Shown here piece after piece: positions 1-64,000 of a stretch of DNA of 64,000 bases. Position numbers and translations under genes: made by a program. This stretch comes from Dictyoglomus sp. NZ13-RE01. Its GTDB lineage: Bacteria > Dictyoglomota > Dictyoglomia > Dictyoglomales > Dictyoglomaceae. The stretch is from assembly GCA_002878375.1 (NCBI GenBank), contig NIRF01000010.1, forward strand, positions 4,392-68,391, read 5' to 3'. The notes below the pieces were generated by a model. That model had not been told where the DNA came from. It worked only from the letters and a program-made list of their open reading frames with translations, and made no database searches. Each line of letters opens with the position of its first letter. Positions within the stretch are counted from its first letter, which is position 1.

Positions 1-809
1 TCCCAAACATGAACGTGGAAAGGAATATTGCTTTCCCCATGAATATTGCCAAAAAACCAAAAGAAGAGATAGATAGAAAAGTAAAAGAGCTTTTAGATTT
101 AGTTAAGCTTCCAGGATTTGAAAAAAGAAAAATTACAGAACTTTCAGGAGGGCAAAAACAAAGAATTGCCCTTGCAAGAGCATTAGCAAGAGAGCCTAAA
201 GTTTTACTTTTGGATGAGCCTTTAGCAGCCTTAGATGCAAAGGTGAGATTAGAACTTAGGGTTGAAATAAAAAAGATACAGCAGAAAATTGGAACAACAA
301 TGGTCTATGTTACCCATGATCAGGAAGAAGCCCTTTCCATCTCTGATAGGATCGCAGTTATGAATCATGGAGTTATATATCAGGTGGGTACACCAACAGA
401 AATTTATAATAATCCTTCCCATCCTTTTGTGGCACATTTTGTAGGTATCATGAACTTTCTTAATGGTAAAGTATCAGAAAATGGGGATGGAATAATATTA
501 GGAGGAAAATTCTTTGCTTTCAAAGATGAAAAAATTAAGAATTTGAAAAATAAAGAGGTCCTTGTTGCTATAAGACCTGAAAGAGCCTATCTAAGTAATA
601 GAGTTTCAAATTCTTTGGATATATTTATACCTGGAAAAATAACTGTGGTTAACTTTATAGGTTCCATCGTAAGAGTAGAGCTGGAACTCCCAGAAAATCA
701 AGTATTCACTATAGACATGAGACCCGAAGAATTTTCAAGGGTAAATATATCTGAGGATCTTTATGTAGTTTTCTCTCCAAGCTCCACTATTATTTTTGAA
801 AAAGAGTAA
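1..809 (+). CDS. ABC transporter ATP-binding protein (5' end outside window)
   Basis: This is the energising ATPase of an ABC importer, cut by the window edge. The reading frame stays open upstream of the first ATG (base 9), whose residues match the interior of the domain just after the Q-loop, so the true start and Walker A lie before base 1. Counting from base 9 it shows the LSGGQ signature (45-49), Walker B VLLLDEP (65-71), the H-loop His103 in VTHDQEEA, and a C-terminal TOBE-like regulatory domain from about residue 170. This is the PotA/FbpC/MalK architecture. It sits 75 bases before a binding protein and two permeases, so it most likely powers that importer. It could also serve the ATPase-less sugar importers further along; that is inference. 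Confidence 0.9.
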   Translation, partial: PNMNVERNIAFPMNIAKKPKEEIDRKVKELLDLVKLPGFEKRKITELSGGQKQRIALARALAREPKVLLLDEPLAALDAKVRLELRVEIKKIQQKIGTTMVYVTHDQEEALSISDRIAVMNHGVIYQVGTPTEIYNNPSHPFVAHFVGIMNFLNGKVSENGDGIILGGKFFAFKDEKIKNLKNKEVLVAIRPERAYLSNRVSNSLDIFIPGKITVVNFIGSIVRVELELPENQVFTIDMRPEEFSRVNISEDLYVVFSPSSTIIFEKE

Positions 810-819
810 GGGGGGTGAT
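810..819 (+). promoter_or_regulatory. Orphan Shine-Dalgarno-like sequence after a stop codon
   Basis: GGGGGGTGAT directly abuts the TAA of the ATPase gene, but the following binding-protein gene uses a different ribosome site about 50 bases downstream. No convincing start codon is spaced correctly behind it. Confidence 0.35.
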
Positions 820-884
820 ATAGAAAAAAATGGAAATTTTCCGTTTAGAGCTTCAAAATAATAAAAAAGGAGGGAAAAGGAAAA

Positions 885-1994
885 ATGAAAAAGCTAATAT
901 TAATTACCATTTTATTAGTTTCTCTCATTGTTTTTAGTTCCTCTGGTCAACAATGGACGTGGGATCAGATTTCAAAAGATCTACCTGAGGAGTTAAATAC
1001 TCCTATCATTCGTGCTCTTTGGGAGAAAGCTATAAAAGAAGGAGGAGTAATTTTCTCCTATGGTATGCCCGATATATGGGCAAATTATGGAGGAATATTT
1101 GCAGAGTTTAAGAGATTATTTAAGATAGAGCACTCAGACATTGATATGGGAAGCTCCATAGTACTTGCAAGAATGACAGAAGAAAATGCAAGCAAGAATG
1201 ATATTGCAGACTTGAAGCCATCTCTTGCTCAAGAATTGGCAAAAAGAGGATTAACTTCCAACTACAAGCCTCGTTTATGGTACCTAATCCCTTCAAATCA
1301 GAGGGGACAAGCAGATAATGGCAGTGTATGGCAAGCTGGATATAGAGGAACCTTAGGCTTCATTGTTAATACAACTATTGTAAAGAAAGTTCCAAGAAGA
1401 TGGAAAGATCTACTGGACCCTCAATATAAAGGATTGTTAGAATATCTTGACCCAAGAGCTACAGGAACAGGAGTAAATACAGTAGAAGCAATATCATACG
1501 CAGTAAGTGGTGATCCATATAACTATCAAGCAGGAATAGACTTTTTGAAGAAACTACACGATATGGGAGTTGTACTTTCTGTGGAACCTAAGGTAGAAGT
1601 GGCAAAATTCCAAAGAGGAGAAACAGGAATATTAGTCAACTTTGACTATAACTTAATGAAATGGAAGAATGAGTTAGGGGTTCCATCAGAAATTGTAATT
1701 CCTGAAGATGGAACTGTTGCTTCTGGTGGAGGAATAATTATGGCAAAGAATGCTCCCCATCCAAATACAGCAAAGTTATTCATGGAATTTATCTTCTCAA
1801 AGTATGGGCAATCATTATTCTATGAAGGATATGTAACTCCAATTATACCTAATATTCCTGTACCTGAGAGATTAAAAGATAAATTACTACCTCCATCCGC
1901 TTACAAGAAAGTAGTATTTGTAAATTATACCAAAGATGCAGAAATAACTCCAAAACTTCAAGAATACTATAACAAAGTGATTGGAGGTAAATAA
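885..1994 (+). CDS. Extracellular solute-binding protein (Fe3+/polyamine/phosphonate-type family)
   Basis: This is a 369-residue secreted substrate-binding protein. A basic start (MKK) and hydrophobic core to about residue 21 form a signal peptide; no lipobox cysteine is seen. The body, with an NTTIVKKVPRRWKDLLDPQYKG stretch and a late SGGGIIMAKNAPHPNTAKLFMEF stretch, resembles the family-1/13 binding proteins for ferric iron, thiamine, polyamines or 2-aminoethylphosphonate. The substrate cannot be set from sequence alone. The start is supported by AAGGAGGG about 10 bases upstream. It lies between its ATPase and two permeases; a strong hairpin follows it. Confidence 0.85.
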   Translation: MKKLILITILLVSLIVFSSSGQQWTWDQISKDLPEELNTPIIRALWEKAIKEGGVIFSYGMPDIWANYGGIFAEFKRLFKIEHSDIDMGSSIVLARMTEENASKNDIADLKPSLAQELAKRGLTSNYKPRLWYLIPSNQRGQADNGSVWQAGYRGTLGFIVNTTIVKKVPRRWKDLLDPQYKGLLEYLDPRATGTGVNTVEAISYAVSGDPYNYQAGIDFLKKLHDMGVVLSVEPKVEVAKFQRGETGILVNFDYNLMKWKNELGVPSEIVIPEDGTVASGGGIIMAKNAPHPNTAKLFMEFIFSKYGQSLFYEGYVTPIIPNIPVPERLKDKLLPPSAYKKVVFVNYTKDAEITPKLQEYYNKVIGGK

Positions 1995-2004
1995 TCAGAA
2001 GTTT

Positions 2005-2036
2005 GGGAGGGGAATTTTTCCCCTCCCTTATTTTTC
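2005..2036 (+). terminator. GC-rich hairpin with U-tract between binding protein and permease
   Basis: A perfect 10-base-pair stem (GGGAGGGGAA at 2005-2014 with TTCCCCTCCC at 2018-2027) and a 3-base loop are followed by TTATTTTT. It looks like an intrinsic terminator working as an attenuator inside the operon, so that the binding protein is made in excess over the permeases. Confidence 0.8.
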
Positions 2037-2055
2037 TAAGGAGGCCTTTAGAATT

Positions 2056-2886
2056 ATGTTAAAAAAATCATTATTAATATTTCTTCTCTCTCCAATAGTT
2101 ATATTTATATTGCTTTTTATCATCTATCCATACATAAATATACTTGTAAATAGTTTTAAAACGCAGTGGACAAATGAATGGACTTTGAAAAACTGGAAAA
2201 ATGTTTTTACCTATCCTCAGTATATTAATGCATTAAAAAATTCTATCCTTTTTGCAGGAAGTTCTACGCTAATTTCCGCCATATTTGGATCTTTAATAGG
2301 GTGGATCTCTCTTAGACTTTCTGATAAGAGTATAGATACCATAAGGTCCATTTTTTCAATTCCCATGACCCTTTCAGGACTTGTAGTTGCTTTCTCCTTT
2401 ATGGTGCTTTTGGGTAGATCTGGAATATACAATACTCTTGTCTCTCTTTTAGGATTAGAATTTCTACATTTCAATCTCTATTCATGGGAGGGACTTTTGG
2501 TTGTCTACGCTTTTTATAACATTCCTCTTTTCTCTATAACAATGATAAGTATATTTAGAAATTTGGATATAAGTTTAGTAGAGGCTGCAAGAAATCTTGG
2601 TGCTAATAGAATACAAACATGGATTCATGTTATAATTCCCAATTTAGCTCCTGGATTTGTAGCTGCAACAGCATTAGTTTTTGCAAGTATGATGGGAGCC
2701 TTTGGAACTGCCCTTGCTCTAACAGGTCTTTCTAAGATTCTACTTTCTCTTCTTATCTGGTCTACCGCCTCGGAAAGTAATTTTAACATTCCTCAGGCAA
2801 ATGCGTTAGCCATTCTTTTGGGCTTAACCATTTATATTACTCTCTATATCTTCATGAAAATTGAGAAAAAATTAAAAGGGGAATAA
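2056..2886 (+). CDS. ABC transporter permease
   Basis: This is an inner-membrane permease subunit of 276 residues with about six hydrophobic helices and the cytoplasmic EAA loop (EAARNLGANRIQTW, near residue 175) that contacts the ATPase. The reading frame is open back to 1981, but the ATG at 2056 is preferred because it follows TAAGGAGG at a good distance and begins right at the first membrane helix; the upstream extension is read through the terminator hairpin. It forms the transporter with the next gene. Confidence 0.88.
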   Translation: MLKKSLLIFLLSPIVIFILLFIIYPYINILVNSFKTQWTNEWTLKNWKNVFTYPQYINALKNSILFAGSSTLISAIFGSLIGWISLRLSDKSIDTIRSIFSIPMTLSGLVVAFSFMVLLGRSGIYNTLVSLLGLEFLHFNLYSWEGLLVVYAFYNIPLFSITMISIFRNLDISLVEAARNLGANRIQTWIHVIIPNLAPGFVAATALVFASMMGAFGTALALTGLSKILLSLLIWSTASESNFNIPQANALAILLGLTIYITLYIFMKIEKKLKGE

Positions 2887-2889
2887 AAT

Positions 2890-3672
2890 ATGAAAAGTAG
2901 ATTTCTGGACTATATAATAGTTTTATTAGCAATTTCCTATGTTTTAATCCCATTATCCATGCCAATTATTTATTCCTTTAGTGTTTTCTGGCAAGGGCTC
3001 TTTCCACAAGGGTTTACTTTAAAATGGTATTCTTTCTTGTATAATAACCCAAAGATTACGCCATCTTTAACCATCTCACTAATAGTTGCTATAAGTGCTG
3101 TTATCCTGAATATTATTGTTGTAGTTCCTGGTGTTTACGGAATTAACCATATCCCAAACCAAAGATTAAAATATTTGTTTAGACAGTTATTTTCTATTCT
3201 ACCTTTGATATTTCCTCCATTAATTATAGGTTTGGGGCTTCTCCAAAGCTTCAATAAGCCTCCATTACAAATTTCAGGCACAATCTATATGGTTATAATT
3301 GCCCATTCTCTTTTAGGATTTCCCTTTATGTTTAGAAATGTTGATGCAGCCCTTAGAACTATAGATGAGGTTACACTTTCTGAAGCAGCAGCAAGTTTGG
3401 GTGCAAATTTTTGGCAAAGAATGAGACACGTAATAATACCTAATATAATGCCTGGAATCCTTTCGGGCTCTCTTCTTGTATTTGCCATATCTTTTGGAGA
3501 GTTCGAAGTAACAAGCATGGTAGCAGGTTTTAACACAAGAACTCTTCCTTTGGTTCTTTTCCAACAACTTAGAGATGATTTCAGAGTTGCAAGTGCCATG
3601 ACCGCCTTTCTTGTGTATATCTCTCTTCTTGCCTTTACTTCCATAACTATCATAGGAAGAAAATTTAAGTAA
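2890..3672 (+). CDS. ABC transporter permease
   Basis: This is the second permease of the same importer, 260 residues, starting 3 bases after the previous stop. It has several membrane helices and an EAA loop (EAAASLGANFWQRM, near residue 164). It resembles PotC/FbpB-half-type permeases. Together with the ATPase, binding protein and first permease it completes a four-component importer. The next gene begins 12 bases downstream, suggesting one transcript. Confidence 0.88.
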   Translation: MKSRFLDYIIVLLAISYVLIPLSMPIIYSFSVFWQGLFPQGFTLKWYSFLYNNPKITPSLTISLIVAISAVILNIIVVVPGVYGINHIPNQRLKYLFRQLFSILPLIFPPLIIGLGLLQSFNKPPLQISGTIYMVIIAHSLLGFPFMFRNVDAALRTIDEVTLSEAAASLGANFWQRMRHVIIPNIMPGILSGSLLVFAISFGEFEVTSMVAGFNTRTLPLVLFQQLRDDFRVASAMTAFLVYISLLAFTSITIIGRKFK

Positions 3673-3684
3673 GGAGTTTTAAAG

Positions 3685-4398
3685 ATGCCGGATGTATATG
3701 CTCATATTATATGTGCAGATTTAGTAGCAAAGAATTTTAAATTAAAGTTGGATGACATGGAGAAAAAACTTTTATACTTTGGTTCCCAAGGACCAGACAT
3801 AATAAGCTTTATATATCCAGATCTTTCGGAAAAAATGCACGGATATTATGAAGATTTCTTAAAAATTATGTTATCAAAATCAGAATTTCTACCTCTTTAT
3901 ATAGGATATCTATCCCATTTCAATCTTGATAAGATGTGCCATCCTATAATTGAATCCTATTCTGATTCTATGGAGGATCATCTTGCAATAGAAGCCTATT
4001 TGGATCAGGTCATAGTTAAACTATATTGGGATAAAGATATTAAAGATTTAGATCTTTCCCATTATATCCCATACGAAATACCATCTAATATAGCTTCCTT
4101 TATTTCACAAGTTATATATGATATCTATGCCTTCAGATTGCCTTTAGGATTCTGGGAGAATGCCCTGAGGAATTATCATGAGATATATAAAGAAGCCTCA
4201 AAAGGAAGAAGTAATCTAATTAAGTATTCTGAAAATCCGTTAAGCTCACTGGAGGAGATTTTAGGGAAAAAAGATACAAAGTGTATTTTATTATCCTTTA
4301 GAGATGCTGTGAAAAATACAGTGTACGCTCTAAATAGTACATTCAAATTAACTCTTTTTAAGGGAGTGAAAATTAAAGATGAAAAAATTGAGTTCTAA
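3685..4398 (+). CDS. Zinc-dependent phospholipase C-like protein (PF00882-type)
   Basis: This 237-residue protein resembles the zinc-dependent phospholipase C / S1-P1-like helical family. It starts MPDVYAHIICADL, with the early His typical of zinc binding, followed by FGSQGPDIISF and GYLSHFNLDKMCHPII, the usual metal-site signature. There is no signal peptide, so it is probably cytoplasmic, unlike the secreted clostridial toxins of this family. Its actual substrate is unknown. It lies between two ABC importers in the same direction and its end overlaps the next permease by 20 bases, so it is co-translated with transporters and may act on what they import. Confidence 0.65.
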   Translation: MPDVYAHIICADLVAKNFKLKLDDMEKKLLYFGSQGPDIISFIYPDLSEKMHGYYEDFLKIMLSKSEFLPLYIGYLSHFNLDKMCHPIIESYSDSMEDHLAIEAYLDQVIVKLYWDKDIKDLDLSHYIPYEIPSNIASFISQVIYDIYAFRLPLGFWENALRNYHEIYKEASKGRSNLIKYSENPLSSLEEILGKKDTKCILLSFRDAVKNTVYALNSTFKLTLFKGVKIKDEKIEF

Positions 4399-5200
4399 GA
4401 AAAAATGGAATGTATTTGCTCATTTAATTTTAATAGTTTTCTCCCTTGCTATTTTATTCCCAATTTTTTGGGTATTTAGAACATCCCTTGCTCCAGAGGT
4501 TGTAGCTTATCAGTCAAAACTTAACTTCTCCCCAACCTCGGACAATTACAAAGATCTTTTTAATCGCAACAAATTTGGTAGAAATATAGTTAATAGTTTA
4601 ATAGTCTCTATAGTATCTACCATTTTAACAATAATTTTCTCTGCACCAGGAGCCTATGCCATAGTAAGGTATAGACCTGGAGGAAGTATAACACAATTTC
4701 TAATTTTAGGCACCGATCTGCTTCCACCCATAGTTATAGTTATCCCTCTTTTCACCCTATTTAGAAGCTTAAAATTAGTTAATACCCTTAGTGGTCTCAT
4801 TTTATCATATTTTGCCTTTAATATTCCTTTCCTTTTATGGATGCTTATGGGATATTTTGAAGGAATTCCTAAGGATTTGGAAGAAGCAGCTCTCATAGAT
4901 GGGGCAAATAGACTCCAAACCTTTATAAGGGTAATATTTCCTTTAGCAGCACCAGGAATTATGGCAGGAGCTGTTTTAGGTTTTATTATAAGTTGGAACG
5001 AATTCCTTTTTGCTTTAGTGTTATCAAGTGGAAAAACATCCACTATTCCTGTGGCTTTGGCAGCTCTCCAAACCTCTGCAGGTGTAAGGATTGGTAATGT
5101 CTCAGCAGGGGTAATTATTGCAATTTTACCCATGCTCCTAATTGGTCTTTCTATGCAGAAATATTTAGTCAGAGGGCTTACCTTTGGTGCCATAAAGTAA
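4379..5200 (+). CDS. Sugar ABC transporter permease, MalG-like
   Basis: This is a 273-residue carbohydrate-importer permease with six predicted helices and the EAA loop EEAALIDGANRLQTF near residue 166, typical of the MalG half. Its start lies inside the end of the preceding phospholipase-like gene, with AGGGAGTG in front. The operon order is unusual: MalG-like, then binding protein, then MalF-like. No ATPase gene accompanies this set. Confidence 0.88.
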   Translation: MKKLSSKKKWNVFAHLILIVFSLAILFPIFWVFRTSLAPEVVAYQSKLNFSPTSDNYKDLFNRNKFGRNIVNSLIVSIVSTILTIIFSAPGAYAIVRYRPGGSITQFLILGTDLLPPIVIVIPLFTLFRSLKLVNTLSGLILSYFAFNIPFLLWMLMGYFEGIPKDLEEAALIDGANRLQTFIRVIFPLAAPGIMAGAVLGFIISWNEFLFALVLSSGKTSTIPVALAALQTSAGVRIGNVSAGVIIAILPMLLIGLSMQKYLVRGLTFGAIK

Positions 5201-5207
5201 AATGAAG

Positions 5208-5217
5208 GGAGGTGGTA
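5208..5217 (+). promoter_or_regulatory. Orphan Shine-Dalgarno-like sequence after a stop codon
   Basis: GGGAGGTGGT lies 7 bases after the permease stop, while the downstream binding protein uses its own GGAGG site near 5260. The purpose is unknown. Confidence 0.3.
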
Positions 5218-5272
5218 AATATATTAAGTAATTTTAAGAAAAATAAAATAATCAAAAAAGGAGGAAGAAAGT

Positions 5273-6562
5273 ATGAAAAAGGGTCTTAAATATTTCCTTA
5301 TCTCATTAGTTTTTTCCCTATTAATAATTGGATTTTCCTTCTCACAAGGTATCACTTTACACATGCTAATGGAAGATGTTCCCGAGACCCACATTATCCA
5401 ACAACTTCTTCCAGATTTTGAAAAAAAGACAGGAATTAAAGTAGAGTTTGAGACTATTTTATACTCAGATATGCATCCAAAATTAGTACCACAACTTATG
5501 AGTCCTAACTGCCAGTATGATGTTCTTGAAGTTGATAATTACTGGGCAGGAGAGTTTCCAGCAGCAGGATGGTTGGAGCCTTTAGATGAGTATGTTAAGA
5601 GAAGCAATTTTGATCTTTCAGTATATATACCTTCCTCATTGGAAATGACTGGCTATTATAAGGGCAAACTTTATATGATTCCTATGTATAACTATGCTAT
5701 GGCTTTAATCTATCGTACCGATATCCTAAATGATCCGAAGATAAAGGCAAAATATAAAGAGATTAAAAAGAAAGACTTAACTCTACCTAAGACATTAGAT
5801 GAATATGTGGACCTTGCAAAGTTTTTGAAAAAGTATTTCGGAATTGATGGCTCCGCTATGCAAGCCCAAAGAGGAGATCCAATAGTAATGGAGTGGACCA
5901 ATTATCTATATGCCTTGGGCGGAAGCTATTATGATAAGAATTGGAAAACCACAATCAATGATTATCTTGGAGTAAAAGCCACAAATTTATATATTGATTG
6001 TTTAAAGAATGCAGCTCCATTAGGTGCTCTTTCCTTTAATTTGGATGATGCCTTTAGGGTAATGTCGCAAGGTAAGGCATTCAGCTATATAACTTATTGG
6101 TGGATGCTTCCTCAGCTTCAAGATCCTGAAAAGTCGGTAGTAGCAGGAAAGGTTGCAATAGCCCCAGTTCCTGGGAAAGGTGGTTTAAATGGTGGTTGGG
6201 GATGGGCAATTCCTAAGAATCTACCTAAGGAAAGAAAAGAAGCAGCATGGAAGTTCATAGAATGGGTTGAATCTTTTGAAATAGCAAAGAAGAGGGCATT
6301 AATGGGAGGAGCTCCAACAAGATATGATGTCTTTAAAGATCCTGATGTTTTAAAGAAATATCCAGAATATAAAATAGTTATGAAGGTTATAGAAACTGCA
6401 AGACCAGTCCCTGAATTTCAATATTCTGCAGAAATGATTGAGATAGTAGGAAGAGAACTCTCCTTAGCAGCAACAGGTGAAAAGGATGTAAAGAAGGCTT
6501 TAGATGATGCTGCCAAAGAATTAGATCAATTGGCTGTAAAGGCAGGTTTGAGAAAGAAATGA
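5273..6562 (+). CDS. Sugar ABC transporter substrate-binding protein
   Basis: This is a 429-residue secreted family-1 sugar-binding protein with a signal peptide of about 24 residues (MKKG, then a hydrophobic stretch ending FSFSQ). It contains the usual DFEKKTGIKVEFE opening, a YKGKLYMIPMYNYAMALIYR stretch and a C-terminal GGWGWAIPKN / AAWKFIEWV pattern seen in MalE/UgpB-like proteins. GGAGG precedes the ATG. Its last codons overlap the start of the MalF-like permease as ATGA. The substrate is not determinable. Confidence 0.88.
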   Translation: MKKGLKYFLISLVFSLLIIGFSFSQGITLHMLMEDVPETHIIQQLLPDFEKKTGIKVEFETILYSDMHPKLVPQLMSPNCQYDVLEVDNYWAGEFPAAGWLEPLDEYVKRSNFDLSVYIPSSLEMTGYYKGKLYMIPMYNYAMALIYRTDILNDPKIKAKYKEIKKKDLTLPKTLDEYVDLAKFLKKYFGIDGSAMQAQRGDPIVMEWTNYLYALGGSYYDKNWKTTINDYLGVKATNLYIDCLKNAAPLGALSFNLDDAFRVMSQGKAFSYITYWWMLPQLQDPEKSVVAGKVAIAPVPGKGGLNGGWGWAIPKNLPKERKEAAWKFIEWVESFEIAKKRALMGGAPTRYDVFKDPDVLKKYPEYKIVMKVIETARPVPEFQYSAEMIEIVGRELSLAATGEKDVKKALDDAAKELDQLAVKAGLRKK

Positions 6563-7485
6563 GCGTGAAAATTTTTAAGAAAAAAGGGGGAGAGGGGAAC
6601 CTCTCCCCCCTAAAAAGAGCAGAAAAGAGAGCAGGAATTTTCTTCCTTCTTCCTTCTCTATCCATATTGCTTCTTGTTATTATATTTCCATTAGCCTTTT
6701 CTCTTATTGTTAGTTTTTATAACTATACCTTTATAGAACCAGGATTCAATAAATTTGTGGGCTTTAAAAATTACTTAAAGATTTTTTCAGACCCATACTT
6801 TTGGAACTCTTTATGGGTTACTTTTAAATTCGTCTTTTTGGTTGTCTCCTTAGAGTTTTCTATTGGTTTCCTTATAGCATTAATGCTAAATAGAGATATT
6901 GCTTTTAAAGAAGTATACTATACTATTCTTACAATTCCTATGGTTATGTCTCCTGTTGCTGTAGCTCTTATTTGGAAAATGCTCCTACATCCTAACCTGG
7001 GAATAATAAACTTTCTTTTAGAAAAGATAGGTCTTTCTCCTATAGATTTCTTGGGAGAGAAAAATAATGCCTTTTGGTCTGTTCTTTTAGTAGATATATG
7101 GCAACAGGTATCCTTTATGATATTGATGCTTTTAGCAGGGCTTGTTTCTCTTCCTACTGATGTTTTTGAGGCTGCTGAGATTGATGGCACTTCTGAAATA
7201 CAAAAGTTCTTCTATATCACCCTTCCCCTTATGAAACCAGTAATCTTTGCTGCTATAACCCTAAGAATCATTTTTGCCTTTAGAACTTTTGACTTAGTTT
7301 ATATTCTTACCAGAGGGGGACCAGGGGTTGCAACAGATGTTCTAAGTTACTACGTATATAGACAGACCTTTATGGGACTTGATTTAAGCACGGCATCATC
7401 TGCATCCTATATACTATTAGGAATAGTAATGATCTTTATCGTGCTAATCTTTAAAACTATTTTTAGAAGAAGCTTTGAATATTAA
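6559..7485 (+). CDS. Sugar ABC transporter permease, MalF-like
   Basis: This is a 308-residue permease with an EAA loop (EAAEIDGTSEIQKF) near residue 205 and a GGPG stretch typical of MalF-type subunits. The ATG overlaps the stop of the binding-protein gene (ATGA), so translation is coupled; the only other near in-frame start is the GTG two codons later. As a consequence the N-terminal codons run through a GC-rich hairpin, encoding KGGEGNLSPL. It pairs with the MalG-like permease upstream. Confidence 0.88.
   Translation: MSVKIFKKKGGEGNLSPLKRAEKRAGIFFLLPSLSILLLVIIFPLAFSLIVSFYNYTFIEPGFNKFVGFKNYLKIFSDPYFWNSLWVTFKFVFLVVSLEFSIGFLIALMLNRDIAFKEVYYTILTIPMVMSPVAVALIWKMLLHPNLGIINFLLEKIGLSPIDFLGEKNNAFWSVLLVDIWQQVSFMILMLLAGLVSLPTDVFEAAEIDGTSEIQKFFYITLPLMKPVIFAAITLRIIFAFRTFDLVYILTRGGPGVATDVLSYYVYRQTFMGLDLSTASSASYILLGIVMIFIVLIFKTIFRRSFEY
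6586..6609 (+). other. GC-rich hairpin inside the start of a permease gene
   Basis: GGGGGAGAGG (6586-6595) pairs perfectly with CCTCTCCCCC (6600-6609) across a GGAA loop. It occupies the same place as the binding-protein/permease hairpins of the other importers, but lies within the coding sequence and lacks a U-tract. It may stabilise the upstream mRNA or slow ribosomes. Confidence 0.65.
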
Positions 7486-7489
7486 AAAA

Positions 7490-7515
7490 GGGGATAGTCT
7501 AAAAAGACTATCCCT
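7490..7515. terminator. Terminator hairpin between convergent genes
   Basis: GGGATAGTCT (7491-7500) pairs with AGACTATCCC (7505-7514) around AAAA. Read on the minus strand the stem is followed by a run of T, so it best serves the GH31 gene; it may also stop the plus-strand transporter operon. Confidence 0.75.
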
Positions 7516-7528
7516 AAATTTAAAGTCT

Positions 7529-9841
7529 CTACTCTAAGATTATTTCAATATTTCCATTATCCTCTATCTCTATAACTTTCCCCTTCAGAGGAACTATCCT
7601 AAATATTTTTCTTTCTGATTGATAACCCTTATGGATATACTCTATCTTTAAATTACCTTCCTTTTTCAAGGAGAACTTTACTAAGTTGAATTTTCCCTTT
7701 TCATAATCCCAGGTTACTCCATCATCCTCATAATATATAAATTCTCCTTCTCCTGGAAAAACCCTTAATTCTAAAACATCCTGTTTTTCTTCTCCTACAT
7801 AATTTTGGCTTTTCCAGAGAGGAAGAATGGTTCCTGCCTTTACAAAAATAGGAATAAGTTCTATAGGGGATGATACAGATATATAAGCTGGTCCCTCTAA
7901 TTTTTCTTCTGTCCAGAAGTTATACCATTCTCCATGAGGAAGGTAAACAAGTCTTGCTCTTGCCCCCTCCCTATATATGGGCGCCACTAAAAGATGTGCT
8001 CCAAGCATAAACTCATCATCATTATGAATTGCTTCCTTATCCTCTGGATATTCCAAGATTAGAGCCCTCAAAGGAGGAATACCCTTCTCCTTTGCTTCCC
8101 AGAAAAGAGAGTAAAGGTAAGGTATAAGTTGATACCTAAGGGTTATATATTTTCTTGCTATTTTCTCCGCCTCCTCGGAAAAAGACCATGGCTCCTGTCT
8201 TCTTGTATTAATAGCGGAATGATTTCGGAAGAAGGGATAGAAAATGCCTGCCTCAATCCATCTTATAAAAAGCTCTTCTGTGCAATCTTCCCCAAAGCCT
8301 CCTACATCAGCCCCAATAAATGGTACCCCTGATATACCAAGGTTTTGGAGCATAGGAAAGGACATATAAAGGTGCTCCCACCAACTTTTATTATCTCCTG
8401 TCCATACTGAGGAATATTTTTGCACTCCAGAAAAGCCAGCCCTTGTAATTATTAGGGGGCGTAAATTGGGTCTTGCCCTCTTCCATCCTTCAAAGCTTGC
8501 CTTTGCCATCAAAAGACCATACACATTGTGGATCTCGTCATGAGTAAATCTATCCCCTTTTCCATGGAGCACATCTTGAGGGAAGGTCTTTAAATAGTAC
8601 TTTGATTCTTCTGGATCTTGGGTTTTTCCCCAAAAAGCGGAGGCATTTTCAAAGGATGCTGGCTCATTCATATCATTCCATATCCCAGAGACTCCCTTTT
8701 CAATCAAGCTTTTTTGTTTTTCTCCCCACCATACCCTTACCTCTTCTCTTACAAAATCGGGAAAGGCGCACTCTCCAGGCCAAACATGTCCAATATATAC
8801 GGTTCCATCAGATCTTCTACAGAAATAATCCTTCTCCACCCCCTCTTTATAAACATCGTAATTTACATCCCTTTTTACGCCAGGATCTATTATAGTTACA
8901 ATCTTAAAACCTTCCCTATTCAAATCATTAATCATCTTTTCAAAGTTTGGAAATCTTTCACAGCTCGTGGTAAATACCCTAAATCCCTCCATGTAATCTA
9001 TATCAAGATAAATTACATCACAGGGAATTTTTCTTTCTCTAAAGTTTTTAGCAATCTCCCTTACCTCTTCCTCTGAGGCATAACTCCATCTGGACTGTTG
9101 ATATCCCAATGCCCAAATAGGTGGAAGATAGTATCTTCCTGTAAGATAGGTATACTCCTCTATCACATCCTTAGGAGTTGGTCCATAAAAGAAGTAATAG
9201 TCTAATTCTCCATTCTCTGCATAAAAATAGTAGTATTTATTACTCTCTTTCCCCATATCAAAATAACTTCTAAAGGTGTTGTCAAAGAATATTCCATAAC
9301 TTTTTTTGGGATTCCAGGCAATAAAGAATGGATGGGACTGATACAAAGGATCTGTCGTAGGATAATGATTGGGATCATCAGTATTCCAATTTATTAATCT
9401 TTTTCCCTTCTTGTTTAGACCTCCCACCCTTTCTCCAAATCCTAAAAATGCCTCTTCATTTCTCAATTCTTTATATGAAAATACCTTATTCTTAAATCTT
9501 CCATACCCTAAGTTCTCATAATCAGAGAGGATTAAATCACCCTCTTTATCAAAAATACTTATCTTTCCTTTCTCTTTATTTATGGCTACAACTAAAAATG
9601 CAGTAGAAAGAACTATTTCTCCATCCTTCTCCGTTACAGTAAAATCTTTAAGAGGAGGAAATTTTTCTATGACAAAAGAATAATTATGATTCCAATTCTT
9701 ATTTTTTGAATAATGAAATCTAACAGTTCTTTCAGATAGCACATCAATCCTTAAATCTTCCTCCTCTCCGAAGACAAAAAGTGATTTATCCCTTTTTTCA
9801 AAACCTACCACTTTTCCCCATGGCTTTATCCTTGAGACCAT
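7529..9841 (-). CDS. GH31 family alpha-glucosidase
   Basis: This is a 770-residue glycoside hydrolase of family 31, which splits terminal alpha-glucosyl (or related) residues with retention. The catalytic nucleophile lies in GIWNDMNEPA (Asp390) and the acid/base in WTGDN (Asp483). The central barrel begins near GYQQSRWSYASEEEV (247-260), which is typical of alpha-glucosidases. There is no signal peptide, so it acts in the cytosol on imported oligosaccharides. GGGAGG lies 5 bases before the ATG. It is the last gene of the long minus-strand block and follows its importer by about 45 bases. An alpha-xylosidase activity cannot be excluded. Confidence 0.92.
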   Translation of the reverse strand: MVSRIKPWGKVVGFEKRDKSLFVFGEEEDLRIDVLSERTVRFHYSKNKNWNHNYSFVIEKFPPLKDFTVTEKDGEIVLSTAFLVVAINKEKGKISIFDKEGDLILSDYENLGYGRFKNKVFSYKELRNEEAFLGFGERVGGLNKKGKRLINWNTDDPNHYPTTDPLYQSHPFFIAWNPKKSYGIFFDNTFRSYFDMGKESNKYYYFYAENGELDYYFFYGPTPKDVIEEYTYLTGRYYLPPIWALGYQQSRWSYASEEEVREIAKNFRERKIPCDVIYLDIDYMEGFRVFTTSCERFPNFEKMINDLNREGFKIVTIIDPGVKRDVNYDVYKEGVEKDYFCRRSDGTVYIGHVWPGECAFPDFVREEVRVWWGEKQKSLIEKGVSGIWNDMNEPASFENASAFWGKTQDPEESKYYLKTFPQDVLHGKGDRFTHDEIHNVYGLLMAKASFEGWKRARPNLRPLIITRAGFSGVQKYSSVWTGDNKSWWEHLYMSFPMLQNLGISGVPFIGADVGGFGEDCTEELFIRWIEAGIFYPFFRNHSAINTRRQEPWSFSEEAEKIARKYITLRYQLIPYLYSLFWEAKEKGIPPLRALILEYPEDKEAIHNDDEFMLGAHLLVAPIYREGARARLVYLPHGEWYNFWTEEKLEGPAYISVSSPIELIPIFVKAGTILPLWKSQNYVGEEKQDVLELRVFPGEGEFIYYEDDGVTWDYEKGKFNLVKFSLKKEGNLKIEYIHKGYQSERKIFRIVPLKGKVIEIEDNGNIEIILE

Positions 9842-9886
9842 AGCATCCTCCCTTTCCTCTTTTTTCCATTTATTATGATTGAAATA

Positions 9887-10720
9887 TTAGAACTTTAAGC
9901 CTGTCATTGCAATACCCCTTATTACATACTTTTGAGCAACTAAAAAGACGATCAAAATAGGTAAAACAACAACAGTAGAACCCGCAAGAATTGTTCCTAT
10001 ATTTTCCCCATACTGACCTGCTATTATAGATACAGCCACAGGCAATGTATACATCCTCTCATCGGTAGCAATGATAAGAGGCCAAAGGAAAGAGTTCCAT
10101 GCACCAATAAAGGCAAAAACGAAAGAAGTTACAAGGAAAGGAGTAGAAAGAGGCAAAATGATTCTAAAATAAATATGGAGTTCTGATGCACCATCAATCT
10201 TGGCAGACTCTATAAGATCGTTGGGAATTCCGTTTATAAATTGTCTCCAGAAAAATATGCTTCCTGCCCCTACAAGTCCAGGAATAATAATCCCTCTATA
10301 GGTATTTAACATGTTTAGAAATCTTACTATAAGATACGTTGGTATTAATGTCATTTGTCCTGGTATCATCATAGTGGCAAGAATTATTAGGAAAATAGCA
10401 TCCCTTCCCTTGAATTTAAATTTAGAAAAGGCATACCCTGCCATAGAATTAAGAAGTATAGAGAGAGGTGGAGCAACAAGGGCAATTATTATGGTGTTTA
10501 ATAATGGTCTCCCAAAATTCACCCCTTTAAAAAGATCTATGTAGTTTTTCAAAGTGATTTCTGAGGGGATAAATTTGGGGGGAATAGTGTATATTTCTCT
10601 TGGTGTTTTAAAGGATGTGGATATCATCCAAAAGAATGGAGTTGCAGTCACAATAGAAGCCAAAATTAGAAATCCATGTACTAATATTTGTTGAATGGGA
10701 CTTACTTTTCTTTTCCTCAA
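9887..10720 (-). CDS. Sugar ABC transporter permease, MalG-like
   Basis: This is a 277-residue inner-membrane permease with six hydrophobic helices and an EAA loop (ESAKIDGASELHIYF) near residue 175; the conserved first Glu-Ala-Ala is slightly altered to Glu-Ser-Ala. It follows the MalF-like gene by 12 bases and, with it and the binding protein, forms an oligosaccharide importer that lacks a dedicated ATPase gene. Confidence 0.9.
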   Translation of the reverse strand: MRKRKVSPIQQILVHGFLILASIVTATPFFWMISTSFKTPREIYTIPPKFIPSEITLKNYIDLFKGVNFGRPLLNTIIIALVAPPLSILLNSMAGYAFSKFKFKGRDAIFLIILATMMIPGQMTLIPTYLIVRFLNMLNTYRGIIIPGLVGAGSIFFWRQFINGIPNDLIESAKIDGASELHIYFRIILPLSTPFLVTSFVFAFIGAWNSFLWPLIIATDERMYTLPVAVSIIAGQYGENIGTILAGSTVVVLPILIVFLVAQKYVIRGIAMTGLKF

Positions 10721-10732
10721 TTTCTTCGCCCC

Positions 10733-11608
10733 CTATTCTTGATATATTCTTAACTTCATCTGAATGTAGGTTAATGCGAAAATCATAAGGAATAGAATAA
10801 AAGCAACGGAGGAAGCATATCCAAATTCAAAGGCTCTAAATCCTTTTTGGTAAAGATACAAAACTATGGATAATGTGGAGTTTAATGGACCTCCTCCTGT
10901 AAGCATATAAGGTTCTTCAAAGAGTTGAAGATAACCAATTCCAAGCATTACAGATACAAAAAGAAGAACTGGTCTAAGACCGGGAAGAGTTATATGCAAA
11001 AATTGTTGCCATCTATTAGCCCCATCAATCTCCGCAGCCTCATAAAGTTCTTCAGGTATTCCTTGAAGCCCTGCAATAAAAAGAAGCATGTTAGGACCTA
11101 TCGCTTTCCAAACTACAAGGGACACAACTGCAAGCATTGCCCATCTTGTATCAGAAAGCCATTCCTGTGGAGGAATGCCAAAAAGTCCTAAGAACCAGTT
11201 TAGAAGTCCATATTTTGGATTCAATATCCAGGACCAAACCACAGCAATAGCTATGGTACTTGTTACTGAAGGTAGATATATAAGAAGGCGAAAGAAGTTC
11301 TTAAAGTAAGTTTCTTCTCTATTTAGCAGAAAGGCAAAAAGCAAGGAGAAAAATATAGTAGTAGGATAAGCCAAGATGAAGGCGTAAAAGGTGTTTAAAA
11401 CGGCTTTCCAAAAAAGATCATCATGAAGGACATCAATAAAGTTTTGAAACCATACGATTTGGGTTCTACTCCAATCCATAAAGGAGTAGGCATTGAAATC
11501 TGTTATGCTTAGAAAAAGGGAAGTAATTACAGGAAGAACTGTAAAAACTAGAAGAAGAAGTAAAGATGGTCCAATAAATAAAATTATCTCTTTAAAGGTA
11601 TTTTTCAT
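10733..11608 (-). CDS. Sugar ABC transporter permease, MalF-like
   Basis: This is a 291-residue permease with an EAA loop (EAAEIDGANRWQQF) and a GGPLNSTLSI stretch typical of MalF-type subunits. The reading frame extends to a GTG at 11614, but that codon abuts AGGAGGAGG; the ATG at 11608 has the proper 6-base spacing and is chosen. A strong terminator-like hairpin separates it from the binding-protein gene upstream. Confidence 0.9.
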   Translation of the reverse strand: MKNTFKEIILFIGPSLLLLLVFTVLPVITSLFLSITDFNAYSFMDWSRTQIVWFQNFIDVLHDDLFWKAVLNTFYAFILAYPTTIFFSLLFAFLLNREETYFKNFFRLLIYLPSVTSTIAIAVVWSWILNPKYGLLNWFLGLFGIPPQEWLSDTRWAMLAVVSLVVWKAIGPNMLLFIAGLQGIPEELYEAAEIDGANRWQQFLHITLPGLRPVLLFVSVMLGIGYLQLFEEPYMLTGGGPLNSTLSIVLYLYQKGFRAFEFGYASSVAFILFLMIFALTYIQMKLRIYQE

Positions 11609-11630
11609 GTACACCTCCTCCTAAATAAAA

Positions 11631-11658
11631 AAAGCCCAGTGGATAACCACTGGGCTTT
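11631..11658 (-). terminator. Attenuator-type terminator between binding protein and permease
   Basis: A perfect 12-base-pair stem (AAAGCCCAGTGG with CCACTGGGCTTT, loop of 4) is followed on the minus strand by a run of seven T. It should stop most transcripts after the binding-protein gene and let a fraction read into the permeases. Confidence 0.85.
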
Positions 11659-11663
11659 AATAC

Positions 11664-12866
11664 CTACTTCTTCAAAACTTTTCTTAGGTCTTCATATAAA
11701 AGTTCTACAGCCTCTTTTACATCTCTTTTTCCAAGACATGCTTCCTCTACTCTTCTTCCTAAGGCTGATTCAATTTTATCCCACTCTGGCACGATTGGTG
11801 TTGATTTTGCATCCTTTAACTGTTCTCCAAACACTCTTGTAAAGGGATCATTGGCAAGCTCAGGACTATTCCAAGTTTCTTTTACTGCAGGAAGATTCCT
11901 TAAAACCCTATACCACTCCAACTGATTTTCAGGTTTTGACATAAACTCTATAAATTTCCATGCAGAATCCTTCTCTTTTGATGTGGTAAATATTACCCAG
12001 TTTGATCCTCCTACAAAGGATGTTCTCGTCTTTTTCTTTGGCATTACAGCAACTGCCCATTTTCCTGTAATCTTAGGAACCTGCTCCTTTATCATGGAGA
12101 CCATCCAAGGTCCAGAAAAGAACATGGGAAGAAGCCCGGATTCAAAATCTACGAATACATTGGCTCCACCTTTTGCCACAAGATTTTCTCTATAAAATCT
12201 TGCATAGAAATCAAGAGCTTCAACAAACTCAGGGTTCTTTACAAGAATGTTTTTATTCTTATCTATAACATCCCCACCATTCTGCCAAACAAAAGGCATA
12301 AAGTTGGCAGCTTCTGTAGGACTTAAGCCCAAGCCACAATTTCCAAGACCATACTTTTGGGCAAGCTTCTTAATTGCGTCATAAAGCTCATCCCATGTAT
12401 CTGGAGCCTTTTCGTATCCTACCTCCTTAAGCATATCCGTTCTATAGTATAAAACTCTCACATCTACATACCATGGTACTCCATAAACCTTTCCGCCATA
12501 AACAACTGTTTCCCAAGAGCCTGAAAAGAATTTATCAGGTTTTACTACATTAGATTTTGATATATATTTACCAAGGTCCTCAAAAGCTCCCATAGCAGCA
12601 AAAGGTGCCATCCAAGTGGTTCCCATCATAGCCATATCTGGGAGCTGTCTACCTGCAATACCTGTTAAAATCTTACTGAAAGCTGCAGTCCAAGGAAGTG
12701 CTTGAACCTCTACCTTTATTCCTGTCTCTTTTGTAAATTTATCCGTCATTACACTTAGATTCTTCGCCTCTTCTCCCATTGCCCAAATTCTTATGGTTTT
12801 AGTTTGGGAAAAGGAAAGAGAAGAAAGAAGCATTAGAACCAGAAGAATTATAGCTATTTTCCTCAT
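11664..12866 (-). CDS. Sugar ABC transporter substrate-binding protein
   Basis: This is a 400-residue secreted binding protein of the family-1 sugar type. It has a signal peptide (MRKIAIILLVLMLLSSLSFSQ) and the motifs FTKETGIKVEVQ, YGVPWYVDVRVLYYRTDML and a late GGSNWVIF. GGGAGG precedes the ATG. It is between a secreted glucan-active protein and its two permeases, which implies uptake of oligosaccharides released outside the cell; the exact sugar is inference. Confidence 0.88.
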   Translation of the reverse strand: MRKIAIILLVLMLLSSLSFSQTKTIRIWAMGEEAKNLSVMTDKFTKETGIKVEVQALPWTAAFSKILTGIAGRQLPDMAMMGTTWMAPFAAMGAFEDLGKYISKSNVVKPDKFFSGSWETVVYGGKVYGVPWYVDVRVLYYRTDMLKEVGYEKAPDTWDELYDAIKKLAQKYGLGNCGLGLSPTEAANFMPFVWQNGGDVIDKNKNILVKNPEFVEALDFYARFYRENLVAKGGANVFVDFESGLLPMFFSGPWMVSMIKEQVPKITGKWAVAVMPKKKTRTSFVGGSNWVIFTTSKEKDSAWKFIEFMSKPENQLEWYRVLRNLPAVKETWNSPELANDPFTRVFGEQLKDAKSTPIVPEWDKIESALGRRVEEACLGKRDVKEAVELLYEDLRKVLKK

Positions 12867-12888
12867 CTTTTTACACCTCCCTAATTTT

Positions 12889-12918
12889 GGGGCAGGATTA
12901 ACCTGCCCCTATTTTTTA
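12889..12918 (+). terminator. Hairpin whose U-tract faces the antisense direction
   Basis: GGGGCAGG (12889-12896) pairs with CCTGCCCC (12902-12909). The T-rich tail (ATTTTTTATT) follows on the plus strand, whereas the neighbouring genes run on the minus strand. It may act as an mRNA-stabilising hairpin for the minus-strand operon and as a block on antisense transcripts. Confidence 0.55.
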
Positions 12919-15900
12919 TTTCAATTCCAATGTGCCCCAAAGTTCTGGATGAGCCCATATATCTCCAAGAGGTATCCAAGAAAGCATGTTCTCTCTTACA
13001 TAGGCTCCAATAGCTGCATCTTTCTTATTGGAGTTATGAATGGTATAGCAGAAGCCAAGCTTCAAACCTTCCTGAGGTGTTACACCTAAGTATTCAAAGG
13101 GTATTGCAACTTCTATGTCATAACCATAATCTGTCCTCTTGGAAGCTACTTTAACTTCTGGTGCTACATCCTTAATATTTCCAGGTTTTGCATCCTCATG
13201 TCTTACCGCTTGAACATTGCCTGCAGTATCAAAAGGTAGAACTGCAAGTTTGAAGACTCCTGCATTAGAGCCTGCTATTTGAGGATTGAGATAAAACTCT
13301 ATAGAGTCTGTTCTGTAGAAGGCTCCAATGTCATTAGGTGCAATATTAATAACTACATACTCGTCATATACCTTGGCAAATAGATACAGATATTTATCAT
13401 CCCACATAGCATAGAACTTGCTATGGAGTATCTGAGATTTCTTATCTACTTTAGTAAATCCTGGGACATTCATATCTTCGGTTACTTCATTCTCTTGTGC
13501 CTTGTTCCATGTCTCCTCAAATAGACCATCAATAACAGGAGGAGTATCAGTTTTTATCGCTACTGCAACCTTTTGTAATGCCTCTAAAGCTTTCTTCTCA
13601 TACTGTTGTTTATACCATGGAGTAACAGCATAATCCGCCCTCTTATAAGTAAATCCTATTTTTCTCATAGCCTTTTGTACATACTTGTTCTTCATAAAGT
13701 ACTTCCAAACCATTCCTGTTCTGTAATTTTCTATCATTAGAATGATTGTTCCTTGATCAATTCCTACATATTCCTTAGAGAACCAATTTTCATCTACATT
13801 AAAGCCACTTACAAATCCGTATTTGCCCCAGATTAGTGGACCATACTTACTTAGCATCCCTCTTATTGCCTTCATAGCAAGATCTGGTACAAAGGGGAGA
13901 GAGCCTATTGATGCGTATGGTGCTATCGTGCCGTCATGGTTTCCTTCAGAAGCTCCATAGGCTCTGTATCCTCCAGGTCCATCACAGGCGGAAAGTCCCC
14001 ATATATCCTCATCGTAGGTTTTGTATTCACCTTTTCTCAAGAAGGTAAACATCCAGTTGTATCTTGCTGCAGCTGCTGCATTATTGAAATAGTTTGCATA
14101 TTTATCCTCTTTATTCCTAAAGTCTATCCAAATATTAGGATATTGGTATACGAAAAGTACCTCGTTAGGATAGGAAATATAAGTATCATTTATAGGTCTT
14201 GTAATCTCATCCCAAGAGGATGCAGGGATTGGATATGTAGGAGATCCTATAGCAAGAATGTAGGCAAGAAGACCCTCATCAAAGGTATCTCCCCATCTTC
14301 CTCCGAGGAATCCACCTTCTGGCTTCCAACCCATAGAAAGTTTCTTTCCACCAGCAAGCATCCATTGCCAATTGACTTCTCTATAAATCTTATCCGCAAG
14401 TTTTTCTATTTCTGTCCCTTTGAAGTACTCTCCTACAAATATTACTCCTGCAAGAAGAAGGGCTGTGTCTATAGAGGAAAGCTCACAGTTCCAAACTCTC
14501 TTCCCTGTTTTCATATCTACAAAGTGATAGAAGAAACCATTATATCCTTCCACTTTTCCTTCTGCGAAGCTCTTTAAAGTAGTTAAAACCCTATTGTATC
14601 CCTCTGTCTTTGTGATCCAACCTCTTTCAATAGCAATAGGGATAGCTGTTAGTCCAAAACCTACAGCTGCAATACTTGAAGGAGAATCTGCAGTGCTCCT
14701 ATCTTTGATAAGCCCGTTTTCTGGATTTGCTTCCTCCCAGAAGTATCTAAAGGTCTTTTTCTGTATTTCGTCTAAGAGGGCATTATCACTTAGATCAAGT
14801 AGTCTTGCTACCTCTGCCTTTATAGCTGGATCTGCCTTCTGAAGTAGATCCTCGAGAGTAAGCTTCTTTTTCTCAAGCTTCATGTAAAGTCCATCAATAT
14901 AGAAGGGCTCTGTAAGAGGTATTTTGTTCCTGTTTTCATCATAAGCTGCAAAGGCAAGATAAACCATGTATTTTCCGCCTGGTTCTGGTCTTGTCATCTC
15001 TCCTGCAAGCTCAAAGGTTATAGCATTCCATCCATCAGTAGGCTTTGTTTGAGAGAATACTCCTCCTACCCATCTCCATTCTTTGGTTACATCCGCCATT
15101 CCAAGGAAGAACATCTCTGGCTTATGCTTCATATCTGGAGGAATATATACATTCATAATAATCTTGTTGCCTTTATTCCATGTCTCAATCTTATCCTGTG
15201 GTATAGGCATTGCCACTTTTGTTTCAACACTATTCCCACTTGGAATTACCTTCATAGAAGCTTTACCTTCAATTACATATTCAGTGTTTAATTCAAAGGT
15301 GGCGCCTGTGTTGTCATTACCAAAGGTCTTTATCTCATCCTCTGTATCCATGCTCCAAATATAGGCGTATTCTCCAACAAAGTTTACATAAAGCCCATCA
15401 ATATAGAAGGGTTCTGTAAGAGGTATTTTATTCCTATTCTGATCAAAGCCTGCAAAGGCAAGATAAACCTTGTATTTTTCATTTTCCTTAAGAGATTTCA
15501 TGTTAGGTGTTAGTACAAATTCTATATCATTCCATCCATCAGTAGGCTTTGTTTGGGAAAATACTCCATCCACCCATTGCCAATCCGATGTTACATCCGC
15601 CATTCCCATAAAGAACATCTCTGGTTTTGTTTTCATCTCTGGTGGAATATAAACCTTCATAACTACTTTATCCGCCTGATTCCATGCATCAATCATATTT
15701 TTGGGAATAGGAAGAGCCACTTTTGTTTCTAAACTCTTTCCATTAGGGATTACCTTCATTGAATTAGTACCATTTGCCACATAGATATCACTTAGCTCAA
15801 AAACTGCACCAGTGTTGTCATTATCAAAGGTCTTAATTTCTGCTAAGGAATCCATGCTCCATATGTAGGTCTCCTGAGGTTCATCAGGATTTTCAATAAT

Positions 15901-16431
15901 TATCCTATCTACATAGAAGGGATCTTTTATTGGAACTTTCTTTCCATCCTTTTCGTAAATGAAGGCGAAGTATAGCATATATTTTCCATCGGTTTTAACC
16001 TCTCTCATCTTAGGAGAGAGCTTAAACTCGACCACATTCCATCCATCTTTTGATTTAGTATCTGAGAATACTCCATCTACCCATTGCCAGTCCGATGTTA
16101 CATCCGCCATTCCAAGGAAATATTTTGTTGGTCTTGTTTCTGCATCCTTCTTAATGTAGACAGAGATCTTTAGAGATTCCTTTTCTGCCCACTTTGATAA
16201 AATATCTCCTGAAATTTGAAATGCCATCTTTGTCTCGTCCGCTGTTCCTGATGGAATAACCTTTATAGAGTATTTTCCACTTGCCACATATTCTGTAGAT
16301 AATTCAAATTTTGCTCCTGTGTTATCGTTGCTTATTCCCTCTAATTTCTCCATAGGATTCACTACTTCATAGGAAAAAGCCAAAGTTAACAGGAGAAAGA
16401 GAGAAATTAAGATACCTAAAAGCTTCCTCAT
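12916..16431 (-). CDS. Secreted multidomain glucan-active protein: three repeats, GH144/glycoamylase-like domain, CBM9-like C-terminus
   Basis: This 1171-residue protein starts with a signal peptide (about 1-20). Three repeats of about 165 residues follow (22-182, 188-350, 357-520), each with an NDNTGA.FEL opening, an ETK.A stretch and a GMADVT..W.WV.GVFS block; they look like beta-sandwich carbohydrate-binding modules. Residues about 545-955 match the Glycoamylase (PF10091) fold, with FRYFWEEANP, GGFLGGRWGDTFDEGLLAYILAIGSPTYPI and YVGIDQGTIILMIENYRTG. That family includes GH144 endo-beta-1,2-glucanases and the GH189-type domain of cyclic glucan synthases. The C-terminus (about 975-1171, PPVIDGLFEETWNKA) resembles CBM9/DOMON modules. 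A GH94 gene precedes it and an importer follows, suggesting degradation of a beta-glucan; beta-1,2 linkage is inference. Confidence 0.8.
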   Translation of the reverse strand: MRKLLGILISLFLLLTLAFSYEVVNPMEKLEGISNDNTGAKFELSTEYVASGKYSIKVIPSGTADETKMAFQISGDILSKWAEKESLKISVYIKKDAETRPTKYFLGMADVTSDWQWVDGVFSDTKSKDGWNVVEFKLSPKMREVKTDGKYMLYFAFIYEKDGKKVPIKDPFYVDRIIIENPDEPQETYIWSMDSLAEIKTFDNDNTGAVFELSDIYVANGTNSMKVIPNGKSLETKVALPIPKNMIDAWNQADKVVMKVYIPPEMKTKPEMFFMGMADVTSDWQWVDGVFSQTKPTDGWNDIEFVLTPNMKSLKENEKYKVYLAFAGFDQNRNKIPLTEPFYIDGLYVNFVGEYAYIWSMDTEDEIKTFGNDNTGATFELNTEYVIEGKASMKVIPSGNSVETKVAMPIPQDKIETWNKGNKIIMNVYIPPDMKHKPEMFFLGMADVTKEWRWVGGVFSQTKPTDGWNAITFELAGEMTRPEPGGKYMVYLAFAAYDENRNKIPLTEPFYIDGLYMKLEKKKLTLEDLLQKADPAIKAEVARLLDLSDNALLDEIQKKTFRYFWEEANPENGLIKDRSTADSPSSIAAVGFGLTAIPIAIERGWITKTEGYNRVLTTLKSFAEGKVEGYNGFFYHFVDMKTGKRVWNCELSSIDTALLLAGVIFVGEYFKGTEIEKLADKIYREVNWQWMLAGGKKLSMGWKPEGGFLGGRWGDTFDEGLLAYILAIGSPTYPIPASSWDEITRPINDTYISYPNEVLFVYQYPNIWIDFRNKEDKYANYFNNAAAAARYNWMFTFLRKGEYKTYDEDIWGLSACDGPGGYRAYGASEGNHDGTIAPYASIGSLPFVPDLAMKAIRGMLSKYGPLIWGKYGFVSGFNVDENWFSKEYVGIDQGTIILMIENYRTGMVWKYFMKNKYVQKAMRKIGFTYKRADYAVTPWYKQQYEKKALEALQKVAVAIKTDTPPVIDGLFEETWNKAQENEVTEDMNVPGFTKVDKKSQILHSKFYAMWDDKYLYLFAKVYDEYVVINIAPNDIGAFYRTDSIEFYLNPQIAGSNAGVFKLAVLPFDTAGNVQAVRHEDAKPGNIKDVAPEVKVASKRTDYGYDIEVAIPFEYLGVTPQEGLKLGFCYTIHNSNKKDAAIGAYVRENMLSWIPLGDIWAHPELWGTLELK
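14872..16368 (-). repeat. Three tandem intragenic repeats of about 490 bases
   Basis: Three consecutive in-frame copies encode the N-terminal modules of the secreted protein. Copies two and three are closest, sharing the FSQTKPTDGW block and the IPLTEPFYIDGLY end. They reflect domain duplication. Confidence 0.85.
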
Positions 16432-16480
16432 ACTAAAACCTCCTTTAAAAATTTTTAGGAGAGAAAAAGTTTTTTATCTT

Positions 16481-16490
16481 ATCACCCCCT
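16481..16490 (-). promoter_or_regulatory. Orphan Shine-Dalgarno-like sequence after a stop codon
   Basis: On the minus strand AGGGGGTGAT follows the GH94 stop at once, yet the next gene has its own AAAGGAGG about 40 bases later. Confidence 0.35.
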
Positions 16491-18854
16491 TCAAATATAC
16501 ACTTCTACCTTTACCACATCTTTAGGACCTTGATAGTTAACAATATCGCCCTCTATCCTCTCACCTTCTAAAAATATCTCGAATTTTCCCAATCTTTTAA
16601 TGCTAATCTCATAAACCTTTCCTCTAAATAATCTTTTTACTTTTACCTCATTCCAATCCTCTGGAAGATTAGGGTCTATCTTTAATCCTTCCCAAGTAGG
16701 TATAATTCCTAAGATTCCCTCCATTGCTGAGATAAAGTACCAGCATGCAGAGCCCGTATACCAGCTCCAACCCCCTCTCCCAAAGTATTTGGAATCAGGA
16801 CCATCCACATTACCACAAGTTACATAAGGCTCCGCCTTATAAAGGTCTGGCTCCAATCCCCTATAAATAGGCATAAAACTTTTATAAATCTTATAAGCAT
16901 CTCTATCCTTCATCTTGCAGGAAGCCAAAACTGCCCAACATCCAGCATGAGTATATAAACCGCCATTCTCCCTAACCCCAGGAGCATACCTTGTGAGATA
17001 ACCAATCTCAGGATCCGGAGAAGTATATGCAGGATAGAAAAGTAAAGGACCAAACTCCCTAAAAAGGTAATTTTTAGCAGAATTATAGGCTTTCTTCTTT
17101 CTTTCCTCTGGAGCTGTATCATTAAGAATTGCCCAGGTTTGAGCATTTAAAAATATTTTCCCCTCCTTGCAAGCTTTACTTCCAATAGGCTCTCCACTAT
17201 CTTTGAAGGCTCTTATATACCATTCCCCATCCCATCCATAACTATTTATCGCCTCTTTAAGCTCTTCCGCTCTTTTCAAATAGTAATTAACCCTCTCATA
17301 ATCCTTATGCTTTTCAGAAACCTTTGCAAAATCTATTAATATTCCATATAGGAAGTGGGCAAGCCATATACTCTCACCTTTACCACCTGTTCCTACCGCA
17401 TTCATCCCGTCATTCCAATCCCCATCCCCTATAAGAGGAAGCCCCCTATTACTAAATTTCTTTAGGCTCAAATCTATAGCTTTACAGCAGTGTTCATATA
17501 AAGTTCCACTTCTACCATCCAAATAGGGAATCATCTCGTGAAGAATAGACCAATCATCCGTATTTTTTAGATATCTAATAACTAAGAAGGGAAGCCACAA
17601 TCTGTTATCAGAAATCTCGTTTCTATGTCCTATTTCAGAGATAGGATGCCACCAGTGATACACATATCCGTCAGAAAACTGATGTCTCGCATGAAGCTTT
17701 ATCTGATCTTTGGTTCTTTCCGGATTAAGATATAAAAATATTTGACTATCCTGAAGCTGATCTCTAAATCCGTAAGCTCCTCCCAACTGATAATAGGCAG
17801 TTCTTGCCCAAAGTCTCCCTGATATTGCTTGATATTTTAGCCAGTAATTATTCATGATGTTGAAGGCAGGATCTGGAGTTTCCACCATTGTTTTTGAAAG
17901 AAGATCTTCCCACATCTTTTTAACATCAATTAAGGCTTTTTCCACCTTATCTTCAGTATTGTATCTTTCAACTATCCTCTCAATAGACTCATCGGAGTTG
18001 TTTTTAATAGCTCCCAATGCAAAAACAATAGTTTTTTCCTCTAAGGGATTAAGGGTAAGATCAATTCTCAAAGAAGCAATATCGTCCTCCCACTTTCCAA
18101 AGGTATTTGTTAATCTTCCTTCAATAAGAGCCTTAGGAGACTTTAAATCTCCAAACATTCCAATAAATTCCTCTTTAGAACCTTCCGCCTCAATGGCAGG
18201 AATATTTGCCCAATGAAAGGCAGTGTACTCCCAATCTCTATTCCAATGTTGTCCCTTCTCATTAGGAATCTCCCATAACCTTTTTTTAGAAAATATGTAA
18301 TTCCCCTCTTTATTAAAATAAGTTTCTATAAAGGTTTTATGAAACTCTCTATGCCAATCAGGAGAAGCACCAAGATTCCATTCCAAATAGGTAAAGAGTG
18401 AAAGATGCTTAGTTTTTGAAGATTCATTCTTTATCCTTAGAAGCCAAATTTCAACGGGATCATTTATGGGTACAAATATGGTAAACTCAGACCTTATTCC
18501 ATAATATTTTGTATTAAATATGGAATAGCCAATACCATGAATAAGTTCAAAATCCTCGTAATCCTTACAGACTGGTTTCCATGGTATAGACCAAAATTCT
18601 TTAGTTTCATTATCTCTTATATAAATATACTTTCCCCAATCATCCTTTATAAGGTCTTGATTCCAACGAGTTATTCTATTTAGGGAAGCATGGGTTCTAA
18701 AACTATAAGAGGAACCAGTATTTGAGATCACAAGACCATAATCACCATTAGATATAACATTAACCCATGGTCTTGGAGTTTTTGGTGTTTTTATAACATA
18801 CTCTTTTCCATTATCTTTAAAATAACCATATTTTGTCTCAAATAATCTTTCCAT
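16491..18854 (-). CDS. GH94 family beta-glycoside phosphorylase
   Basis: This 787-residue protein belongs to glycoside hydrolase family 94, which phosphorolyses beta-linked glucosides to a sugar 1-phosphate. The start (YGYFKDNGKEYVIKTPKTPRPWVN) and length match cellobiose/chitobiose-type phosphorylases; 1,2-beta-oligoglucan phosphorylases are usually longer. The catalytic acid region is GDGDWNDGMN, with Asp479 and Asp482. There is no signal peptide, so it acts in the cytosol. It is the first enzyme gene after the LacI regulator, and a perfect LacI-type palindrome lies 15-26 bases before its ATG, just ahead of GGAGAG. Donor specificity (cellobiose, laminaribiose, sophorose) is undetermined. 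Confidence 0.88.
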   Translation of the reverse strand: MERLFETKYGYFKDNGKEYVIKTPKTPRPWVNVISNGDYGLVISNTGSSYSFRTHASLNRITRWNQDLIKDDWGKYIYIRDNETKEFWSIPWKPVCKDYEDFELIHGIGYSIFNTKYYGIRSEFTIFVPINDPVEIWLLRIKNESSKTKHLSLFTYLEWNLGASPDWHREFHKTFIETYFNKEGNYIFSKKRLWEIPNEKGQHWNRDWEYTAFHWANIPAIEAEGSKEEFIGMFGDLKSPKALIEGRLTNTFGKWEDDIASLRIDLTLNPLEEKTIVFALGAIKNNSDESIERIVERYNTEDKVEKALIDVKKMWEDLLSKTMVETPDPAFNIMNNYWLKYQAISGRLWARTAYYQLGGAYGFRDQLQDSQIFLYLNPERTKDQIKLHARHQFSDGYVYHWWHPISEIGHRNEISDNRLWLPFLVIRYLKNTDDWSILHEMIPYLDGRSGTLYEHCCKAIDLSLKKFSNRGLPLIGDGDWNDGMNAVGTGGKGESIWLAHFLYGILIDFAKVSEKHKDYERVNYYLKRAEELKEAINSYGWDGEWYIRAFKDSGEPIGSKACKEGKIFLNAQTWAILNDTAPEERKKKAYNSAKNYLFREFGPLLFYPAYTSPDPEIGYLTRYAPGVRENGGLYTHAGCWAVLASCKMKDRDAYKIYKSFMPIYRGLEPDLYKAEPYVTCGNVDGPDSKYFGRGGWSWYTGSACWYFISAMEGILGIIPTWEGLKIDPNLPEDWNEVKVKRLFRGKVYEISIKRLGKFEIFLEGERIEGDIVNYQGPKDVVKVEVYI

Positions 18855-18868
18855 TTTTCTCTCCTTTC

Positions 18869-18880
18869 TTAACCGGTTAA
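18869..18880. promoter_or_regulatory. LacI-family operator before GH94 gene
   Basis: TTAACCGGTTAA is a perfect 12-base palindrome with the central CG typical of LacI-family operators. It lies just upstream of the ribosome site of the GH94 gene, so bound repressor would block transcription start or early elongation. Confidence 0.75.
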
Positions 18881-18922
18881 TTTTAAATCAAAAACCAAAA
18901 AATAATGCAAGGAAAGAAAAAT

Positions 18923-19939
18923 TTAAATTCTACTACATGACCTGCGCTCAATAAGTTGCGTCTTCAAGAAGTATTTCTTTTGCTCTAAAACTTCACCTGA
19001 AAGTAGTCTTATAAGAATCTTTGCAGATACTTCCCCTAATTGATAGATAGGCTGCATTATTGTAGTAAGGGGAGGATTACTTAATACGCTTGCCTCAATA
19101 TTATCAAAGCCTATAACAGAAACATCCTCTGGAACCCTTAATCCTTCTTCCTTTAATGCCTTAATAGCGCCCAATGCCATATGGTCATTGGCAGAAAAAA
19201 TAGCAGTAAATTTTTCGCCAGTGCTAAGAAGGGATTTTACCGCTTTATATCCTCCCTCTCTTGTAAAATCACCCCTTAAAACAAGCTTCTCATTAAAAGG
19301 AATATTATATTTTTCCAATGCCTTAAGATATCCTCTAAATCTAAACTCGCTATCCCATGCCTCCTTAGAACCATGAATAAACGCAATTTCCCTATGTCCC
19401 AAGGATATAAGATATTCTGTTGCCTTAAAACCACCATCCTCATTATCTACAACAACAGAATAAATATTTTCACCATCATAGGGATAATCAATAAAAACGA
19501 AGGGTATTTTTGAATCTATAATTTTATTTATAAAGCCTTCATCGATGTGGTAAGCCATAACAATTACTCCATCTACAATACCCATATTTAGAAAATCAAA
19601 AACTTGATGTTCTTTTTCTGGATTAGCATGAGTACTATAAAGGTTCAAAAAGTATCCATGTCTACTTAAGGTTTTTTCAACCCCTTTTATTATTTTTGCA
19701 TAAAAGACATCACTTATATCCGGTATTACAAGGGCTATAAAATTAGTTTTCTTTCCAGCAAGGGCTTGTGCCAGCTTATTAGGTTTATACCCATATTCTT
19801 CTATAATACGAAGAATTTTTTCTCTGACCTCTTCACTAACCCCTGGTTTGTTATTCAATACATAGGATACAGCCCCTTTAGAGACCCCCGCCAGTTTAGC
19901 AATATCATTAATTGTAAGCTTATTCTTCTCTCTCTTCAT
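18923..19939 (-). CDS. LacI-family transcriptional regulator
   Basis: This 338-residue DNA-binding repressor has an N-terminal helix-turn-helix (LTINDIAKLAGVSKGAVSYVLNNKPGVS, about residues 8-35), the hinge region, and a periplasmic-binding-protein-like effector domain (FIALVIPDISDVFYAKIIKG onward; SVIGFDNIEAS near the end). The hinge contains LAQALAGKK. It is expected to bind TTAACC-type palindromes found before GH94 and just before its own start, giving autoregulation. It stands between the two divergent glucan clusters. The inducing sugar is unknown. Confidence 0.9.
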   Translation of the reverse strand: MKREKNKLTINDIAKLAGVSKGAVSYVLNNKPGVSEEVREKILRIIEEYGYKPNKLAQALAGKKTNFIALVIPDISDVFYAKIIKGVEKTLSRHGYFLNLYSTHANPEKEHQVFDFLNMGIVDGVIVMAYHIDEGFINKIIDSKIPFVFIDYPYDGENIYSVVVDNEDGGFKATEYLISLGHREIAFIHGSKEAWDSEFRFRGYLKALEKYNIPFNEKLVLRGDFTREGGYKAVKSLLSTGEKFTAIFSANDHMALGAIKALKEEGLRVPEDVSVIGFDNIEASVLSNPPLTTIMQPIYQLGEVSAKILIRLLSGEVLEQKKYFLKTQLIERRSCSRI

Positions 19940-19943
19940 ATTA

Positions 19944-19957
19944 CTTAACCGTTTAAG
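19944..19957. promoter_or_regulatory. LacI-family operator before lacI-type gene
   Basis: CTTAACCGTTTAAG is a near-perfect palindrome (one mismatched pair) sharing TTAACCG with the GH94 operator. It ends 5 bases before the regulator's ATG, suggesting autoregulation. Confidence 0.7.
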
Positions 19958-20049
19958 TTACTCTGGGGAAATTTTATATTAAAAAATTTTTAATGTCAAT
20001 ACCCCTTTCCCCCTGACGAAAATTTTTAAAAGTGATCCATATTAAATTG

Positions 20050-20061
20050 TGTTAATTAACA
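20050..20061. promoter_or_regulatory. Possible operator palindrome upstream of maltodextrin-type operon
   Basis: TGTTAATTAACA is a perfect palindrome about 100 bases before the binding-protein gene. Its centre is AT, not CG, so it may bind a different regulator or bind the same LacI weakly. Confidence 0.4.
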
Positions 20062-20158
20062 TGTGTTAGTAAAGGAGGTTGGGAAAGAAAAAATAAAAAG
20101 TAAACATATTTCTCCAGGTTTCCTTCCTCTATTTTAATTAATTTGAGGAGGTGCTTTT

Positions 20159-21403
20159 ATGAAAAAGTTTGGTTTGATTCTTTTGTTACTTTTAGTTTCC
20201 GTTTTTGTAATGACTCAAATCAATGCCGCTTCTCCAATTAAAGTAGTAATATGGGAACAAGACGATCCAACAGGCGATGAACTCATGGACAAATGGGCAC
20301 AAGAAATAAATAAACTCTATCCTGATATTGTAGTTGAGAGAGTACATTATAGCACCGAAGATCTAAGAAGCAATTTCCAAACTGCCGCTTTAGCTGGAAA
20401 AGGACCTCATTTAGTTTATGGACCTTATGATAACATTGGGCCTTTTGTTACAATGGGAATTATTCAGCCCTTGGATAATTTCGTTCCAAAGGACTTCTTA
20501 GCAAAATTTGATCCCACTGCCTTAAAAGGAAATATGTATCAAGGAAAACTTTGGGCACTTCCTGATAGAATTGGAAATCACCTCTGCCTCCTTTACAACA
20601 AGAAATTAGTAAAAGTTGTTCCAAGAGATATGGATACCTTTATTAAATTAGCTAAATCCTTAACTAAGGACATCAACAAGGATGGTAAGATAGATCAGTG
20701 GGGATTAGTATACAATCTAAATGAACCCTATTGGCTTCCACCATTCTTAGGAGGATTTGGTGGATGGGTAATGGATGATAACGCAAACCCCACTTTAAAT
20801 ACAGATGCAATGGTAAAAGCATTGCAACTTGTACAAGACTTTAAATTTAAGCATAAAATTGTACCCCCAGATTGCGATTACAACTTAGCAGACACATTAT
20901 TCAAAGAAGGGAAAGCAGCATTCTTGATAAATGGTCCTTGGTCCTTTGCAGGATATGTGGAAGCAAAAGTAGATTTTGGCGTAACTCGTATTCCTAAGAT
21001 TAACGAGACAGGTTTATGGCCTACTCCAATGAGTGGTATGAAAGGATACAGTGTTTCTAAAATAGTAACCGATCCAAAAGAAAAAGATGCTGTTCTTAAG
21101 GTTTTAATGTACTTTACCGATGAGAAGGCTCAGAAAGAGATGCTTAGAAAAGTTAAATGGCTACCTACCAATAAGAACGCCTTAAAAGACCCATTTATAA
21201 ATGAAGATCCAATACTTAAAGGTTCTGCATATCAGTTAGAAGTTGCAAAACCTATGCCCATTGTTCCTGAAATGAGAGCTATTTGGGATGCTATTAGAGG
21301 TCCTCAAGAATTAGTTATGGCAGGAAAGATGACTCCAAAAGATGCTGCAGAAGCAATGCAAAAGGATGCTGAGAAGAGAATTAAAGAAATGCTAGGAAAG
21401 TAA
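20159..21403 (+). CDS. Maltose/maltodextrin-type ABC substrate-binding protein
   Basis: This is a 414-residue secreted binding protein resembling MalE, with a signal peptide of about 23 residues (MKKFGLILLLLLVSVFVMTQ, ending NAA). Typical features are a GNMYQGKLWALPDR stretch, NKDGKIDQWG, KEGKAAFLINGPW and the late PIVPEMRAIWDA. GAGGAGGTG precedes the ATG. It heads an operon with MalF- and MalG-like permeases, a porin-like barrel and a GH57 enzyme, which suits alpha-glucan oligosaccharides as cargo; the substrate is inferred from context. Confidence 0.87.
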   Translation: MKKFGLILLLLLVSVFVMTQINAASPIKVVIWEQDDPTGDELMDKWAQEINKLYPDIVVERVHYSTEDLRSNFQTAALAGKGPHLVYGPYDNIGPFVTMGIIQPLDNFVPKDFLAKFDPTALKGNMYQGKLWALPDRIGNHLCLLYNKKLVKVVPRDMDTFIKLAKSLTKDINKDGKIDQWGLVYNLNEPYWLPPFLGGFGGWVMDDNANPTLNTDAMVKALQLVQDFKFKHKIVPPDCDYNLADTLFKEGKAAFLINGPWSFAGYVEAKVDFGVTRIPKINETGLWPTPMSGMKGYSVSKIVTDPKEKDAVLKVLMYFTDEKAQKEMLRKVKWLPTNKNALKDPFINEDPILKGSAYQLEVAKPMPIVPEMRAIWDAIRGPQELVMAGKMTPKDAAEAMQKDAEKRIKEMLGK

Positions 21404-21412
21404 TGATTTTAA

Positions 21413-21442
21413 AGGGAGGGAGGATAGCTCCCTCCTTCTTTT
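21413..21442 (+). terminator. Attenuator-type hairpin between binding protein and permease
   Basis: GGAGGGAG (21415-21422) pairs with CTCCCTCC (21428-21435) across a 5-base loop, followed by TTCTTTT. It occupies the same position as the hairpins of the other importer operons. Confidence 0.75.
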
Positions 21443-21461
21443 AAGAGGAGGATAATTAGAG

Positions 21462-22334
21462 ATGCAAAGAAAAAAAATTATACCATATCTTCTCATTGCT
21501 CCAGCCATGCTAATAATGATAGCAGTAACTTTTTATCCTTTGGTTTACAGTTTTTATATTGCAATGACCAATATGAGTATGTACAGTTTCTTTAATCCCA
21601 AATTTATTGGCTTAGAAAACTTCAAAAAGATATTTTCCGACATAGAATTTTATATTTTATTTTTTAGAACTGTAATTTGGACTGTTGTAAACGTCTTTTT
21701 CCATGTGGTTATTGGAGTTATGTTAGCCTTATTGCTAAACAAAAGACTTCCTGGGAGCGGATTATTTAGAATTCTCTTGATCCTTCCATGGGCAACTCCC
21801 CAATATATAGTGGCACTAACCTGGAGAAATATGTTTAATTTTAGATATGGAGCCATCAATTTATTATTAGAAAAGATAGGTCTGCAGCCTATTCCTTGGC
21901 TTTCAGATCCATTTTGGGCTTTTGTTGCCGTAATAATAACTAATATTTGGCTTGGATTTCCATTTATGACAGTTGTAACCCTTGGAGGGCTTCAAGCTAT
22001 ACCTCCTCAACTTTATGAGGCTGCAGATGTGGACGGTGCAAATCCAAGGCAAAAATTATTTAAGATAACTTTACCATTATTAAAGCCTGTTTTAATACCC
22101 GCTATCACATTAGGTGTGATTTGGACCTTTAACATGTTAAACGTTATTTTCCTAATAACTCGTGGAGGACCTGGAGAGAAAACCCATATATTGGTAACTA
22201 AGATGTATACTTCTGCTTTTGATTTTTATAGATACGGATATGCATCCGCACTATCAGTCGTAGTATTTATAATTCTCCTTATATTCTCCGCTTTCTTTAT
22301 AAAACTAAGTCAAAGTAGGGAGGTAGCAAGATGA
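21462..22334 (+). CDS. Sugar ABC transporter permease, MalF-like
   Basis: This 290-residue permease has about six helices, an EAA loop (EAADVDGANPRQKLF) near residue 188 and a TRGGPGEKTHIL stretch typical of MalF-type subunits. AGAGGAGG stands upstream. The end overlaps the MalG-like gene by 4 bases (ATGA), so the two are translationally coupled. Confidence 0.9.
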   Translation: MQRKKIIPYLLIAPAMLIMIAVTFYPLVYSFYIAMTNMSMYSFFNPKFIGLENFKKIFSDIEFYILFFRTVIWTVVNVFFHVVIGVMLALLLNKRLPGSGLFRILLILPWATPQYIVALTWRNMFNFRYGAINLLLEKIGLQPIPWLSDPFWAFVAVIITNIWLGFPFMTVVTLGGLQAIPPQLYEAADVDGANPRQKLFKITLPLLKPVLIPAITLGVIWTFNMLNVIFLITRGGPGEKTHILVTKMYTSAFDFYRYGYASALSVVVFIILLIFSAFFIKLSQSREVAR

Positions 22335-23182
22335 ATAGCAGTATAAAAAGAAGAAAAATCATATCTAACATCTTTGCTTATTTAATTCTCATTCTATTCT
22401 CTCTTATTTCCCTATATCCTATTTTAAATGTACTTTCAGTCTCACTAAGACCTTACAATAGAGTATTTGTAACCTCCCTAAGGATCATTCCTGAGGACGC
22501 ATCCCTTGAAAACTATTATGTTCTTTTTACCAAAAGACCTTTCTTAAGATGGATGCTAAACAGTATCATCGTATCTGTTTCTGTAAGTATAATAGGAGTT
22601 GCAGTTGCATCCTTAGCTGCCTATGGATTTTCCCGTTTCAAGTTTATTGGAAGACAAATTAGCCTACTTTCCTTTTTGGTAACCCAAATGTTTCCTCCTG
22701 CCATGTTTCTAATTCCTATATATCTCTTATTAAATAAGTTTAACCTTTTGGACAGTTTTAGAGGCTTAATAATTCCATACATTCCTTTAGTTCTACCTAT
22801 GGCAGTTTGGATTTTAAAAGGATATTATGATTCTATCCCTATAGATTTAGAAGAGGCAGCACGCATTGATGGAGCAACCTTATTAGGAGCCTTTTATAGA
22901 ATAGTCCTTCCTTTAGCATCTCCAGCTTTGGTAATTACCTTTCTCTTTTCTTTTATGAGTGCATGGTCTGAGTATATTATTGCAAGAGTGGTTTTAAGTA
23001 AAGTAGAACTTTTTACCCTACCTTTAGGACTTGCGAACCTAATAATTAATGAATTTCAGACAGATTGGGGAACATACTCTGCAGGAGCCTTAATTGTAAC
23101 TATCCCAGTTCTAATAATATTCTTAAGTATTTCCAAATATATTGTAGGAGGTCTTACCTTAGGTGGAGTTACAGGAGAATAA
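22331..23182 (+). CDS. Sugar ABC transporter permease, MalG-like
   Basis: This 283-residue permease has an EAA loop (EEAARIDGATLLGAF) near residue 174 and the LRPYNRVF/LYPILNVLSVS opening of MalG-type subunits. Its ATG overlaps the MalF-like stop. No ATPase gene follows; the next gene encodes an outer-membrane barrel, so the importer must borrow an ATPase from elsewhere. Confidence 0.9.
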   Translation: MNSSIKRRKIISNIFAYLILILFSLISLYPILNVLSVSLRPYNRVFVTSLRIIPEDASLENYYVLFTKRPFLRWMLNSIIVSVSVSIIGVAVASLAAYGFSRFKFIGRQISLLSFLVTQMFPPAMFLIPIYLLLNKFNLLDSFRGLIIPYIPLVLPMAVWILKGYYDSIPIDLEEAARIDGATLLGAFYRIVLPLASPALVITFLFSFMSAWSEYIIARVVLSKVELFTLPLGLANLIINEFQTDWGTYSAGALIVTIPVLIIFLSISKYIVGGLTLGGVTGE

Positions 23183-23185
23183 AAA

Positions 23186-23195
23186 GGAGGTGAGA
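23186..23195 (+). promoter_or_regulatory. Orphan Shine-Dalgarno-like sequence after a stop codon
   Basis: GGAGGTGAGA is 3 bases after the MalG-like stop, whereas the porin-like gene uses GAGGAGG about 75 bases later. Confidence 0.35.
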
Positions 23196-23277
23196 TCCTT
23201 AAAAAACCTGTTAAAATTTTTAATTTTTATTCCTTTTTTAAATTTTCTTACAAAATTTTCAATGAGGAGGTAAAAAG

Positions 23278-24777
23278 ATGCGTAAGTTATTAGTTCTTTT
23301 AGGTATTTTTATCTTTGTTCTCTTCTCTCTTTCTTATGCACAAGAAGTAACTTTATACGGTTATAGTGAGATAGGAGTAAAAAGCGAATTTTTAAAGGAC
23401 GCTAATGGGAATTACACAAACACTTTAGGACCTGTAACCTTACAATATTGGAATACATACTTCAAAATAAAGGCAGAGCCATCAAGCTGGCTTGAAAGCT
23501 ACTTTGAGTTAAAAATGTATCCAAGTTATTTGAATAATTATTCTTTCACATATACTTGGAAAGATGATTCGGGTAACACCCATACAGATACATTTTCAGT
23601 AAATGTATTTTATCCTGGGATTGAGATTCAAAAAGCACACCTTACTGCAAAAAGCTCCCTCTTAAATGTAAGAGTCTATTACAAAGAGGATGCAACTCCC
23701 TTTGATGATCCATTACAGTTAAATAAGCCTGGAGATCTTCCTGGTTCCTCTTGGATTTGGGGTAATGGTATTGAGCTTTCTGGAAAGGTATTTGATACAA
23801 ACTTCTTAGCAGGAATCAACTCATCTGATCAGATCTCCTATCTAAGATTAAAGAGAGCTTTACAGCCTCTTACCGTTGGATTTACCGCAATGGGAACAAA
23901 TTGGGGAGAGGCAAATAAGGGTAAGAGCCTCTTTGCAGTAGATGCTACTGGAAAAGTAGGACCAGTAGATCTAAAAGCAGAGGGAATTTATGGTAAATGT
24001 GTATGGGGACCAAATCCAGAAGATTCTGAAGGTGGAATGGTTCTTTATGCAGATCTTTCCTCTCAGGTAACACCAATGGTTAAGGTCTATGGTACTGCAA
24101 AGAAGGTAGATCTTGGATATATGCATCAATTCAACTGGTTCAAAACAGATCAAACCCAATTAATCCCTGGAACAAGTGGTTCTGCAGGTACATACCTTAA
24201 AGTAGGAGCAGTAGTAACACCTCTTTCCAATCTTTCTGTAGAACCTATTGTAGAGCTAATTAATAGAGAGGATACAACAGAAAAAACAACTAAACTTACA
24301 GGAATTGTAACTTTCAATCCAACAAAACAAGTATCCCTGAAAGGAACCTTAGTAAACTCAAAAGTAAATGATAATGAACCTTCCACAAATATAACAGGAG
24401 AAGTAACAGTAACACCAGCTTCTAACGTAACATTATATGGAAAGGTATATTATCCATTTGGTGGAAAACCATCCTTATATGGAAATGCAACAGTTACTCC
24501 TCTTACCAATTTAACATTATATGGAGCAGTATCCGCTGATCTAAGCGGAAGCACCACTTGGGTATTTCTAAAGCCAAGCTATAAATTAGCAAAAGATGTA
24601 ACACTAACAGGAATATATCAATTGAAGAAGATTGGAGATACCGAAACTCACACCACCTACTATGCAGATCTAACCTTCAACAATGCCACTATTTACTTTG
24701 GATCTGCACCATCTGAAGAAGGTGCAACCCAAGACTTCGTAAAACAGATTGGAGCAAGAATTTCCTTTGATTTCTAA
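23278..24777 (+). CDS. Porin-like outer-membrane beta-barrel protein
   Basis: This 499-residue protein has a signal peptide (about 1-21, ending LSYAQ) and a body made of alternating short beta-strand-like segments (YGYSEIGVKS, LKGTLVNSKVN, NVTLYGKVYYP, NLTLYGAVSADL). It ends in ARISFDF, with a terminal aromatic residue as in outer-membrane barrels. No known family can be named with certainty. It lies directly after the maltodextrin-type importer and before the GH57 enzyme, so a role in passing oligosaccharides across the outer membrane is a reasonable inference. Confidence 0.65.
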   Translation: MRKLLVLLGIFIFVLFSLSYAQEVTLYGYSEIGVKSEFLKDANGNYTNTLGPVTLQYWNTYFKIKAEPSSWLESYFELKMYPSYLNNYSFTYTWKDDSGNTHTDTFSVNVFYPGIEIQKAHLTAKSSLLNVRVYYKEDATPFDDPLQLNKPGDLPGSSWIWGNGIELSGKVFDTNFLAGINSSDQISYLRLKRALQPLTVGFTAMGTNWGEANKGKSLFAVDATGKVGPVDLKAEGIYGKCVWGPNPEDSEGGMVLYADLSSQVTPMVKVYGTAKKVDLGYMHQFNWFKTDQTQLIPGTSGSAGTYLKVGAVVTPLSNLSVEPIVELINREDTTEKTTKLTGIVTFNPTKQVSLKGTLVNSKVNDNEPSTNITGEVTVTPASNVTLYGKVYYPFGGKPSLYGNATVTPLTNLTLYGAVSADLSGSTTWVFLKPSYKLAKDVTLTGIYQLKKIGDTETHTTYYADLTFNNATIYFGSAPSEEGATQDFVKQIGARISFDF

Positions 24778-24785
24778 TAGAATAA

Positions 24786-24809
24786 TCGGGGAGGGCTCTC
24801 CCTCCCCGA
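24786..24809 (+). other. GC-rich intergenic hairpin after porin-like gene
   Basis: CGGGGAGGG (24787-24795) pairs with CCCTCCCCG (24800-24808) across CTCT. There is no U-tract on the plus strand, so mRNA stabilisation or processing is more likely than termination. Confidence 0.6.
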
Positions 24810-24831
24810 AATTTCAAAGGAGGTTATTAGG

Positions 24832-25635
24832 ATGAAAAAGATTTTGATTTTTGTATTTCTCCTTCTTCTTTCCACATTTATTTTTGCAGAGCCTGTTAAG
24901 TATCCATTAGTTTTCAATGATCCTACAAATGATGATAAAGGACCTGGAACATACACTTACCCTACAGATGCAGTTTTTAAGCCAGGATGTTTTGATCTAA
25001 CCAAGGTAGTTATAGATGCAGACAATGATAATGTATACTTTAAAATCTCCTTTAGAGCACCAATAGAGAATCCATGGGGAAGTGCTTTAGGACTCTCTGT
25101 ACAAACAATCCACATCTATATTGATAAAGATCATAAAGAAAACTCTGGATTTAGGGATTTTATTCCAGGAGTTAGGGCTCAAACAACTCCTGAAAGTGCA
25201 TGGGATGTAGCTATATTAGTAGAAGGATGGCAAACAGAGCTTAAAAGTGCTGTAAAATCAGCAGCTCCTGAAATGTATAAGGCATGTATTTTCCCAACAA
25301 AAGGAGTATCCGTAGAAGGAAATACCATAGTAATTCCTGTTCCCAAAAAGAGCTTAGGAGGAGATTTTGAGAAAGGATGGGGCTTCCAAGTATTCATCTT
25401 AGGGCAAGAAGGCTTCCCTACTCAAGATCCTGTCTCCTGCAGAATCAGAGAAGTAGTATCTACATCCCAGCAATGGAGATTTGGTGGTGGAGATGATTAC
25501 TATGGAGATCCCAATATTATTGATCTATTAGATTATGAAGGAATAAATCAATTTGAGGTTCTAAGCAAGTATAAGAGTGATGCAAAATTTGAAAAGAATG
25601 TTTATGCACAGGTACCATTCGTATACGTCAAGTAA
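24832..25635 (+). CDS. Secreted glucodextranase C-terminal-type (DOMON-like) protein
   Basis: This 267-residue protein has a signal peptide (about 1-19, ending IFAE) and consists of a single domain like the C-terminal module of glucodextranases. The same domain forms the end of the GH57 enzyme encoded next: both have FNDP/DDP.GDD, a YPT.AVFKPG.FD opening and the shared end QWRFGGGDDYYGDPNIIDL. It has no catalytic domain. It may be a carbohydrate- or surface-binding protein that partners the GH57 enzyme; this is inference from homology and position. Confidence 0.75.
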   Translation: MKKILIFVFLLLLSTFIFAEPVKYPLVFNDPTNDDKGPGTYTYPTDAVFKPGCFDLTKVVIDADNDNVYFKISFRAPIENPWGSALGLSVQTIHIYIDKDHKENSGFRDFIPGVRAQTTPESAWDVAILVEGWQTELKSAVKSAAPEMYKACIFPTKGVSVEGNTIVIPVPKKSLGGDFEKGWGFQVFILGQEGFPTQDPVSCRIREVVSTSQQWRFGGGDDYYGDPNIIDLLDYEGINQFEVLSKYKSDAKFEKNVYAQVPFVYVK

Positions 25636-25653
25636 AAAGGAAGGTGAAGGAGC

Positions 25654-28600
25654 ATGAGGGGTAGAAAATTACCCTACCTTATCACAATAGTTCTTCTTAT
25701 TCTTTTGACCTTTGGATTCTCACAGGAGATGCTTCCTGTGGGAGAGCCTCCTGTTAAGCCATATATATCCTCTACACAAAAAGTAGAAAAACCTCTGTAT
25801 CTTGCTATCTTCTGGCATCAGCATCAGCCCTTCTATTATGACTCTTCCAAAAATATGATGCTTCTTCCATGGGTTAGGATGCATGCCATAAAAGACTACT
25901 ATGATATGGCAAGCATCCTTCAAAATTATCCCCAAGTAAAGGCAAACTTCAACTTAGTTCCATCACTTCTTTATCAATTGGAGCTTTATTTAAAGCATGG
26001 AGTAAAAGATAAGTATTTAGTATTAACAGAGAAATCTGCAGATGAGCTTACTGATGAAGATAAAGATTTTATTCTAAGAAGATTTTTTGATACTAATTGG
26101 GATAGGATAATAAAGAGATTTCCAAGATACTGGGAGCTTCTCCAAAAAAGAGGAGCATCTGCCACCGACGACGTAATTTTAAAGGCTATAAAAAGCTTCA
26201 CTGTACAAGACTTTAGAGATCTACAAGTTTGGTTTAACTTAGCCTGGTTTGATCCTGATTTTCAAGAGAACGATCCAGACTTAGCAAGATTAATTGAAAA
26301 GGGGAAAGACTTTACCGAAGAAGATAAAAAGATCGTAATAGCTAAACAATACTACATAATGTCACAAATAGTGAGTATCCATGAAAAATTACAGAGGAAA
26401 AAACAGATAGAAGTTACCACAACTCCTTTCTTCCATCCCATTCTACCTCTACTTGTAGATTCAAAGTCCGCCCGAATTGCTATAGAGGACATTCCTCTTC
26501 CCAAAGCTACTATAAGTTATCCTGAGGATGCACTCGCTCAATTAAAGATGGCAGTAAACTATTATAGGGCGAATTTTAAACAAGATCCTAAGGGACTCTG
26601 GCCTTCAGAAGGTTCTGTAAGTAAAGATATTATCCCTTATGTGGCTCAGGCTGGAATAAAGTGGATGGCAAGCGATGAGGAAGTTTTATCAAAATCCTTA
26701 GGAGTTCCCATAGTAAGAGACTCTAAAGGAAATGTACTAAATCCTGAAGTACTATATCAACCTTACTATGTAGAAAAAGATGGTAAGAAAGTAGCAATGG
26801 TATTTAGGGACAAAAATCTATCAGATAAAGTAGGATTTGTTTACAGTGGAATGAAAGGGGAAAATGCTGCAAAAGATTTCATGGGTTATTTGGAAAGGAT
26901 CTATGAGAAAGTGAAAGATAAGGATGAGCCATATCTTGTAACAGTAATATTAGATAGAGAAAACTGCTGGGAATGGTATGAAAAGGATGGAAAAGAATTT
27001 CTACATACACTATATAAACTCCTAAGCGATAGTCCCTATATTGAGACAGTCCGTTTAAGTGACTACTTAGAAAAATATCCACCTAAAAAAACTATAGAGA
27101 ATTTACATGCAGGATCATGGGTAGATGGAACCTTCTCCACATGGATAGGAGAGGATGAAGAAAATAGGGCATGGGATCTATTAGATACTGCACGCAAGGA
27201 ATTAGTTTATGCCACTTTAAAGGCTCGCCAGGCAGTTTCTCCCGTCCTAAATCCTGATAAATTAATGAATAATTTCCATAAGGCATGGTTTGAATTATAC
27301 GCAGCAGAGGGAAGCGATTGGTTCTGGTGGTATGGAGATGATCAGGATTCAGGAAACGATCTTGGATTTGATCAACTTTTCAGACAACACTTAACAAATG
27401 TATATAACTTAATAGGGAAAGAGCCACCTCCCGCCTTATCCTTACCCATCGTAAAGATTGGAGAAGAAAAACCGGTCCAAGCTCTACAGGCAAAATTCAC
27501 TCCCAAGATTGATGGAAAAGTAGATCCTGAGGATGAATGGAAGAACTCTGCAATTTACGAGGCTAAGAAGGGAGTAGGGCTTTTTGCTCAACCTGCAGAA
27601 TACATTGAAAAACTATACATGGGAATGGATAACGACTCTCTCTATTTCTTAGTTGAATCTAAAAAAGATCTAAAAGAATTCTTAGGAAAACCCTACTATC
27701 TCGCCATATACTTCTCCCATCCTACATGGGACATGATAAATGTTTATCCCAGAAACTCTAATGAATCCTTAGGCTATCCTATCTCCTACGAGGTAATATT
27801 AGATCTTTCTAAAGTATCAGAGTTTGGAGTGGTAGATGCAGTTGTAAATCAAGCCCAAGGAAATAACAAATGGAAAGAAGTTGATAAAGTCAAAGCAGGA
27901 ATCTCCTCAAAATATATAGAAATAGGAGTACCATTTAAAGTTCTTGGATTAAAAGGAAGAGAAAGGGTATCCCTCAATGTAGTATTTGGGAAAGAAAAGC
28001 CTGAGGATGTAGTCCCTTATTATATACCTATATCTGTCACCGTACCTGAAGCAAAATTAGAAGTAGTTTACTTTAGCATCGATGATCCTGTGGGAGACGA
28101 TTATGGATGGGGCGGAATAGTTTATCCTACAGCACCTGTATTTAAGCCAGGAGTATTTGATATAACCCATGTAGAAATGGGAAAGAGCAAGGATCAGATA
28201 GTATTCAAAGTAAAGATTAGAGGAGATCTTGAAAACTCTTGGGGCTCTCCAACAGGATTATCTGTCCAAACTATTGATATTTACATTAATGATGGGAAAG
28301 GAGGACCCCTCTACTATAAAGCACTACCAGGAAGAAATGCGGATATACCTGAAGGATGGAACAAAGCTATATGGGCAGAGGGATGGTATCCTTCCTTTGT
28401 AGAACCCGTTATAGATGAAAAAGGAAAGTTAACTCTAAAGGATACAAAAGGAATAGTACAGGTAACGACCGAGCCCACAGAAAAAACAATAATTATATCC
28501 GTACCAGAAAAGGTTTTGGGTACTCCTAATCCAGATTGGAAAATCCTCATAATCCTCTGTGGACAAGAAGGATATCCAAGACCTGGAAGCTGGAGAGTAA

Positions 28601-28803
28601 GAGAAGTTGAGGAAATGGCTTCCCAGTGGAGATTTGGTGGCGGAGATGACTACTACGGAGATCCCAACATCATTGATATGATTGTTCCACCAGGACAAAG
28701 GCAAGAAGATATTCTTTCTGGTTGGGTAAGTAGTGAGAATGAAGAAGAAAACGTATATGTGAAACTCCCCTTAATCCCCCTTAGGGACCTGCTAAACCAA
28801 TAA
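25654..28803 (+). CDS. Secreted GH57 amylopullulanase-type glycoside hydrolase
   Basis: This 1049-residue enzyme begins with a signal peptide (about 1-23) followed by a family 57 catalytic domain. HQHQP (55-59) is the first conserved region, GLWPSEGSVS holds the nucleophile Glu319, and VILDRENCWEWY holds the likely acid/base Asp434. Residues about 610-790 resemble a CBM9/DOMON module (PKIDGKVDPEDEWKNSAIYE), and 798-1049 is a glucodextranase-C-type domain with QWRFGGGDDYYGDPNIIDM. It should cut alpha-1,4 and possibly alpha-1,6 links of starch-like glucans outside the cytoplasm, feeding the importer encoded upstream. Exact specificity is not predictable. Confidence 0.9.
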   Translation: MRGRKLPYLITIVLLILLTFGFSQEMLPVGEPPVKPYISSTQKVEKPLYLAIFWHQHQPFYYDSSKNMMLLPWVRMHAIKDYYDMASILQNYPQVKANFNLVPSLLYQLELYLKHGVKDKYLVLTEKSADELTDEDKDFILRRFFDTNWDRIIKRFPRYWELLQKRGASATDDVILKAIKSFTVQDFRDLQVWFNLAWFDPDFQENDPDLARLIEKGKDFTEEDKKIVIAKQYYIMSQIVSIHEKLQRKKQIEVTTTPFFHPILPLLVDSKSARIAIEDIPLPKATISYPEDALAQLKMAVNYYRANFKQDPKGLWPSEGSVSKDIIPYVAQAGIKWMASDEEVLSKSLGVPIVRDSKGNVLNPEVLYQPYYVEKDGKKVAMVFRDKNLSDKVGFVYSGMKGENAAKDFMGYLERIYEKVKDKDEPYLVTVILDRENCWEWYEKDGKEFLHTLYKLLSDSPYIETVRLSDYLEKYPPKKTIENLHAGSWVDGTFSTWIGEDEENRAWDLLDTARKELVYATLKARQAVSPVLNPDKLMNNFHKAWFELYAAEGSDWFWWYGDDQDSGNDLGFDQLFRQHLTNVYNLIGKEPPPALSLPIVKIGEEKPVQALQAKFTPKIDGKVDPEDEWKNSAIYEAKKGVGLFAQPAEYIEKLYMGMDNDSLYFLVESKKDLKEFLGKPYYLAIYFSHPTWDMINVYPRNSNESLGYPISYEVILDLSKVSEFGVVDAVVNQAQGNNKWKEVDKVKAGISSKYIEIGVPFKVLGLKGRERVSLNVVFGKEKPEDVVPYYIPISVTVPEAKLEVVYFSIDDPVGDDYGWGGIVYPTAPVFKPGVFDITHVEMGKSKDQIVFKVKIRGDLENSWGSPTGLSVQTIDIYINDGKGGPLYYKALPGRNADIPEGWNKAIWAEGWYPSFVEPVIDEKGKLTLKDTKGIVQVTTEPTEKTIIISVPEKVLGTPNPDWKILIILCGQEGYPRPGSWRVREVEEMASQWRFGGGDDYYGDPNIIDMIVPPGQRQEDILSGWVSSENEEENVYVKLPLIPLRDLLNQ

Positions 28804-28804
28804 A

Positions 28805-28837
28805 GAGGAGAGGGGGATGGCCCCCTCCCCTCTCCTC
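28805..28837. terminator. Hairpin between convergent operons
   Basis: An 11-base-pair perfect stem (GAGGAGAGGGG at 28805-28815 with CCCCTCTCCTC at 28827-28837) separates the GH57 gene from the convergent glycosyltransferase. The minus-strand side ends in TTTATT, so it likely terminates both. Confidence 0.65.
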
Positions 28838-28844
28838 CAGATTA

Positions 28845-30098
28845 TTAATTCCCATTTCTAAACCTTGGCGTTTTCTCCCAAGTTATATTTCTCCTGAAGA
28901 TTAGCCAAGTAAGAGCATCCCAAAAACCTAAGGAAATATAGTACATGTTAAAAAAGAATACAAATAAAATTAAAGGGATTAACCTTATTCTATAGATTGC
29001 TCCATCTAAAAAAGAGGCAAGTACTATTTGATAGAAAGGAGCAAAATTTCCAAAAGTATTTGTGGAAGATATAAAAAGAAAGAAGAAGATAGAAGAAATT
29101 ATAGCCATTTCACCTGCAAAAAACAAAAAAAGAGAATCAATAATACCTAATAGTAACAAAAATGGAATTAAATAAACACATAAAAGAAGTACTCCATCGA
29201 CCTTTTCCCAAATATTAAGATTTTTAGATCTTATCAATGGTATAATATATTTAAACATTACCTGATTATGTCCTCTGGACCATCTTCTTATTTGTCTTCC
29301 CCTTATCCTCCAATCTTCCGGTACTTCCTCATAACATTCTGTCCTATTGGAGTAAGCTACTTTCCAGCCATTTATGTATAAACGAAAAGTAAGTTCGGTA
29401 TCCTCTGCTAAAATATTTTCATCAAAGTATCCATACTTTTCCAAAAGGTCTTTCCTCACTCCTCCCACAGTTCCCCCATATTGGGGAATTAATCTCAAGT
29501 TAAATCTTGCCTGCTGATCAACCTGATATCCCGCAGTTCTTTCCAAATCGAGTATTCTCGTTAAAAAATTCTTATCTGTATTTAAAGGTACAACTCTACC
29601 CATAACTGCTCCCACTTCTGGATTTTTGAAAGCAACCACAAGATCTCTAATTATTCCCTTAGAAGGTAAATAGTCTGCATCAAAAACCAATATTATCTCT
29701 CCTTCTGCTATTTTAATGGCATCATTTAGGGCAGATGGTTTCCCACGCCTACCATTATTTCTATGAAGAGGTTTTATAAAAGGATACATAAGGGTGTAGG
29801 TTTCGAGAATTTCTGGGGTTGAATCTTCGGAGTGATCATTTATAGGTATGATTTCTAACTTTTCCTTAGGATAATCAACATTTACTAAAAGATCCAATAT
29901 ATCCTTAGCTACATTTTCTTCGTTATGCATAGGAATCAAGATTGATACATATGGAAGCTCACTGTCAATTATATCATGATAAAAGATCCTCTGTCTTCCA
30001 AAAGCTCTATTTATAGTAAAGATAAGATGCCTTATATAATATATAGTTAAAATAACTGCAAGGAAAAATATATAAAATTTTCCAACTAATATAGCCAT
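28845..30098 (-). CDS. Processive membrane glycosyltransferase, family 2 (BcsA/PgaC-like)
   Basis: This polymerising glycosyltransferase has one or two N-terminal helices, a GT-A domain and several C-terminal helices. In the numbering from the upstream ATG (30104), Asp90, the DAD motif (142-144), Glu-Asp (234-235) and QIRRW (271-275) match the D,D,D,Q..RW set of cellulose, hyaluronan and poly-GlcNAc synthases. The ATG at 30098 is preferred since GAGG lies 7 bases before it but only 1 base before the ATG at 30104; the difference is two residues. It is the last gene of an exopolysaccharide-like operon. The polymer is unknown; a PgaC-like role fits the adjacent deacetylase-like gene. Confidence 0.85.
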   Translation of the reverse strand: MAILVGKFYIFFLAVILTIYYIRHLIFTINRAFGRQRIFYHDIIDSELPYVSILIPMHNEENVAKDILDLLVNVDYPKEKLEIIPINDHSEDSTPEILETYTLMYPFIKPLHRNNGRRGKPSALNDAIKIAEGEIILVFDADYLPSKGIIRDLVVAFKNPEVGAVMGRVVPLNTDKNFLTRILDLERTAGYQVDQQARFNLRLIPQYGGTVGGVRKDLLEKYGYFDENILAEDTELTFRLYINGWKVAYSNRTECYEEVPEDWRIRGRQIRRWSRGHNQVMFKYIIPLIRSKNLNIWEKVDGVLLLCVYLIPFLLLLGIIDSLFLFFAGEMAIISSIFFFLFISSTNTFGNFAPFYQIVLASFLDGAIYRIRLIPLILFVFFFNMYYISLGFWDALTWLIFRRNITWEKTPRFRNGN

Positions 30099-30835
30099 TT
30101 CCATACCTCTAACTTATTTTTATAACGATTTGCCAAAATACTTACATAAAAAGAATAAATTCCAATTACATAAACAAAATCCAGAAGAGGACCAAAGTTG
30201 AAGAAGAACAAGGGCATTACCAGATAGGATAATTTCTTAAGAAGGAAGAGAAAAAGAGTATATCTAACCGCAGAAAAAACAATAGAATAAGTGAAAATGC
30301 CAAGAACTACGATAAAATCTAAAAATATAGGAGATGGAAGAATCGAAAGTCCAATTCCTAAAGAAATAATACTAAATAATATTATGCCTATTTGCATCTT
30401 TATATATAATTCTGAAAAGGTCTTTATATCATAGGGAAATCTTTCTTTAAAGAACAAAAAGTAAAGAGCGGAGATTAAAAGTATTATAAAATTGTAAGAG
30501 ATAAAAAGATAAAAGGGAATGGGAATATTTACTTTTCTAAGAAGTATTATAAATAAGATGCTTACTACTATGGCGAATAGACAGAGAGAGTTTGTTGGAT
30601 ATGGAGCACTAAACTCAATTAGCTTAAGCCTCCAAAATAAGAAATTAATTTGTGTTGTACTTACATAAAAATAAGAAGAAAGATGGTATAAAGAAAAATC
30701 AGAAATAAAATCTATAATTTTTTCTAAAAAAAGAAGTATTATCGTTAGAAATGGCGAAGTAAGAAGGATAAACTCAATAATAAGATCTTTATAAGACTTA
30801 CCAATTTTCCTGTAAGATCTATGGTATTCTATCAT
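30086..30835 (-). CDS. Polytopic membrane protein of unknown function
   Basis: This 249-residue protein is not recognised. It is very hydrophobic with about six predicted helices (for example FLTIILLFLEKIIDF, LFAIVVSILFIILL, IGIILFSIISLGIGL) and short charged loops. Its ATG overlaps the stop of the deacetylase-like gene (ATGA) and its end overlaps the glycosyltransferase by 13-19 bases, so it is co-translated with both and probably belongs to the same polymer synthesis or export complex. Confidence 0.6.
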   Translation of the reverse strand: MIEYHRSYRKIGKSYKDLIIEFILLTSPFLTIILLFLEKIIDFISDFSLYHLSSYFYVSTTQINFLFWRLKLIEFSAPYPTNSLCLFAIVVSILFIILLRKVNIPIPFYLFISYNFIILLISALYFLFFKERFPYDIKTFSELYIKMQIGIILFSIISLGIGLSILPSPIFLDFIVVLGIFTYSIVFSAVRYTLFLFLLKKLSYLVMPLFFFNFGPLLDFVYVIGIYSFYVSILANRYKNKLEVWKWLY

Positions 30836-32625
30836 AATCTTCTAAAGCTTAGCTCAATACTTTTTATTTTTTTATTAATTATTATATAATACCAATCATC
30901 ATCTTTATCAACCAAAAGATTAGGATTCTTTAAATCAAAAGTAAATCTTTCCTTTGGTATTGCTATGGATATACCATACAGATCTATAGGATTTGAAAGC
31001 TTTACATTTAGACTATCATTTTCAAAACTAAATCTATAAGTTGTTTTCAAAAATCTCAATATAAAGTCAGCAAAAAATCCCATAGATTTAACCAAAACTT
31101 TTGATTCTCCAATATCTTTTATTAATCTTGTGTTAAGTAATTTAACTGCCCTTGGATATGTTGATAATATATCGTAAGGGTGAGAATATATAAGCCTTAT
31201 AACTCGATTCCTTTCCACATAATCAACGATGCCCAGTAGCCATTTTTCAACCTTTTCCTCACTAACCTTCTTTTTCTTCATTTCATAAAAGGATGCGCTG
31301 TTCTCATAAGGGAGAATTGGGAAAGCCAAAACCTTATCTGAAACCATTTTTTCATTAAAGAAGGTTCTATTGGGAGATGATCCTGAATCTCCTGTATAAT
31401 AATAACTATTGAAGCCTAACTCTTCCAAAATTTTGGTTGTTGTAGGTTGTGGATGCACTCCATTTGGAGCAGAATATTCTCTAATTTTATAATTTACAAT
31501 CTTTTCAAGAGCGTCCTTATTCCTTTTGATAAAATCCTTTATCTGTTCATATGAAAATTTGTTTTTTATGAGACCATCAGAAAAATAATTATGAGCCCAT
31601 CCCCCATGACATCCTATCTCTCCAAAGTCTTTCAAGATCGATACAAAGTTTCTCCCTTTACCTTCTGCATCAAAGCCTAAATTATCTCCTGGTACATCTC
31701 TAAAATCTCCTGCAGTAATATGAATGGAATATGGGATGTATTTTGAGAAGTAGTTTTCATTAACCAGTATTGGTATATTCTTCCATTCTATACTGGAATC
31801 TACATGCCAATTTATTACAAGTCCACCTTTTGCAAAAAAGGTATTTTGTAGATGAGGAATTTTCAATACTTTGAATAGATAAAATCTTAGGATTAATCTT
31901 AAAGGTAAGTCATCAGAATATGCTTTTAAATATCCTAATGGCAAGTTTACATAAAGTATCTTAGAATTATTTTTGCTACTTTTCAAAACAACAATAGGGA
32001 TTTTATTATTCCTACCAGGCATAGCGTAACCATAAATATTGTAATTACTATCTTTTTGTATAACATTAGCTAAAGGATAAATGAGGGGACCATAAAAATA
32101 GCCAGAAAGTAATTTACCATCCTTCTTCTTACCTGGTGGGACCTCCAATTCATCCATAAAATATAGAAAACCATAAGTATAAACACTATCCTTAAAAGTG
32201 TTGTAAGGGCAATAATTAATGCCAACGATATCTGAAAATAGAGGCTCTTCTAAGAAATTTCCTCTCTTATCCTTTATACCTGCATCATAAATTATCGCAA
32301 CATTTCCTCCCCAATTAACAAATTCCTCAATAAATAACTTCGCATCTCTTGGGAGTATTTGACATTCCCCATCAGGAAAAATAATAGCAGGGTAATTTTG
32401 AGCTATAATCTTAGGAGAAAGGGACAAAAGCTCATAAGGGTCCATAATCTTAAAAGGCACTCCCTCTTCTTCCAGAACACTTTTATAAGCCCCTAAAACA
32501 TTAGAACCAATTTTATTAGATGAAACTAAAATTACACAGAAATCATCATTCCTACCATAAGAGGTAGATAAAAAAAGGAGAAGTAACAAGATTATTAGGA
32601 TTAAAATTTTATTCAGTTTTACCAA
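30832..32625 (-). CDS. Secreted protein with GATase-like and NodB-like deacetylase domains
   Basis: This 597-residue protein has an N-terminal signal or anchor helix (about 5-20). Residues 28-240 look like a class-I glutamine amidotransferase/ThuA-like fold (YPAIIFPDGE, NWGGNVAIIYDAG). Residues about 265-480 resemble a NodB-type polysaccharide deacetylase: NWHVDS (Asp276), CHGGWAH (His340, His345), then SAPNGVHPQP and YSHPYD. The His spacing is one longer than in standard NodB enzymes. A beta-rich tail follows. The start is a TTG near GAGGG with poor spacing and is uncertain. In context it may deacetylate the polymer made by the GT2 gene of this operon. Confidence 0.6.
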   Translation of the reverse strand: MVKLNKILILIILLLLLFLSTSYGRNDDFCVILVSSNKIGSNVLGAYKSVLEEEGVPFKIMDPYELLSLSPKIIAQNYPAIIFPDGECQILPRDAKLFIEEFVNWGGNVAIIYDAGIKDKRGNFLEEPLFSDIVGINYCPYNTFKDSVYTYGFLYFMDELEVPPGKKKDGKLLSGYFYGPLIYPLANVIQKDSNYNIYGYAMPGRNNKIPIVVLKSSKNNSKILYVNLPLGYLKAYSDDLPLRLILRFYLFKVLKIPHLQNTFFAKGGLVINWHVDSSIEWKNIPILVNENYFSKYIPYSIHITAGDFRDVPGDNLGFDAEGKGRNFVSILKDFGEIGCHGGWAHNYFSDGLIKNKFSYEQIKDFIKRNKDALEKIVNYKIREYSAPNGVHPQPTTTKILEELGFNSYYYTGDSGSSPNRTFFNEKMVSDKVLAFPILPYENSASFYEMKKKKVSEEKVEKWLLGIVDYVERNRVIRLIYSHPYDILSTYPRAVKLLNTRLIKDIGESKVLVKSMGFFADFILRFLKTTYRFSFENDSLNVKLSNPIDLYGISIAIPKERFTFDLKNPNLLVDKDDDWYYIIINKKIKSIELSFRRL

Positions 32626-33529
32626 TTCCCTCAGTTAAAACTTGACCATATATCAAAATATTGCTTTTTAATACTACCCCCTCCGCCCCTATAACAGATT
32701 TAATTTTTCCTTCATCACCTATTTTTACTCCATCAAGAATAACCTTTCTTTGTGAAAAAATATCTCCATTTACTTCTATATCTCCCCTTAAAGATACGTC
32801 TCCTTCTGCAAATATGTTCCCATTGATAATTAATCCTTCCTCCATATCAAGATTTATCCTACCATCTATTTTAACACTACCATTTATCTCATTTCTAATC
32901 TCTTCCCTTTTTCTTTTCTTACTAAATCCTGAAGCTAAAATTACCGGTTTTCCAAAGAGCCTTTTAAAAGTAACTCTTCTTCCAAGGCTAATAGACCTTT
33001 CAGAAGTTAGACTAAGCCCAAGTGAACAATTATCATTAACCTTTACATCCCCCAAAGCATCCGCCCATCTTATTATTCTTGTTCCTCTTCCCAAATCCAA
33101 ATTTCCATCTACAGCTATTGCTCTAATTGTATTAAAAGGTCCTATCTTAGCATTGCCTCTTACATAGATTTCCTTATTAAATGTTGTAAAAGGCTTAGTT
33201 TTTAAATTTTTAGCTACTACAATATGGTTAATCTCCAAGCTCTCAGGTATATATTCCTCTTTTATTGAAAATTCTAATTTTTCTTTTTCATCTCTCTTAA
33301 TATTTACCTCAAAAATTTGGTCTGAATCTAAATTCTCCTCTGAAATACCCAGAACCTCAATAGTCTTTCCTATAATATTTCTAAAGGATTTTCCAAAGTA
33401 TCTAACATCCTTGGAATAATTTAAGTCAATAAAAAGAGGCTTTGTATCCCTCGGTCTTTTCAGCTCAAAAAAAGAAGGGATAAAAGGTAAAGTTAATAGT
33501 ATTAAAAAAATGCCAAATATTGTTAGCAT
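32609..33529 (-). CDS. Bactofilin-like polymer-forming protein with membrane anchor
   Basis: The protein is about 306 residues long from the preferred start. One N-terminal helix (MLTIFGIFLILLTLPFI) is followed by a polar region and then short beta-helix repeats rich in the V.G.I..G pattern (GSVKIDGRINL, GLIINGNIFAEGDVSLRGDIEVNGDIF), typical of bactofilin or polymer-forming cytoskeletal proteins. The frame is open to 33553, but that part overlaps a TATAAT box; the ATG at 33529 sits 7 bases after the box, fitting a leaderless transcript. It is the first gene of the exopolysaccharide-like operon and overlaps the next gene by 17 bases. It may scaffold the synthesis machinery. Confidence 0.65.
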   Translation of the reverse strand: MLTIFGIFLILLTLPFIPSFFELKRPRDTKPLFIDLNYSKDVRYFGKSFRNIIGKTIEVLGISEENLDSDQIFEVNIKRDEKEKLEFSIKEEYIPESLEINHIVVAKNLKTKPFTTFNKEIYVRGNAKIGPFNTIRAIAVDGNLDLGRGTRIIRWADALGDVKVNDNCSLGLSLTSERSISLGRRVTFKRLFGKPVILASGFSKKRKREEIRNEINGSVKIDGRINLDMEEGLIINGNIFAEGDVSLRGDIEVNGDIFSQRKVILDGVKIGDEGKIKSVIGAEGVVLKSNILIYGQVLTEGIGKTE

Positions 33530-33536
33530 GGTTATA

Positions 33537-33566
33537 ATTATATCATGATACATAAAACTTTCTCAA
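33537..33566 (-). promoter_or_regulatory. Leaderless promoter of the bactofilin-like operon
   Basis: On the minus strand TTGAGA (33566-33561), an 18-base spacer and TATAAT (33542-33537) end 7 bases before the ATG at 33529. Transcription would start at or within a base of the start codon. Confidence 0.7.
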
Positions 33567-33591
33567 GCTTAAACTAAAGGAGGCTTGAAAG

Positions 33592-34452
33592 ATGAGTATG
33601 GGAAAGCTAATTTTAGTAATTCTTCTTTTCTCCCTCATTTTTTCTATGGGTCTTGCACCAAAGTATAAGGATGCCTTTATTTTGAATAAGCCATCCTCTG
33701 GAGATATAAAGACTAAAAATCTTCCCCTTACTATGGAGCTTAATTTTTGGAATATTGCTACATACGAAGGGGAAACTTGGATGGCTTTTTATGAAAAGGA
33801 TGATGCTATAAAATACTATGCGGATATAAAGAATATTGTACTTAGAAGTCCAAGCTCCTGGGTGCATGGGTATCCTGAAGTTTATTATGGATACAAGCCA
33901 TGGTCTTCCCACGGTATTTCACTTCCAAAGCTTCCTCTTCCTGTGAAGGTTTCAGAATTTCCAGAAGCCAATTTTGTAATGAAATATTCCCTATGGTACG
34001 AAAAAAATCTTCCTATAAATTTTGCTATGGAAACATGGATTACAAAGACTGAAAAACCAAACACTGTAACAAATGGAGATATTGAAATGATGGTATGGTT
34101 ATACGCCAATAATTTGGGTCCGGCTGGGAAAATTGTTGATACTGCCAAGATTCCTATTATTTTAAATGGAAAAGAAAAAGAATTAATATGGGATATATAC
34201 TTCTCACCTGGAGGATGGGATTACATTGCCTTTAAATCAAGAGAGAATATAAAGGAAGGAGAAGTTAAGATTCCTATAAAGCTTTTCTTGGTAAAATTGA
34301 AGGATGTAATTTCCAAATATTCATCTAAGGTTACCGATTACGATAACATGTATGTTTTAGATTGGGAAATAGGAACAGAGTTTGGAAGTCCTTACATAAA
34401 GGATGCCAAATTTGGTTGGATCTTTTCTAATTTTGATATTGAAGTAAAGTAG
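33592..34452 (+). CDS. Secreted GH12 endoglucanase
   Basis: This 286-residue enzyme belongs to glycoside hydrolase family 12, which cuts internal beta-1,4-glucan links with retention. A signal peptide covers about 1-20. The nucleophile is Glu165 in GDIEMMVWL and the acid/base is Glu263 in DWEIGTEFGSP, the two hallmark motifs of the family. AGGAGG precedes the ATG; a second ATG two codons later is possible. Its length is like that of Thermotoga-type Cel12 proteins. It is divergent from the exopolysaccharide-like operon and its stop directly abuts that of the convergent mgsA gene. Confidence 0.9.
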   Translation: MSMGKLILVILLFSLIFSMGLAPKYKDAFILNKPSSGDIKTKNLPLTMELNFWNIATYEGETWMAFYEKDDAIKYYADIKNIVLRSPSSWVHGYPEVYYGYKPWSSHGISLPKLPLPVKVSEFPEANFVMKYSLWYEKNLPINFAMETWITKTEKPNTVTNGDIEMMVWLYANNLGPAGKIVDTAKIPIILNGKEKELIWDIYFSPGGWDYIAFKSRENIKEGEVKIPIKLFLVKLKDVISKYSSKVTDYDNMYVLDWEIGTEFGSPYIKDAKFGWIFSNFDIEVK

Positions 34453-34911
34453 CTACTTTTTAAATCTTTCCCTGTAGCTTGTATAGTCTGGAACAAGCCT
34501 TTTATATTCACCCTCCATAAGAGGAGAGGAAATAAGGAAGTCCGCAGTAGATCTATTACAAGCTACAGGGATATTCCATACTACTGCCAATCTAAGAAGA
34601 GCCTTAACATCGGGATCATGAGGCAATGGCTCTAAAGGATCCCAGAAAAAGATTAGAAAGTCTATCTCTCCCTCCGCAATCTTTGCACCAATCTGCTGAT
34701 CCCCTCCTAAGGGACCGCTTTGAAGTTTTGTTATTTGAAGACCAAGTTCCCTTTCAAGGATCTCCCCTGTGGTGCCTGTTGCATAGAGCTTATGCTTCGA
34801 AAGGGTTCCCTGGTTAAACCTTGCCCACTCTAAAAGCTCCTGCTTTTTATTATCATGGGCAATAAGGGCAATACTTTTTTGAGGATACAAAGGCACCTCT
34901 TTATAATTCAT
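34453..34911 (-). CDS. mgsA: Methylglyoxal synthase
   Basis: This 152-residue cytosolic enzyme converts dihydroxyacetone phosphate to methylglyoxal and phosphate, a bypass of lower glycolysis. It shows [16 protein letters not shown], and [12 protein letters not shown] with the catalytic Asp71, then the CNRSTADF end, all typical of MgsA. GGAGGTGG precedes the ATG. It ends exactly where the convergent GH12 gene ends, leaving no intergenic base. Confidence 0.95.
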
Positions 34912-34934
34912 ATTTCCACCTCCAAATATATATT

Positions 34935-35609
34935 TTATGCAGAAACCCTCACATCTTTCTCTTCCCTCATTATCTTTATAATCTCTAAGTTTATCCTTTC
35001 GCTTTTTTCATATTCTAATATATTAAAGGCTGGTTCTCCACATACATCTATACCAACTATCTTCTCTCTTGGAACATGAGAAAGAATATGGTAAAGATCA
35101 AGAATCGATAAATCTCCTTGCTTCCAGCTTGTCCTTAAATATTTCTCAGAAAGTATATCCTTATCAATACTTATATAGATGGGATAGGGTTGGGATATTA
35201 CAAAAAATAGATTACTTTCTATTTTTTCTCTGGAATTGATAAATACTATATTTTTAACATTTTTTAGTTTTTTCACCTCTAAGATCCAGGACCCACAACT
35301 TATATAATTTTCAAAGGTCTCAAAGCCATCCCAGTGATTATCTATTACTAATAGGGAAATGGGATACTTTATTCTTTTTACAAATAGATAGGTCAAATAA
35401 TGATAATCTCCTCTTCCTAAAAAATTTATACTACTTTTTAGGCTTGGAATTTTCTCATCAAGCATTTTCAACCTATCAAAGGAGCACATATACCTTATTT
35501 CAGAGAAGCTCCTAAGATCTATCTCCCTTCCTATGGAGCAAAGATTGGGCTGGTAAAAGTACGTATCATCAAAATGAAGAATCAAAATATCTAATTTATA
35601 ACTTTGCAT
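34935..35609 (-). CDS. Divergent arginase/ureohydrolase-fold protein
   Basis: This 224-residue protein resembles the arginase/agmatinase/deacetylase-like ureohydrolase fold at low similarity. All six metal-ligand positions can be matched: His70 (GDYH), Asp90/His92/Asp94 in DNHWD, and Asp149/Asp151 in SIDKD; a GEP stretch (191-193) recalls the late E-x-P region. It is shorter than typical arginases (about 300). The frame extends to 35834, but the extra part lies antisense to the adjacent dehydrogenase; the ATG at 35609 follows GGGAGGG and is chosen. Substrate unknown; a hydrolase of a C-N bond is the safest guess. Divergently transcribed from the alcohol dehydrogenase. Confidence 0.55.
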
Positions 35610-35634
35610 CTCACAACCCTCCCTCTTTATATAG

Positions 35635-35640
35635 TATAAT
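35635..35640 (+). promoter_or_regulatory. -10 box of a probable leaderless transcript
   Basis: TATAAT ends 6 bases before the ATG at 35647, and no Shine-Dalgarno sequence lies between. The -35 element is poor. Confidence 0.55.
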
Positions 35641-35646
35641 ATAATT

Positions 35647-36675
35647 ATGAGAGCAATGATTTTAAAAAGTATTAAAGATCTTTCAAAAGAAAGAAATCCT
35701 CTTGAACTTGAGGAAATCCCTATTCCTACTCCAAAGGAAAAAGAGATCTTAATTAGAGTACATACATGTGGGGTTTGTAGAACTGATCTTGACATTATTG
35801 AGGGAAGAACTCCTCCTTCCAAGCTTCCTATCATTCTTGGGCATCAAATCGTTGGAACTGTTGAAAAATTAGGGGAAGGGGCAGGAAGGTTTAAAATAGG
35901 GGATAGGGTAGGAGTTGCATGGATAAATTATGCTTGTGGAAAGTGCAAATATTGTCTTTCGGGACAAGAGAATCTATGTGAACATTTCAAGGGGACAGGA
36001 AGAGATGCAGACGGTGGATATGCAGAATACACAGTAGTTTTAGAGGATTTTGCCTATAAACTGCCAGAAAACTACAAAGATGAAGAATCAGCTCCCCTTC
36101 TTTGTGCAGGAGCTGTAGGATATAGGGCACTAAAATTATGTAATTTACAAGATGGAGAAAATATTGGGCTTTGTGGATTTGGTGCATCTGGTCATTTGGT
36201 ACTAAAAATGATTAAGGCAAAATATCCAAACTCAAAAATTTTCGTCTTTACAAGGAACAAAGCAGAGCAGGAGTTTGCAAGCAAGCTTAGAGCATATTTT
36301 GTTGGAAACATAGAGGATGAACCACCTGAAAAAATAAAGGCAATTATAGATACAACTCCAGCATGGAAACCAGTAGTAGAGATGCTAAAAAACTTAGAAA
36401 AGGGAGGAAGATTAGTAATAAACGCCATAAGAAAGGAGGAAAAAGACAAGGATTATCTCACAAGAATAAGCTACGAGAGGGATCTTTGGATGGAAAAGGA
36501 GATAAAATCTGTTGCCAATGTAACAAGAAAAGATGTAATAGAATTTCTTGAACTTGCCAGCAGAGTGGATTTAAAACCTGAGGTGCAAATTTACCCCTTA
36601 GAATCTGCAAACACAGCCTTATTAGAGTTAAAAGAGGGAAAGATAAAGGGAGCTAAAGTCCTTAAAATTTTATAG
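35647..36675 (+). CDS. Zinc-dependent alcohol dehydrogenase family protein
   Basis: This 342-residue medium-chain dehydrogenase has catalytic zinc ligands Cys41 (TCGVCRTD) and His66 (GHQIVG, with Gln where Glu is usual), four structural-zinc cysteines (97, 100, 103, 111 in CGKCKYCLSGQENLCE) and a dinucleotide-binding GFGASGH stretch. It probably oxidises alcohols or reduces aldehydes with NAD(P)H; its position near methylglyoxal synthase makes aldehyde reduction attractive, but that is inference. It likely starts without a leader. Confidence 0.85.
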   Translation: MRAMILKSIKDLSKERNPLELEEIPIPTPKEKEILIRVHTCGVCRTDLDIIEGRTPPSKLPIILGHQIVGTVEKLGEGAGRFKIGDRVGVAWINYACGKCKYCLSGQENLCEHFKGTGRDADGGYAEYTVVLEDFAYKLPENYKDEESAPLLCAGAVGYRALKLCNLQDGENIGLCGFGASGHLVLKMIKAKYPNSKIFVFTRNKAEQEFASKLRAYFVGNIEDEPPEKIKAIIDTTPAWKPVVEMLKNLEKGGRLVINAIRKEEKDKDYLTRISYERDLWMEKEIKSVANVTRKDVIEFLELASRVDLKPEVQIYPLESANTALLELKEGKIKGAKVLKIL

Positions 36676-36778
36676 ATTTGAGATAATGTCACTTTAAAAT
36701 TTTGTAATTTCCATCATATTAGAAACCTTTAGGGGATACCATCTTCCTTCCGTGTTCCAAATACATAAAAATCTCCCA

Positions 36779-36807
36779 TTGTTTTTATTTTTCTGTTGTG
36801 ATATAAT
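36779..36807 (+). promoter_or_regulatory. Promoter of trmO-cooC-fecBCD-like operon
   Basis: TTGTTT (36779-36784), 17 bases and TATAAT (36802-36807) form a good sigma-70-type promoter, 57 bases before the first ATG. Confidence 0.65.
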
Positions 36808-36811
36808 CTTT

Positions 36812-36843
36812 TACCAAATGGTAGCACTTTTTTTAAAAAAAGT
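36812..36843. promoter_or_regulatory. Two palindromes at the operon's transcription start
   Basis: TACCAAATGGTA (36812-36823) is a near-perfect dyad overlapping the expected start point, and ACTTTTTTTAAAAAAAGT (36826-36843) is a perfect 18-base palindrome just after it. One or both may be operators, perhaps for a metal-responsive repressor given the operon's contents. Confidence 0.45.
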
Positions 36844-36864
36844 AATACTTAAAGGAGTATCCTT

Positions 36865-37308
36865 ATGAGAGAGGATATAAAATTATTCCCTATAGGAGTT
36901 ATACATTCTCCATATAAGGAAAGGGGACTATATCAGGGAAGATTTAGCGAAGAGGTATCAGAGATTGAAGTTTTTGATGAGTACAAAGAGGGGCTAAAGG
37001 ATGTAGAAACATGTTCTCATCTTATCATTCTCTATTGGCTCCATAGAGCAAGAAGGGATATTCTTTTAACCCATACCCCCCATGATAGTGAGATTCATGG
37101 TGTATTTGCCACGAGATCTCCTAATAGACCAAATCCTATAGGTTTTTGTGTGGTTGAGCTTTTGGAGATAAAGGGAAATATTTTAAAGGTTAAAGGGCTT
37201 GATGCCTTAAATGGGACTCCTCTTATAGATATTAAGCCATATTCTTCTGCCATTGATGCTGTAGAAAATGCAAAGATTGGATGGTATGAAAGGAGGAATA
37301 GGGAATGA
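36865..37308 (+). CDS. trmO: tRNA m6t6A37 methyltransferase-type protein TrmO (TsaA/UPF0066)
   Basis: This 147-residue protein matches the TsaA/UPF0066 family, whose studied members methylate N6-threonylcarbamoyladenosine at position 37 of tRNA using S-adenosylmethionine. IGVIHSPYKE, ILYWLHRARRD and the hallmark FATRSPNRPNPIG are visible. It is the short form, without the extra C-terminal domain of the E. coli protein. AAAGGAG precedes the ATG. Its stop overlaps the next ATG (ATGA). Its place in an operon of metal-handling genes is recurrent for the family, but the link is unclear. Confidence 0.85.
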   Translation: MREDIKLFPIGVIHSPYKERGLYQGRFSEEVSEIEVFDEYKEGLKDVETCSHLIILYWLHRARRDILLTHTPHDSEIHGVFATRSPNRPNPIGFCVVELLEIKGNILKVKGLDALNGTPLIDIKPYSSAIDAVENAKIGWYERRNRE

Positions 37309-38063
37309 AAATATTAGTATTAGGGAAAGGAGGAGCAGGAAAGAGCACTGTCTCCGCTCTTCTTGCCAAAAGTTTTGCAAAGAAGGGATTTAAGGTTTGG
37401 GTTTTGGATGGGGATGAGTCTAATTTTGGATTATATAGACATTTAGGAATTAATCCCCCTGAAGAACTCATGAATCTATATGGAGGTAAAAAGGGAATAA
37501 GTGAGAAGTTAAGAAGATTTTTTACAGAGAGGGAATCTGTAAAAATCACTGACACTGTAAGTAAAGAGGAGATTCCAAAGGAATATATAGCGGAAAAAGA
37601 TGGAATAAGTTTATCTGTTATAGGTAAGATAAAGGATTTTGGGGAAGGTTGCGCATGCCCTATGGGTGCTCTTCTTAGAAATTTCCTTAAAAGTCTTGTA
37701 TTAAAAGAGAAAGAGATCGTTATTGTAGATACTGATGCTGGAATTGAACATTTGGGAAGAGGGGTAGAAGAGGGTTGTGACCTTTGTATTTTTGTAATTG
37801 ACCCCACCTATGAATCCATAATGCTCTCTAAAAAAGTAAAAGAAATGCTTAAGGAAACGGGAAAAGAACTGATTATAGTATTAAATAAAGTTAATGATGA
37901 AAATAAAGAGATACTGTTAAAACATTTAGAAGATGAGATTTCCTGTATTATTCCTCAAAATAAGGAAATACTTGAGTCAGGTTTGAAAGGAGAGGAAATA
38001 AACATTCATCTTCCAGAGATAGATAATTTTACTTCAACCCTAATTGAAAAATTTATAAGCTGA
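37305..38063 (+). CDS. CooC-like P-loop ATPase (metal-cofactor maturation)
   Basis: This 252-residue SIMIBI-class ATPase has a deviant Walker [10 protein letters not shown] (7-15), a DGDESN switch and a CAC pair (Cys116, Cys118) in GEGCACPMG. These features match CooC/AcsF-type proteins, which insert nickel into CO dehydrogenase or acetyl-CoA synthase using ATP. No CO dehydrogenase gene lies in the window. It sits between trmO and a FecBCD-type importer, so handling of an imported metal or metal chelate is a fair inference. GGAGGAATAGGGA precedes the start. Confidence 0.8.
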
Positions 38064-38074
38064 GGAGGAGAAAA

Positions 38075-39157
38075 ATGAAGGGTATAAAGATATTTTTAGT
38101 TTTTGTTCTATTATTGTTACTTTTTTCATCTTTCTCTGAGAGTAAAACAAAAAAGATAGTAGATATGGCAGGAAGAGAGGTAGAGGTGCCTATAAATGTA
38201 AAAAGAATTGTGGCTGGAGGACCTGGAGCCTTACGCCTCATATGCTATATGAAGGCTTGGGATAAAGTGGTAGGGATAGAGCAGGCGGAGAAAAACTGGG
38301 GACCTTCTGGAAGACCTTACGCTTTAGCACATCCAGAGCTATTAAATCTACCTCCAATTGGATTAGGAGGACCTGGAAATATAGGAAATGGTCCAGATCC
38401 AGAGCTGGTGACAAAACTAAATCCTGATGTAATCTTTATGACCTATATGGAAAAAGGGAGAGCGGATGATTACCAGGCAAAGGTAAAGATTCCTGTTGTT
38501 GTTCTTTCCTACGGTGTTCTTGCAAGTTTTGAAATGGATGAGATCTTTGGATCCCTTCGAGTAATTGGTAAGGTTTTAAATAATGAAAAAAGGGCAGAGG
38601 AAGTTATAAGATTTATAAGGAGCTGTTCCAATGAGCTTAATATTAAAACAAAGTATATTTCTGAGAATAAAAAGCCGAAGGTTTATGTAGGAGGGCTTGG
38701 TTCAAGAGGAAACCATGGTATAACAAGTACTTCATGCAATTTTCCACCCTTCATGGCAGTAAATGCTAAAAATGTAGTAGATTCTCTAAATAAAGAGGGA
38801 CAACTTTTCATAGATAAAGAACAGTTACTTATCTGGGATCCTGACTACATTTTCATAGATGCAGGTGGATACGACTTAGTAATGCAAGACTTAAAGGATC
38901 CATTATTTAAATCCCTAAAGGCGATAAAAAATGGCAATCTCTATGTAATTCTTCCTTTTAACTTCTACACTACAAATATAGATACCGCTCTTTGTGATGC
39001 CTACTATATTGGTAAGGTTTTGTATCCTGAAAAGTTTAAGGATTTAGATCCTGAAAAGAAAGCGGATGAGATTTACGAATTTTTGGTAGGCAAACCCGTT
39101 TATCAGGAGATGAAGAAGAGTTATGGAGGCTTTAGAAGAATACAAATTACAGAATAA
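38075..39157 (+). CDS. ABC transporter periplasmic metal/chelate-binding protein (FecB/BtuF-type)
   Basis: This 360-residue protein has a signal peptide (about 1-22, ending FSES) and the class III binding-protein pattern: [31 protein letters not shown], and [11 protein letters not shown]. Such proteins bind ferric siderophores, haem, cobalamin or similar metal compounds. GAGGAGGAG precedes the ATG. It overlaps the permease gene by 35 bases. With the CooC-like ATPase upstream, a nickel- or tungstate-like cargo is possible but not shown. Confidence 0.87.
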
Positions 39158-40235
39158 AATCTTAGAGGGATATCTAAAATATACGAGGAGAAAGCTTTTG
39201 TTTATTAGCTTTCTCCTTGTATTTCTCCTAATTTTCTCATTATATGCCCTATGCATTGGCACATATAATTTAACTATTGGGGAGGTTATCTCCTCCCTTT
39301 CTTTCTCCAAAATATCCGCCTTTATAAATAATAGGGATGTAGATAGTAAAAGTTTGATCCTTTTGAATGTAAGACTTCCCAGAATAATTTCCGCAATCAT
39401 TGCTGGGATAATCCTTTCTATATCTGGAGCAGTAATGCAAAGCATATTAAGAAATCCTTTAGCCTCTCCCTTTACCTTAGGAATATCACAGGGTGCTGCC
39501 TTTGGTGCCGCCTTTGCAATTGTAGTACTAAATGCGGGCTCTGTACATTCCCATAGTAGTGATGCCATATTAATAAACAATCCATACCTTACAACTACCT
39601 TTGCCTTTATTGGCTCCCTTATCGGTACCATTACTATTCTTCTCTTAGCAAAATGGAGAGGGCTTTCACCTACATCCGCCATCCTTGCTGGAAATGCCTT
39701 AGCTTCCCTTTTCAATGCAGGAACTACTCTTCTTCAAACCTTTGCCACTGATGTTAAGGTAGCATCCATTGTTTTTTGGCTTTTTGGAGATTTAGGAAGA
39801 GTTAATTGGAGAGATATTGGGATCATGTCCATTGCATGTATTATTGGACTTTTATATTTTCTTAAGAATCGCTGGAATTATAATGCCTTAGAGGAAGGAG
39901 AAGATACTGCAAAAAGCTTAGGCGTTAATACTCAGAGATTAAGAATTGAGGGTATGCTAATCTCATCCTTTATTACAAGTGTAGTAGTATCCCTTATGGG
40001 AGTAATAGGATTTATTGGCCTTGTAGCTCCCCATATGGTGAGAAGACTCATAGGAAATGATTTTAGGTTTTTACTTCCAGCATCCGCCCTTTTAGGGGCA
40101 CTATTATTACTAATTTCAGATACCCTATCACGCACCATTATATCTCCTATAATCCTACCAGTGGGAGTAATCACATCCTTTATGGGAGCACCCATATTTT
40201 TATATCTCCTGATAAGGAGCAAGAGATGGTCTTAG
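39123..40235 (+). CDS. FecCD-family ABC transporter permease
   Basis: This 370-residue permease has about ten hydrophobic helices and the family motifs [37 protein letters not shown] and [19 protein letters not shown]. The start lies within the end of the binding-protein gene, and a soluble leader of about 25 residues precedes the first helix. It forms the membrane channel with the next gene's ATPase. Confidence 0.9.
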
Positions 40236-40981
40236 AAGTGAAGAATTTAGAATTCTCATATGATGGAAAGCCTGTTCTAAAGGGAGTAAACTTCTCCGTA
40301 GATAGAGGAGATTTTGTTTCCATCCTTGGTGTAAATGGGGCTGGAAAATCTACCCTCTTAAAGTGTATAAATGGAATTCTAAAGCCAAAGAGAGGAAAGA
40401 TCTTAGTAAATAATATGGAAATAAATAAGCTATCTCAGGAGGAGATTGCAAAAATAATTGCCTATGTCCCCCAAAGAGCAGAACAATCTCATCTAATAGT
40501 TTTTGATGGCATCCTTTTGGGAAGAAAACCCCATATAAAATTTGATGTTACAAAGAGAGACTTAGAGATAACTAAAAACATAATAGAGATGCTTAATCTT
40601 GAGGAGTTTTCTTTAAGATATATGACGGAGTTAAGCGGGGGAGAGCTTCAGAAAGTAGTTATAGGTAGAGCTCTTGCCCAAGAGCCTCTAATTATGCTTT
40701 TAGATGAGCCTACAAACAATTTGGATCTAAAAAATCAAATAGAGGTAATGAGTTTAATTAAAAAGATCTGTAAGGAACAAAACATAGCGGTATTAACTGT
40801 TATGCATGATATAAATCTTGCCCTTAGATTCTCCGACAAATTCATTCTCTTAAAGGATGGAAGGGTTTATGCCATGGGAGGTCTTGAAGTAATTACATCA
40901 GAAAATATAGAGAAAGTTTTTGGCGTATCAAATATTATAGAAAAAGTAAGAGGAAAACCAGTAATGATTATAATGGATTAG
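40226..40981 (+). CDS. FecE-type ABC transporter ATP-binding protein
   Basis: This 251-residue ATPase shows Walker A GVNGAGKST (about 36-44), signature LSGGELQK, Walker B LIMLLDEPTNNLD and an H-loop VMHDIN. It overlaps the permease gene by 10 bases and completes a FecBCDE-type importer. Its TAG stop overlaps the convergent metallophosphoesterase stop as TTAG. Confidence 0.92.
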   Translation: MVLEVKNLEFSYDGKPVLKGVNFSVDRGDFVSILGVNGAGKSTLLKCINGILKPKRGKILVNNMEINKLSQEEIAKIIAYVPQRAEQSHLIVFDGILLGRKPHIKFDVTKRDLEITKNIIEMLNLEEFSLRYMTELSGGELQKVVIGRALAQEPLIMLLDEPTNNLDLKNQIEVMSLIKKICKEQNIAVLTVMHDINLALRFSDKFILLKDGRVYAMGGLEVITSENIEKVFGVSNIIEKVRGKPVMIIMD

Positions 40982-41730
40982 TTTTCTAAAGGAATCATTT
41001 TATCCTCAATTCCATCATCGGTTACCTTAATAAGTATAAAGTGGGGTTTACCATTAATAGTCTCAGGGGATACATAGGGGGAGGCTCCTGCAACCCCAGA
41101 AATTATATAGACAACTTTATTTATAACCTTTCTATAATACATATGTATATGTCCAGCAAAAACATAGTTTACTTTTTCCTCCTCAAAAATCTTCATCAAT
41201 CTTTTTGACTCTGATGGATCCGCCTTATGGAAGGAGAGGAAAAAATTTGGAGCAATTACAGGCTGATGCATAAATACAAATTTATACTTTCCTTTTGCAG
41301 ACCTAAGCACTTCTATAAGCCAATTTATCTGCTCCTCTCCCAATTTTCCAAAAGCATTATTAAGTATAATAAATCTTGCATTTTTATAGTCAAAATAATA
41401 ATATAAGGGCTTTCCTGTAAAATCTTTAAAGGCTTTAACAGCCATATCCCCCTTTATATCATGATTTCCTGGAACAAAATATATAGGTAGCTTTGTCTTG
41501 CTAATCTGTCTCTTTAAAAATTCATACTCCTTTGGATCGCTATTATTCAAAAAGTCCCCCAAGTGGATTATAAACTCTGCATTTGTTTTAGATATCTTCT
41601 CTAAAAGGGATTCAAAAACAAGGGGAGCTCCTCCCTCCGCCCTACTGTCTCCAAGCACTGCAAACTCAAAGGAGTAAGCATAAGTTATAAGAAAGATTAA
41701 AAGAAAAATTATTAAAGTTCTAATCTTCAT
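40978..41730 (-). CDS. Secreted metallophosphoesterase
   Basis: This 250-residue calcineurin-like phosphoesterase has a signal peptide (about 1-20) and the metal-binding motifs GDSRA, HLGDF, PGNHD and FAGHIHMYY. It probably cleaves phosphoester bonds outside the cytoplasm; substrate unknown. It begins 4 bases after the serpin stop, so the two form an operon. A close paralogue is encoded at 51799-52563. Confidence 0.85.
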   Translation of the reverse strand: MKIRTLIIFLLIFLITYAYSFEFAVLGDSRAEGGAPLVFESLLEKISKTNAEFIIHLGDFLNNSDPKEYEFLKRQISKTKLPIYFVPGNHDIKGDMAVKAFKDFTGKPLYYYFDYKNARFIILNNAFGKLGEEQINWLIEVLRSAKGKYKFVFMHQPVIAPNFFLSFHKADPSESKRLMKIFEEEKVNYVFAGHIHMYYRKVINKVVYIISGVAGASPYVSPETINGKPHFILIKVTDDGIEDKMIPLEN

Positions 41731-41734
41731 AAGA

Positions 41735-42946
41735 TTATTCTAAGGGATTCACGATCCTCCCTATAAAAAGAATTATTCCCGTCCTCCTATCTCTTATGAG
41801 AAAGATAAAGGGTCTATCCGCCTTAAAAACTATAGGCTTATAAACTGCCTTTAGCTCAAGAATAACAGCTGTTGCTGCGGATGCCTCTGTCCCCTCCTCA
41901 TTCACCTCTATATAGGTTTTGTGAATCATCTTACTAATTACTAAGTCCTTATCCCCTGTTATCCCTGAGAAGTCCGCCAAATTCCTATCAAAGGGGTCTA
42001 TCATTCCCAAATCTTTCAAAGGCTCATTTAATAAATATCTCTTCTCTGTTTTAAACTTTGGAAAATATACATCCAAATAGTTTTCCCTTAAATCTGAGAT
42101 TAACTTATTTATTTCCTCTAAGGATAAATATTTTTCTGCTACCTCCAAGCTTTTTTCCTTTTTTGGAAGTATAATCAACATGGATAGATCCCCTCCTGCA
42201 TAGGGCAGTTCTAATACCTGTATATCATCATTCTCTGTATAATTGAATTTGTTCTTTTGGTGCATCATTGGAACAGTTAATTTTTTATCCTTAGACAGGT
42301 AAAAGTCCATGGGATTTGTTTCCTTAGGATCAAACTTATACTCCCAGTTTCCTTTAAAGTATAGAGCATTGACTAAAACAAGCCTTGTTAGATAGGTTAA
42401 ATCATCGGGAAGAATTAGATCTTTTATCTTATTATTTGTATTATCTTCAACCCATTTATTTATCCTTAATCTTGTCTTCTCCCTATTTTCTTCATTAATA
42501 AAGTCAACCTCATAAAAACCTGCCCCATAATTTTCCTTTATAAGATCTACAAAATCTTTTTTAAAAGGATAGTCAATTTGTCCCCAAAGAGAGTTTGCAA
42601 TAGCAAGCTGATAATTCTTGTTAGGAGCATTAAATAGATTATTAATTTCTGAGAAGGTTTTATGTAGATGCTCATCCTCTAAATTGAAGTGCAAAACCTT
42701 CTTCATTTCAAACTTTGTGTTTCCTCTTGCTCCAGCATAGGTCATTGCCAATGCAGAGGAAATACTGTAAGGTGAGACTAAAATATTTCCCTCTTTTCTT
42801 GCCAAAACCTTGTATAGATCAAAGGCAAAAAGATTATTTCCATCCGCCAAAACTTTCACATTATCATTAGCAGGATATATTAGAAAAAGACCAATGGAAA
42901 ATAGGAAAATAAGGGAAAAAACCAATATATATAATATTTTTCTCAT
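41735..42946 (-). CDS. Serpin-family serine protease inhibitor
   Basis: This 403-residue protein has a signal or anchor helix (about 1-24) and a full serpin fold. SPYSISSALAMTYAGARGNT lies near the start, and the hinge EEGTEASAATA and the end FKADRPFIFLIRDRRTGIILFIGRI are hallmarks. Aligning the hinge to alpha-1-antitrypsin by eye puts P1 near the Lys of ELKAVYK, which would suit trypsin-like proteases; the loop is about two residues longer, so this is tentative. It should trap proteases irreversibly outside the cell. AGAAGGAG precedes the ATG. Confidence 0.9.
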   Translation of the reverse strand: MRKILYILVFSLIFLFSIGLFLIYPANDNVKVLADGNNLFAFDLYKVLARKEGNILVSPYSISSALAMTYAGARGNTKFEMKKVLHFNLEDEHLHKTFSEINNLFNAPNKNYQLAIANSLWGQIDYPFKKDFVDLIKENYGAGFYEVDFINEENREKTRLRINKWVEDNTNNKIKDLILPDDLTYLTRLVLVNALYFKGNWEYKFDPKETNPMDFYLSKDKKLTVPMMHQKNKFNYTENDDIQVLELPYAGGDLSMLIILPKKEKSLEVAEKYLSLEEINKLISDLRENYLDVYFPKFKTEKRYLLNEPLKDLGMIDPFDRNLADFSGITGDKDLVISKMIHKTYIEVNEEGTEASAATAVILELKAVYKPIVFKADRPFIFLIRDRRTGIILFIGRIVNPLE

Positions 42947-43022
42947 AATTTTCTCCTTCTATTGAAAAACTTTTTATAATATTATAAACCTAAATTAATG
43001 AAATTGCTAAGTTTAGGCAAAA

Positions 43023-43055
43023 AAGGTTTACTAACCTTATATTATCATGTATAAT
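43023..43055 (+). promoter_or_regulatory. Promoter with overlapping dyad before DUF262 gene
   Basis: TTTACT (43027-43032), 17 bases and TATAAT (43050-43055) form a promoter. AAGGTT-TACT-AACCTT (43023-43038) is a dyad covering the -35 region and may be an operator. Confidence 0.5.
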
Positions 43056-43088
43056 TTTTTTAGATAATGTTTTAAGGAGATTTTTATT

Positions 43089-44825
43089 ATGTGTCCATTG
43101 AAAACTGCTTTAACATTCAATAATAAGAGTTTCACCATTGAGAACTTATTAAATGATATTGAAACGGGACTTATTGCATTACCCGATATTCAGAGACCTT
43201 ACGTTTGGGATACCACTAAAGCACGAGATTTAATAGACTCTATATATAAGGGTTTACCTACTGGATCTATTGTTTTATGGGAGATTTACCAAGCGGATAG
43301 TGTAAGACCTATTTATCCTGATGCTAAGGTAAGTCCTAAGTACTTGGTAATTGATGGACAACAAAGGTTAACATCTCTTTTTTCAATTATTAAAAATAAA
43401 GAAATATTATCAAAAAGTGGTAAAAGATTTAAGATAAAAATTGCATTTAACCCTATTGAGGAGAGATTTGAGGTTTCTAATACTGCTATAGAAAAAGATG
43501 TAAAATGGATCTCAGATATAAGCTTGATATTTTCTGGTTCTACCTTTAGTTTCACAAAAGAATATCTTGAAAAACTGAAAGAAAAAAATTTAGAAGTTGA
43601 TGAGAATGAAGTAGCAAGTAGAATTGAAAGATTAGCTCAGATTAAAAATTATCCATTCTCTGTAATAGAACTGTCTCCAGAATTAAACGAAGAACAGGTT
43701 GCCGAAATTTTTGTGAGAATAAATAGTAAAGGACAAAATCTTTATTGGAAAGATTTCATATTAACTCTTTTGTCTATATATTATCCTGAAGGAAGAGATA
43801 AACTTGAGGAATTTTACGAAAAATCCTTAAAACAGCCAATAGATAATAAGCCATCCCCTTTTAATATTATGAAGATGCCTGCAGCTCCTGAACATTTACT
43901 AAGGACAATTATAGGACTTGCCTTTAGAAGAGGCAGACTCATGTCTGGTTATGCTCTTTTAAAAGGAAGGGATTTTGAAAATAAAATTACAAGCGAGGAA
44001 GTAAGAAATCAAAATATTGAAAAGTTTAAAATTGCACAGGAAAAGGCTTTAAACCTTACAAATTGGCATGACTATATTAAAATAATTCACTCTGCAGGTT
44101 TTGTAAATAAAGACTTAATTAGTAGCCATATAGCATTTTTTATAACTTACTGCTTTTATCTAATAGGAAAAGAGTATAATGTAGATTATAAATTATTAGA
44201 ATCTTACATTAAAAAATGGTTTGTTTTTTCCATTTTAACTCAGAGATATACAGGCTCTCCTGAATCTGTAATTGAAAATGACCTGAGCAATTTATCAAAA
44301 TACGATTTTATCTCTTACATTGAAAATCAATTGAAAGTAAACTTAACAGAAGACTATTGGAATATTCAGTTGCCAGAAGTATTACAAACTTCCAGTGTGA
44401 CAAATAATGCTTATTTAGTATATCTTGCTTCCTTAATCAATAGTGACATAAAAATTTTGTTTTCTAACATAAAACTCAAAGATTATTTGAATCCTTTTAT
44501 TGTACAAAAGAAGAAACAAATTGATATACATCATATATTCCCTAAAGCTTATTTAGCAAAATTAGGAATTACCCAAAAAACTGATGTAAATCAGGTTGCT
44601 AATTATATTTATTTAGAATACAAAGATAATATAAAAATTACTGATAAATCTCCTTCTGAGTATTTCCCCTTATTAGTAGAGAAATATGAAAATGGTGATT
44701 TTAATAAGGTCTATCAGACCTATGACTTACCATATGAATTTTGGAACATGAATTATTTTGATTTCTTAAAGGAAAGAAGAAAGTTGATGGCAAAGAGGAT
44801 AAGAAATTATTTTGAAAGCTTATAA
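43089..44825 (+). CDS. DUF262/DUF1524 protein, GmrSD/SspE-like nuclease
   Basis: This 578-residue protein joins an N-terminal DUF262 domain (IQRPYVWDTTKARDLIDSIYKGLPTGSI; DGQQR at 89-93, the NTP-binding/hydrolysis motif) and a C-terminal DUF1524 HNH-type nuclease domain (DIHHIFPKAYL near residue 477). This pairing is found in GmrSD type IV restriction enzymes, which cut modified DNA, and in SspE of phosphorothioate systems. No dnd/ssp or methylase genes are nearby, so it may act alone against modified phage DNA. TAAGGAG precedes the ATG. It is bordered by its own promoter and an AT-rich hairpin, like an independently acquired unit. Confidence 0.8.
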   Translation: MCPLKTALTFNNKSFTIENLLNDIETGLIALPDIQRPYVWDTTKARDLIDSIYKGLPTGSIVLWEIYQADSVRPIYPDAKVSPKYLVIDGQQRLTSLFSIIKNKEILSKSGKRFKIKIAFNPIEERFEVSNTAIEKDVKWISDISLIFSGSTFSFTKEYLEKLKEKNLEVDENEVASRIERLAQIKNYPFSVIELSPELNEEQVAEIFVRINSKGQNLYWKDFILTLLSIYYPEGRDKLEEFYEKSLKQPIDNKPSPFNIMKMPAAPEHLLRTIIGLAFRRGRLMSGYALLKGRDFENKITSEEVRNQNIEKFKIAQEKALNLTNWHDYIKIIHSAGFVNKDLISSHIAFFITYCFYLIGKEYNVDYKLLESYIKKWFVFSILTQRYTGSPESVIENDLSNLSKYDFISYIENQLKVNLTEDYWNIQLPEVLQTSSVTNNAYLVYLASLINSDIKILFSNIKLKDYLNPFIVQKKKQIDIHHIFPKAYLAKLGITQKTDVNQVANYIYLEYKDNIKITDKSPSEYFPLLVEKYENGDFNKVYQTYDLPYEFWNMNYFDFLKERRKLMAKRIRNYFESL

Positions 44826-44846
44826 AACTAATATATATTCCTACCC

Positions 44847-44897
44847 TCCTAATTACAGATTAGGATATTAAACTCTGCCCCTATAAAAAATTATAGG
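44847..44897. terminator. Two weak hairpins after the DUF262 gene
   Basis: TCCTAAT/ATTAGGA (44847-44865) and CCTATAA/TTATAGG (44880-44897) are short AT-rich stems between convergent genes. Neither has a strong U-tract. Confidence 0.35.
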
Positions 44898-44901
44898 TCT
44901 T

Positions 44902-45357
44902 TCAGTCGTTTTCCAAAAGTTCTATTATAAACTTTAGCTTCTCAAAAGTATCTATGTAGGCGTATCTTCCACCTTCGTACTCTCCTTTTTGTGCCACTTC
45001 AAAGCCTAAGTTTTTAAATTGCTCAATTTTTTCCTTCATTCCCTTAATCTGGAAGGCTAAGTGGTGAACTCCCTCCCCATGGGTATCTAAAAATTCTCTC
45101 CAAGTAGATGAGTTCTCATCAGGCTCTATCAATTCAATAACCACATTCTTAAAGTTGTTGAAGAATGCAAGTTTTGCCCTTGCCTTTGTGGGACTTCCCT
45201 TATACTCGGTTTTTGCCTTCTCATATTCATCTGTAATTATGATCTCTGGCTTTTCCACATTGAAAATTCTTGCAAAATCCTCACAAGCTTTTTCTATATC
45301 CCTCACTACAATACCAATTTGTACAACCAAATCGGTCCCTAAAATCTCATTTGCCAT
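44902..45357 (-). CDS. VOC-family protein (methylmalonyl-CoA epimerase/glyoxalase-like)
   Basis: This 151-residue protein has the paired beta-alpha-beta-beta-beta modules of the vicinal-oxygen-chelate fold: QIGIVVRDIEKACEDFARIF, LIEPDENSSTWREFLDTHGEGVHHLAFQIKG and FEKLKFIIELLE. The EGVHHLAF segment supplies a metal-binding His as in methylmalonyl-CoA epimerases. Glyoxalase-type activity is also possible and would suit an organism with methylglyoxal synthase. AGGAGG precedes the ATG. Confidence 0.7.
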   Translation of the reverse strand: MANEILGTDLVVQIGIVVRDIEKACEDFARIFNVEKPEIIITDEYEKAKTEYKGSPTKARAKLAFFNNFKNVVIELIEPDENSSTWREFLDTHGEGVHHLAFQIKGMKEKIEQFKNLGFEVAQKGEYEGGRYAYIDTFEKLKFIIELLEND

Positions 45358-45410
45358 ACCTATTACCTCCTAATGGAAAATTTTTATTTTAATGATAATA
45401 TATTTATAGG

Positions 45411-45416
45411 TATAAT
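45411..45416 (+). promoter_or_regulatory. -10 box before murQ
   Basis: TATAAT lies 31 bases before the murQ ATG, followed by an AAGGGG ribosome site. The -35 is weak. Confidence 0.4.
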
Positions 45417-45446
45417 AAAACAAAAAATTAAAAAGGGGAATTTAAT

Positions 45447-46343
45447 ATGAGTGAAATCTTAACAGAATCTATAAATCCAAATTCAAGAAATATAGATGAA
45501 AAAAGTACTGAAGAGATCCTAAGGATAATAAATGAGGAAGATAAAAAAGTCCCCTTAGCTGTTGAGAAAGAGATTCCAAAGATAGCAGAAGTTGTTGATG
45601 AGATTGTAAAAAGAATTGAAAAAGGGGGAAGAGTATTTTATGTAGGAGCAGGGACCAGTGGAAGATTAGGAGTGCTTGACGCATCAGAAATTCCTCCCAC
45701 CTATGGAGCGGATCCTAACCTTTTCCAGGGGATAATAGCAGGAGGAGATTTTGCTTTAAGATTTTCCGTAGAAGGGATAGAGGATGATGAGGAGAGAGGG
45801 AGAAGGGATTTAGAGGAAAAGGGCATAAATGAGAAGGATACTGTCATTGGTATAGCTGCAAGCGGTAAAACACCATATGTTCTTTCCGCACTGAAATTTG
45901 CAAAGGAGAAAGGTGCTTTTACAGTTGGTATTGTTTGTAATGAGAATACTCCCATGGAAAAGATCTGTGATAAAACTATTAAAGCCTTGGTGGGGCCAGA
46001 GGTAATTGCCGGCTCCACAAGAATGAAGGCTGGAACAGCCCAAAAACTTATTCTCAACATGATATCTACAAGCGTTATGATAAAATTAGGAAAAGTTTAT
46101 GATAATCTCATGGTAGATGTACAGGTATTAAATAAAAAATTAAAAGAAAGAGCAAAAAGGATATTAAATATAACATGTAATTTGGGGGAAAAGGAAGCAG
46201 AAGAAATATTAAAAAAGGCAAATAACAATGTAAAATTGGCAATAATAATGGCAAAATCAGGTGTAGACTATAACACCGCCAAAAATCTTTTAGAAAAACA
46301 CAAAGGTAGAATAAGGGATGTATTAAAAGAGATTGGGGGATAA
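45447..46343 (+). CDS. murQ: N-acetylmuramic acid 6-phosphate etherase
   Basis: This 298-residue cytosolic enzyme splits the lactyl ether of MurNAc 6-phosphate to GlcNAc 6-phosphate and lactate in cell-wall recycling. It shows TESINPNSRNIDEKS, a SIS-domain sugar-binding stretch VGAGTSGRLGVLDASEIPPTYG, and GPEVIAGSTRMKAGTAQK, all diagnostic of MurQ. No MurNAc phosphotransferase gene is adjacent. Its end forms a terminator with the end of the convergent beta-glucuronidase. Confidence 0.95.
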   Translation: MSEILTESINPNSRNIDEKSTEEILRIINEEDKKVPLAVEKEIPKIAEVVDEIVKRIEKGGRVFYVGAGTSGRLGVLDASEIPPTYGADPNLFQGIIAGGDFALRFSVEGIEDDEERGRRDLEEKGINEKDTVIGIAASGKTPYVLSALKFAKEKGAFTVGIVCNENTPMEKICDKTIKALVGPEVIAGSTRMKAGTAQKLILNMISTSVMIKLGKVYDNLMVDVQVLNKKLKERAKRILNITCNLGEKEAEEILKKANNNVKLAIIMAKSGVDYNTAKNLLEKHKGRIRDVLKEIGG

Positions 46344-46370
46344 ACCTACTTCCTCCCCCATCTTTCTTTT
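46334..46370. terminator. Shared terminator formed from two gene ends
   Basis: TGGGGGA (46334-46340) pairs with TCCCCCA (46354-46360) and both stop codons lie in or next to the loop. TCTTTCTTTT follows on the plus strand. Confidence 0.55.
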
Positions 46371-48118
46371 AAATAATGGGCTACAAGTTTTGGTTGTCTC
46401 TGTCTTGTAAATACTCCCTTTCTATTGCCCATAACCCTTCTTACTTCCTGCTTTGTGGCAAAATCCGCAAAATTCCATACATGCTCACCTATAATAAAAT
46501 CCAATCTATCTAAGACATTATTAAATCTTTTAATCATTTCTAATTGATACTCCTCAGAAAACATCTGGGGAGGGTCTGAATGAAACCCCGCTATGGTATC
46601 CGCTCCATACTCCGTTAAAAATACAGGCTTTTTATATCTCTCATACCACTTTTTTAAATCCTTCTCCAACTGAAACTCTATGATCTCTAAATTTCCAGGA
46701 TCTGTATACCAGGAGTAATACCTATTTACACATATAACATCTACGTATTTTGTTACCTTTGACTCAAAGGGATCCTTTTCATGGGGTGAAAAACAGTCCA
46801 CAATAGTAACAGGTCTTGTTGGATCCATCTTCTTTGTTTCTTCAATAACCCTTTTGAAGTAGTCCTCCGCTTCTTTTTCAAAAGATGCAGGCTCATTTGC
46901 CACACTCCACATTACTACAGAAGGATGATTCTTATCCCTATCAATTAGCTCCCTCATTACCTGAATATGGTATTTTAGTGTTTCCTCACTTATCCTCTCA
47001 GGACAGAAAGTCTTTTTGCTTCCCCACAAGTTTAATCCTACTGCTGGTGCCTCATCAATAATCAATATACCAAATTCATCCGCAAGATCCATTATCTCTT
47101 CTGCATAAGGGTAGTGGGAAGTTCTAAAGGAATTAGCATTTATCCATTTTAGAAGATAAAAATCCTTTAGGGCAATAACAGGATCATACCCTTTTCCCCT
47201 TATATCCGCATCCTCATGCTTTCCAAACCCCTTAAAATAAATAGGTTTACCATTTAACAGGAATTTACTCCCTTTTACCTCAACAGTTCTTATTCCCACC
47301 TTCAAAGAGTAGCAATCTTCCAAATTATCATTGAATAATTCCACTTTGAAGTTATAAAGATAGGGGTTTGAAGGCTCCCAAAACTTTGCATCCTCTACTA
47401 TTAAGGTCCCCCTTTCTCCCTCCATTTCTAAGATTTTTTCCCCTTTATCCCATAAGGATACTAAAATTTTTTCCGCCTTTCCTACTATCTTTACCTCGTA
47501 GTTTATGATCCCTTTTCTTTTCTCTATATCCGTTACAACTTTTATATCAGATATATAGTTTTGTGAGAGTGCATAAATATAGACAGGTCTATGAATTCCA
47601 GCATAGTTATAGAAATCAAAGTAGTACTCCTGAAATTTGTAATGGGGAGGATGGAAGGGATCATTAAGCTCAACCAACTCTCCAGGAGGAAGAAGAGTCC
47701 AATCCAGTATATTACTAACTGCAATAGTAACTCTATTTTCTCCTGAAAAGGAAACAAGGGAAGTTATTTCTCCCTCAAAGGGCAAAAATCCGCCTTTATG
47801 CTCAAAAGCCTTTCTTCCATTGATCCAAACAATAGCACTATGAGTAGCACTTCCAATCCTCAGAAAAATCCTCTTACCCTTCCAATGCTCCGGTATATAA
47901 AACTCCCTTTCATACCACACATACCCAATATGATCCCTAATTGATGGATCTTGGGTTATATCGTTGTAGCTTGATGGAACTGGCATAGGGATTGCATCTT
48001 CTAATGGTTTCTCATACCATCTCTCCTCTATCCCTCTATTACTCTTATCAATCTTAAATCTCCAAATACCAGATAAATTTTTCAACTCTCTCTTTTCATT
48101 CTCCTTAGGGTATAGCAT
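46346..48118 (-). CDS. uidA: Beta-glucuronidase, GH2 family
   Basis: This 590-residue enzyme closely follows the E. coli UidA layout: sugar-binding and immunoglobulin-like domains, then a barrel. It shows NSFRTSHYPYAEEIMDLADE, the acid/base in WSVANEPASFEKEAE, the nucleophile in FLTEYGADTIAGFH, and the end VWNFADFATKQEVRRVMGN followed by RKGVFTRQRQPK. The Asn-x-Lys pair that binds the glucuronic carboxylate is kept (NRK). There is no signal peptide, so it acts in the cytosol on imported glucuronides. It follows the UroD-like gene by 18 bases. Confidence 0.92.
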   Translation of the reverse strand: MLYPKENEKRELKNLSGIWRFKIDKSNRGIEERWYEKPLEDAIPMPVPSSYNDITQDPSIRDHIGYVWYEREFYIPEHWKGKRIFLRIGSATHSAIVWINGRKAFEHKGGFLPFEGEITSLVSFSGENRVTIAVSNILDWTLLPPGELVELNDPFHPPHYKFQEYYFDFYNYAGIHRPVYIYALSQNYISDIKVVTDIEKRKGIINYEVKIVGKAEKILVSLWDKGEKILEMEGERGTLIVEDAKFWEPSNPYLYNFKVELFNDNLEDCYSLKVGIRTVEVKGSKFLLNGKPIYFKGFGKHEDADIRGKGYDPVIALKDFYLLKWINANSFRTSHYPYAEEIMDLADEFGILIIDEAPAVGLNLWGSKKTFCPERISEETLKYHIQVMRELIDRDKNHPSVVMWSVANEPASFEKEAEDYFKRVIEETKKMDPTRPVTIVDCFSPHEKDPFESKVTKYVDVICVNRYYSWYTDPGNLEIIEFQLEKDLKKWYERYKKPVFLTEYGADTIAGFHSDPPQMFSEEYQLEMIKRFNNVLDRLDFIIGEHVWNFADFATKQEVRRVMGNRKGVFTRQRQPKLVAHYLKERWGRK

Positions 48119-48136
48119 AAGGTTTCCCTCCTATAA

Positions 48137-49231
48137 TTAAAGTCTACAGAATTTATCTACTGCCCACATATAAAGCTTAATATTTTCCAAAGGAGTTCCT
48201 GAAGCTACACTGCCCGCAGTACACTCTACAAAATTTCCATCCCCTCCTAAACACTCCATATCCCTTTTTACAATACTAATAATCTCCTCATAGGTACCAT
48301 TTCTTAATGTAAAGGGAGGCATCTGTCCATAAATCTTAGCCTTTGGCATTGCGGTTCTAATCTCCTTAGGATGAATCTCAGGTCCAAAGTTCACCTCATT
48401 TATTCCTAAGTCATTTAATATGCCCATTAAGTGTTTCATATTACTATCGGAGTGCTGATATCTTAAGTGATGAGGAAGAGGAGCAAACTCCTTGAATATC
48501 CTTTCTAAAAAGGGAGCACAAAACTTCAAATATTTCTTTGGAGGAAACAAAAAACAATTATCATCCATAATAGAAAAACCATACTCCTGGTTTTTTGTTG
48601 CCTTTCTCAATACTCTGCAGTACTCAATCAATTTTTCACATAAAACATTGTAAAATTCTAAGAGCAATTCCTCCTCTTCCATCATAAAAATGCATAAGTT
48701 TTCTGTTCCTAAAATGCTCGTAGCTAAAGTAGCAGGACCTCTACTTGAGCTTCCCAGTTTAATCTTTTTCCCTGTCTCCTTCTCATAAAGTTCCTTTTTC
48801 TCATAAAAATCCTCTGGAAGAGCACATTCTTCCATATTAACCTTTTCCATTTTCTTTATCAATTCTTTCACATCATCAATATCTCTAACTTCGGAAACAA
48901 GCCAAGGAGTCCCTCCCTCTGTTAACACATACTTTGCTCCCATTAGTACCTCAAAACGGTTGGGAGATGGAGGTTCTACAGGATCTTCTGGATAAAATTT
49001 TCTGCCCAATGCTTTTTCCAAAATTTGATTTGCCCTTTTATGGCAATCCAATCTATAGTTATAGTCAGTATAATATCTTATCGTGGATTCAATATCTATT
49101 AATTCAAAAAGGAAATGGTCATCAAGCCAATAAAAAATAGGAATCCTGGTTTTATTTTGAAAATTCCTTAAACAGTAATCGTTTTCTTCCCAAAACTCTT
49201 TTAGGTCAAAATTTTCAAGATCTATTTTCAT
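48137..49231 (-). CDS. Uroporphyrinogen decarboxylase-family protein
   Basis: This 364-residue protein has the UroD/MtaA-type barrel: GPATLATSILGTENLCIFMM, DDNCFLFPPKKYLKFCAPFLERIF, HSDSNMKHLMGILNDLGINEVNFGPEI and a GDGNFVECTAGS stretch. Members include methyltransferases for methylcobamide and O-demethylases as well as true UroD; divergence and lack of haem genes nearby argue against HemE. It is upstream of the beta-glucuronidase in the same operon; the connection is unknown. No strong ribosome site precedes the ATG; TATCAT lies 7 bases upstream, so it may be leaderless. Confidence 0.7.
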   Translation of the reverse strand: MKIDLENFDLKEFWEENDYCLRNFQNKTRIPIFYWLDDHFLFELIDIESTIRYYTDYNYRLDCHKRANQILEKALGRKFYPEDPVEPPSPNRFEVLMGAKYVLTEGGTPWLVSEVRDIDDVKELIKKMEKVNMEECALPEDFYEKKELYEKETGKKIKLGSSSRGPATLATSILGTENLCIFMMEEEELLLEFYNVLCEKLIEYCRVLRKATKNQEYGFSIMDDNCFLFPPKKYLKFCAPFLERIFKEFAPLPHHLRYQHSDSNMKHLMGILNDLGINEVNFGPEIHPKEIRTAMPKAKIYGQMPPFTLRNGTYEEIISIVKRDMECLGGDGNFVECTAGSVASGTPLENIKLYMWAVDKFCRL

Positions 49232-49374
49232 AGGATTAATGATAACATATAAGAAATTTTGGTGTAAAGAGAAGAACTTTCCATTAGTAAATTAACTTTT
49301 TTGTTCATAAAAATCTTTTCCATTGATATAATATAAAAAGATAGTTTTTAAAACAAACAAAAGGAGGATTTGTT

Positions 49375-50070
49375 ATGTACAATGTGCTTATCACAGGTGC
49401 CTCAAAGGGTTTAGGTTTTTCCCTCACAAGGATATATCTTGAAAGAGGTCATAAAGTTATTGCCACTTATAGACAGAATTTAGAGTATTTAGAGGAGATA
49501 AAGGATAAATATGAGAATCTGATATTGTATCCCATGGATGTAGCCTCTGAGGAGTCTGTGAGAACCGCCTATAATTTTATAAGCAGTAAAGTGCCTGCCA
49601 TAGATATACTCATAAACAATGCAGCGATATATATTGAGGATAGAACAAGGACCATAGAAAATATAGATATTGATAGAGTGGTTTGGACTCTTAATGTAAA
49701 TGCAGTGGGACCTCTTAGAGTACTAAAGTATTTCTATCCTTTAGTGGAAAAGGGGAATAAAAAGCTCATAATAAATGTATCATCTGAGGCAGGAAGTATA
49801 GGAAACTGCTGGAGAGATAGGGAGTATGGATACTGCATGTCAAAATCCGCTCTGAATATGGCATCCGCCATATTACAAAATTATGGAAAGGAGAAAAACA
49901 TTAAGGTCCTTGTAATACATCCAGGATGGATGAGAACCGATATGGGTGGAAAAGATGCAGATATCTCACCCGATGAGGCAGGGGAAGGCATATATTCTTT
50001 GTCTATGAAGGATTGGAAGATCGATAAAGATATTTATATGGATTACAAAGGAAATAAAATGCCCTGGTAA
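49375..50070 (+). CDS. Short-chain dehydrogenase/reductase
   Basis: This 231-residue Rossmann-fold oxidoreductase has the TGASKGLGFSLTR cofactor motif, NNAAIY, and catalytic Ser in NVSSEAGS with YGYCMSKSAL (Tyr-x3-Lys). It resembles csgA/sniffer-type SDRs. AGGAGG precedes the ATG. The GH20 gene starts 18 bases after it, so the two are co-transcribed; the substrate may be a sugar or ketone but is not known. Confidence 0.85.
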   Translation: MYNVLITGASKGLGFSLTRIYLERGHKVIATYRQNLEYLEEIKDKYENLILYPMDVASEESVRTAYNFISSKVPAIDILINNAAIYIEDRTRTIENIDIDRVVWTLNVNAVGPLRVLKYFYPLVEKGNKKLIINVSSEAGSIGNCWRDREYGYCMSKSALNMASAILQNYGKEKNIKVLVIHPGWMRTDMGGKDADISPDEAGEGIYSLSMKDWKIDKDIYMDYKGNKMPW

Positions 50071-50088
50071 AAAAGGGAGGTATTTTTT

Positions 50089-51813
50089 ATGAGTGAAAGA
50101 ATTTACATTGTTCCTGAGCCAAAAAGGATGAGTTTTTCTGGAAGATGGTTTCCCTTTGATGGCTTTGAAAATTTACCAGATTTTATCTCAAGGGAGTTTA
50201 ATATTCCAAAAGGAAGCTGGAGAATTGAAAAGATTGATAGAGAAGGGATAGGAGTAGAAATAAAGGAAAAAATTGTGAATATATGGGGAAACGAACATAT
50301 TTGCTATGCTACTCTCATTCAAATCCTAATGCAAAAAAAGAATATAATGCCTGAGGTAGAGATTGAGGAGGAATTTTCATTCTCCTTTAGAGGATACCAC
50401 TTGGATATTGCAAGAGGAGGAGTACCAAAGGTAGAAACCCTAAAGAACTTACTAAAATGGCTCTTTTTATTAAAATATAACTATTTTGCGATATACTTTG
50501 AAGATCTTTTCCCATGGAGAAAATATCCACAAATTGGAAGATTAAGAGGAAGAATGACGGAAGAAGAGCTAAAAGAGGTCATATATTTTGGGAAAAATCT
50601 TGGGATAGAGGTTTTTCCATCCTTGGAGCTTTGTGGACATATGGAGCATATCTTATCTCTTCCCGACTTTAGGACCTTTAGTGAGTGGCATAGACCCCAA
50701 GAGGGATGTCTAAACGTTTCCAATGAATCAGCAAGATCCTTTGCCTATGACCTATTGAAAGAAGTTTTAGATTTCTTCCCATCAAAGTACATATTAATAG
50801 GGGGAGATGAAACCTGGGCTTTGGGAAGAGGAAGGAGCCTGGATAAAAAAGGTATTTTTGAGGGACCATCCCTTTATGAGATGCATCATAGAAACATGGT
50901 AAATATTGTGAAGGAGAAAAATAAGGAGCCCATCCTATGGGGAGATATGCTTACAGGTATGTATCTCACAGAAGAGGAGAGAGAAAGATGGAAGGTGGCT
51001 TTAGAGAGCGAAATATGGGATGAGGTGATAATCGCCAATTGGGACTATAGTGCTAACTCCATAGAGCATTTTAGAAATAAGATAAATCTATTTGGGAAAA
51101 GAAAGGCAAAGGAGCTTGCATGTCCAGGGCTTGCCAACTGGAATAGGTATTATCCAAACTTTGATATGGCACTAACAAACTTGAAAAACTTCTTGCTCCC
51201 TGCAAAGGAGGAAAAACTGCCAGGTTTTCTGGTTACTGCCTGGGGAGATGATGGGGAGGAGTGTTTATTCTCCTTCTTAGACCCTCTAATTCTTGCCAGC
51301 ATGGAAATAGCGGAAGGGGATGGAAACTGGGAGGATAAATGGGTTGCCCTTACAGGTGAAGAGAAAGAAGTTTTAGATTTAAGAAAGGATTTTGGAAATA
51401 CTATAATCTCAGAAACTTTAAAGCATGTTCTCTTTAAGGATTTTACCTATAGGTATTACACAGAAATAGTGGCAAGTAAAGCATCTGAGAGGAAGAAAAC
51501 AGGGGACTTTTGGATGGACTATTACATGAGCTTACTTGATAACTTAGCTAATAAGGAAAAATTAATAGAAATTTATGAAAAGGTGTATGAAAAGGCAAAC
51601 AAACCCAATCTTCCTGAGGATCTATCCTTAATAAGGGATCTAATTGGGATAGGTATTAATAGATTAAAGAATAAAAATAATTCAGCGGAGTTTATTGCAG
51701 TCTCCTATAAGTATAAAAAGCTATGGCTTTCTGAAAGGAAAGAAGAGGGCTTAGAAAATATTATTACAAGGTTTTGGGGCTCTGCAGGAAGGGCGGACTT
51801 AGAGATCATCTAA
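50089..51813 (+). CDS. GH20-like beta-N-acetylhexosaminidase
   Basis: This 574-residue protein has an N-terminal GH20b-like domain followed by the family 20 barrel: FRGYHLDIARGGVP, KYNYFAIYFEDLFPW, GIEVFPSLELCGHMEHIL, and the hallmark Asp-Glu pair in LIGGDETW. Such enzymes remove terminal N-acetylhexosamines by substrate-assisted catalysis. There is no signal peptide, so it is cytosolic. AAGGGAGG precedes the ATG. A role in amino-sugar recycling along with MurQ is a possible inference. Its end overlaps the convergent metallophosphoesterase by 15 bases. Confidence 0.8.
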   Translation: MSERIYIVPEPKRMSFSGRWFPFDGFENLPDFISREFNIPKGSWRIEKIDREGIGVEIKEKIVNIWGNEHICYATLIQILMQKKNIMPEVEIEEEFSFSFRGYHLDIARGGVPKVETLKNLLKWLFLLKYNYFAIYFEDLFPWRKYPQIGRLRGRMTEEELKEVIYFGKNLGIEVFPSLELCGHMEHILSLPDFRTFSEWHRPQEGCLNVSNESARSFAYDLLKEVLDFFPSKYILIGGDETWALGRGRSLDKKGIFEGPSLYEMHHRNMVNIVKEKNKEPILWGDMLTGMYLTEEERERWKVALESEIWDEVIIANWDYSANSIEHFRNKINLFGKRKAKELACPGLANWNRYYPNFDMALTNLKNFLLPAKEEKLPGFLVTAWGDDGEECLFSFLDPLILASMEIAEGDGNWEDKWVALTGEEKEVLDLRKDFGNTIISETLKHVLFKDFTYRYYTEIVASKASERKKTGDFWMDYYMSLLDNLANKEKLIEIYEKVYEKANKPNLPEDLSLIRDLIGIGINRLKNKNNSAEFIAVSYKYKKLWLSERKEEGLENIITRFWGSAGRADLEII

Positions 51814-52563
51814 AGTAATCTTCTTATCAATTATTTTATCGTTAACCTCTATAAGGATAAAGTGAGGATTTCCAGCCTCATAAATGGAGGTGTGGGGGAT
51901 ACTTCCCCCACTCCCCGATATTATGTATGTTACATTTCCAACCCTTTTCCTAAAATATAGATGAATATGTCCTGAGAATACATATTTTACTTTCTCTCTC
52001 TCAAAAAGATCCATGAGAATTTTTGTCTCTTTTAAATCGTGTCCTAAATAGGGATAAAATCTTCTGAAAAACTCCAATATAGGTGGAAGGACAAGTGGTC
52101 TATGCATAAAAACAAACTTAACTTTATCCCCCGAAGAACTTAAAACCTCCTTTAGCCAATTTATCTGCTCCTCTCCCAATCTTCCCAAAGCATTATTAAG
52201 GATGATGAATCTTGCATTCTCAAAGTCAAAATAATAATATAAAGGTCTTCCTGTAAAATCCTTGAAATTTTTACCACCATCCTTTGATATATCATTATTC
52301 CCAGGCACAAAATATATAGGGATTGGAGAAGAGGAGAATTGTTTCTTAACTAATTCAAGTTCATTTCCTTCCCAGCTATTTATAAAATCTCCTAAGTGAA
52401 TTATAAAATTAGCGGATGTGCTATATATTTTATTTAGAAGAAGAGCTGTTATGCTTGGTATTCCATCATAACCCTCACTATCCCCTATAACCGCAAACTC
52501 AAAGGCATAGGAGTAGGAAGTAAAAATCAAGCAAAATATAAAGATAATTAGAATAAATTTCAT
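51799..52563 (-). CDS. Secreted metallophosphoesterase (paralogue)
   Basis: This 254-residue calcineurin-like phosphoesterase has a signal peptide (about 1-20) and the motifs GDSEG, HLGDF, PGNND (Asn where His is usual) and FSGHIHLYF. Much of the sequence, such as ARFIILNNALGRLGEEQINW, is nearly identical to the protein at 40978-41730. The GNND change affects a conserved metal/catalytic His and may alter activity. Its ATG overlaps the stop of the upstream fusion gene. Confidence 0.82.
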   Translation of the reverse strand: MKFILIIFIFCLIFTSYSYAFEFAVIGDSEGYDGIPSITALLLNKIYSTSANFIIHLGDFINSWEGNELELVKKQFSSSPIPIYFVPGNNDISKDGGKNFKDFTGRPLYYYFDFENARFIILNNALGRLGEEQINWLKEVLSSSGDKVKFVFMHRPLVLPPILEFFRRFYPYLGHDLKETKILMDLFEREKVKYVFSGHIHLYFRKRVGNVTYIISGSGGSIPHTSIYEAGNPHFILIEVNDKIIDKKITLDDL

Positions 52564-54575
52564 AGCTCCTTAGGAACTAAATCTCCAATCCTTCCTTCTG
52601 CAAGAGCCATTACCTCATCCGCTCCACCGTAATAAACAAGGATCTCATCATTCTCATCCAATATTTCTGTAGAGTCTTTGTACTTTGGTACAACCCCACA
52701 GGTAAAGACTACTTCAGGCACCCATCCCTCTACCTCATAATATTCCTCAGGCTCTAAGATGGGATATGGAGAGCGATATATTACCTTTTCTGGATTTTCC
52801 AAAGAGGTAATCACTATACCTAAGGCATATGCCTTTTTCCCTTTCCATCTTCCTACCCCATGATAGATATGTAGCCATCCAAACTTAGTCTTTAGAGGGG
52901 GTGCTCCTGCCCCTATTTTCTCGCTATCCCAGTAGTTTGGACGTGGCATTAAAAAGGTTCTTCCCACAGTTGCTCCTTTATATGGGATCTCGTGGGTAAA
53001 TAAGATCTGCATATCAGGAGGAATCCTATGGATCAAAGCTACCTTCTGATGGTATAGTTCTGGGAAAAGATTTATAAAGTTTCCTTTATACTCCTTCTCT
53101 CCCAATTTTATATCATCTTTTCTCTCCTCAACGGGGAATAATACTGCATCCTTATCATCAAGCCCCTTAAAAATAGGACCATTTCTCTCCCAAACCCTTT
53201 TCCACTCCTCATAGGATTTGAATTCCTTTACACCCCTTAAAAAGTCATCTATATGGATCTTTGTTAGAGAAAGCTGAATTAAATCTCCATAGGATGTATA
53301 AGTCATATATAGATAGTTGTTTATTAGGTAGATTCTTGGGTCCTCTGTTCCTCCAAGCTCCCTTAACATGCCTAAGTGCTTCAACTGCCAATCCTTTCTT
53401 TTCTGCAATCTCTTAGGAGACTCATACTCTTCTTCTGGTCCAAAAATTGGGAAAGGAAGTCTTCCATCCTCCTTGTATCCATCTCTACTCCACCAAAGCC
53501 CAATTCTTGAGAAACCGTCCTCTCCCAATGCCCTGTAAAAAATATAGGTAACTCCGTTTAATCTAATGGCTCCTGCATTGTAAACTAATCTCTCCCAATG
53601 AATCTTTTCTCCCTTTACATCAATGGTCAAGTCGTATCTCGCCTTAAACAAGGGATTACCAGTAAAGCGCTTTAATTTTCCTCCTCGAGGATAACTCTTT
53701 GGATTTAGAATCTCATCAAAGATGTATAAAAACTGACTTCCTACCCTCTCTGGTGAATGTCCATAGGCAATACCTTGATAATACTTTAATATATCCTCTC
53801 TTTCTTCCCCATTTCTCAATAACTCTTTGACCTTATCTACTATGTTATCCTCATTATATCTTAGACTTTCAAGATACTCATATTTTAACCTGCCTACATC
53901 TCTTACAAGAACTACCGCTCCTCCTGTAATTACCTGATAAAAAAGTACAGGATATTCCTCCTCCTTCTGATACAAAATTACCAGTTTTGCAGATTGAGTA
54001 TACTTAACAATATCCTTCCAAGAGTTAACAACCCTAAAATCTATTTCAATATCCTTAAATTCCTCTCTTAACTTATTCTCCTCCTCCAAAGAAAAGCAAA
54101 TCCCCAATAAATATATGGATGGGTCCTCCTTCAAGATCTTTATTTTACCTTTTAACGGAGAATAATCACCTAAAAGAATAATAATATTTTTATCCTGGGG
54201 AAGATTAAGCTCCCTTACTATCTCCTCCTTAGAATACTCTTCTACACTATAATAGGGAATTTCTACTTTATAAGTTCTTTTATCCTCCGATGGAACAAAG
54301 GATATTATGGCGGACCAAATAGATGAATAAAGGGCACTATACTCTTCTCCCCAAGGATTTAGGAGAATCTTTTTTGAACTAAATTTTTCTAATTCTTTTA
54401 GAATATTATCCCAATCTAAATCTTTCTTCCCCAAAACCAAAAAAATACTGTATCCTTCTTCCCCCTTATAATCGAAAGAGACCTTAACTTTATACCCCTC
54501 TTTTTCCCACCAATCTAATATAGGTACCAGGTAATCTTCCTTACCTAAGACTAAAATTCCGCTCCCCTTCTCCAT
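52560..54575 (-). CDS. GT4-like domain fused to GH130 phosphorylase-like domain
   Basis: This roughly 671-residue protein joins two domains. Residues about 1-295 resemble a degenerate GT4 (GT-B) fold: an NIIILLGDYSPLKG stretch and a C-terminal helix where the E-x7-E motif becomes Glu208-x7-Gln216 (numbered from the GTG at 54581). Residues about 305-673 match GH130 beta-mannoside phosphorylases/hydrolases: RFTGNPLF, VYNAGAI, LGGTEDPRI, and the late YHGVG and YYGGAD. The GTG abuts GGAGGAG, so the ATG at 54575 with proper spacing is preferred. The enzyme may act on beta-mannosides; the GT-like part may bind rather than transfer. It overlaps the phosphoesterase gene by 4 bases. Confidence 0.75.
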   Translation of the reverse strand: MEKGSGILVLGKEDYLVPILDWWEKEGYKVKVSFDYKGEEGYSIFLVLGKKDLDWDNILKELEKFSSKKILLNPWGEEYSALYSSIWSAIISFVPSEDKRTYKVEIPYYSVEEYSKEEIVRELNLPQDKNIIILLGDYSPLKGKIKILKEDPSIYLLGICFSLEEENKLREEFKDIEIDFRVVNSWKDIVKYTQSAKLVILYQKEEEYPVLFYQVITGGAVVLVRDVGRLKYEYLESLRYNEDNIVDKVKELLRNGEEREDILKYYQGIAYGHSPERVGSQFLYIFDEILNPKSYPRGGKLKRFTGNPLFKARYDLTIDVKGEKIHWERLVYNAGAIRLNGVTYIFYRALGEDGFSRIGLWWSRDGYKEDGRLPFPIFGPEEEYESPKRLQKRKDWQLKHLGMLRELGGTEDPRIYLINNYLYMTYTSYGDLIQLSLTKIHIDDFLRGVKEFKSYEEWKRVWERNGPIFKGLDDKDAVLFPVEERKDDIKLGEKEYKGNFINLFPELYHQKVALIHRIPPDMQILFTHEIPYKGATVGRTFLMPRPNYWDSEKIGAGAPPLKTKFGWLHIYHGVGRWKGKKAYALGIVITSLENPEKVIYRSPYPILEPEEYYEVEGWVPEVVFTCGVVPKYKDSTEILDENDEILVYYGGADEVMALAEGRIGDLVPKEL

Positions 54576-54654
54576 AAACACTCCTCCAAAATTACATTTT
54601 TTACTAACCCACTAAATTATATGAAATGGCATAAATAAATCAAGGGGAAAATCT

Positions 54655-55362
54655 ATGTCTTTTTATTGTCTACAATTCTTAAATGAAATAGAATATAGAT
54701 CTATGAAGGGTGCATTGGATTTTGACTATGTTATTCCAAAAATTGAAGAAGAGGTATCCAAATTTACTGATCCTGTAATTACAAGGGTAAGAAAAAAGGA
54801 TAAGGATCCTTTTAAGATCCTTATTGGAACCATCTTAAGCTTAAGAACAAAGGACAAAACTACCGAGGAGGCAGTTGAAAGACTTTTTAATGTAGTAAAA
54901 GGACCTGAGGATCTTCTGAATCTACCCACAGATGTTATTGAAAAACTCATATATCCTGTAGGTTTTTATAAAAGGAAGGCAATTTTAATTAAGGAGATTG
55001 CAAAAACAATAATAGAAAATTATGGAGGGATGGTACCGAGAAGCATTGATGAGCTTATTAAGATAAAAGGGGTAGGGAGAAAAACTGCAAACTTGGTAAT
55101 CACAGAAGCCTTTGATGATTATGGAATATGTGTGGACACCCATGTGCATAGGATTTCAAATAGAATTGGCTGGGTTAGGACAAAAACTCCTGAAAAAACA
55201 GAGCTGGAGCTAAGAAAGGTCCTTCCCAAAAAATATTGGAAAAAGATTAATCCAATTCTTGTTTCTTTTGGGCAAAATATATGCAAGCCTATAAGTCCCC
55301 TTTGCTCCTCATGCCCCATTAACGACATATGTCCTAAAATTGGCGTAAAAAATCATAGGTAA
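54655..55362 (+). CDS. nth: Endonuclease III-type DNA glycosylase
   Basis: This 235-residue base-excision repair enzyme removes oxidised pyrimidines. It shows the helix-hairpin-helix with catalytic Lys ([15 protein letters not shown]), the catalytic Asp in [11 protein letters not shown], and the C-x6-C-x2-C-x5-C iron-sulphur loop near the end. About 25 extra N-terminal residues are present. AAGGGG before the ATG supports 54655, though an in-frame ATG at 54703 would match the family length better. Confidence 0.9.
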
Positions 55363-55390
55363 AAAACTTTTCTTTATAAATAAGATTTTG

Positions 55391-55396
55391 TATAAT
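55391..55396 (+). promoter_or_regulatory. -10 box of a probable leaderless transcript
   Basis: TATAAT ends 7 bases before the ATG at 55404 and no ribosome site separates them. The -35 is poor. Confidence 0.5.
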
Positions 55397-55403
55397 TTTT
55401 GCT

Positions 55404-56399
55404 ATGATGGGGGAAATAAAAGAGCTTTATAATGAAAGTAAAATAGAAAATATAAATTCAAGCTCATCAGTCTTTTATTTTTGTGCCTATGTGCCCCAGG
55501 AGCTTATCCATTCTGCAGGATACAATCCTTTCCGTTTTATACCAACTCCCACATACTTTGAAAGGACCGATGAGTACCTACCAAAATATCTATGCCCATA
55601 CCTCAGAGCTACAACCGAAGAAATATTAAGAAGAGAGATAAAAATTCCAAGAGCAATATTTACCGATGCCTGTGACTCCTCTAAGAGGATATATGAGGTA
55701 TGGAAATTCCTAAATATGGCGGAAGAGATCTTTTTCCTTCAAGTGCCCTTTGGAGAAGAAGAGGAAGACATTTTATATTTCTCAGAACAACTGAAAAGAC
55801 TATTTTTTAGCCTTAATGAGAATGGAAAGATCGAGGATATAGAAAGATCAATAGACCTTTATAATTTAGGGAGGAAGAAAGCCCAAAATATGCCCTTTTC
55901 CCACATATTATTTCACTCCATGAATATCAATGATTTTTTAAATATATCTTGGGAATGGAAAGAAAATAAGCCTAAGTTTTATCTTTACTCCACCATGTAT
56001 CCCTTAGAGCTTATTGAATATATTCATGATATGGATATAAACATAGTTTTTGACGATTCATGCTTTGGAATTAGAACATTGGAAGAGATTAAGCCAGTAT
56101 CTAAAGATCCCTTCTATAATCTTGCCTATTATTACATGAAAAGAGAAGGATGCGTAAGAAGGAGAAATCTAAAGGATAAGGTCTCTCAGATTAAGGAGAG
56201 AATATTAAAAGAAAAAGTTAAAGGCGTTATATTTTACTCATTAAAATTCTGTGATCCCATCCTTTTCTATATACCTCTATTAGTGAGAGAACTAAAAAAA
56301 GAAGGAATTCCTACCCTTTTATTGGAGGATGACTATACCTTAGGGATAAAAGAGCAGATTAGAACGAGATTAGAAGCTTTTCTGGAGATGGTATTATGA
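55404..56399 (+). CDS. 2-hydroxyacyl-CoA dehydratase/benzoyl-CoA reductase-family protein (HgdB-like)
   Basis: This 331-residue protein resembles the iron-sulphur subunit family of 2-hydroxyacyl-CoA dehydratases and double-cubane cluster proteins. It has the family opening CAYVPQELIHSAGYNPFR, then cysteines in YLCPYLRA, FTDACDSS, DDSCFG and LKFCDP that could ligate a cluster. It lacks a recognisable CoA-specific feature. It overlaps the next gene as ATGA and is followed by an activase, so its cluster is probably reduced by ATP-driven electron transfer. The substrate is unknown. Confidence 0.75.
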   Translation: MMGEIKELYNESKIENINSSSSVFYFCAYVPQELIHSAGYNPFRFIPTPTYFERTDEYLPKYLCPYLRATTEEILRREIKIPRAIFTDACDSSKRIYEVWKFLNMAEEIFFLQVPFGEEEEDILYFSEQLKRLFFSLNENGKIEDIERSIDLYNLGRKKAQNMPFSHILFHSMNINDFLNISWEWKENKPKFYLYSTMYPLELIEYIHDMDINIVFDDSCFGIRTLEEIKPVSKDPFYNLAYYYMKREGCVRRRNLKDKVSQIKERILKEKVKGVIFYSLKFCDPILFYIPLLVRELKKEGIPTLLLEDDYTLGIKEQIRTRLEAFLEMVL

Positions 56400-57628
56400 A
56401 TATAGAAGTCTTAGACCATGTGAATACTATTAGAAAGGCACTAAAAATCCCTATAGTTTATCCTATTGCCAGTCTTGTATTGAAGACAAAATATAGAAAG
56501 GATAAAGTAACAAGAATATCCTATGAGTATGCCTTAGACCTGGTTAGGCACAACTACCAGGGAAGAAAAAAGGTTGTCATGACAAATATACTAATGCCTT
56601 CTGAAATCCTTTTTGCATTAGACCTTTTTCCAGTCTTTCCTGAGGTTGCATCAGGATTTACATCCGCCTTAGGGTGGGCAGAAAAAACCCTTTTTGATAG
56701 CGAAGAGATCCTTTATTCAAAGGACCTTTGTAGCGTACATAGAAATATTATAGGGCTAATAAAGGACAATATACTTCCCATTCCAGATTACATGGTTACC
56801 ACTTCTCATCCTTGCCATTCCGCTCTCCACTCCTTCTTTATTGTCTCTCAAATCTTTGGAAGCGAATATTTTCCCATAGATTTACCTCTAAAGGATAACA
56901 ATTTTCTCCAATATACTGCCAAAAAGCTCGAAAATCTATTCTTCAATCTATCTAAAAAGCTTGCCATTAAAGATCCATTAAAGGGACTTAAAAAAGCAGT
57001 AAGATACTCTAACATTGCAAGAGATTATCTGATAGAGATAAATGAGCTGAGAAAGGAATATGTTGTTATAGATGGAAAGAATTTTTTAGATTATGCTGGA
57101 ATGATCTTTTCAACCTTTGGATCCCTTTGGGGGGTTAGATTTTTTAAGGCATTAAGGGACGAAATATTAGATAGAATCAAGAAGAAGAAATTCTTAGATT
57201 GTAAGATAAGGGTTTATTGGCTCCATTTAGGACCATATTTTAAAACGGACTTTTTTGATTTTTTGAATAAAAAATCTTGTTGTATTGTTTTTGAAGAGAG
57301 CAGTAATGTTTATTGGGAAAAGTTAGATGAGGATGAGCCCTTTATATCCCTTGCAAAGAAGATCATTAATGCAAGAATATTTTCAGATGTGGAAGATAGG
57401 TTCAAGCTGGCATTGGAAGGAGTAAGAAATTACAAGGCGGATGGTGTAATAATCTTTAATCATTGGGGATGCAGGCAAGGCTCAGGCAACTCCTATATCT
57501 TGAGAAAAAAACTTATAGAAAATGGCATTCCAGCATTAGTTATTGATGGAGATCTAATAGATCCTACTAATTTTCCTGTTGAGCAGGCAAAAACAAGATT
57601 AGAAGCCTTTTTGGAGGTGCTATCATGA
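56396..57628 (+). CDS. 2-hydroxyacyl-CoA dehydratase D-component-family protein
   Basis: This 410-residue protein is a second HgdB-like subunit. It has NILMPSEILFALDLFPVFPE (the family's MPxEL-type loop), TTSHPCHSALHSF and NHWGCRQGSGNSY. Its cysteines differ in placing from the first subunit, so the two are not recent duplicates and may form a heterodimer. Start and stop overlap both neighbours by ATGA, indicating strict co-translation. Confidence 0.75.
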   Translation: MNIEVLDHVNTIRKALKIPIVYPIASLVLKTKYRKDKVTRISYEYALDLVRHNYQGRKKVVMTNILMPSEILFALDLFPVFPEVASGFTSALGWAEKTLFDSEEILYSKDLCSVHRNIIGLIKDNILPIPDYMVTTSHPCHSALHSFFIVSQIFGSEYFPIDLPLKDNNFLQYTAKKLENLFFNLSKKLAIKDPLKGLKKAVRYSNIARDYLIEINELRKEYVVIDGKNFLDYAGMIFSTFGSLWGVRFFKALRDEILDRIKKKKFLDCKIRVYWLHLGPYFKTDFFDFLNKKSCCIVFEESSNVYWEKLDEDEPFISLAKKIINARIFSDVEDRFKLALEGVRNYKADGVIIFNHWGCRQGSGNSYILRKKLIENGIPALVIDGDLIDPTNFPVEQAKTRLEAFLEVLS

Positions 57629-58401
57629 GCTACTACTTAGGTGTAGATATAGGTTCTGTTACTACAAAGGTTGTTTTAATATCCGATAAGAGAGAAATCA
57701 AGGGGTATAGGATTGGAAAAACAGGGATTGATGGGAATAAGAGTGCCAAAGACCTAATAATGGAGCTATTAAAAGATTTAAATATAGAGCTTGGTGATGT
57801 TAAAAAGATATCTGCTACAGGTTATGGAAGGGTAAGGGTTGACTTTACAGACTTCACAAAAACAGAGATCTCCTGCCATGCAAAGGGGGTAAACTTTCTT
57901 TTCCCATCCGCAAGAACCATAATTGATATTGGTGGACAGGATAGTAAAGCAATAAAGGTGGGGAAAAATGGAGCAGTATTAGATTTTGTTATGAATGATA
58001 AGTGTGCTGCAGGTACCGGAAGATTTTTGGAGGTAATGGCAAAGGTTTTGGAAGAAGATTTAGAAAATTTTGGTAGAATTCATATGCAAGAAAAGGAAGT
58101 CATTGAAATTACAAATATATGTACTGTTTTCGCAGAATCGGAAATAATAACCCTTTTATCCCAAGGTAAAAATAAAAATAGTATAATAAAGGGATTAAAC
58201 TATTCTATTGCAAAGAGGGCGGTCTCCTTAGTAAAGAGGATAGGAGCAGAAAAAGACGTGGTTATGACAGGAGGAGTAGCCAAAAATCAAGGAGTTAAAA
58301 TGGCTATAGAGGACCTATTGGGATTTAATATTCTTCTTCCTGAGGATCCACAAATTATGGGAGCATTAGGAGCAAGCATTTTTGCTTTGGAAGGAGCTTA
58401 A
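57625..58401 (+). CDS. 2-hydroxyacyl-CoA dehydratase activase (HgdC/BadF-type ATPase)
   Basis: This 258-residue ASKHA-fold ATPase has GVDIGSVTTKVVLI, DIGGQDSKAI, and MNDKCAAGTGRFLEVMA; the two cysteines (in KCAAG and in TNICTVFAESE) hold the [4Fe-4S] cluster at the dimer interface. It injects low-potential electrons into its partner with ATP hydrolysis. The ATG overlaps the preceding stop. The NAD synthetase gene follows after 13 bases. Confidence 0.9.
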   Translation: MSYYLGVDIGSVTTKVVLISDKREIKGYRIGKTGIDGNKSAKDLIMELLKDLNIELGDVKKISATGYGRVRVDFTDFTKTEISCHAKGVNFLFPSARTIIDIGGQDSKAIKVGKNGAVLDFVMNDKCAAGTGRFLEVMAKVLEEDLENFGRIHMQEKEVIEITNICTVFAESEIITLLSQGKNKNSIIKGLNYSIAKRAVSLVKRIGAEKDVVMTGGVAKNQGVKMAIEDLLGFNILLPEDPQIMGALGASIFALEGA

Positions 58402-58414
58402 AAAGGAGGTAAAA

Positions 58415-60043
58415 ATGTTAAGAATTGCAATTTCGCAGATTAATCCAATCATTGGAGACTTAAGAGGAAATACAGAAAAAATATTAAAATATATTGAGAA
58501 GGCAAAGAAAGAAAATTGTGACCTTATTATATTTCCTGAGCTTTCCCTAATAGGTTATCCTCCAAGGGATATACTTTTGAGAAAAGATTTAGCTAAAAAG
58601 ATTAAAGAGACTATAGAGGAAAAGATCATTCCTCAAAGCAAAGATATAGGTATTTTATTAGGAACTCCCTTCTATGATGACGATAAAATATATAATTCCG
58701 CCATCCTTCTTTACAAAAATAAGCTATTAGGCTACCAGCACAAAACACTACTTCCAAGTTGTGATGTCTTTGATGAAACAAGGTATTTTAAACCTGCAAA
58801 ACATAGGCACCCAATAATGTTTAAACTCGCCAATTTGGGAGTTACCATATGTGAGGATATCTGGAATGATAAGGATTTTTGGAATAGAACCATCTATGAG
58901 ATAGATCCTGTAGAAGAACTTGTATCTCAAGGGGCGGAGATTATAATAAACATATCCGCATCCCCATACCACTATGGAAAGATAGAATTAAGATCCAACA
59001 TGCTTATACATTTAGCTAAGAAATATAATAGATATATAGTTTATGTGAACCAGGTTGGTGGAAATGATGAGCTAATCTTTGATGGCTTTAGCCTTGTAAT
59101 CTCTCCAGAAGGGAGAATAGTTTGGAGCGGAAAAAGGTTTGAGGAAGATTTTGGCGTAGTAGATCTCAAGGAAGAAAACTTATCAAAATATGTAGGGATA
59201 AAGGAAAGTATTGAAGATATTTATAATGCCTTAATTCTTGGAATAAGAGATTACTTCTATAAATTGGGATTTAAAAAGGCAGTGATTGGACTAAGTGGAG
59301 GAATAGATTCATCGGTGGTAGCTTGTCTTGCCACTTATGCCTTGGGAAGAGAAAATGTGCTTGGGGTATCTATGCCCTCCATCTACTCTTCAGAAGGAAG
59401 TGTAAAGGATGCAAAAATGCTTGCCCAAAATCTGGGTATAGAATTTAGAATTATCCCTATAATAGATATATTCAAGTCCTATTTAAAAATATTAAATCCT
59501 GACGGAAATCCTCTTATTGATCTTGCAGAGGAGAATCTTCAGGCAAGAATAAGAGGTAATATCTTAATGTTCATATCCAATAGAGAAGGTTACTTGGTTT
59601 TAACTACAGGGAATAAGTCGGAGCTTGCCACAGGCTACTGTACCCTTTATGGGGATATGGCTGGAAGCCTTGCAGTTATTGGAGACGTACCTAAGATGAT
59701 GGTCTACGAATTAGCCTATTTTATAAATAGAGAGAAAGAGATCATTCCTAAATCTGTTATTGAAAAGGTGCCATCTGCAGAACTAAGACCAAATCAAAAG
59801 GATGAAGACTCTCTCCCTCCCTATCCTATCTTAGATAAAATTATCAAAGCTTACATAGAGGATAACCTTTCCATTGATGAAATTGAAGATCTTGGATTTG
59901 ATAAAAACTTCATAGAATCAATAATTAGAAGGATAGACAATTCCGAATACAAAAGAAGACAGGCACCTCCTGTTTTAAAAGTAACTACAAAAGCCTTTGG
60001 AACTGGTAGAAGAATGCCTATAGTTTGGAAAAAAGGCTGGTAA
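58415..60043 (+). CDS. nadE: NAD+ synthetase, glutamine-hydrolysing
   Basis: This 542-residue cytosolic enzyme makes NAD+ from deamido-NAD, ATP and glutamine. The N-terminal nitrilase-type amidase has the Glu in FPELSLIGYPPRD, the Lys in HKTLLPSCDVF and the Cys in TICEDIW. The C-terminal synthetase has the PP-loop GLSGGIDSSVV and TTGNKSELATGYCTLYGD. The frame is open back to a TTG at 58382, but the ATG at 58415 follows AAAGGAGG and starts the conserved LRIAISQINP, so it is chosen. Confidence 0.95.
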   Translation: MLRIAISQINPIIGDLRGNTEKILKYIEKAKKENCDLIIFPELSLIGYPPRDILLRKDLAKKIKETIEEKIIPQSKDIGILLGTPFYDDDKIYNSAILLYKNKLLGYQHKTLLPSCDVFDETRYFKPAKHRHPIMFKLANLGVTICEDIWNDKDFWNRTIYEIDPVEELVSQGAEIIINISASPYHYGKIELRSNMLIHLAKKYNRYIVYVNQVGGNDELIFDGFSLVISPEGRIVWSGKRFEEDFGVVDLKEENLSKYVGIKESIEDIYNALILGIRDYFYKLGFKKAVIGLSGGIDSSVVACLATYALGRENVLGVSMPSIYSSEGSVKDAKMLAQNLGIEFRIIPIIDIFKSYLKILNPDGNPLIDLAEENLQARIRGNILMFISNREGYLVLTTGNKSELATGYCTLYGDMAGSLAVIGDVPKMMVYELAYFINREKEIIPKSVIEKVPSAELRPNQKDEDSLPPYPILDKIIKAYIEDNLSIDEIEDLGFDKNFIESIIRRIDNSEYKRRQAPPVLKVTTKAFGTGRRMPIVWKKGW

Positions 60044-60044
60044 A

Positions 60045-60109
60045 CGTGATAAAGATCACAGTTTAAGTGTGATTTATATCACATACAAAGCAAAAAATAA
60101 TGTTATACT
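60045..60109 (+). promoter_or_regulatory. Promoter with two CRP/FNR-like sites
   Basis: GTGAT-AAAG-ATCAC (60046-60059) and GTGAT-TTAT-ATCAC (60069-60082, within TGTGATTTATATCACA) are centred 23 bases apart. TATACT (60104-60109) has no good -35. The downstream site is centred about 40-41 bases before the expected start point, the class II activator position. Confidence 0.7.
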
Positions 60110-60140
60110 GAAGGTATCAAATTTAAGGAGGTGTCCTCAA

Positions 60141-61433
60141 ATGAAAAAGCTCCTATTAGCTACCATAATAGGCATCGCTTTGCTTTTCACCATTGGTTTT
60201 GCTCAAACTTACACTAGAACTATGGAAGAAACATACACTCTGGATCTTTTCAGTTTTATTCCCTGGATGAGTGGAGGTAGTGCAAGAATTATAGCTATGG
60301 GTGGTGCAGGAACTGCCTTAGCAAATGATGCATCCTCAGTAGAATACAACCCTGCAGGCTTAGCATACGTGAAAAACTTTAATCTAAGTGTATTAGCATT
60401 GGGAGAAGTAAACAAAGAAGTTACAGGATATGATGAGAGTGGGAATCCTAAGTATGAGTACAAATTTAACTTTGTACCTCTATACGCCGCTGTTGCCATA
60501 TCCAACCTTGGCGCTGCATACAAAAAGCCATTTATACCACCTATAACAGTTCAAAGATTTGATGGAGGATATTGGACAAGCCGTGCCCCAGATGGATGGG
60601 AAATGAAGTTTGACTTTTACTCTGATGTAACAGATACTTCAAAACTAAACACTATATCTGCAGGATTAGGACAAAAACTTGGACCTATTGCTCTTGGTGC
60701 AAACCTTACCTATATAAGTGGAGAAGTGTCAAGAAAGGTTGATGGAATTTATTTTAGAAGTGACTCTTTTCATGGAGTAAGTGAAGATTTTAATTCCCCA
60801 CCACCAGGTTCTGACTCCCAATTCCATTCCTATGACTGGGCAAAGATCGACGGATATACGTTAGATGTAGGAGCAATATTAGAGCTTGCCCTAATAAAAA
60901 TTGGGGCAGTTTATAAAAATGCATATAGCAGTGTCAACTATACAAGAGATTATATGTGGCACGATGACTTTGTATGGGGTAATTGGGATGCCTGGTGGAC
61001 CTATGATCCAGCACCTGAAACCTACTCAAATATTAAGCTTCCATCCTTCTTTAATGTAGGTGCAGGATTAGATTTAGGAGCCATTAAGGTAGCATTAGAC
61101 TTAGAAAACTTTGATGTAACAAATAATTTTAGCGAAGAAAATTGGAATAAGCCTGAAAATTGGAGATATGGAACATTACATGCAGGAGTAGAATTTTGGG
61201 TTCTTCCCATCTTAGCATTAAGAGCAGGTGCCTACGGAAATATCCGCTTAGAGGAGCTCGATCCAACAAAGTCTGCAGAGCTTGCAGTAAGAGGATTAAC
61301 CTATTCTGTAGGAGCTGGTGTTAACCTTCTTGGTTTATCTGTGGATGTAGCAGTCCTTGGAGAGCAAATCCAAAACATATCCCCTGATCTATCCCACTTA
61401 AAATTCATAGCTTCTGGATCCGCAAAGTTTTAA
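60141..61433 (+). CDS. Outer-membrane beta-barrel protein (PorV/UPF0164-like)
   Basis: This 430-residue protein has a signal peptide (about 1-21, ending GFAQ) followed by ARIIAMGGAGTALANDASSVEYNPAGLA, characteristic of FadL/PorV/UPF0164-type barrels. The body alternates strand-like segments (VGAILELALIKIGAVYKN, VGAGVNLLGLSVDVAVLG) and ends in SGSAKF with a terminal Phe. The frame is open from 60069, but that part covers the promoter; ATG 60141 follows AAGGAGGTG. A strong terminator follows. It may be a lipid or hydrophobic-solute channel; cargo unknown. Confidence 0.75.
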   Translation: MKKLLLATIIGIALLFTIGFAQTYTRTMEETYTLDLFSFIPWMSGGSARIIAMGGAGTALANDASSVEYNPAGLAYVKNFNLSVLALGEVNKEVTGYDESGNPKYEYKFNFVPLYAAVAISNLGAAYKKPFIPPITVQRFDGGYWTSRAPDGWEMKFDFYSDVTDTSKLNTISAGLGQKLGPIALGANLTYISGEVSRKVDGIYFRSDSFHGVSEDFNSPPPGSDSQFHSYDWAKIDGYTLDVGAILELALIKIGAVYKNAYSSVNYTRDYMWHDDFVWGNWDAWWTYDPAPETYSNIKLPSFFNVGAGLDLGAIKVALDLENFDVTNNFSEENWNKPENWRYGTLHAGVEFWVLPILALRAGAYGNIRLEELDPTKSAELAVRGLTYSVGAGVNLLGLSVDVAVLGEQIQNISPDLSHLKFIASGSAKF

Positions 61434-61436
61434 ACT

Positions 61437-61464
61437 GGTGACGCGTGACGGGTGAGGGGTGACA
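61437..61464. repeat. Heptamer tandem repeat, four units
   Basis: GGTGACG, CGTGACG, GGTGAGG and GGTGACA follow one another directly after the barrel gene's stop. The tract is far richer in G than its surroundings. Confidence 0.75.
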
Positions 61465-61465
61465 A

Positions 61466-61500
61466 GGGAGCAGGGAGAAAATCCTTGCTCCCATTTTTTT
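61466..61500 (+). terminator. Intrinsic terminator of the barrel gene
   Basis: GGGAGCA pairs with TGCTCCC (with further imperfect pairs inside) and is followed by ATTTTTTT. Confidence 0.85.
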
Positions 61501-61512
61501 GTCTGATATAAT
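61485..61512 (+). promoter_or_regulatory. Leaderless promoter overlapping the terminator
   Basis: TTGCTC (61485-61490), 16 bases and TATAAT (61507-61512) precede the ATG at 61519 by 6 bases. The -35 box lies within the upstream terminator's right arm. Confidence 0.6.
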
Positions 61513-61518
61513 ATGGGC

Positions 61519-62412
61519 ATGGAGATAAGCGTTATTATACCTACATATAATAGAAGAAAAATTTTGGAAATAATACTTCCTCAGATTTTAGAGCAAGATT
61601 TTTCTCAGCCCTATGAGGTAATTGTTTCCGATGATGGGTCTTCTGATGGAACAAAGGATTTAATAGAAGAATATTCAAAGAAACACAAAAATTTAAAATA
61701 TATTTATTCTTCTGAGAGAAGGGGACCTGCCCACACAAGAAATTTAGCCCTTGAAATCTCAAAAGGAAAATTAATAGTCTTTATCGATAGTGATATCTAT
61801 GTAAAAAGGGATTTTCTTAAAAATCACTATGAAATACAAAAAGAAAACAATTTTAAAGTATTAGTACAGGGACCGGTAGTAAACACATATAATTTTGAAA
61901 GCCCATGGAAAGAAAAATATAAATTAAGAGATATGTCTACTGCCTATTTTGCATCTGGTAATGCCAGTATATCGAGGGAGATCCTTCTCAAAGCAGGATT
62001 TTTTGACGAAAACTTTTCCTTCTACGGCTGGGAAGATCTGGAGCTTGGTATAAGGTTAAAAAAATTGGGAGTAAAATTGGTAAAATCTGATAAGGTTTTA
62101 GTTTGGCATTTACAGGTGCCTCCTGATTTTCATAATCTATCTTATCTTTTAAATAAAGAGAGGGAAAGAGCAAGATCCGCCATCTATTTTTACAAAAAGC
62201 ATCCCACCCCTGAGGTAAAAATGATGATACAGCTTGGAAAAGTTTATGAGATTGGAAATTTCATACAAAGACTTTTTGGATTAATAAATGAGAAAAACAT
62301 TGAGAAGTGGTGGAATTGGGCAGAAAAAAGAGGATATTACACCCTCTCTCAGATCCTTCTCTCAGGCGTATTAAACAAAGTCTATTTAGAAGAGTTAAGG
62401 AGATTGATATAG
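61519..62412 (+). CDS. Family 2 glycosyltransferase
   Basis: This 297-residue cytosolic GT-A enzyme shows ISVIIPTYNRRKILEIILPQIL, the nucleotide-binding VSDDGSSDGT, FIDSDIYV (the DxD-type motif), and GWEDLELGIRLKKLG. It transfers a sugar, probably for a surface glycan, as it is next to an O-antigen-ligase-like gene. The frame has an ATG at 61513, but this touches the -10 box; the ATG at 61519 fits a leaderless start. Confidence 0.85.
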   Translation: MEISVIIPTYNRRKILEIILPQILEQDFSQPYEVIVSDDGSSDGTKDLIEEYSKKHKNLKYIYSSERRGPAHTRNLALEISKGKLIVFIDSDIYVKRDFLKNHYEIQKENNFKVLVQGPVVNTYNFESPWKEKYKLRDMSTAYFASGNASISREILLKAGFFDENFSFYGWEDLELGIRLKKLGVKLVKSDKVLVWHLQVPPDFHNLSYLLNKERERARSAIYFYKKHPTPEVKMMIQLGKVYEIGNFIQRLFGLINEKNIEKWWNWAEKRGYYTLSQILLSGVLNKVYLEELRRLI

Positions 62413-62508
62413 CAAATCTTTGTCTTTTCTACCATCTTATCTCAGGTACCTTCTGAGACAAAGTCTATAAAATATCCATACTTAAAGTAAGGAAGAAGAT
62501 AAAGAACC

Positions 62509-63612
62509 TTAGGTTTCATAATACTTATTAAATATTGCACCTAACAAAAAGAAGAAAATTCCAAAGTGTAGAGACCACATAGTTCCATCAAAGAGTTGAT
62601 GCACCATATAGGCAGTAAATCCTCCAATTAATGAAAGAAGAGTTAAATCTTTACTTCTAATATAGCCTTTTATTCCCTTCCAGAAAAAGCTCAAAGTTAA
62701 AAAAGAAAAAGTAAAAAATCCTAATATTCCTGTCTCTGCAAGAAGATTAAGGGGAAGATTATGGGCAAAAGAATGGTTTTGTTCATAAGCCTGAGGAAGC
62801 TTATAACGAGGATATTCCAAGCTAAAACATCCAAAGCCAACTCCTGTTATTGGATAGTCAAGAAACATATGCCATGATGCCTTCCAAATATATATCCTCT
62901 CTGTTTTGGAAGAAGAGTTAAGATCAAGCCTTGTAAGAAAAAAAGAAAAAAGATTATCTTTAACTAATAAAGAGCGTCCTATAAATAATCCAAGGAGCAA
63001 AACCCCTATCATTCCAATAGTTTTAATTTGCCTTCTTATTCTCTTTTCTCCCAAAATAAAAAGAACTATTTCCCCTATTAAAAGACCAATAATGGCTCCC
63101 TGGGACATTGTAAGAATAAGTCCAGAAAGAATTATAAAAGTAGATAGAAAATATAGCAGTTTTTCCTTTGAAGTAATGATCTTTATTTGGGATATAGGCA
63201 AGGTCATAGCAAGTAAAGTCCCTAAACCATTTTTACGAATAAAATAAGTTTCTGCATAAACTCCTTTGTAAAAATAAATATTTATTCCTGCAAAAGCTAA
63301 GATCATAGCTCCTAATATCCAATAATCTAATAAGCTATCCAAAACATCTTTTGAAAAATCCTCCTCTCTAAAAAATAGATAAACTATATAAAGAAGAAAT
63401 AATAGAAAGAAATTACCTAAGGAAAAGGTTCTATGGGGAGAGAAAATTGAGGAGATAAAAAAGGCAGTTACAAAAGATAGAGAAATCAAATGCCTTTTTA
63501 TTTTTATTTTCTTAAAAAAAGAAAATCTATAGAAGAAGTATAATAAAAAAGCTAAACTTCCTCCACCTATTCCCAAAAGAAAACCAAATAACTTAAATAC
63601 CTCTAATTCCAT
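62509..63612 (-). CDS. O-antigen ligase/polymerase-like membrane protein
   Basis: This 367-residue protein has about ten hydrophobic helices and the Wzy_C/O-antigen-ligase signature GVGFGCFSLEYPR followed by NHSFAHNLPLNLLAETGILGF, in the large periplasmic loop before the last helices. It likely joins or polymerises surface glycans on the outer side of the inner membrane. It faces the GT2 gene across about 96 bases. It appears to be leaderless. Confidence 0.78.
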   Translation of the reverse strand: MELEVFKLFGFLLGIGGGSLAFLLYFFYRFSFFKKIKIKRHLISLSFVTAFFISSIFSPHRTFSLGNFFLLFLLYIVYLFFREEDFSKDVLDSLLDYWILGAMILAFAGINIYFYKGVYAETYFIRKNGLGTLLAMTLPISQIKIITSKEKLLYFLSTFIILSGLILTMSQGAIIGLLIGEIVLFILGEKRIRRQIKTIGMIGVLLLGLFIGRSLLVKDNLFSFFLTRLDLNSSSKTERIYIWKASWHMFLDYPITGVGFGCFSLEYPRYKLPQAYEQNHSFAHNLPLNLLAETGILGFFTFSFLTLSFFWKGIKGYIRSKDLTLLSLIGGFTAYMVHQLFDGTMWSLHFGIFFFLLGAIFNKYYET

Positions 63613-63618
63613 ATATTT

Positions 63619-63647
63619 ATTCTACTAAAATTAGATCATCTTCTCAA
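63619..63647 (-). promoter_or_regulatory. Leaderless promoter of the O-antigen-ligase-like gene
   Basis: On the minus strand TTGAGA (63647-63642), 17 bases and TAGAAT (63624-63619) end 6 bases before the ATG at 63612. The -35 box is identical to that before the bactofilin-like gene. Confidence 0.65.
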
Positions 63648-63667
63648 CATACTAGTTGAGCCTGATC
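63634..63667. other. Dyad/hairpin covering the -35 region
   Basis: GATCA...TGATC (63634-63638, 63663-63667) encloses CTCAAC...GTTGAG (63643-63648, 63655-63660). It may be a weak terminator for the upstream minus-strand gene or an operator. Confidence 0.35.
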
Positions 63668-63680
63668 TGTAATCACTTTT

Positions 63681-63690
63681 AATCACCTCC
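63681..63690 (-). promoter_or_regulatory. Orphan Shine-Dalgarno-like sequence
   Basis: GGAGGTGATT on the minus strand is a near-perfect ribosome site. The only start behind it is a GTG opening a 10-codon frame, so its use is doubtful. Confidence 0.3.
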
Positions 63691-63812
63691 AATCATAAGC
63701 ACAATTCTTCCTTTCTTGCTTATCTTTAACTTCAATCTTAATATCTCAATTATTCTTAAGGCAAAATTTACAAAGCTTATTATTCCTCTCTTTAATTCCT
63801 CCTTTAATAACT

Positions 63813-64000
63813 TTATTCTATGCTCTCCTTTGGCAAACTTGTTACATATGCGTAAAAATCTTCCTTCCCATTTATCACTTCATATCCTCTTATGTATACA
63901 TTTGCTTCTATCCCATGAATTAGAACTCCTTCATAAATCCCTTTTGGCAACATGGTTATTGGCTTCTCATTTACATAGACATTCTTCTTTAACCTGATAA
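63813..64000 (-). CDS. Unknown protein, C-terminal part (start outside window)
   Basis: An open minus-strand frame enters from the window edge and ends at 63813. The visible 61 residues include NVYVNEKPITMLPKG, YEGVLIHGIEANVYIRGYEV and FYAYVTSLPKESIE. The pattern of short beta-strand-like pieces suggests a small beta-sandwich at the end of a secreted or surface protein. No family is recognised. The plus-strand frame over the same bases has a low-complexity, Leu/His-rich product and is judged a shadow. Confidence 0.6.
   Translation of the reverse strand, partial: IRLKKNVYVNEKPITMLPKGIYEGVLIHGIEANVYIRGYEVINGKEDFYAYVTSLPKESIE

Follow-up and report, generated by a model that had tools for sequence, protein, structure and literature searches.

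Computational analysis of the window, a 64,000-nucleotide stretch of the genome of Dictyoglomus sp. NZ13-RE01, identified a single gene in which a degenerate GT-B domain is fused to a GH130 domain; the product is probably a mannoside phosphorylase with a non-transferring, scaffold-like GT-B domain, derived from a joined gene pair and followed by decay of its GT-B part. The GH130 half would be a cytoplasmic GH130_NC beta-mannoside phosphorylase, acting most likely on beta-1,2-linked manno-oligosaccharides and yielding alpha-mannose 1-phosphate, and sugar transfer would no longer be performed by the N-terminal domain. Adjacent GT-B and GH130 genes, separate in Omnitrophota, would have been joined with their order unchanged; in Dictyoglomaceae the GT-B half would later have been stripped of its ligand-binding residues, with purifying selection still acting on its fold, and it would now serve most likely as a structural, oligomerising or substrate-holding domain.

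The frame runs uninterrupted on the minus strand from an ATG at 54575 to a stop at 52560, encoding 671 aa (an alternative in-frame GTG start at 54581 would add two residues), with the GT-B domain in residues 1-292 and the GH130 domain in residues 298-671. An AlphaFold2 model calculated from an alignment of 31 homologues (mean pLDDT 90.4, pTM 0.90) shows both domains packed together at high confidence. A preliminary description of this DNA had called the gene a fusion of a glycosyltransferase with GH130 and had expected a GT-B fold in its N-terminal half; the intact frame, the two modelled folds and the same join in relatives bear out the former, and the structure prediction that it had proposed as a check, along with structural matches to GT-B enzymes, confirms the latter. 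Coordinates of the features discussed are collected in Table 1.

Table 1. Features of the fusion gene, its downstream neighbour and its permuted relatives (positions in the window unless a locus is named)
Feature	Position	Strand	Extent and basis
Fusion gene, degenerate GT-B domain + GH130 beta-mannoside phosphorylase (predicted)	52560..54575	minus	671 aa; ORF, AlphaFold2 model, shared architecture
GT-B domain, two Rossmann halves, conserved pocket residues lost	53700..54575	minus	residues 1-292; VIA-align to PimA, column comparison
E-x7-Q, remnant at the GT4 E-x7-E site	53934..53960	minus	residues 206-214; sequence and relatives' alignment
GH130 five-bladed propeller, GH130_NC / beta-1,2-mannoside phosphorylase signature	52563..53684	minus	residues 298-671; PF04041, Teth514_1788 match
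E411-D412 in GGTEDPR, GH130_NC-typical Glu and invariant catalytic Asp	53340..53345	minus	alignments; roles per PMC4599007
K475 in DDKDA, proposed counterpart of BT3780 Lys199 (beta-1,2 specificity)	53151..53153	minus	Teth alignment; role per PMC4599007
Disordered loop, site of the new termini in circularly permuted relatives	53082..53120	minus	residues 486-498; pLDDT <50 for 486-491
Metallophosphoesterase gene, N-terminal hydrophobic stretch, 3' of the fusion	51799..52563	minus	PF00149 1.2e-15; 4-base overlap with the fusion
Permuted GT-B/GH130 protein	L061:4592-6865 and L026:991-3258		757 aa (L061) and 755 aa (L026)

Each feature of GH130 membership that we tested was found in the C-terminal half: PF04041 matched residues 405-666 (Pfam; E 7.6e-36, 124.1 bits against a gathering score of 26), superposition of the AlphaFold2 model revealed the five-bladed beta-propeller of solved GH130 members, and alignments showed the invariant catalytic Asp kept as D412 of GGTEDPR. 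VIA-align placed residues 298-668 on Teth514_1788 (PDB 9gph) with Z 38.5, rmsd 1.8, 282 residues aligned and 42% identity. These matches and the residue signature agree with the preliminary assignment of this half to a GH130 beta-mannoside phosphorylase-like enzyme. GH130_NC has been described by a Glu before the catalytic Asp and a Lys linked to beta-1,2 specificity (PMC4264767, PMC4599007), and the published criteria for the activity comprise the catalytic Asp, Lys199 for beta-1,2 linkages, basic residues for phosphate, and no signal peptide (PMC4599007). In alignment with Teth514_1788 and Teth514_1789, Glu (E411), not Tyr, precedes D412; K475 aligns with the Lys of NKDA in both, the two proteins being the intermediaries through which it is equated with BT3780 Lys199; and R517, K562 and H572, predicted by the same match to be the basic phosphate-side residues, coincide with basic positions of both phosphorylases, none being replaced by Glu. 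No signal peptide was seen by eye. Under the PMC4599007 criteria, the expected activity of this half is that of a cytoplasmic beta-1,2-mannoside phosphorylase. Its score against the NCBIfam beta-1,2-mannobiose phosphorylase equivalog NF052550 (146 bits against a cut-off of 450) marks it, as far as sequence goes, as a relative and not an equivalog, and is so far below the cut-off that the exact linkage and substrate can be given only tentatively. A second GH130 of the NZ13-RE01 genome (contig 6), in which alignment shows Tyr-Asp for Glu-Asp and Arg at the place of K475, is of another type.

The N-terminal half agrees with known glycosyltransferases in fold. Residues 5-293 superposed on PimA (2gej) with Z 21.1, 279 residues aligned and rmsd 3.2, and the domain matched BshA (6n1x) with Z 21.1 (both VIA-align). 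Scanned alone, the half scored below threshold for Pfam Glycos_transf_1 (E 0.0013; 18.8 bits against a cut-off of 26.4); none of its individually scored relatives reached the gathering score of Glycos_transf_1 or Glyco_transf_4, and wherever scores were shown the family fell short of Pfam and NCBIfam cut-offs, a canonical GT4 from the same loci scoring 117 bits (Pfam). A search of PDB chains with this half alone returned chance matches only, and when the better-preserved family was searched as a profile, a single weak match appeared, confined to the C-domain of a processive diacylglycerol beta-glucosyltransferase (E 9e-4). The motif E206-x7-Q214 is literally present, relatives having A-x7-Q or similar; its first Glu is not conserved (Asp in the congener L003, Ala in better-preserved relatives), and Gln occupies the second position in 12 of 13 relatives outside Dictyoglomaceae. 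Because neither E-x7-E nor the R..K donor-phosphate pair occurs in any family member seen in our alignments, a single Glu-to-Gln change is not the point. Of the preliminary view that this is a GT4-like domain whose second Glu became Gln, the motif itself and the degeneracy of the donor site stand; the Gln is a family trait, and GT4 membership is not supported, failing on motif and score while the fold agrees. We place the domain in an unnamed GT-B family without E-x7-E.

The state of the domain was gauged from columns conserved in at least 85% of 13 rows outside Dictyoglomaceae, a threshold that gives 48 columns, many of them polar (W, N, H, H, E, R, C, D, H, D, K, S, T, Q). Of these 48, 17 are retained in the window protein, where hardly any of the polar residues survive apart from the Gln, two Lys and a Ser. 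Deletions have removed W, N, H, G, E, R and C, and His128, Asp145, Lys278, Ser291 and Thr292 (L027 numbering) are replaced. Between genera of Dictyoglomaceae the GT-B half is 29% identical against 65% for the GH130 half, and within genera dN is 0.12 against 0.05 (L006/L007) and 0.21 against 0.09 (L003/L004). This roughly twofold faster evolution of the GT-B half relative to its partner is found solely in Dictyoglomaceae, GT-B and GH130 identities in other fusions being nearly equal (63/60, 59/62, 69/70 and 83/84%). The dN/dS of the GT-B half is about 0.1-0.25, well below 1, where NG86 values with dS >1 are rough and YN00 is unusable for saturated pairs. Since the family's own conserved polar residues are gone, glycan synthesis by the window domain is unlikely; since dN/dS is well below 1, the half must retain some function, and it is most likely a relic with a retained structural role. 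The coupling of glycan binding or synthesis to phosphorolysis that the preliminary description had envisaged thus becomes unlikely, as regards synthesis, for the window protein, and is possible only for better-preserved relatives, whose GT-B domain may bind or act on something and which might be active transferases.

Purifying selection on a fold whose catalytic features have been lost, and the high-confidence packing of both domains (pTM 0.90), also suit a narrower form of the scaffold reading, in which the GT-B domain would bind glycans or act allosterically and, with a retained acceptor site, would keep the oligosaccharide chain in place for the exo-acting phosphorylase, in the manner of a carbohydrate-binding module. 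We take this as a possibility without favouring it, for Teth514_1788, which has no GT-B domain, needs no such chain-holding.

All five other Dictyoglomaceae-type genomes in which the gene was found carry the same fusion, as four complete copies (L003, L004, L006, L007) and one truncated at a contig end. Identity is 75 and 71% in two congeners; the sister-genus proteins have 714-715 aa and come from single-contig genomes (the assemblies G003 and G004, both carrying the fusion, are of this kind), and the junction Y.HSPER.GSQF..IF...LNP is conserved across the two genera. Fusions also occur in two Thermotogota MAGs, L023 (contig scan) and L093 (phylum search), and in an Aenigmatarchaeota-labelled contig, L027 (contig scan), and a GT-B/GH130 module ends a giant Omnitrophota ORF in L025 (>3198 codons); a search of a plasmid collection retrieved GH130 parts only and no fusion. 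Homologues with the same domain order, for which the preliminary description had advised a search, are therefore found in Dictyoglomaceae and Thermotogota. It had also set against itself the case of homologues with the two parts as separate genes and a sequencing-caused join here: a separate adjacent pair does exist elsewhere, in Omnitrophota, and is what would lend colour to a sequencing or assembly error having joined two genes, whereas the identical join and junction recur in independent genomes of two genera and in Thermotogota MAGs. We reject such an artefact, the chance of which is practically nil.

In the separate pair, a free GT-B gene of ~355 codons immediately precedes a free GH130 gene of ~307 codons on one strand; the order is that of the fusion, and 3 to 179 bases lie between the two genes. 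It was found in seven Omnitrophota loci (L057-L060, L063, L066, L068), most of them continuing with a gene for glycogen phosphorylase (TIGR02093, 1169 bits) and having a divergent, GlgA-like GT4 gene beside them, and in L071, an Aenigmatarchaeota-labelled genome; because a search of that phylum found the GT-B family in one genome only, the label may be a binning error. A second GT-B paralogue (L064, L065, L067, L069, L070) does not adjoin GH130, and neither does a 356-aa member of the family, with the motif SSTLYQ, in Thermotoga-type genomes (L094-L100). In a maximum-likelihood tree of GH130 domains, the GH130s of the seven Omnitrophota pairs (100/98) are sister to the fused, permuted, giant-ORF and helix-type GH130s, this whole paired and fused/permuted group forming one clade (100/99) within which the canonical fusions group together (97/93); the paired GH130 of L071 is placed apart. 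Given the separate pair in the same order and its sister-clade position, the fusion is best explained by the joining of two neighbouring genes of one operon.

Two Poribacteria-type genomes (L061, L026) carry a circularly permuted counterpart, a single ORF with the order GH130 C-half, GT-B, GH130 N-half, the two proteins being 80% identical. Their new termini fall in the loop matching window residues 486-498, which is disordered in the window model. An AlphaFold2 model of the permuted protein (pLDDT 89.9, pTM 0.86) contains a GT-B insert that aligned with PimA over 333 residues (L061; VIA-align Z 30.1); as the VIA-align rows of this model were filled by the GT-B domain, closure of the propeller is read from the model together with half-propeller Foldseek matches, in which a propeller half matched Teth514_1788. 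A phosphomannomutase/phosphoglucomutase (PMM/PGM) gene starts 13 bases after the permuted gene (L061, G286), a position that fits use of the mannose 1-phosphate product.

Other arrangements were seen in passing. An Armatimonadota MAG encodes a permuted GH130 without a GT-B domain (L029:9455-10564) and, at L029:7908-9398, a GH130 followed within the same 496-aa ORF by a domain resembling sigma-70 region 4 (PF04545, E 6e-8), a join that, coming from a single MAG, could be due to chance or assembly. Giant Omnitrophota ORFs (L025:3-9596, >3198 codons; L062:2-10001, within an 8619-codon open frame) include, beside numerous other domains, the GT-B/GH130 module or a GH130 domain. GH130s of the same branch at L028:7221-9053 and L030:2620-4440 differ in their N-terminal part, whose ~265 aa look by eye like the remnant of a left-handed beta-helix sugar-nucleotide enzyme; Pfam gave no match to this part of L028.

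The constancy with which this GT-B family is paired with, or fused to, a single GH130 branch invites the alternative of a bifunctional turnover enzyme, a bacterial counterpart of the Leishmania mannogen cycle, whose GT-B domain would bind a nucleotide sugar and build a beta-mannoside for GH130 to phosphorolyse. Consistent with it are the storage-glycan setting of the Omnitrophota pair near glycogen phosphorylase and a GlgA-like GT4, the polar pocket conserved in members outside Dictyoglomaceae, and the structural comparison of the better-preserved domain, in which PimA with GDP-Man came first (Z 30.1, 333 residues aligned). We nevertheless consider it quite unlikely: no member has E-x7-E or the R..K pair, the window protein has lost the family-conserved polar residues and evolves at a raised rate, and PimA is a retaining enzyme, whereas formation of a beta-mannoside from GDP-alpha-Man requires inversion. 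Also tentative, and rather unlikely, is a wider proposal: the paired or fused GT-B family might be an unrecognised sugar-polymer synthase without E-x7-E, with pair, fusion and permuted fusion as variants of a single machine for the synthesis and phosphorolysis of a bacterial beta-mannan store; in Dictyoglomaceae its synthase half would have decayed to leave a phosphorylase with a GT-B scaffold.

Upstream of the fusion, the window has a divergent endonuclease III-like gene (by eye); co-transcription of the fusion with the downstream metallophosphoesterase gene is possible. This link is not conserved, other neighbours occurring in L072, L073 and L074, and the neighbourhood varies within Dictyoglomaceae. 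In G001, where a LacI-type regulator precedes it, the fusion faces an ABC transporter of the Opp type, an orthologue of which (48-56% identity) precedes the fusion in G367. In the window neither a transporter nor a mutase gene lies beside it, and the solute-binding protein of the G001 transporter is not beside the fusion in NZ13-RE01, where its best match (29%) is on another contig. By analogy with the Thermoanaerobacter cluster, for which processing of imported oligosaccharides was proposed (PMC4264767), the transporters of G001 and G367 suggest that imported oligosaccharides may be processed. Positions 45447-51813 of the window, beside the fusion, hold SIS-domain (MurNAc 6-phosphate etherase-like), GH2, URO-D-like and GH20 genes.

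One GH130 branch tied to a GT-B domain as neighbours, as a fusion and as a permuted fusion is a rare natural series that documents how a bifunctional-looking protein came together, was rearranged and in part decayed. Activity of the intact GT-B members would make them transferases of a new kind and point to a bacterial cycle of beta-mannan turnover; inactivity would make them a clear example of pseudo-glycosyltransferases retained as scaffolds.

To our knowledge, the characterised GH130 phosphorylases are single-domain enzymes, and in the literature searched, which left out most subscription journals, we found no GT/GH130 fusion, no Dictyoglomus GH130 and no permuted GH130. Among known systems, Teth514_1788 of Thermoanaerobacter (1,2-beta-oligomannan phosphorylase, GH130, PDB 9fj8/9gph) shares with the fusion the five-bladed propeller, EDPR, NKDA/DKDA and the basic residues on the phosphate side; unlike it, this single-domain protein of 303 aa has neither a GT-B domain nor the insertions that the fusion carries ahead of EDPR, behind FLRG and ahead of the last blade. 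Teth514_1789 (beta-1,2-mannobiose phosphorylase, GH130, PDB 7fip; Z 38.2 to the fusion) has the same catalytic signature but is free-standing, in a cluster that also contains ABC transporter genes and a GT4 gene (PMC4264767). PimA (GDP-Man alpha-mannosyltransferase, GT4, 2gej) has the GT-B fold in common with the N-terminal domain at 11-16% identity, with the GT4 E-x7-E and R..K that the fusion's family lacks. The Leishmania MTP enzymes (GT108, e.g. PDB 6q50, 6q4y) have a GH130-like propeller acting on beta-1,2-mannan, more distant from the fusion GH130 (Z ~21-22, 13-15% identity) than GH130 members are (Z 31-38), and unite synthesis and phosphorolysis of that storage polymer in one propeller (PMC8950772) without a GT-B domain; they are the closest functional parallel to the intact pairs, though not to the window protein.
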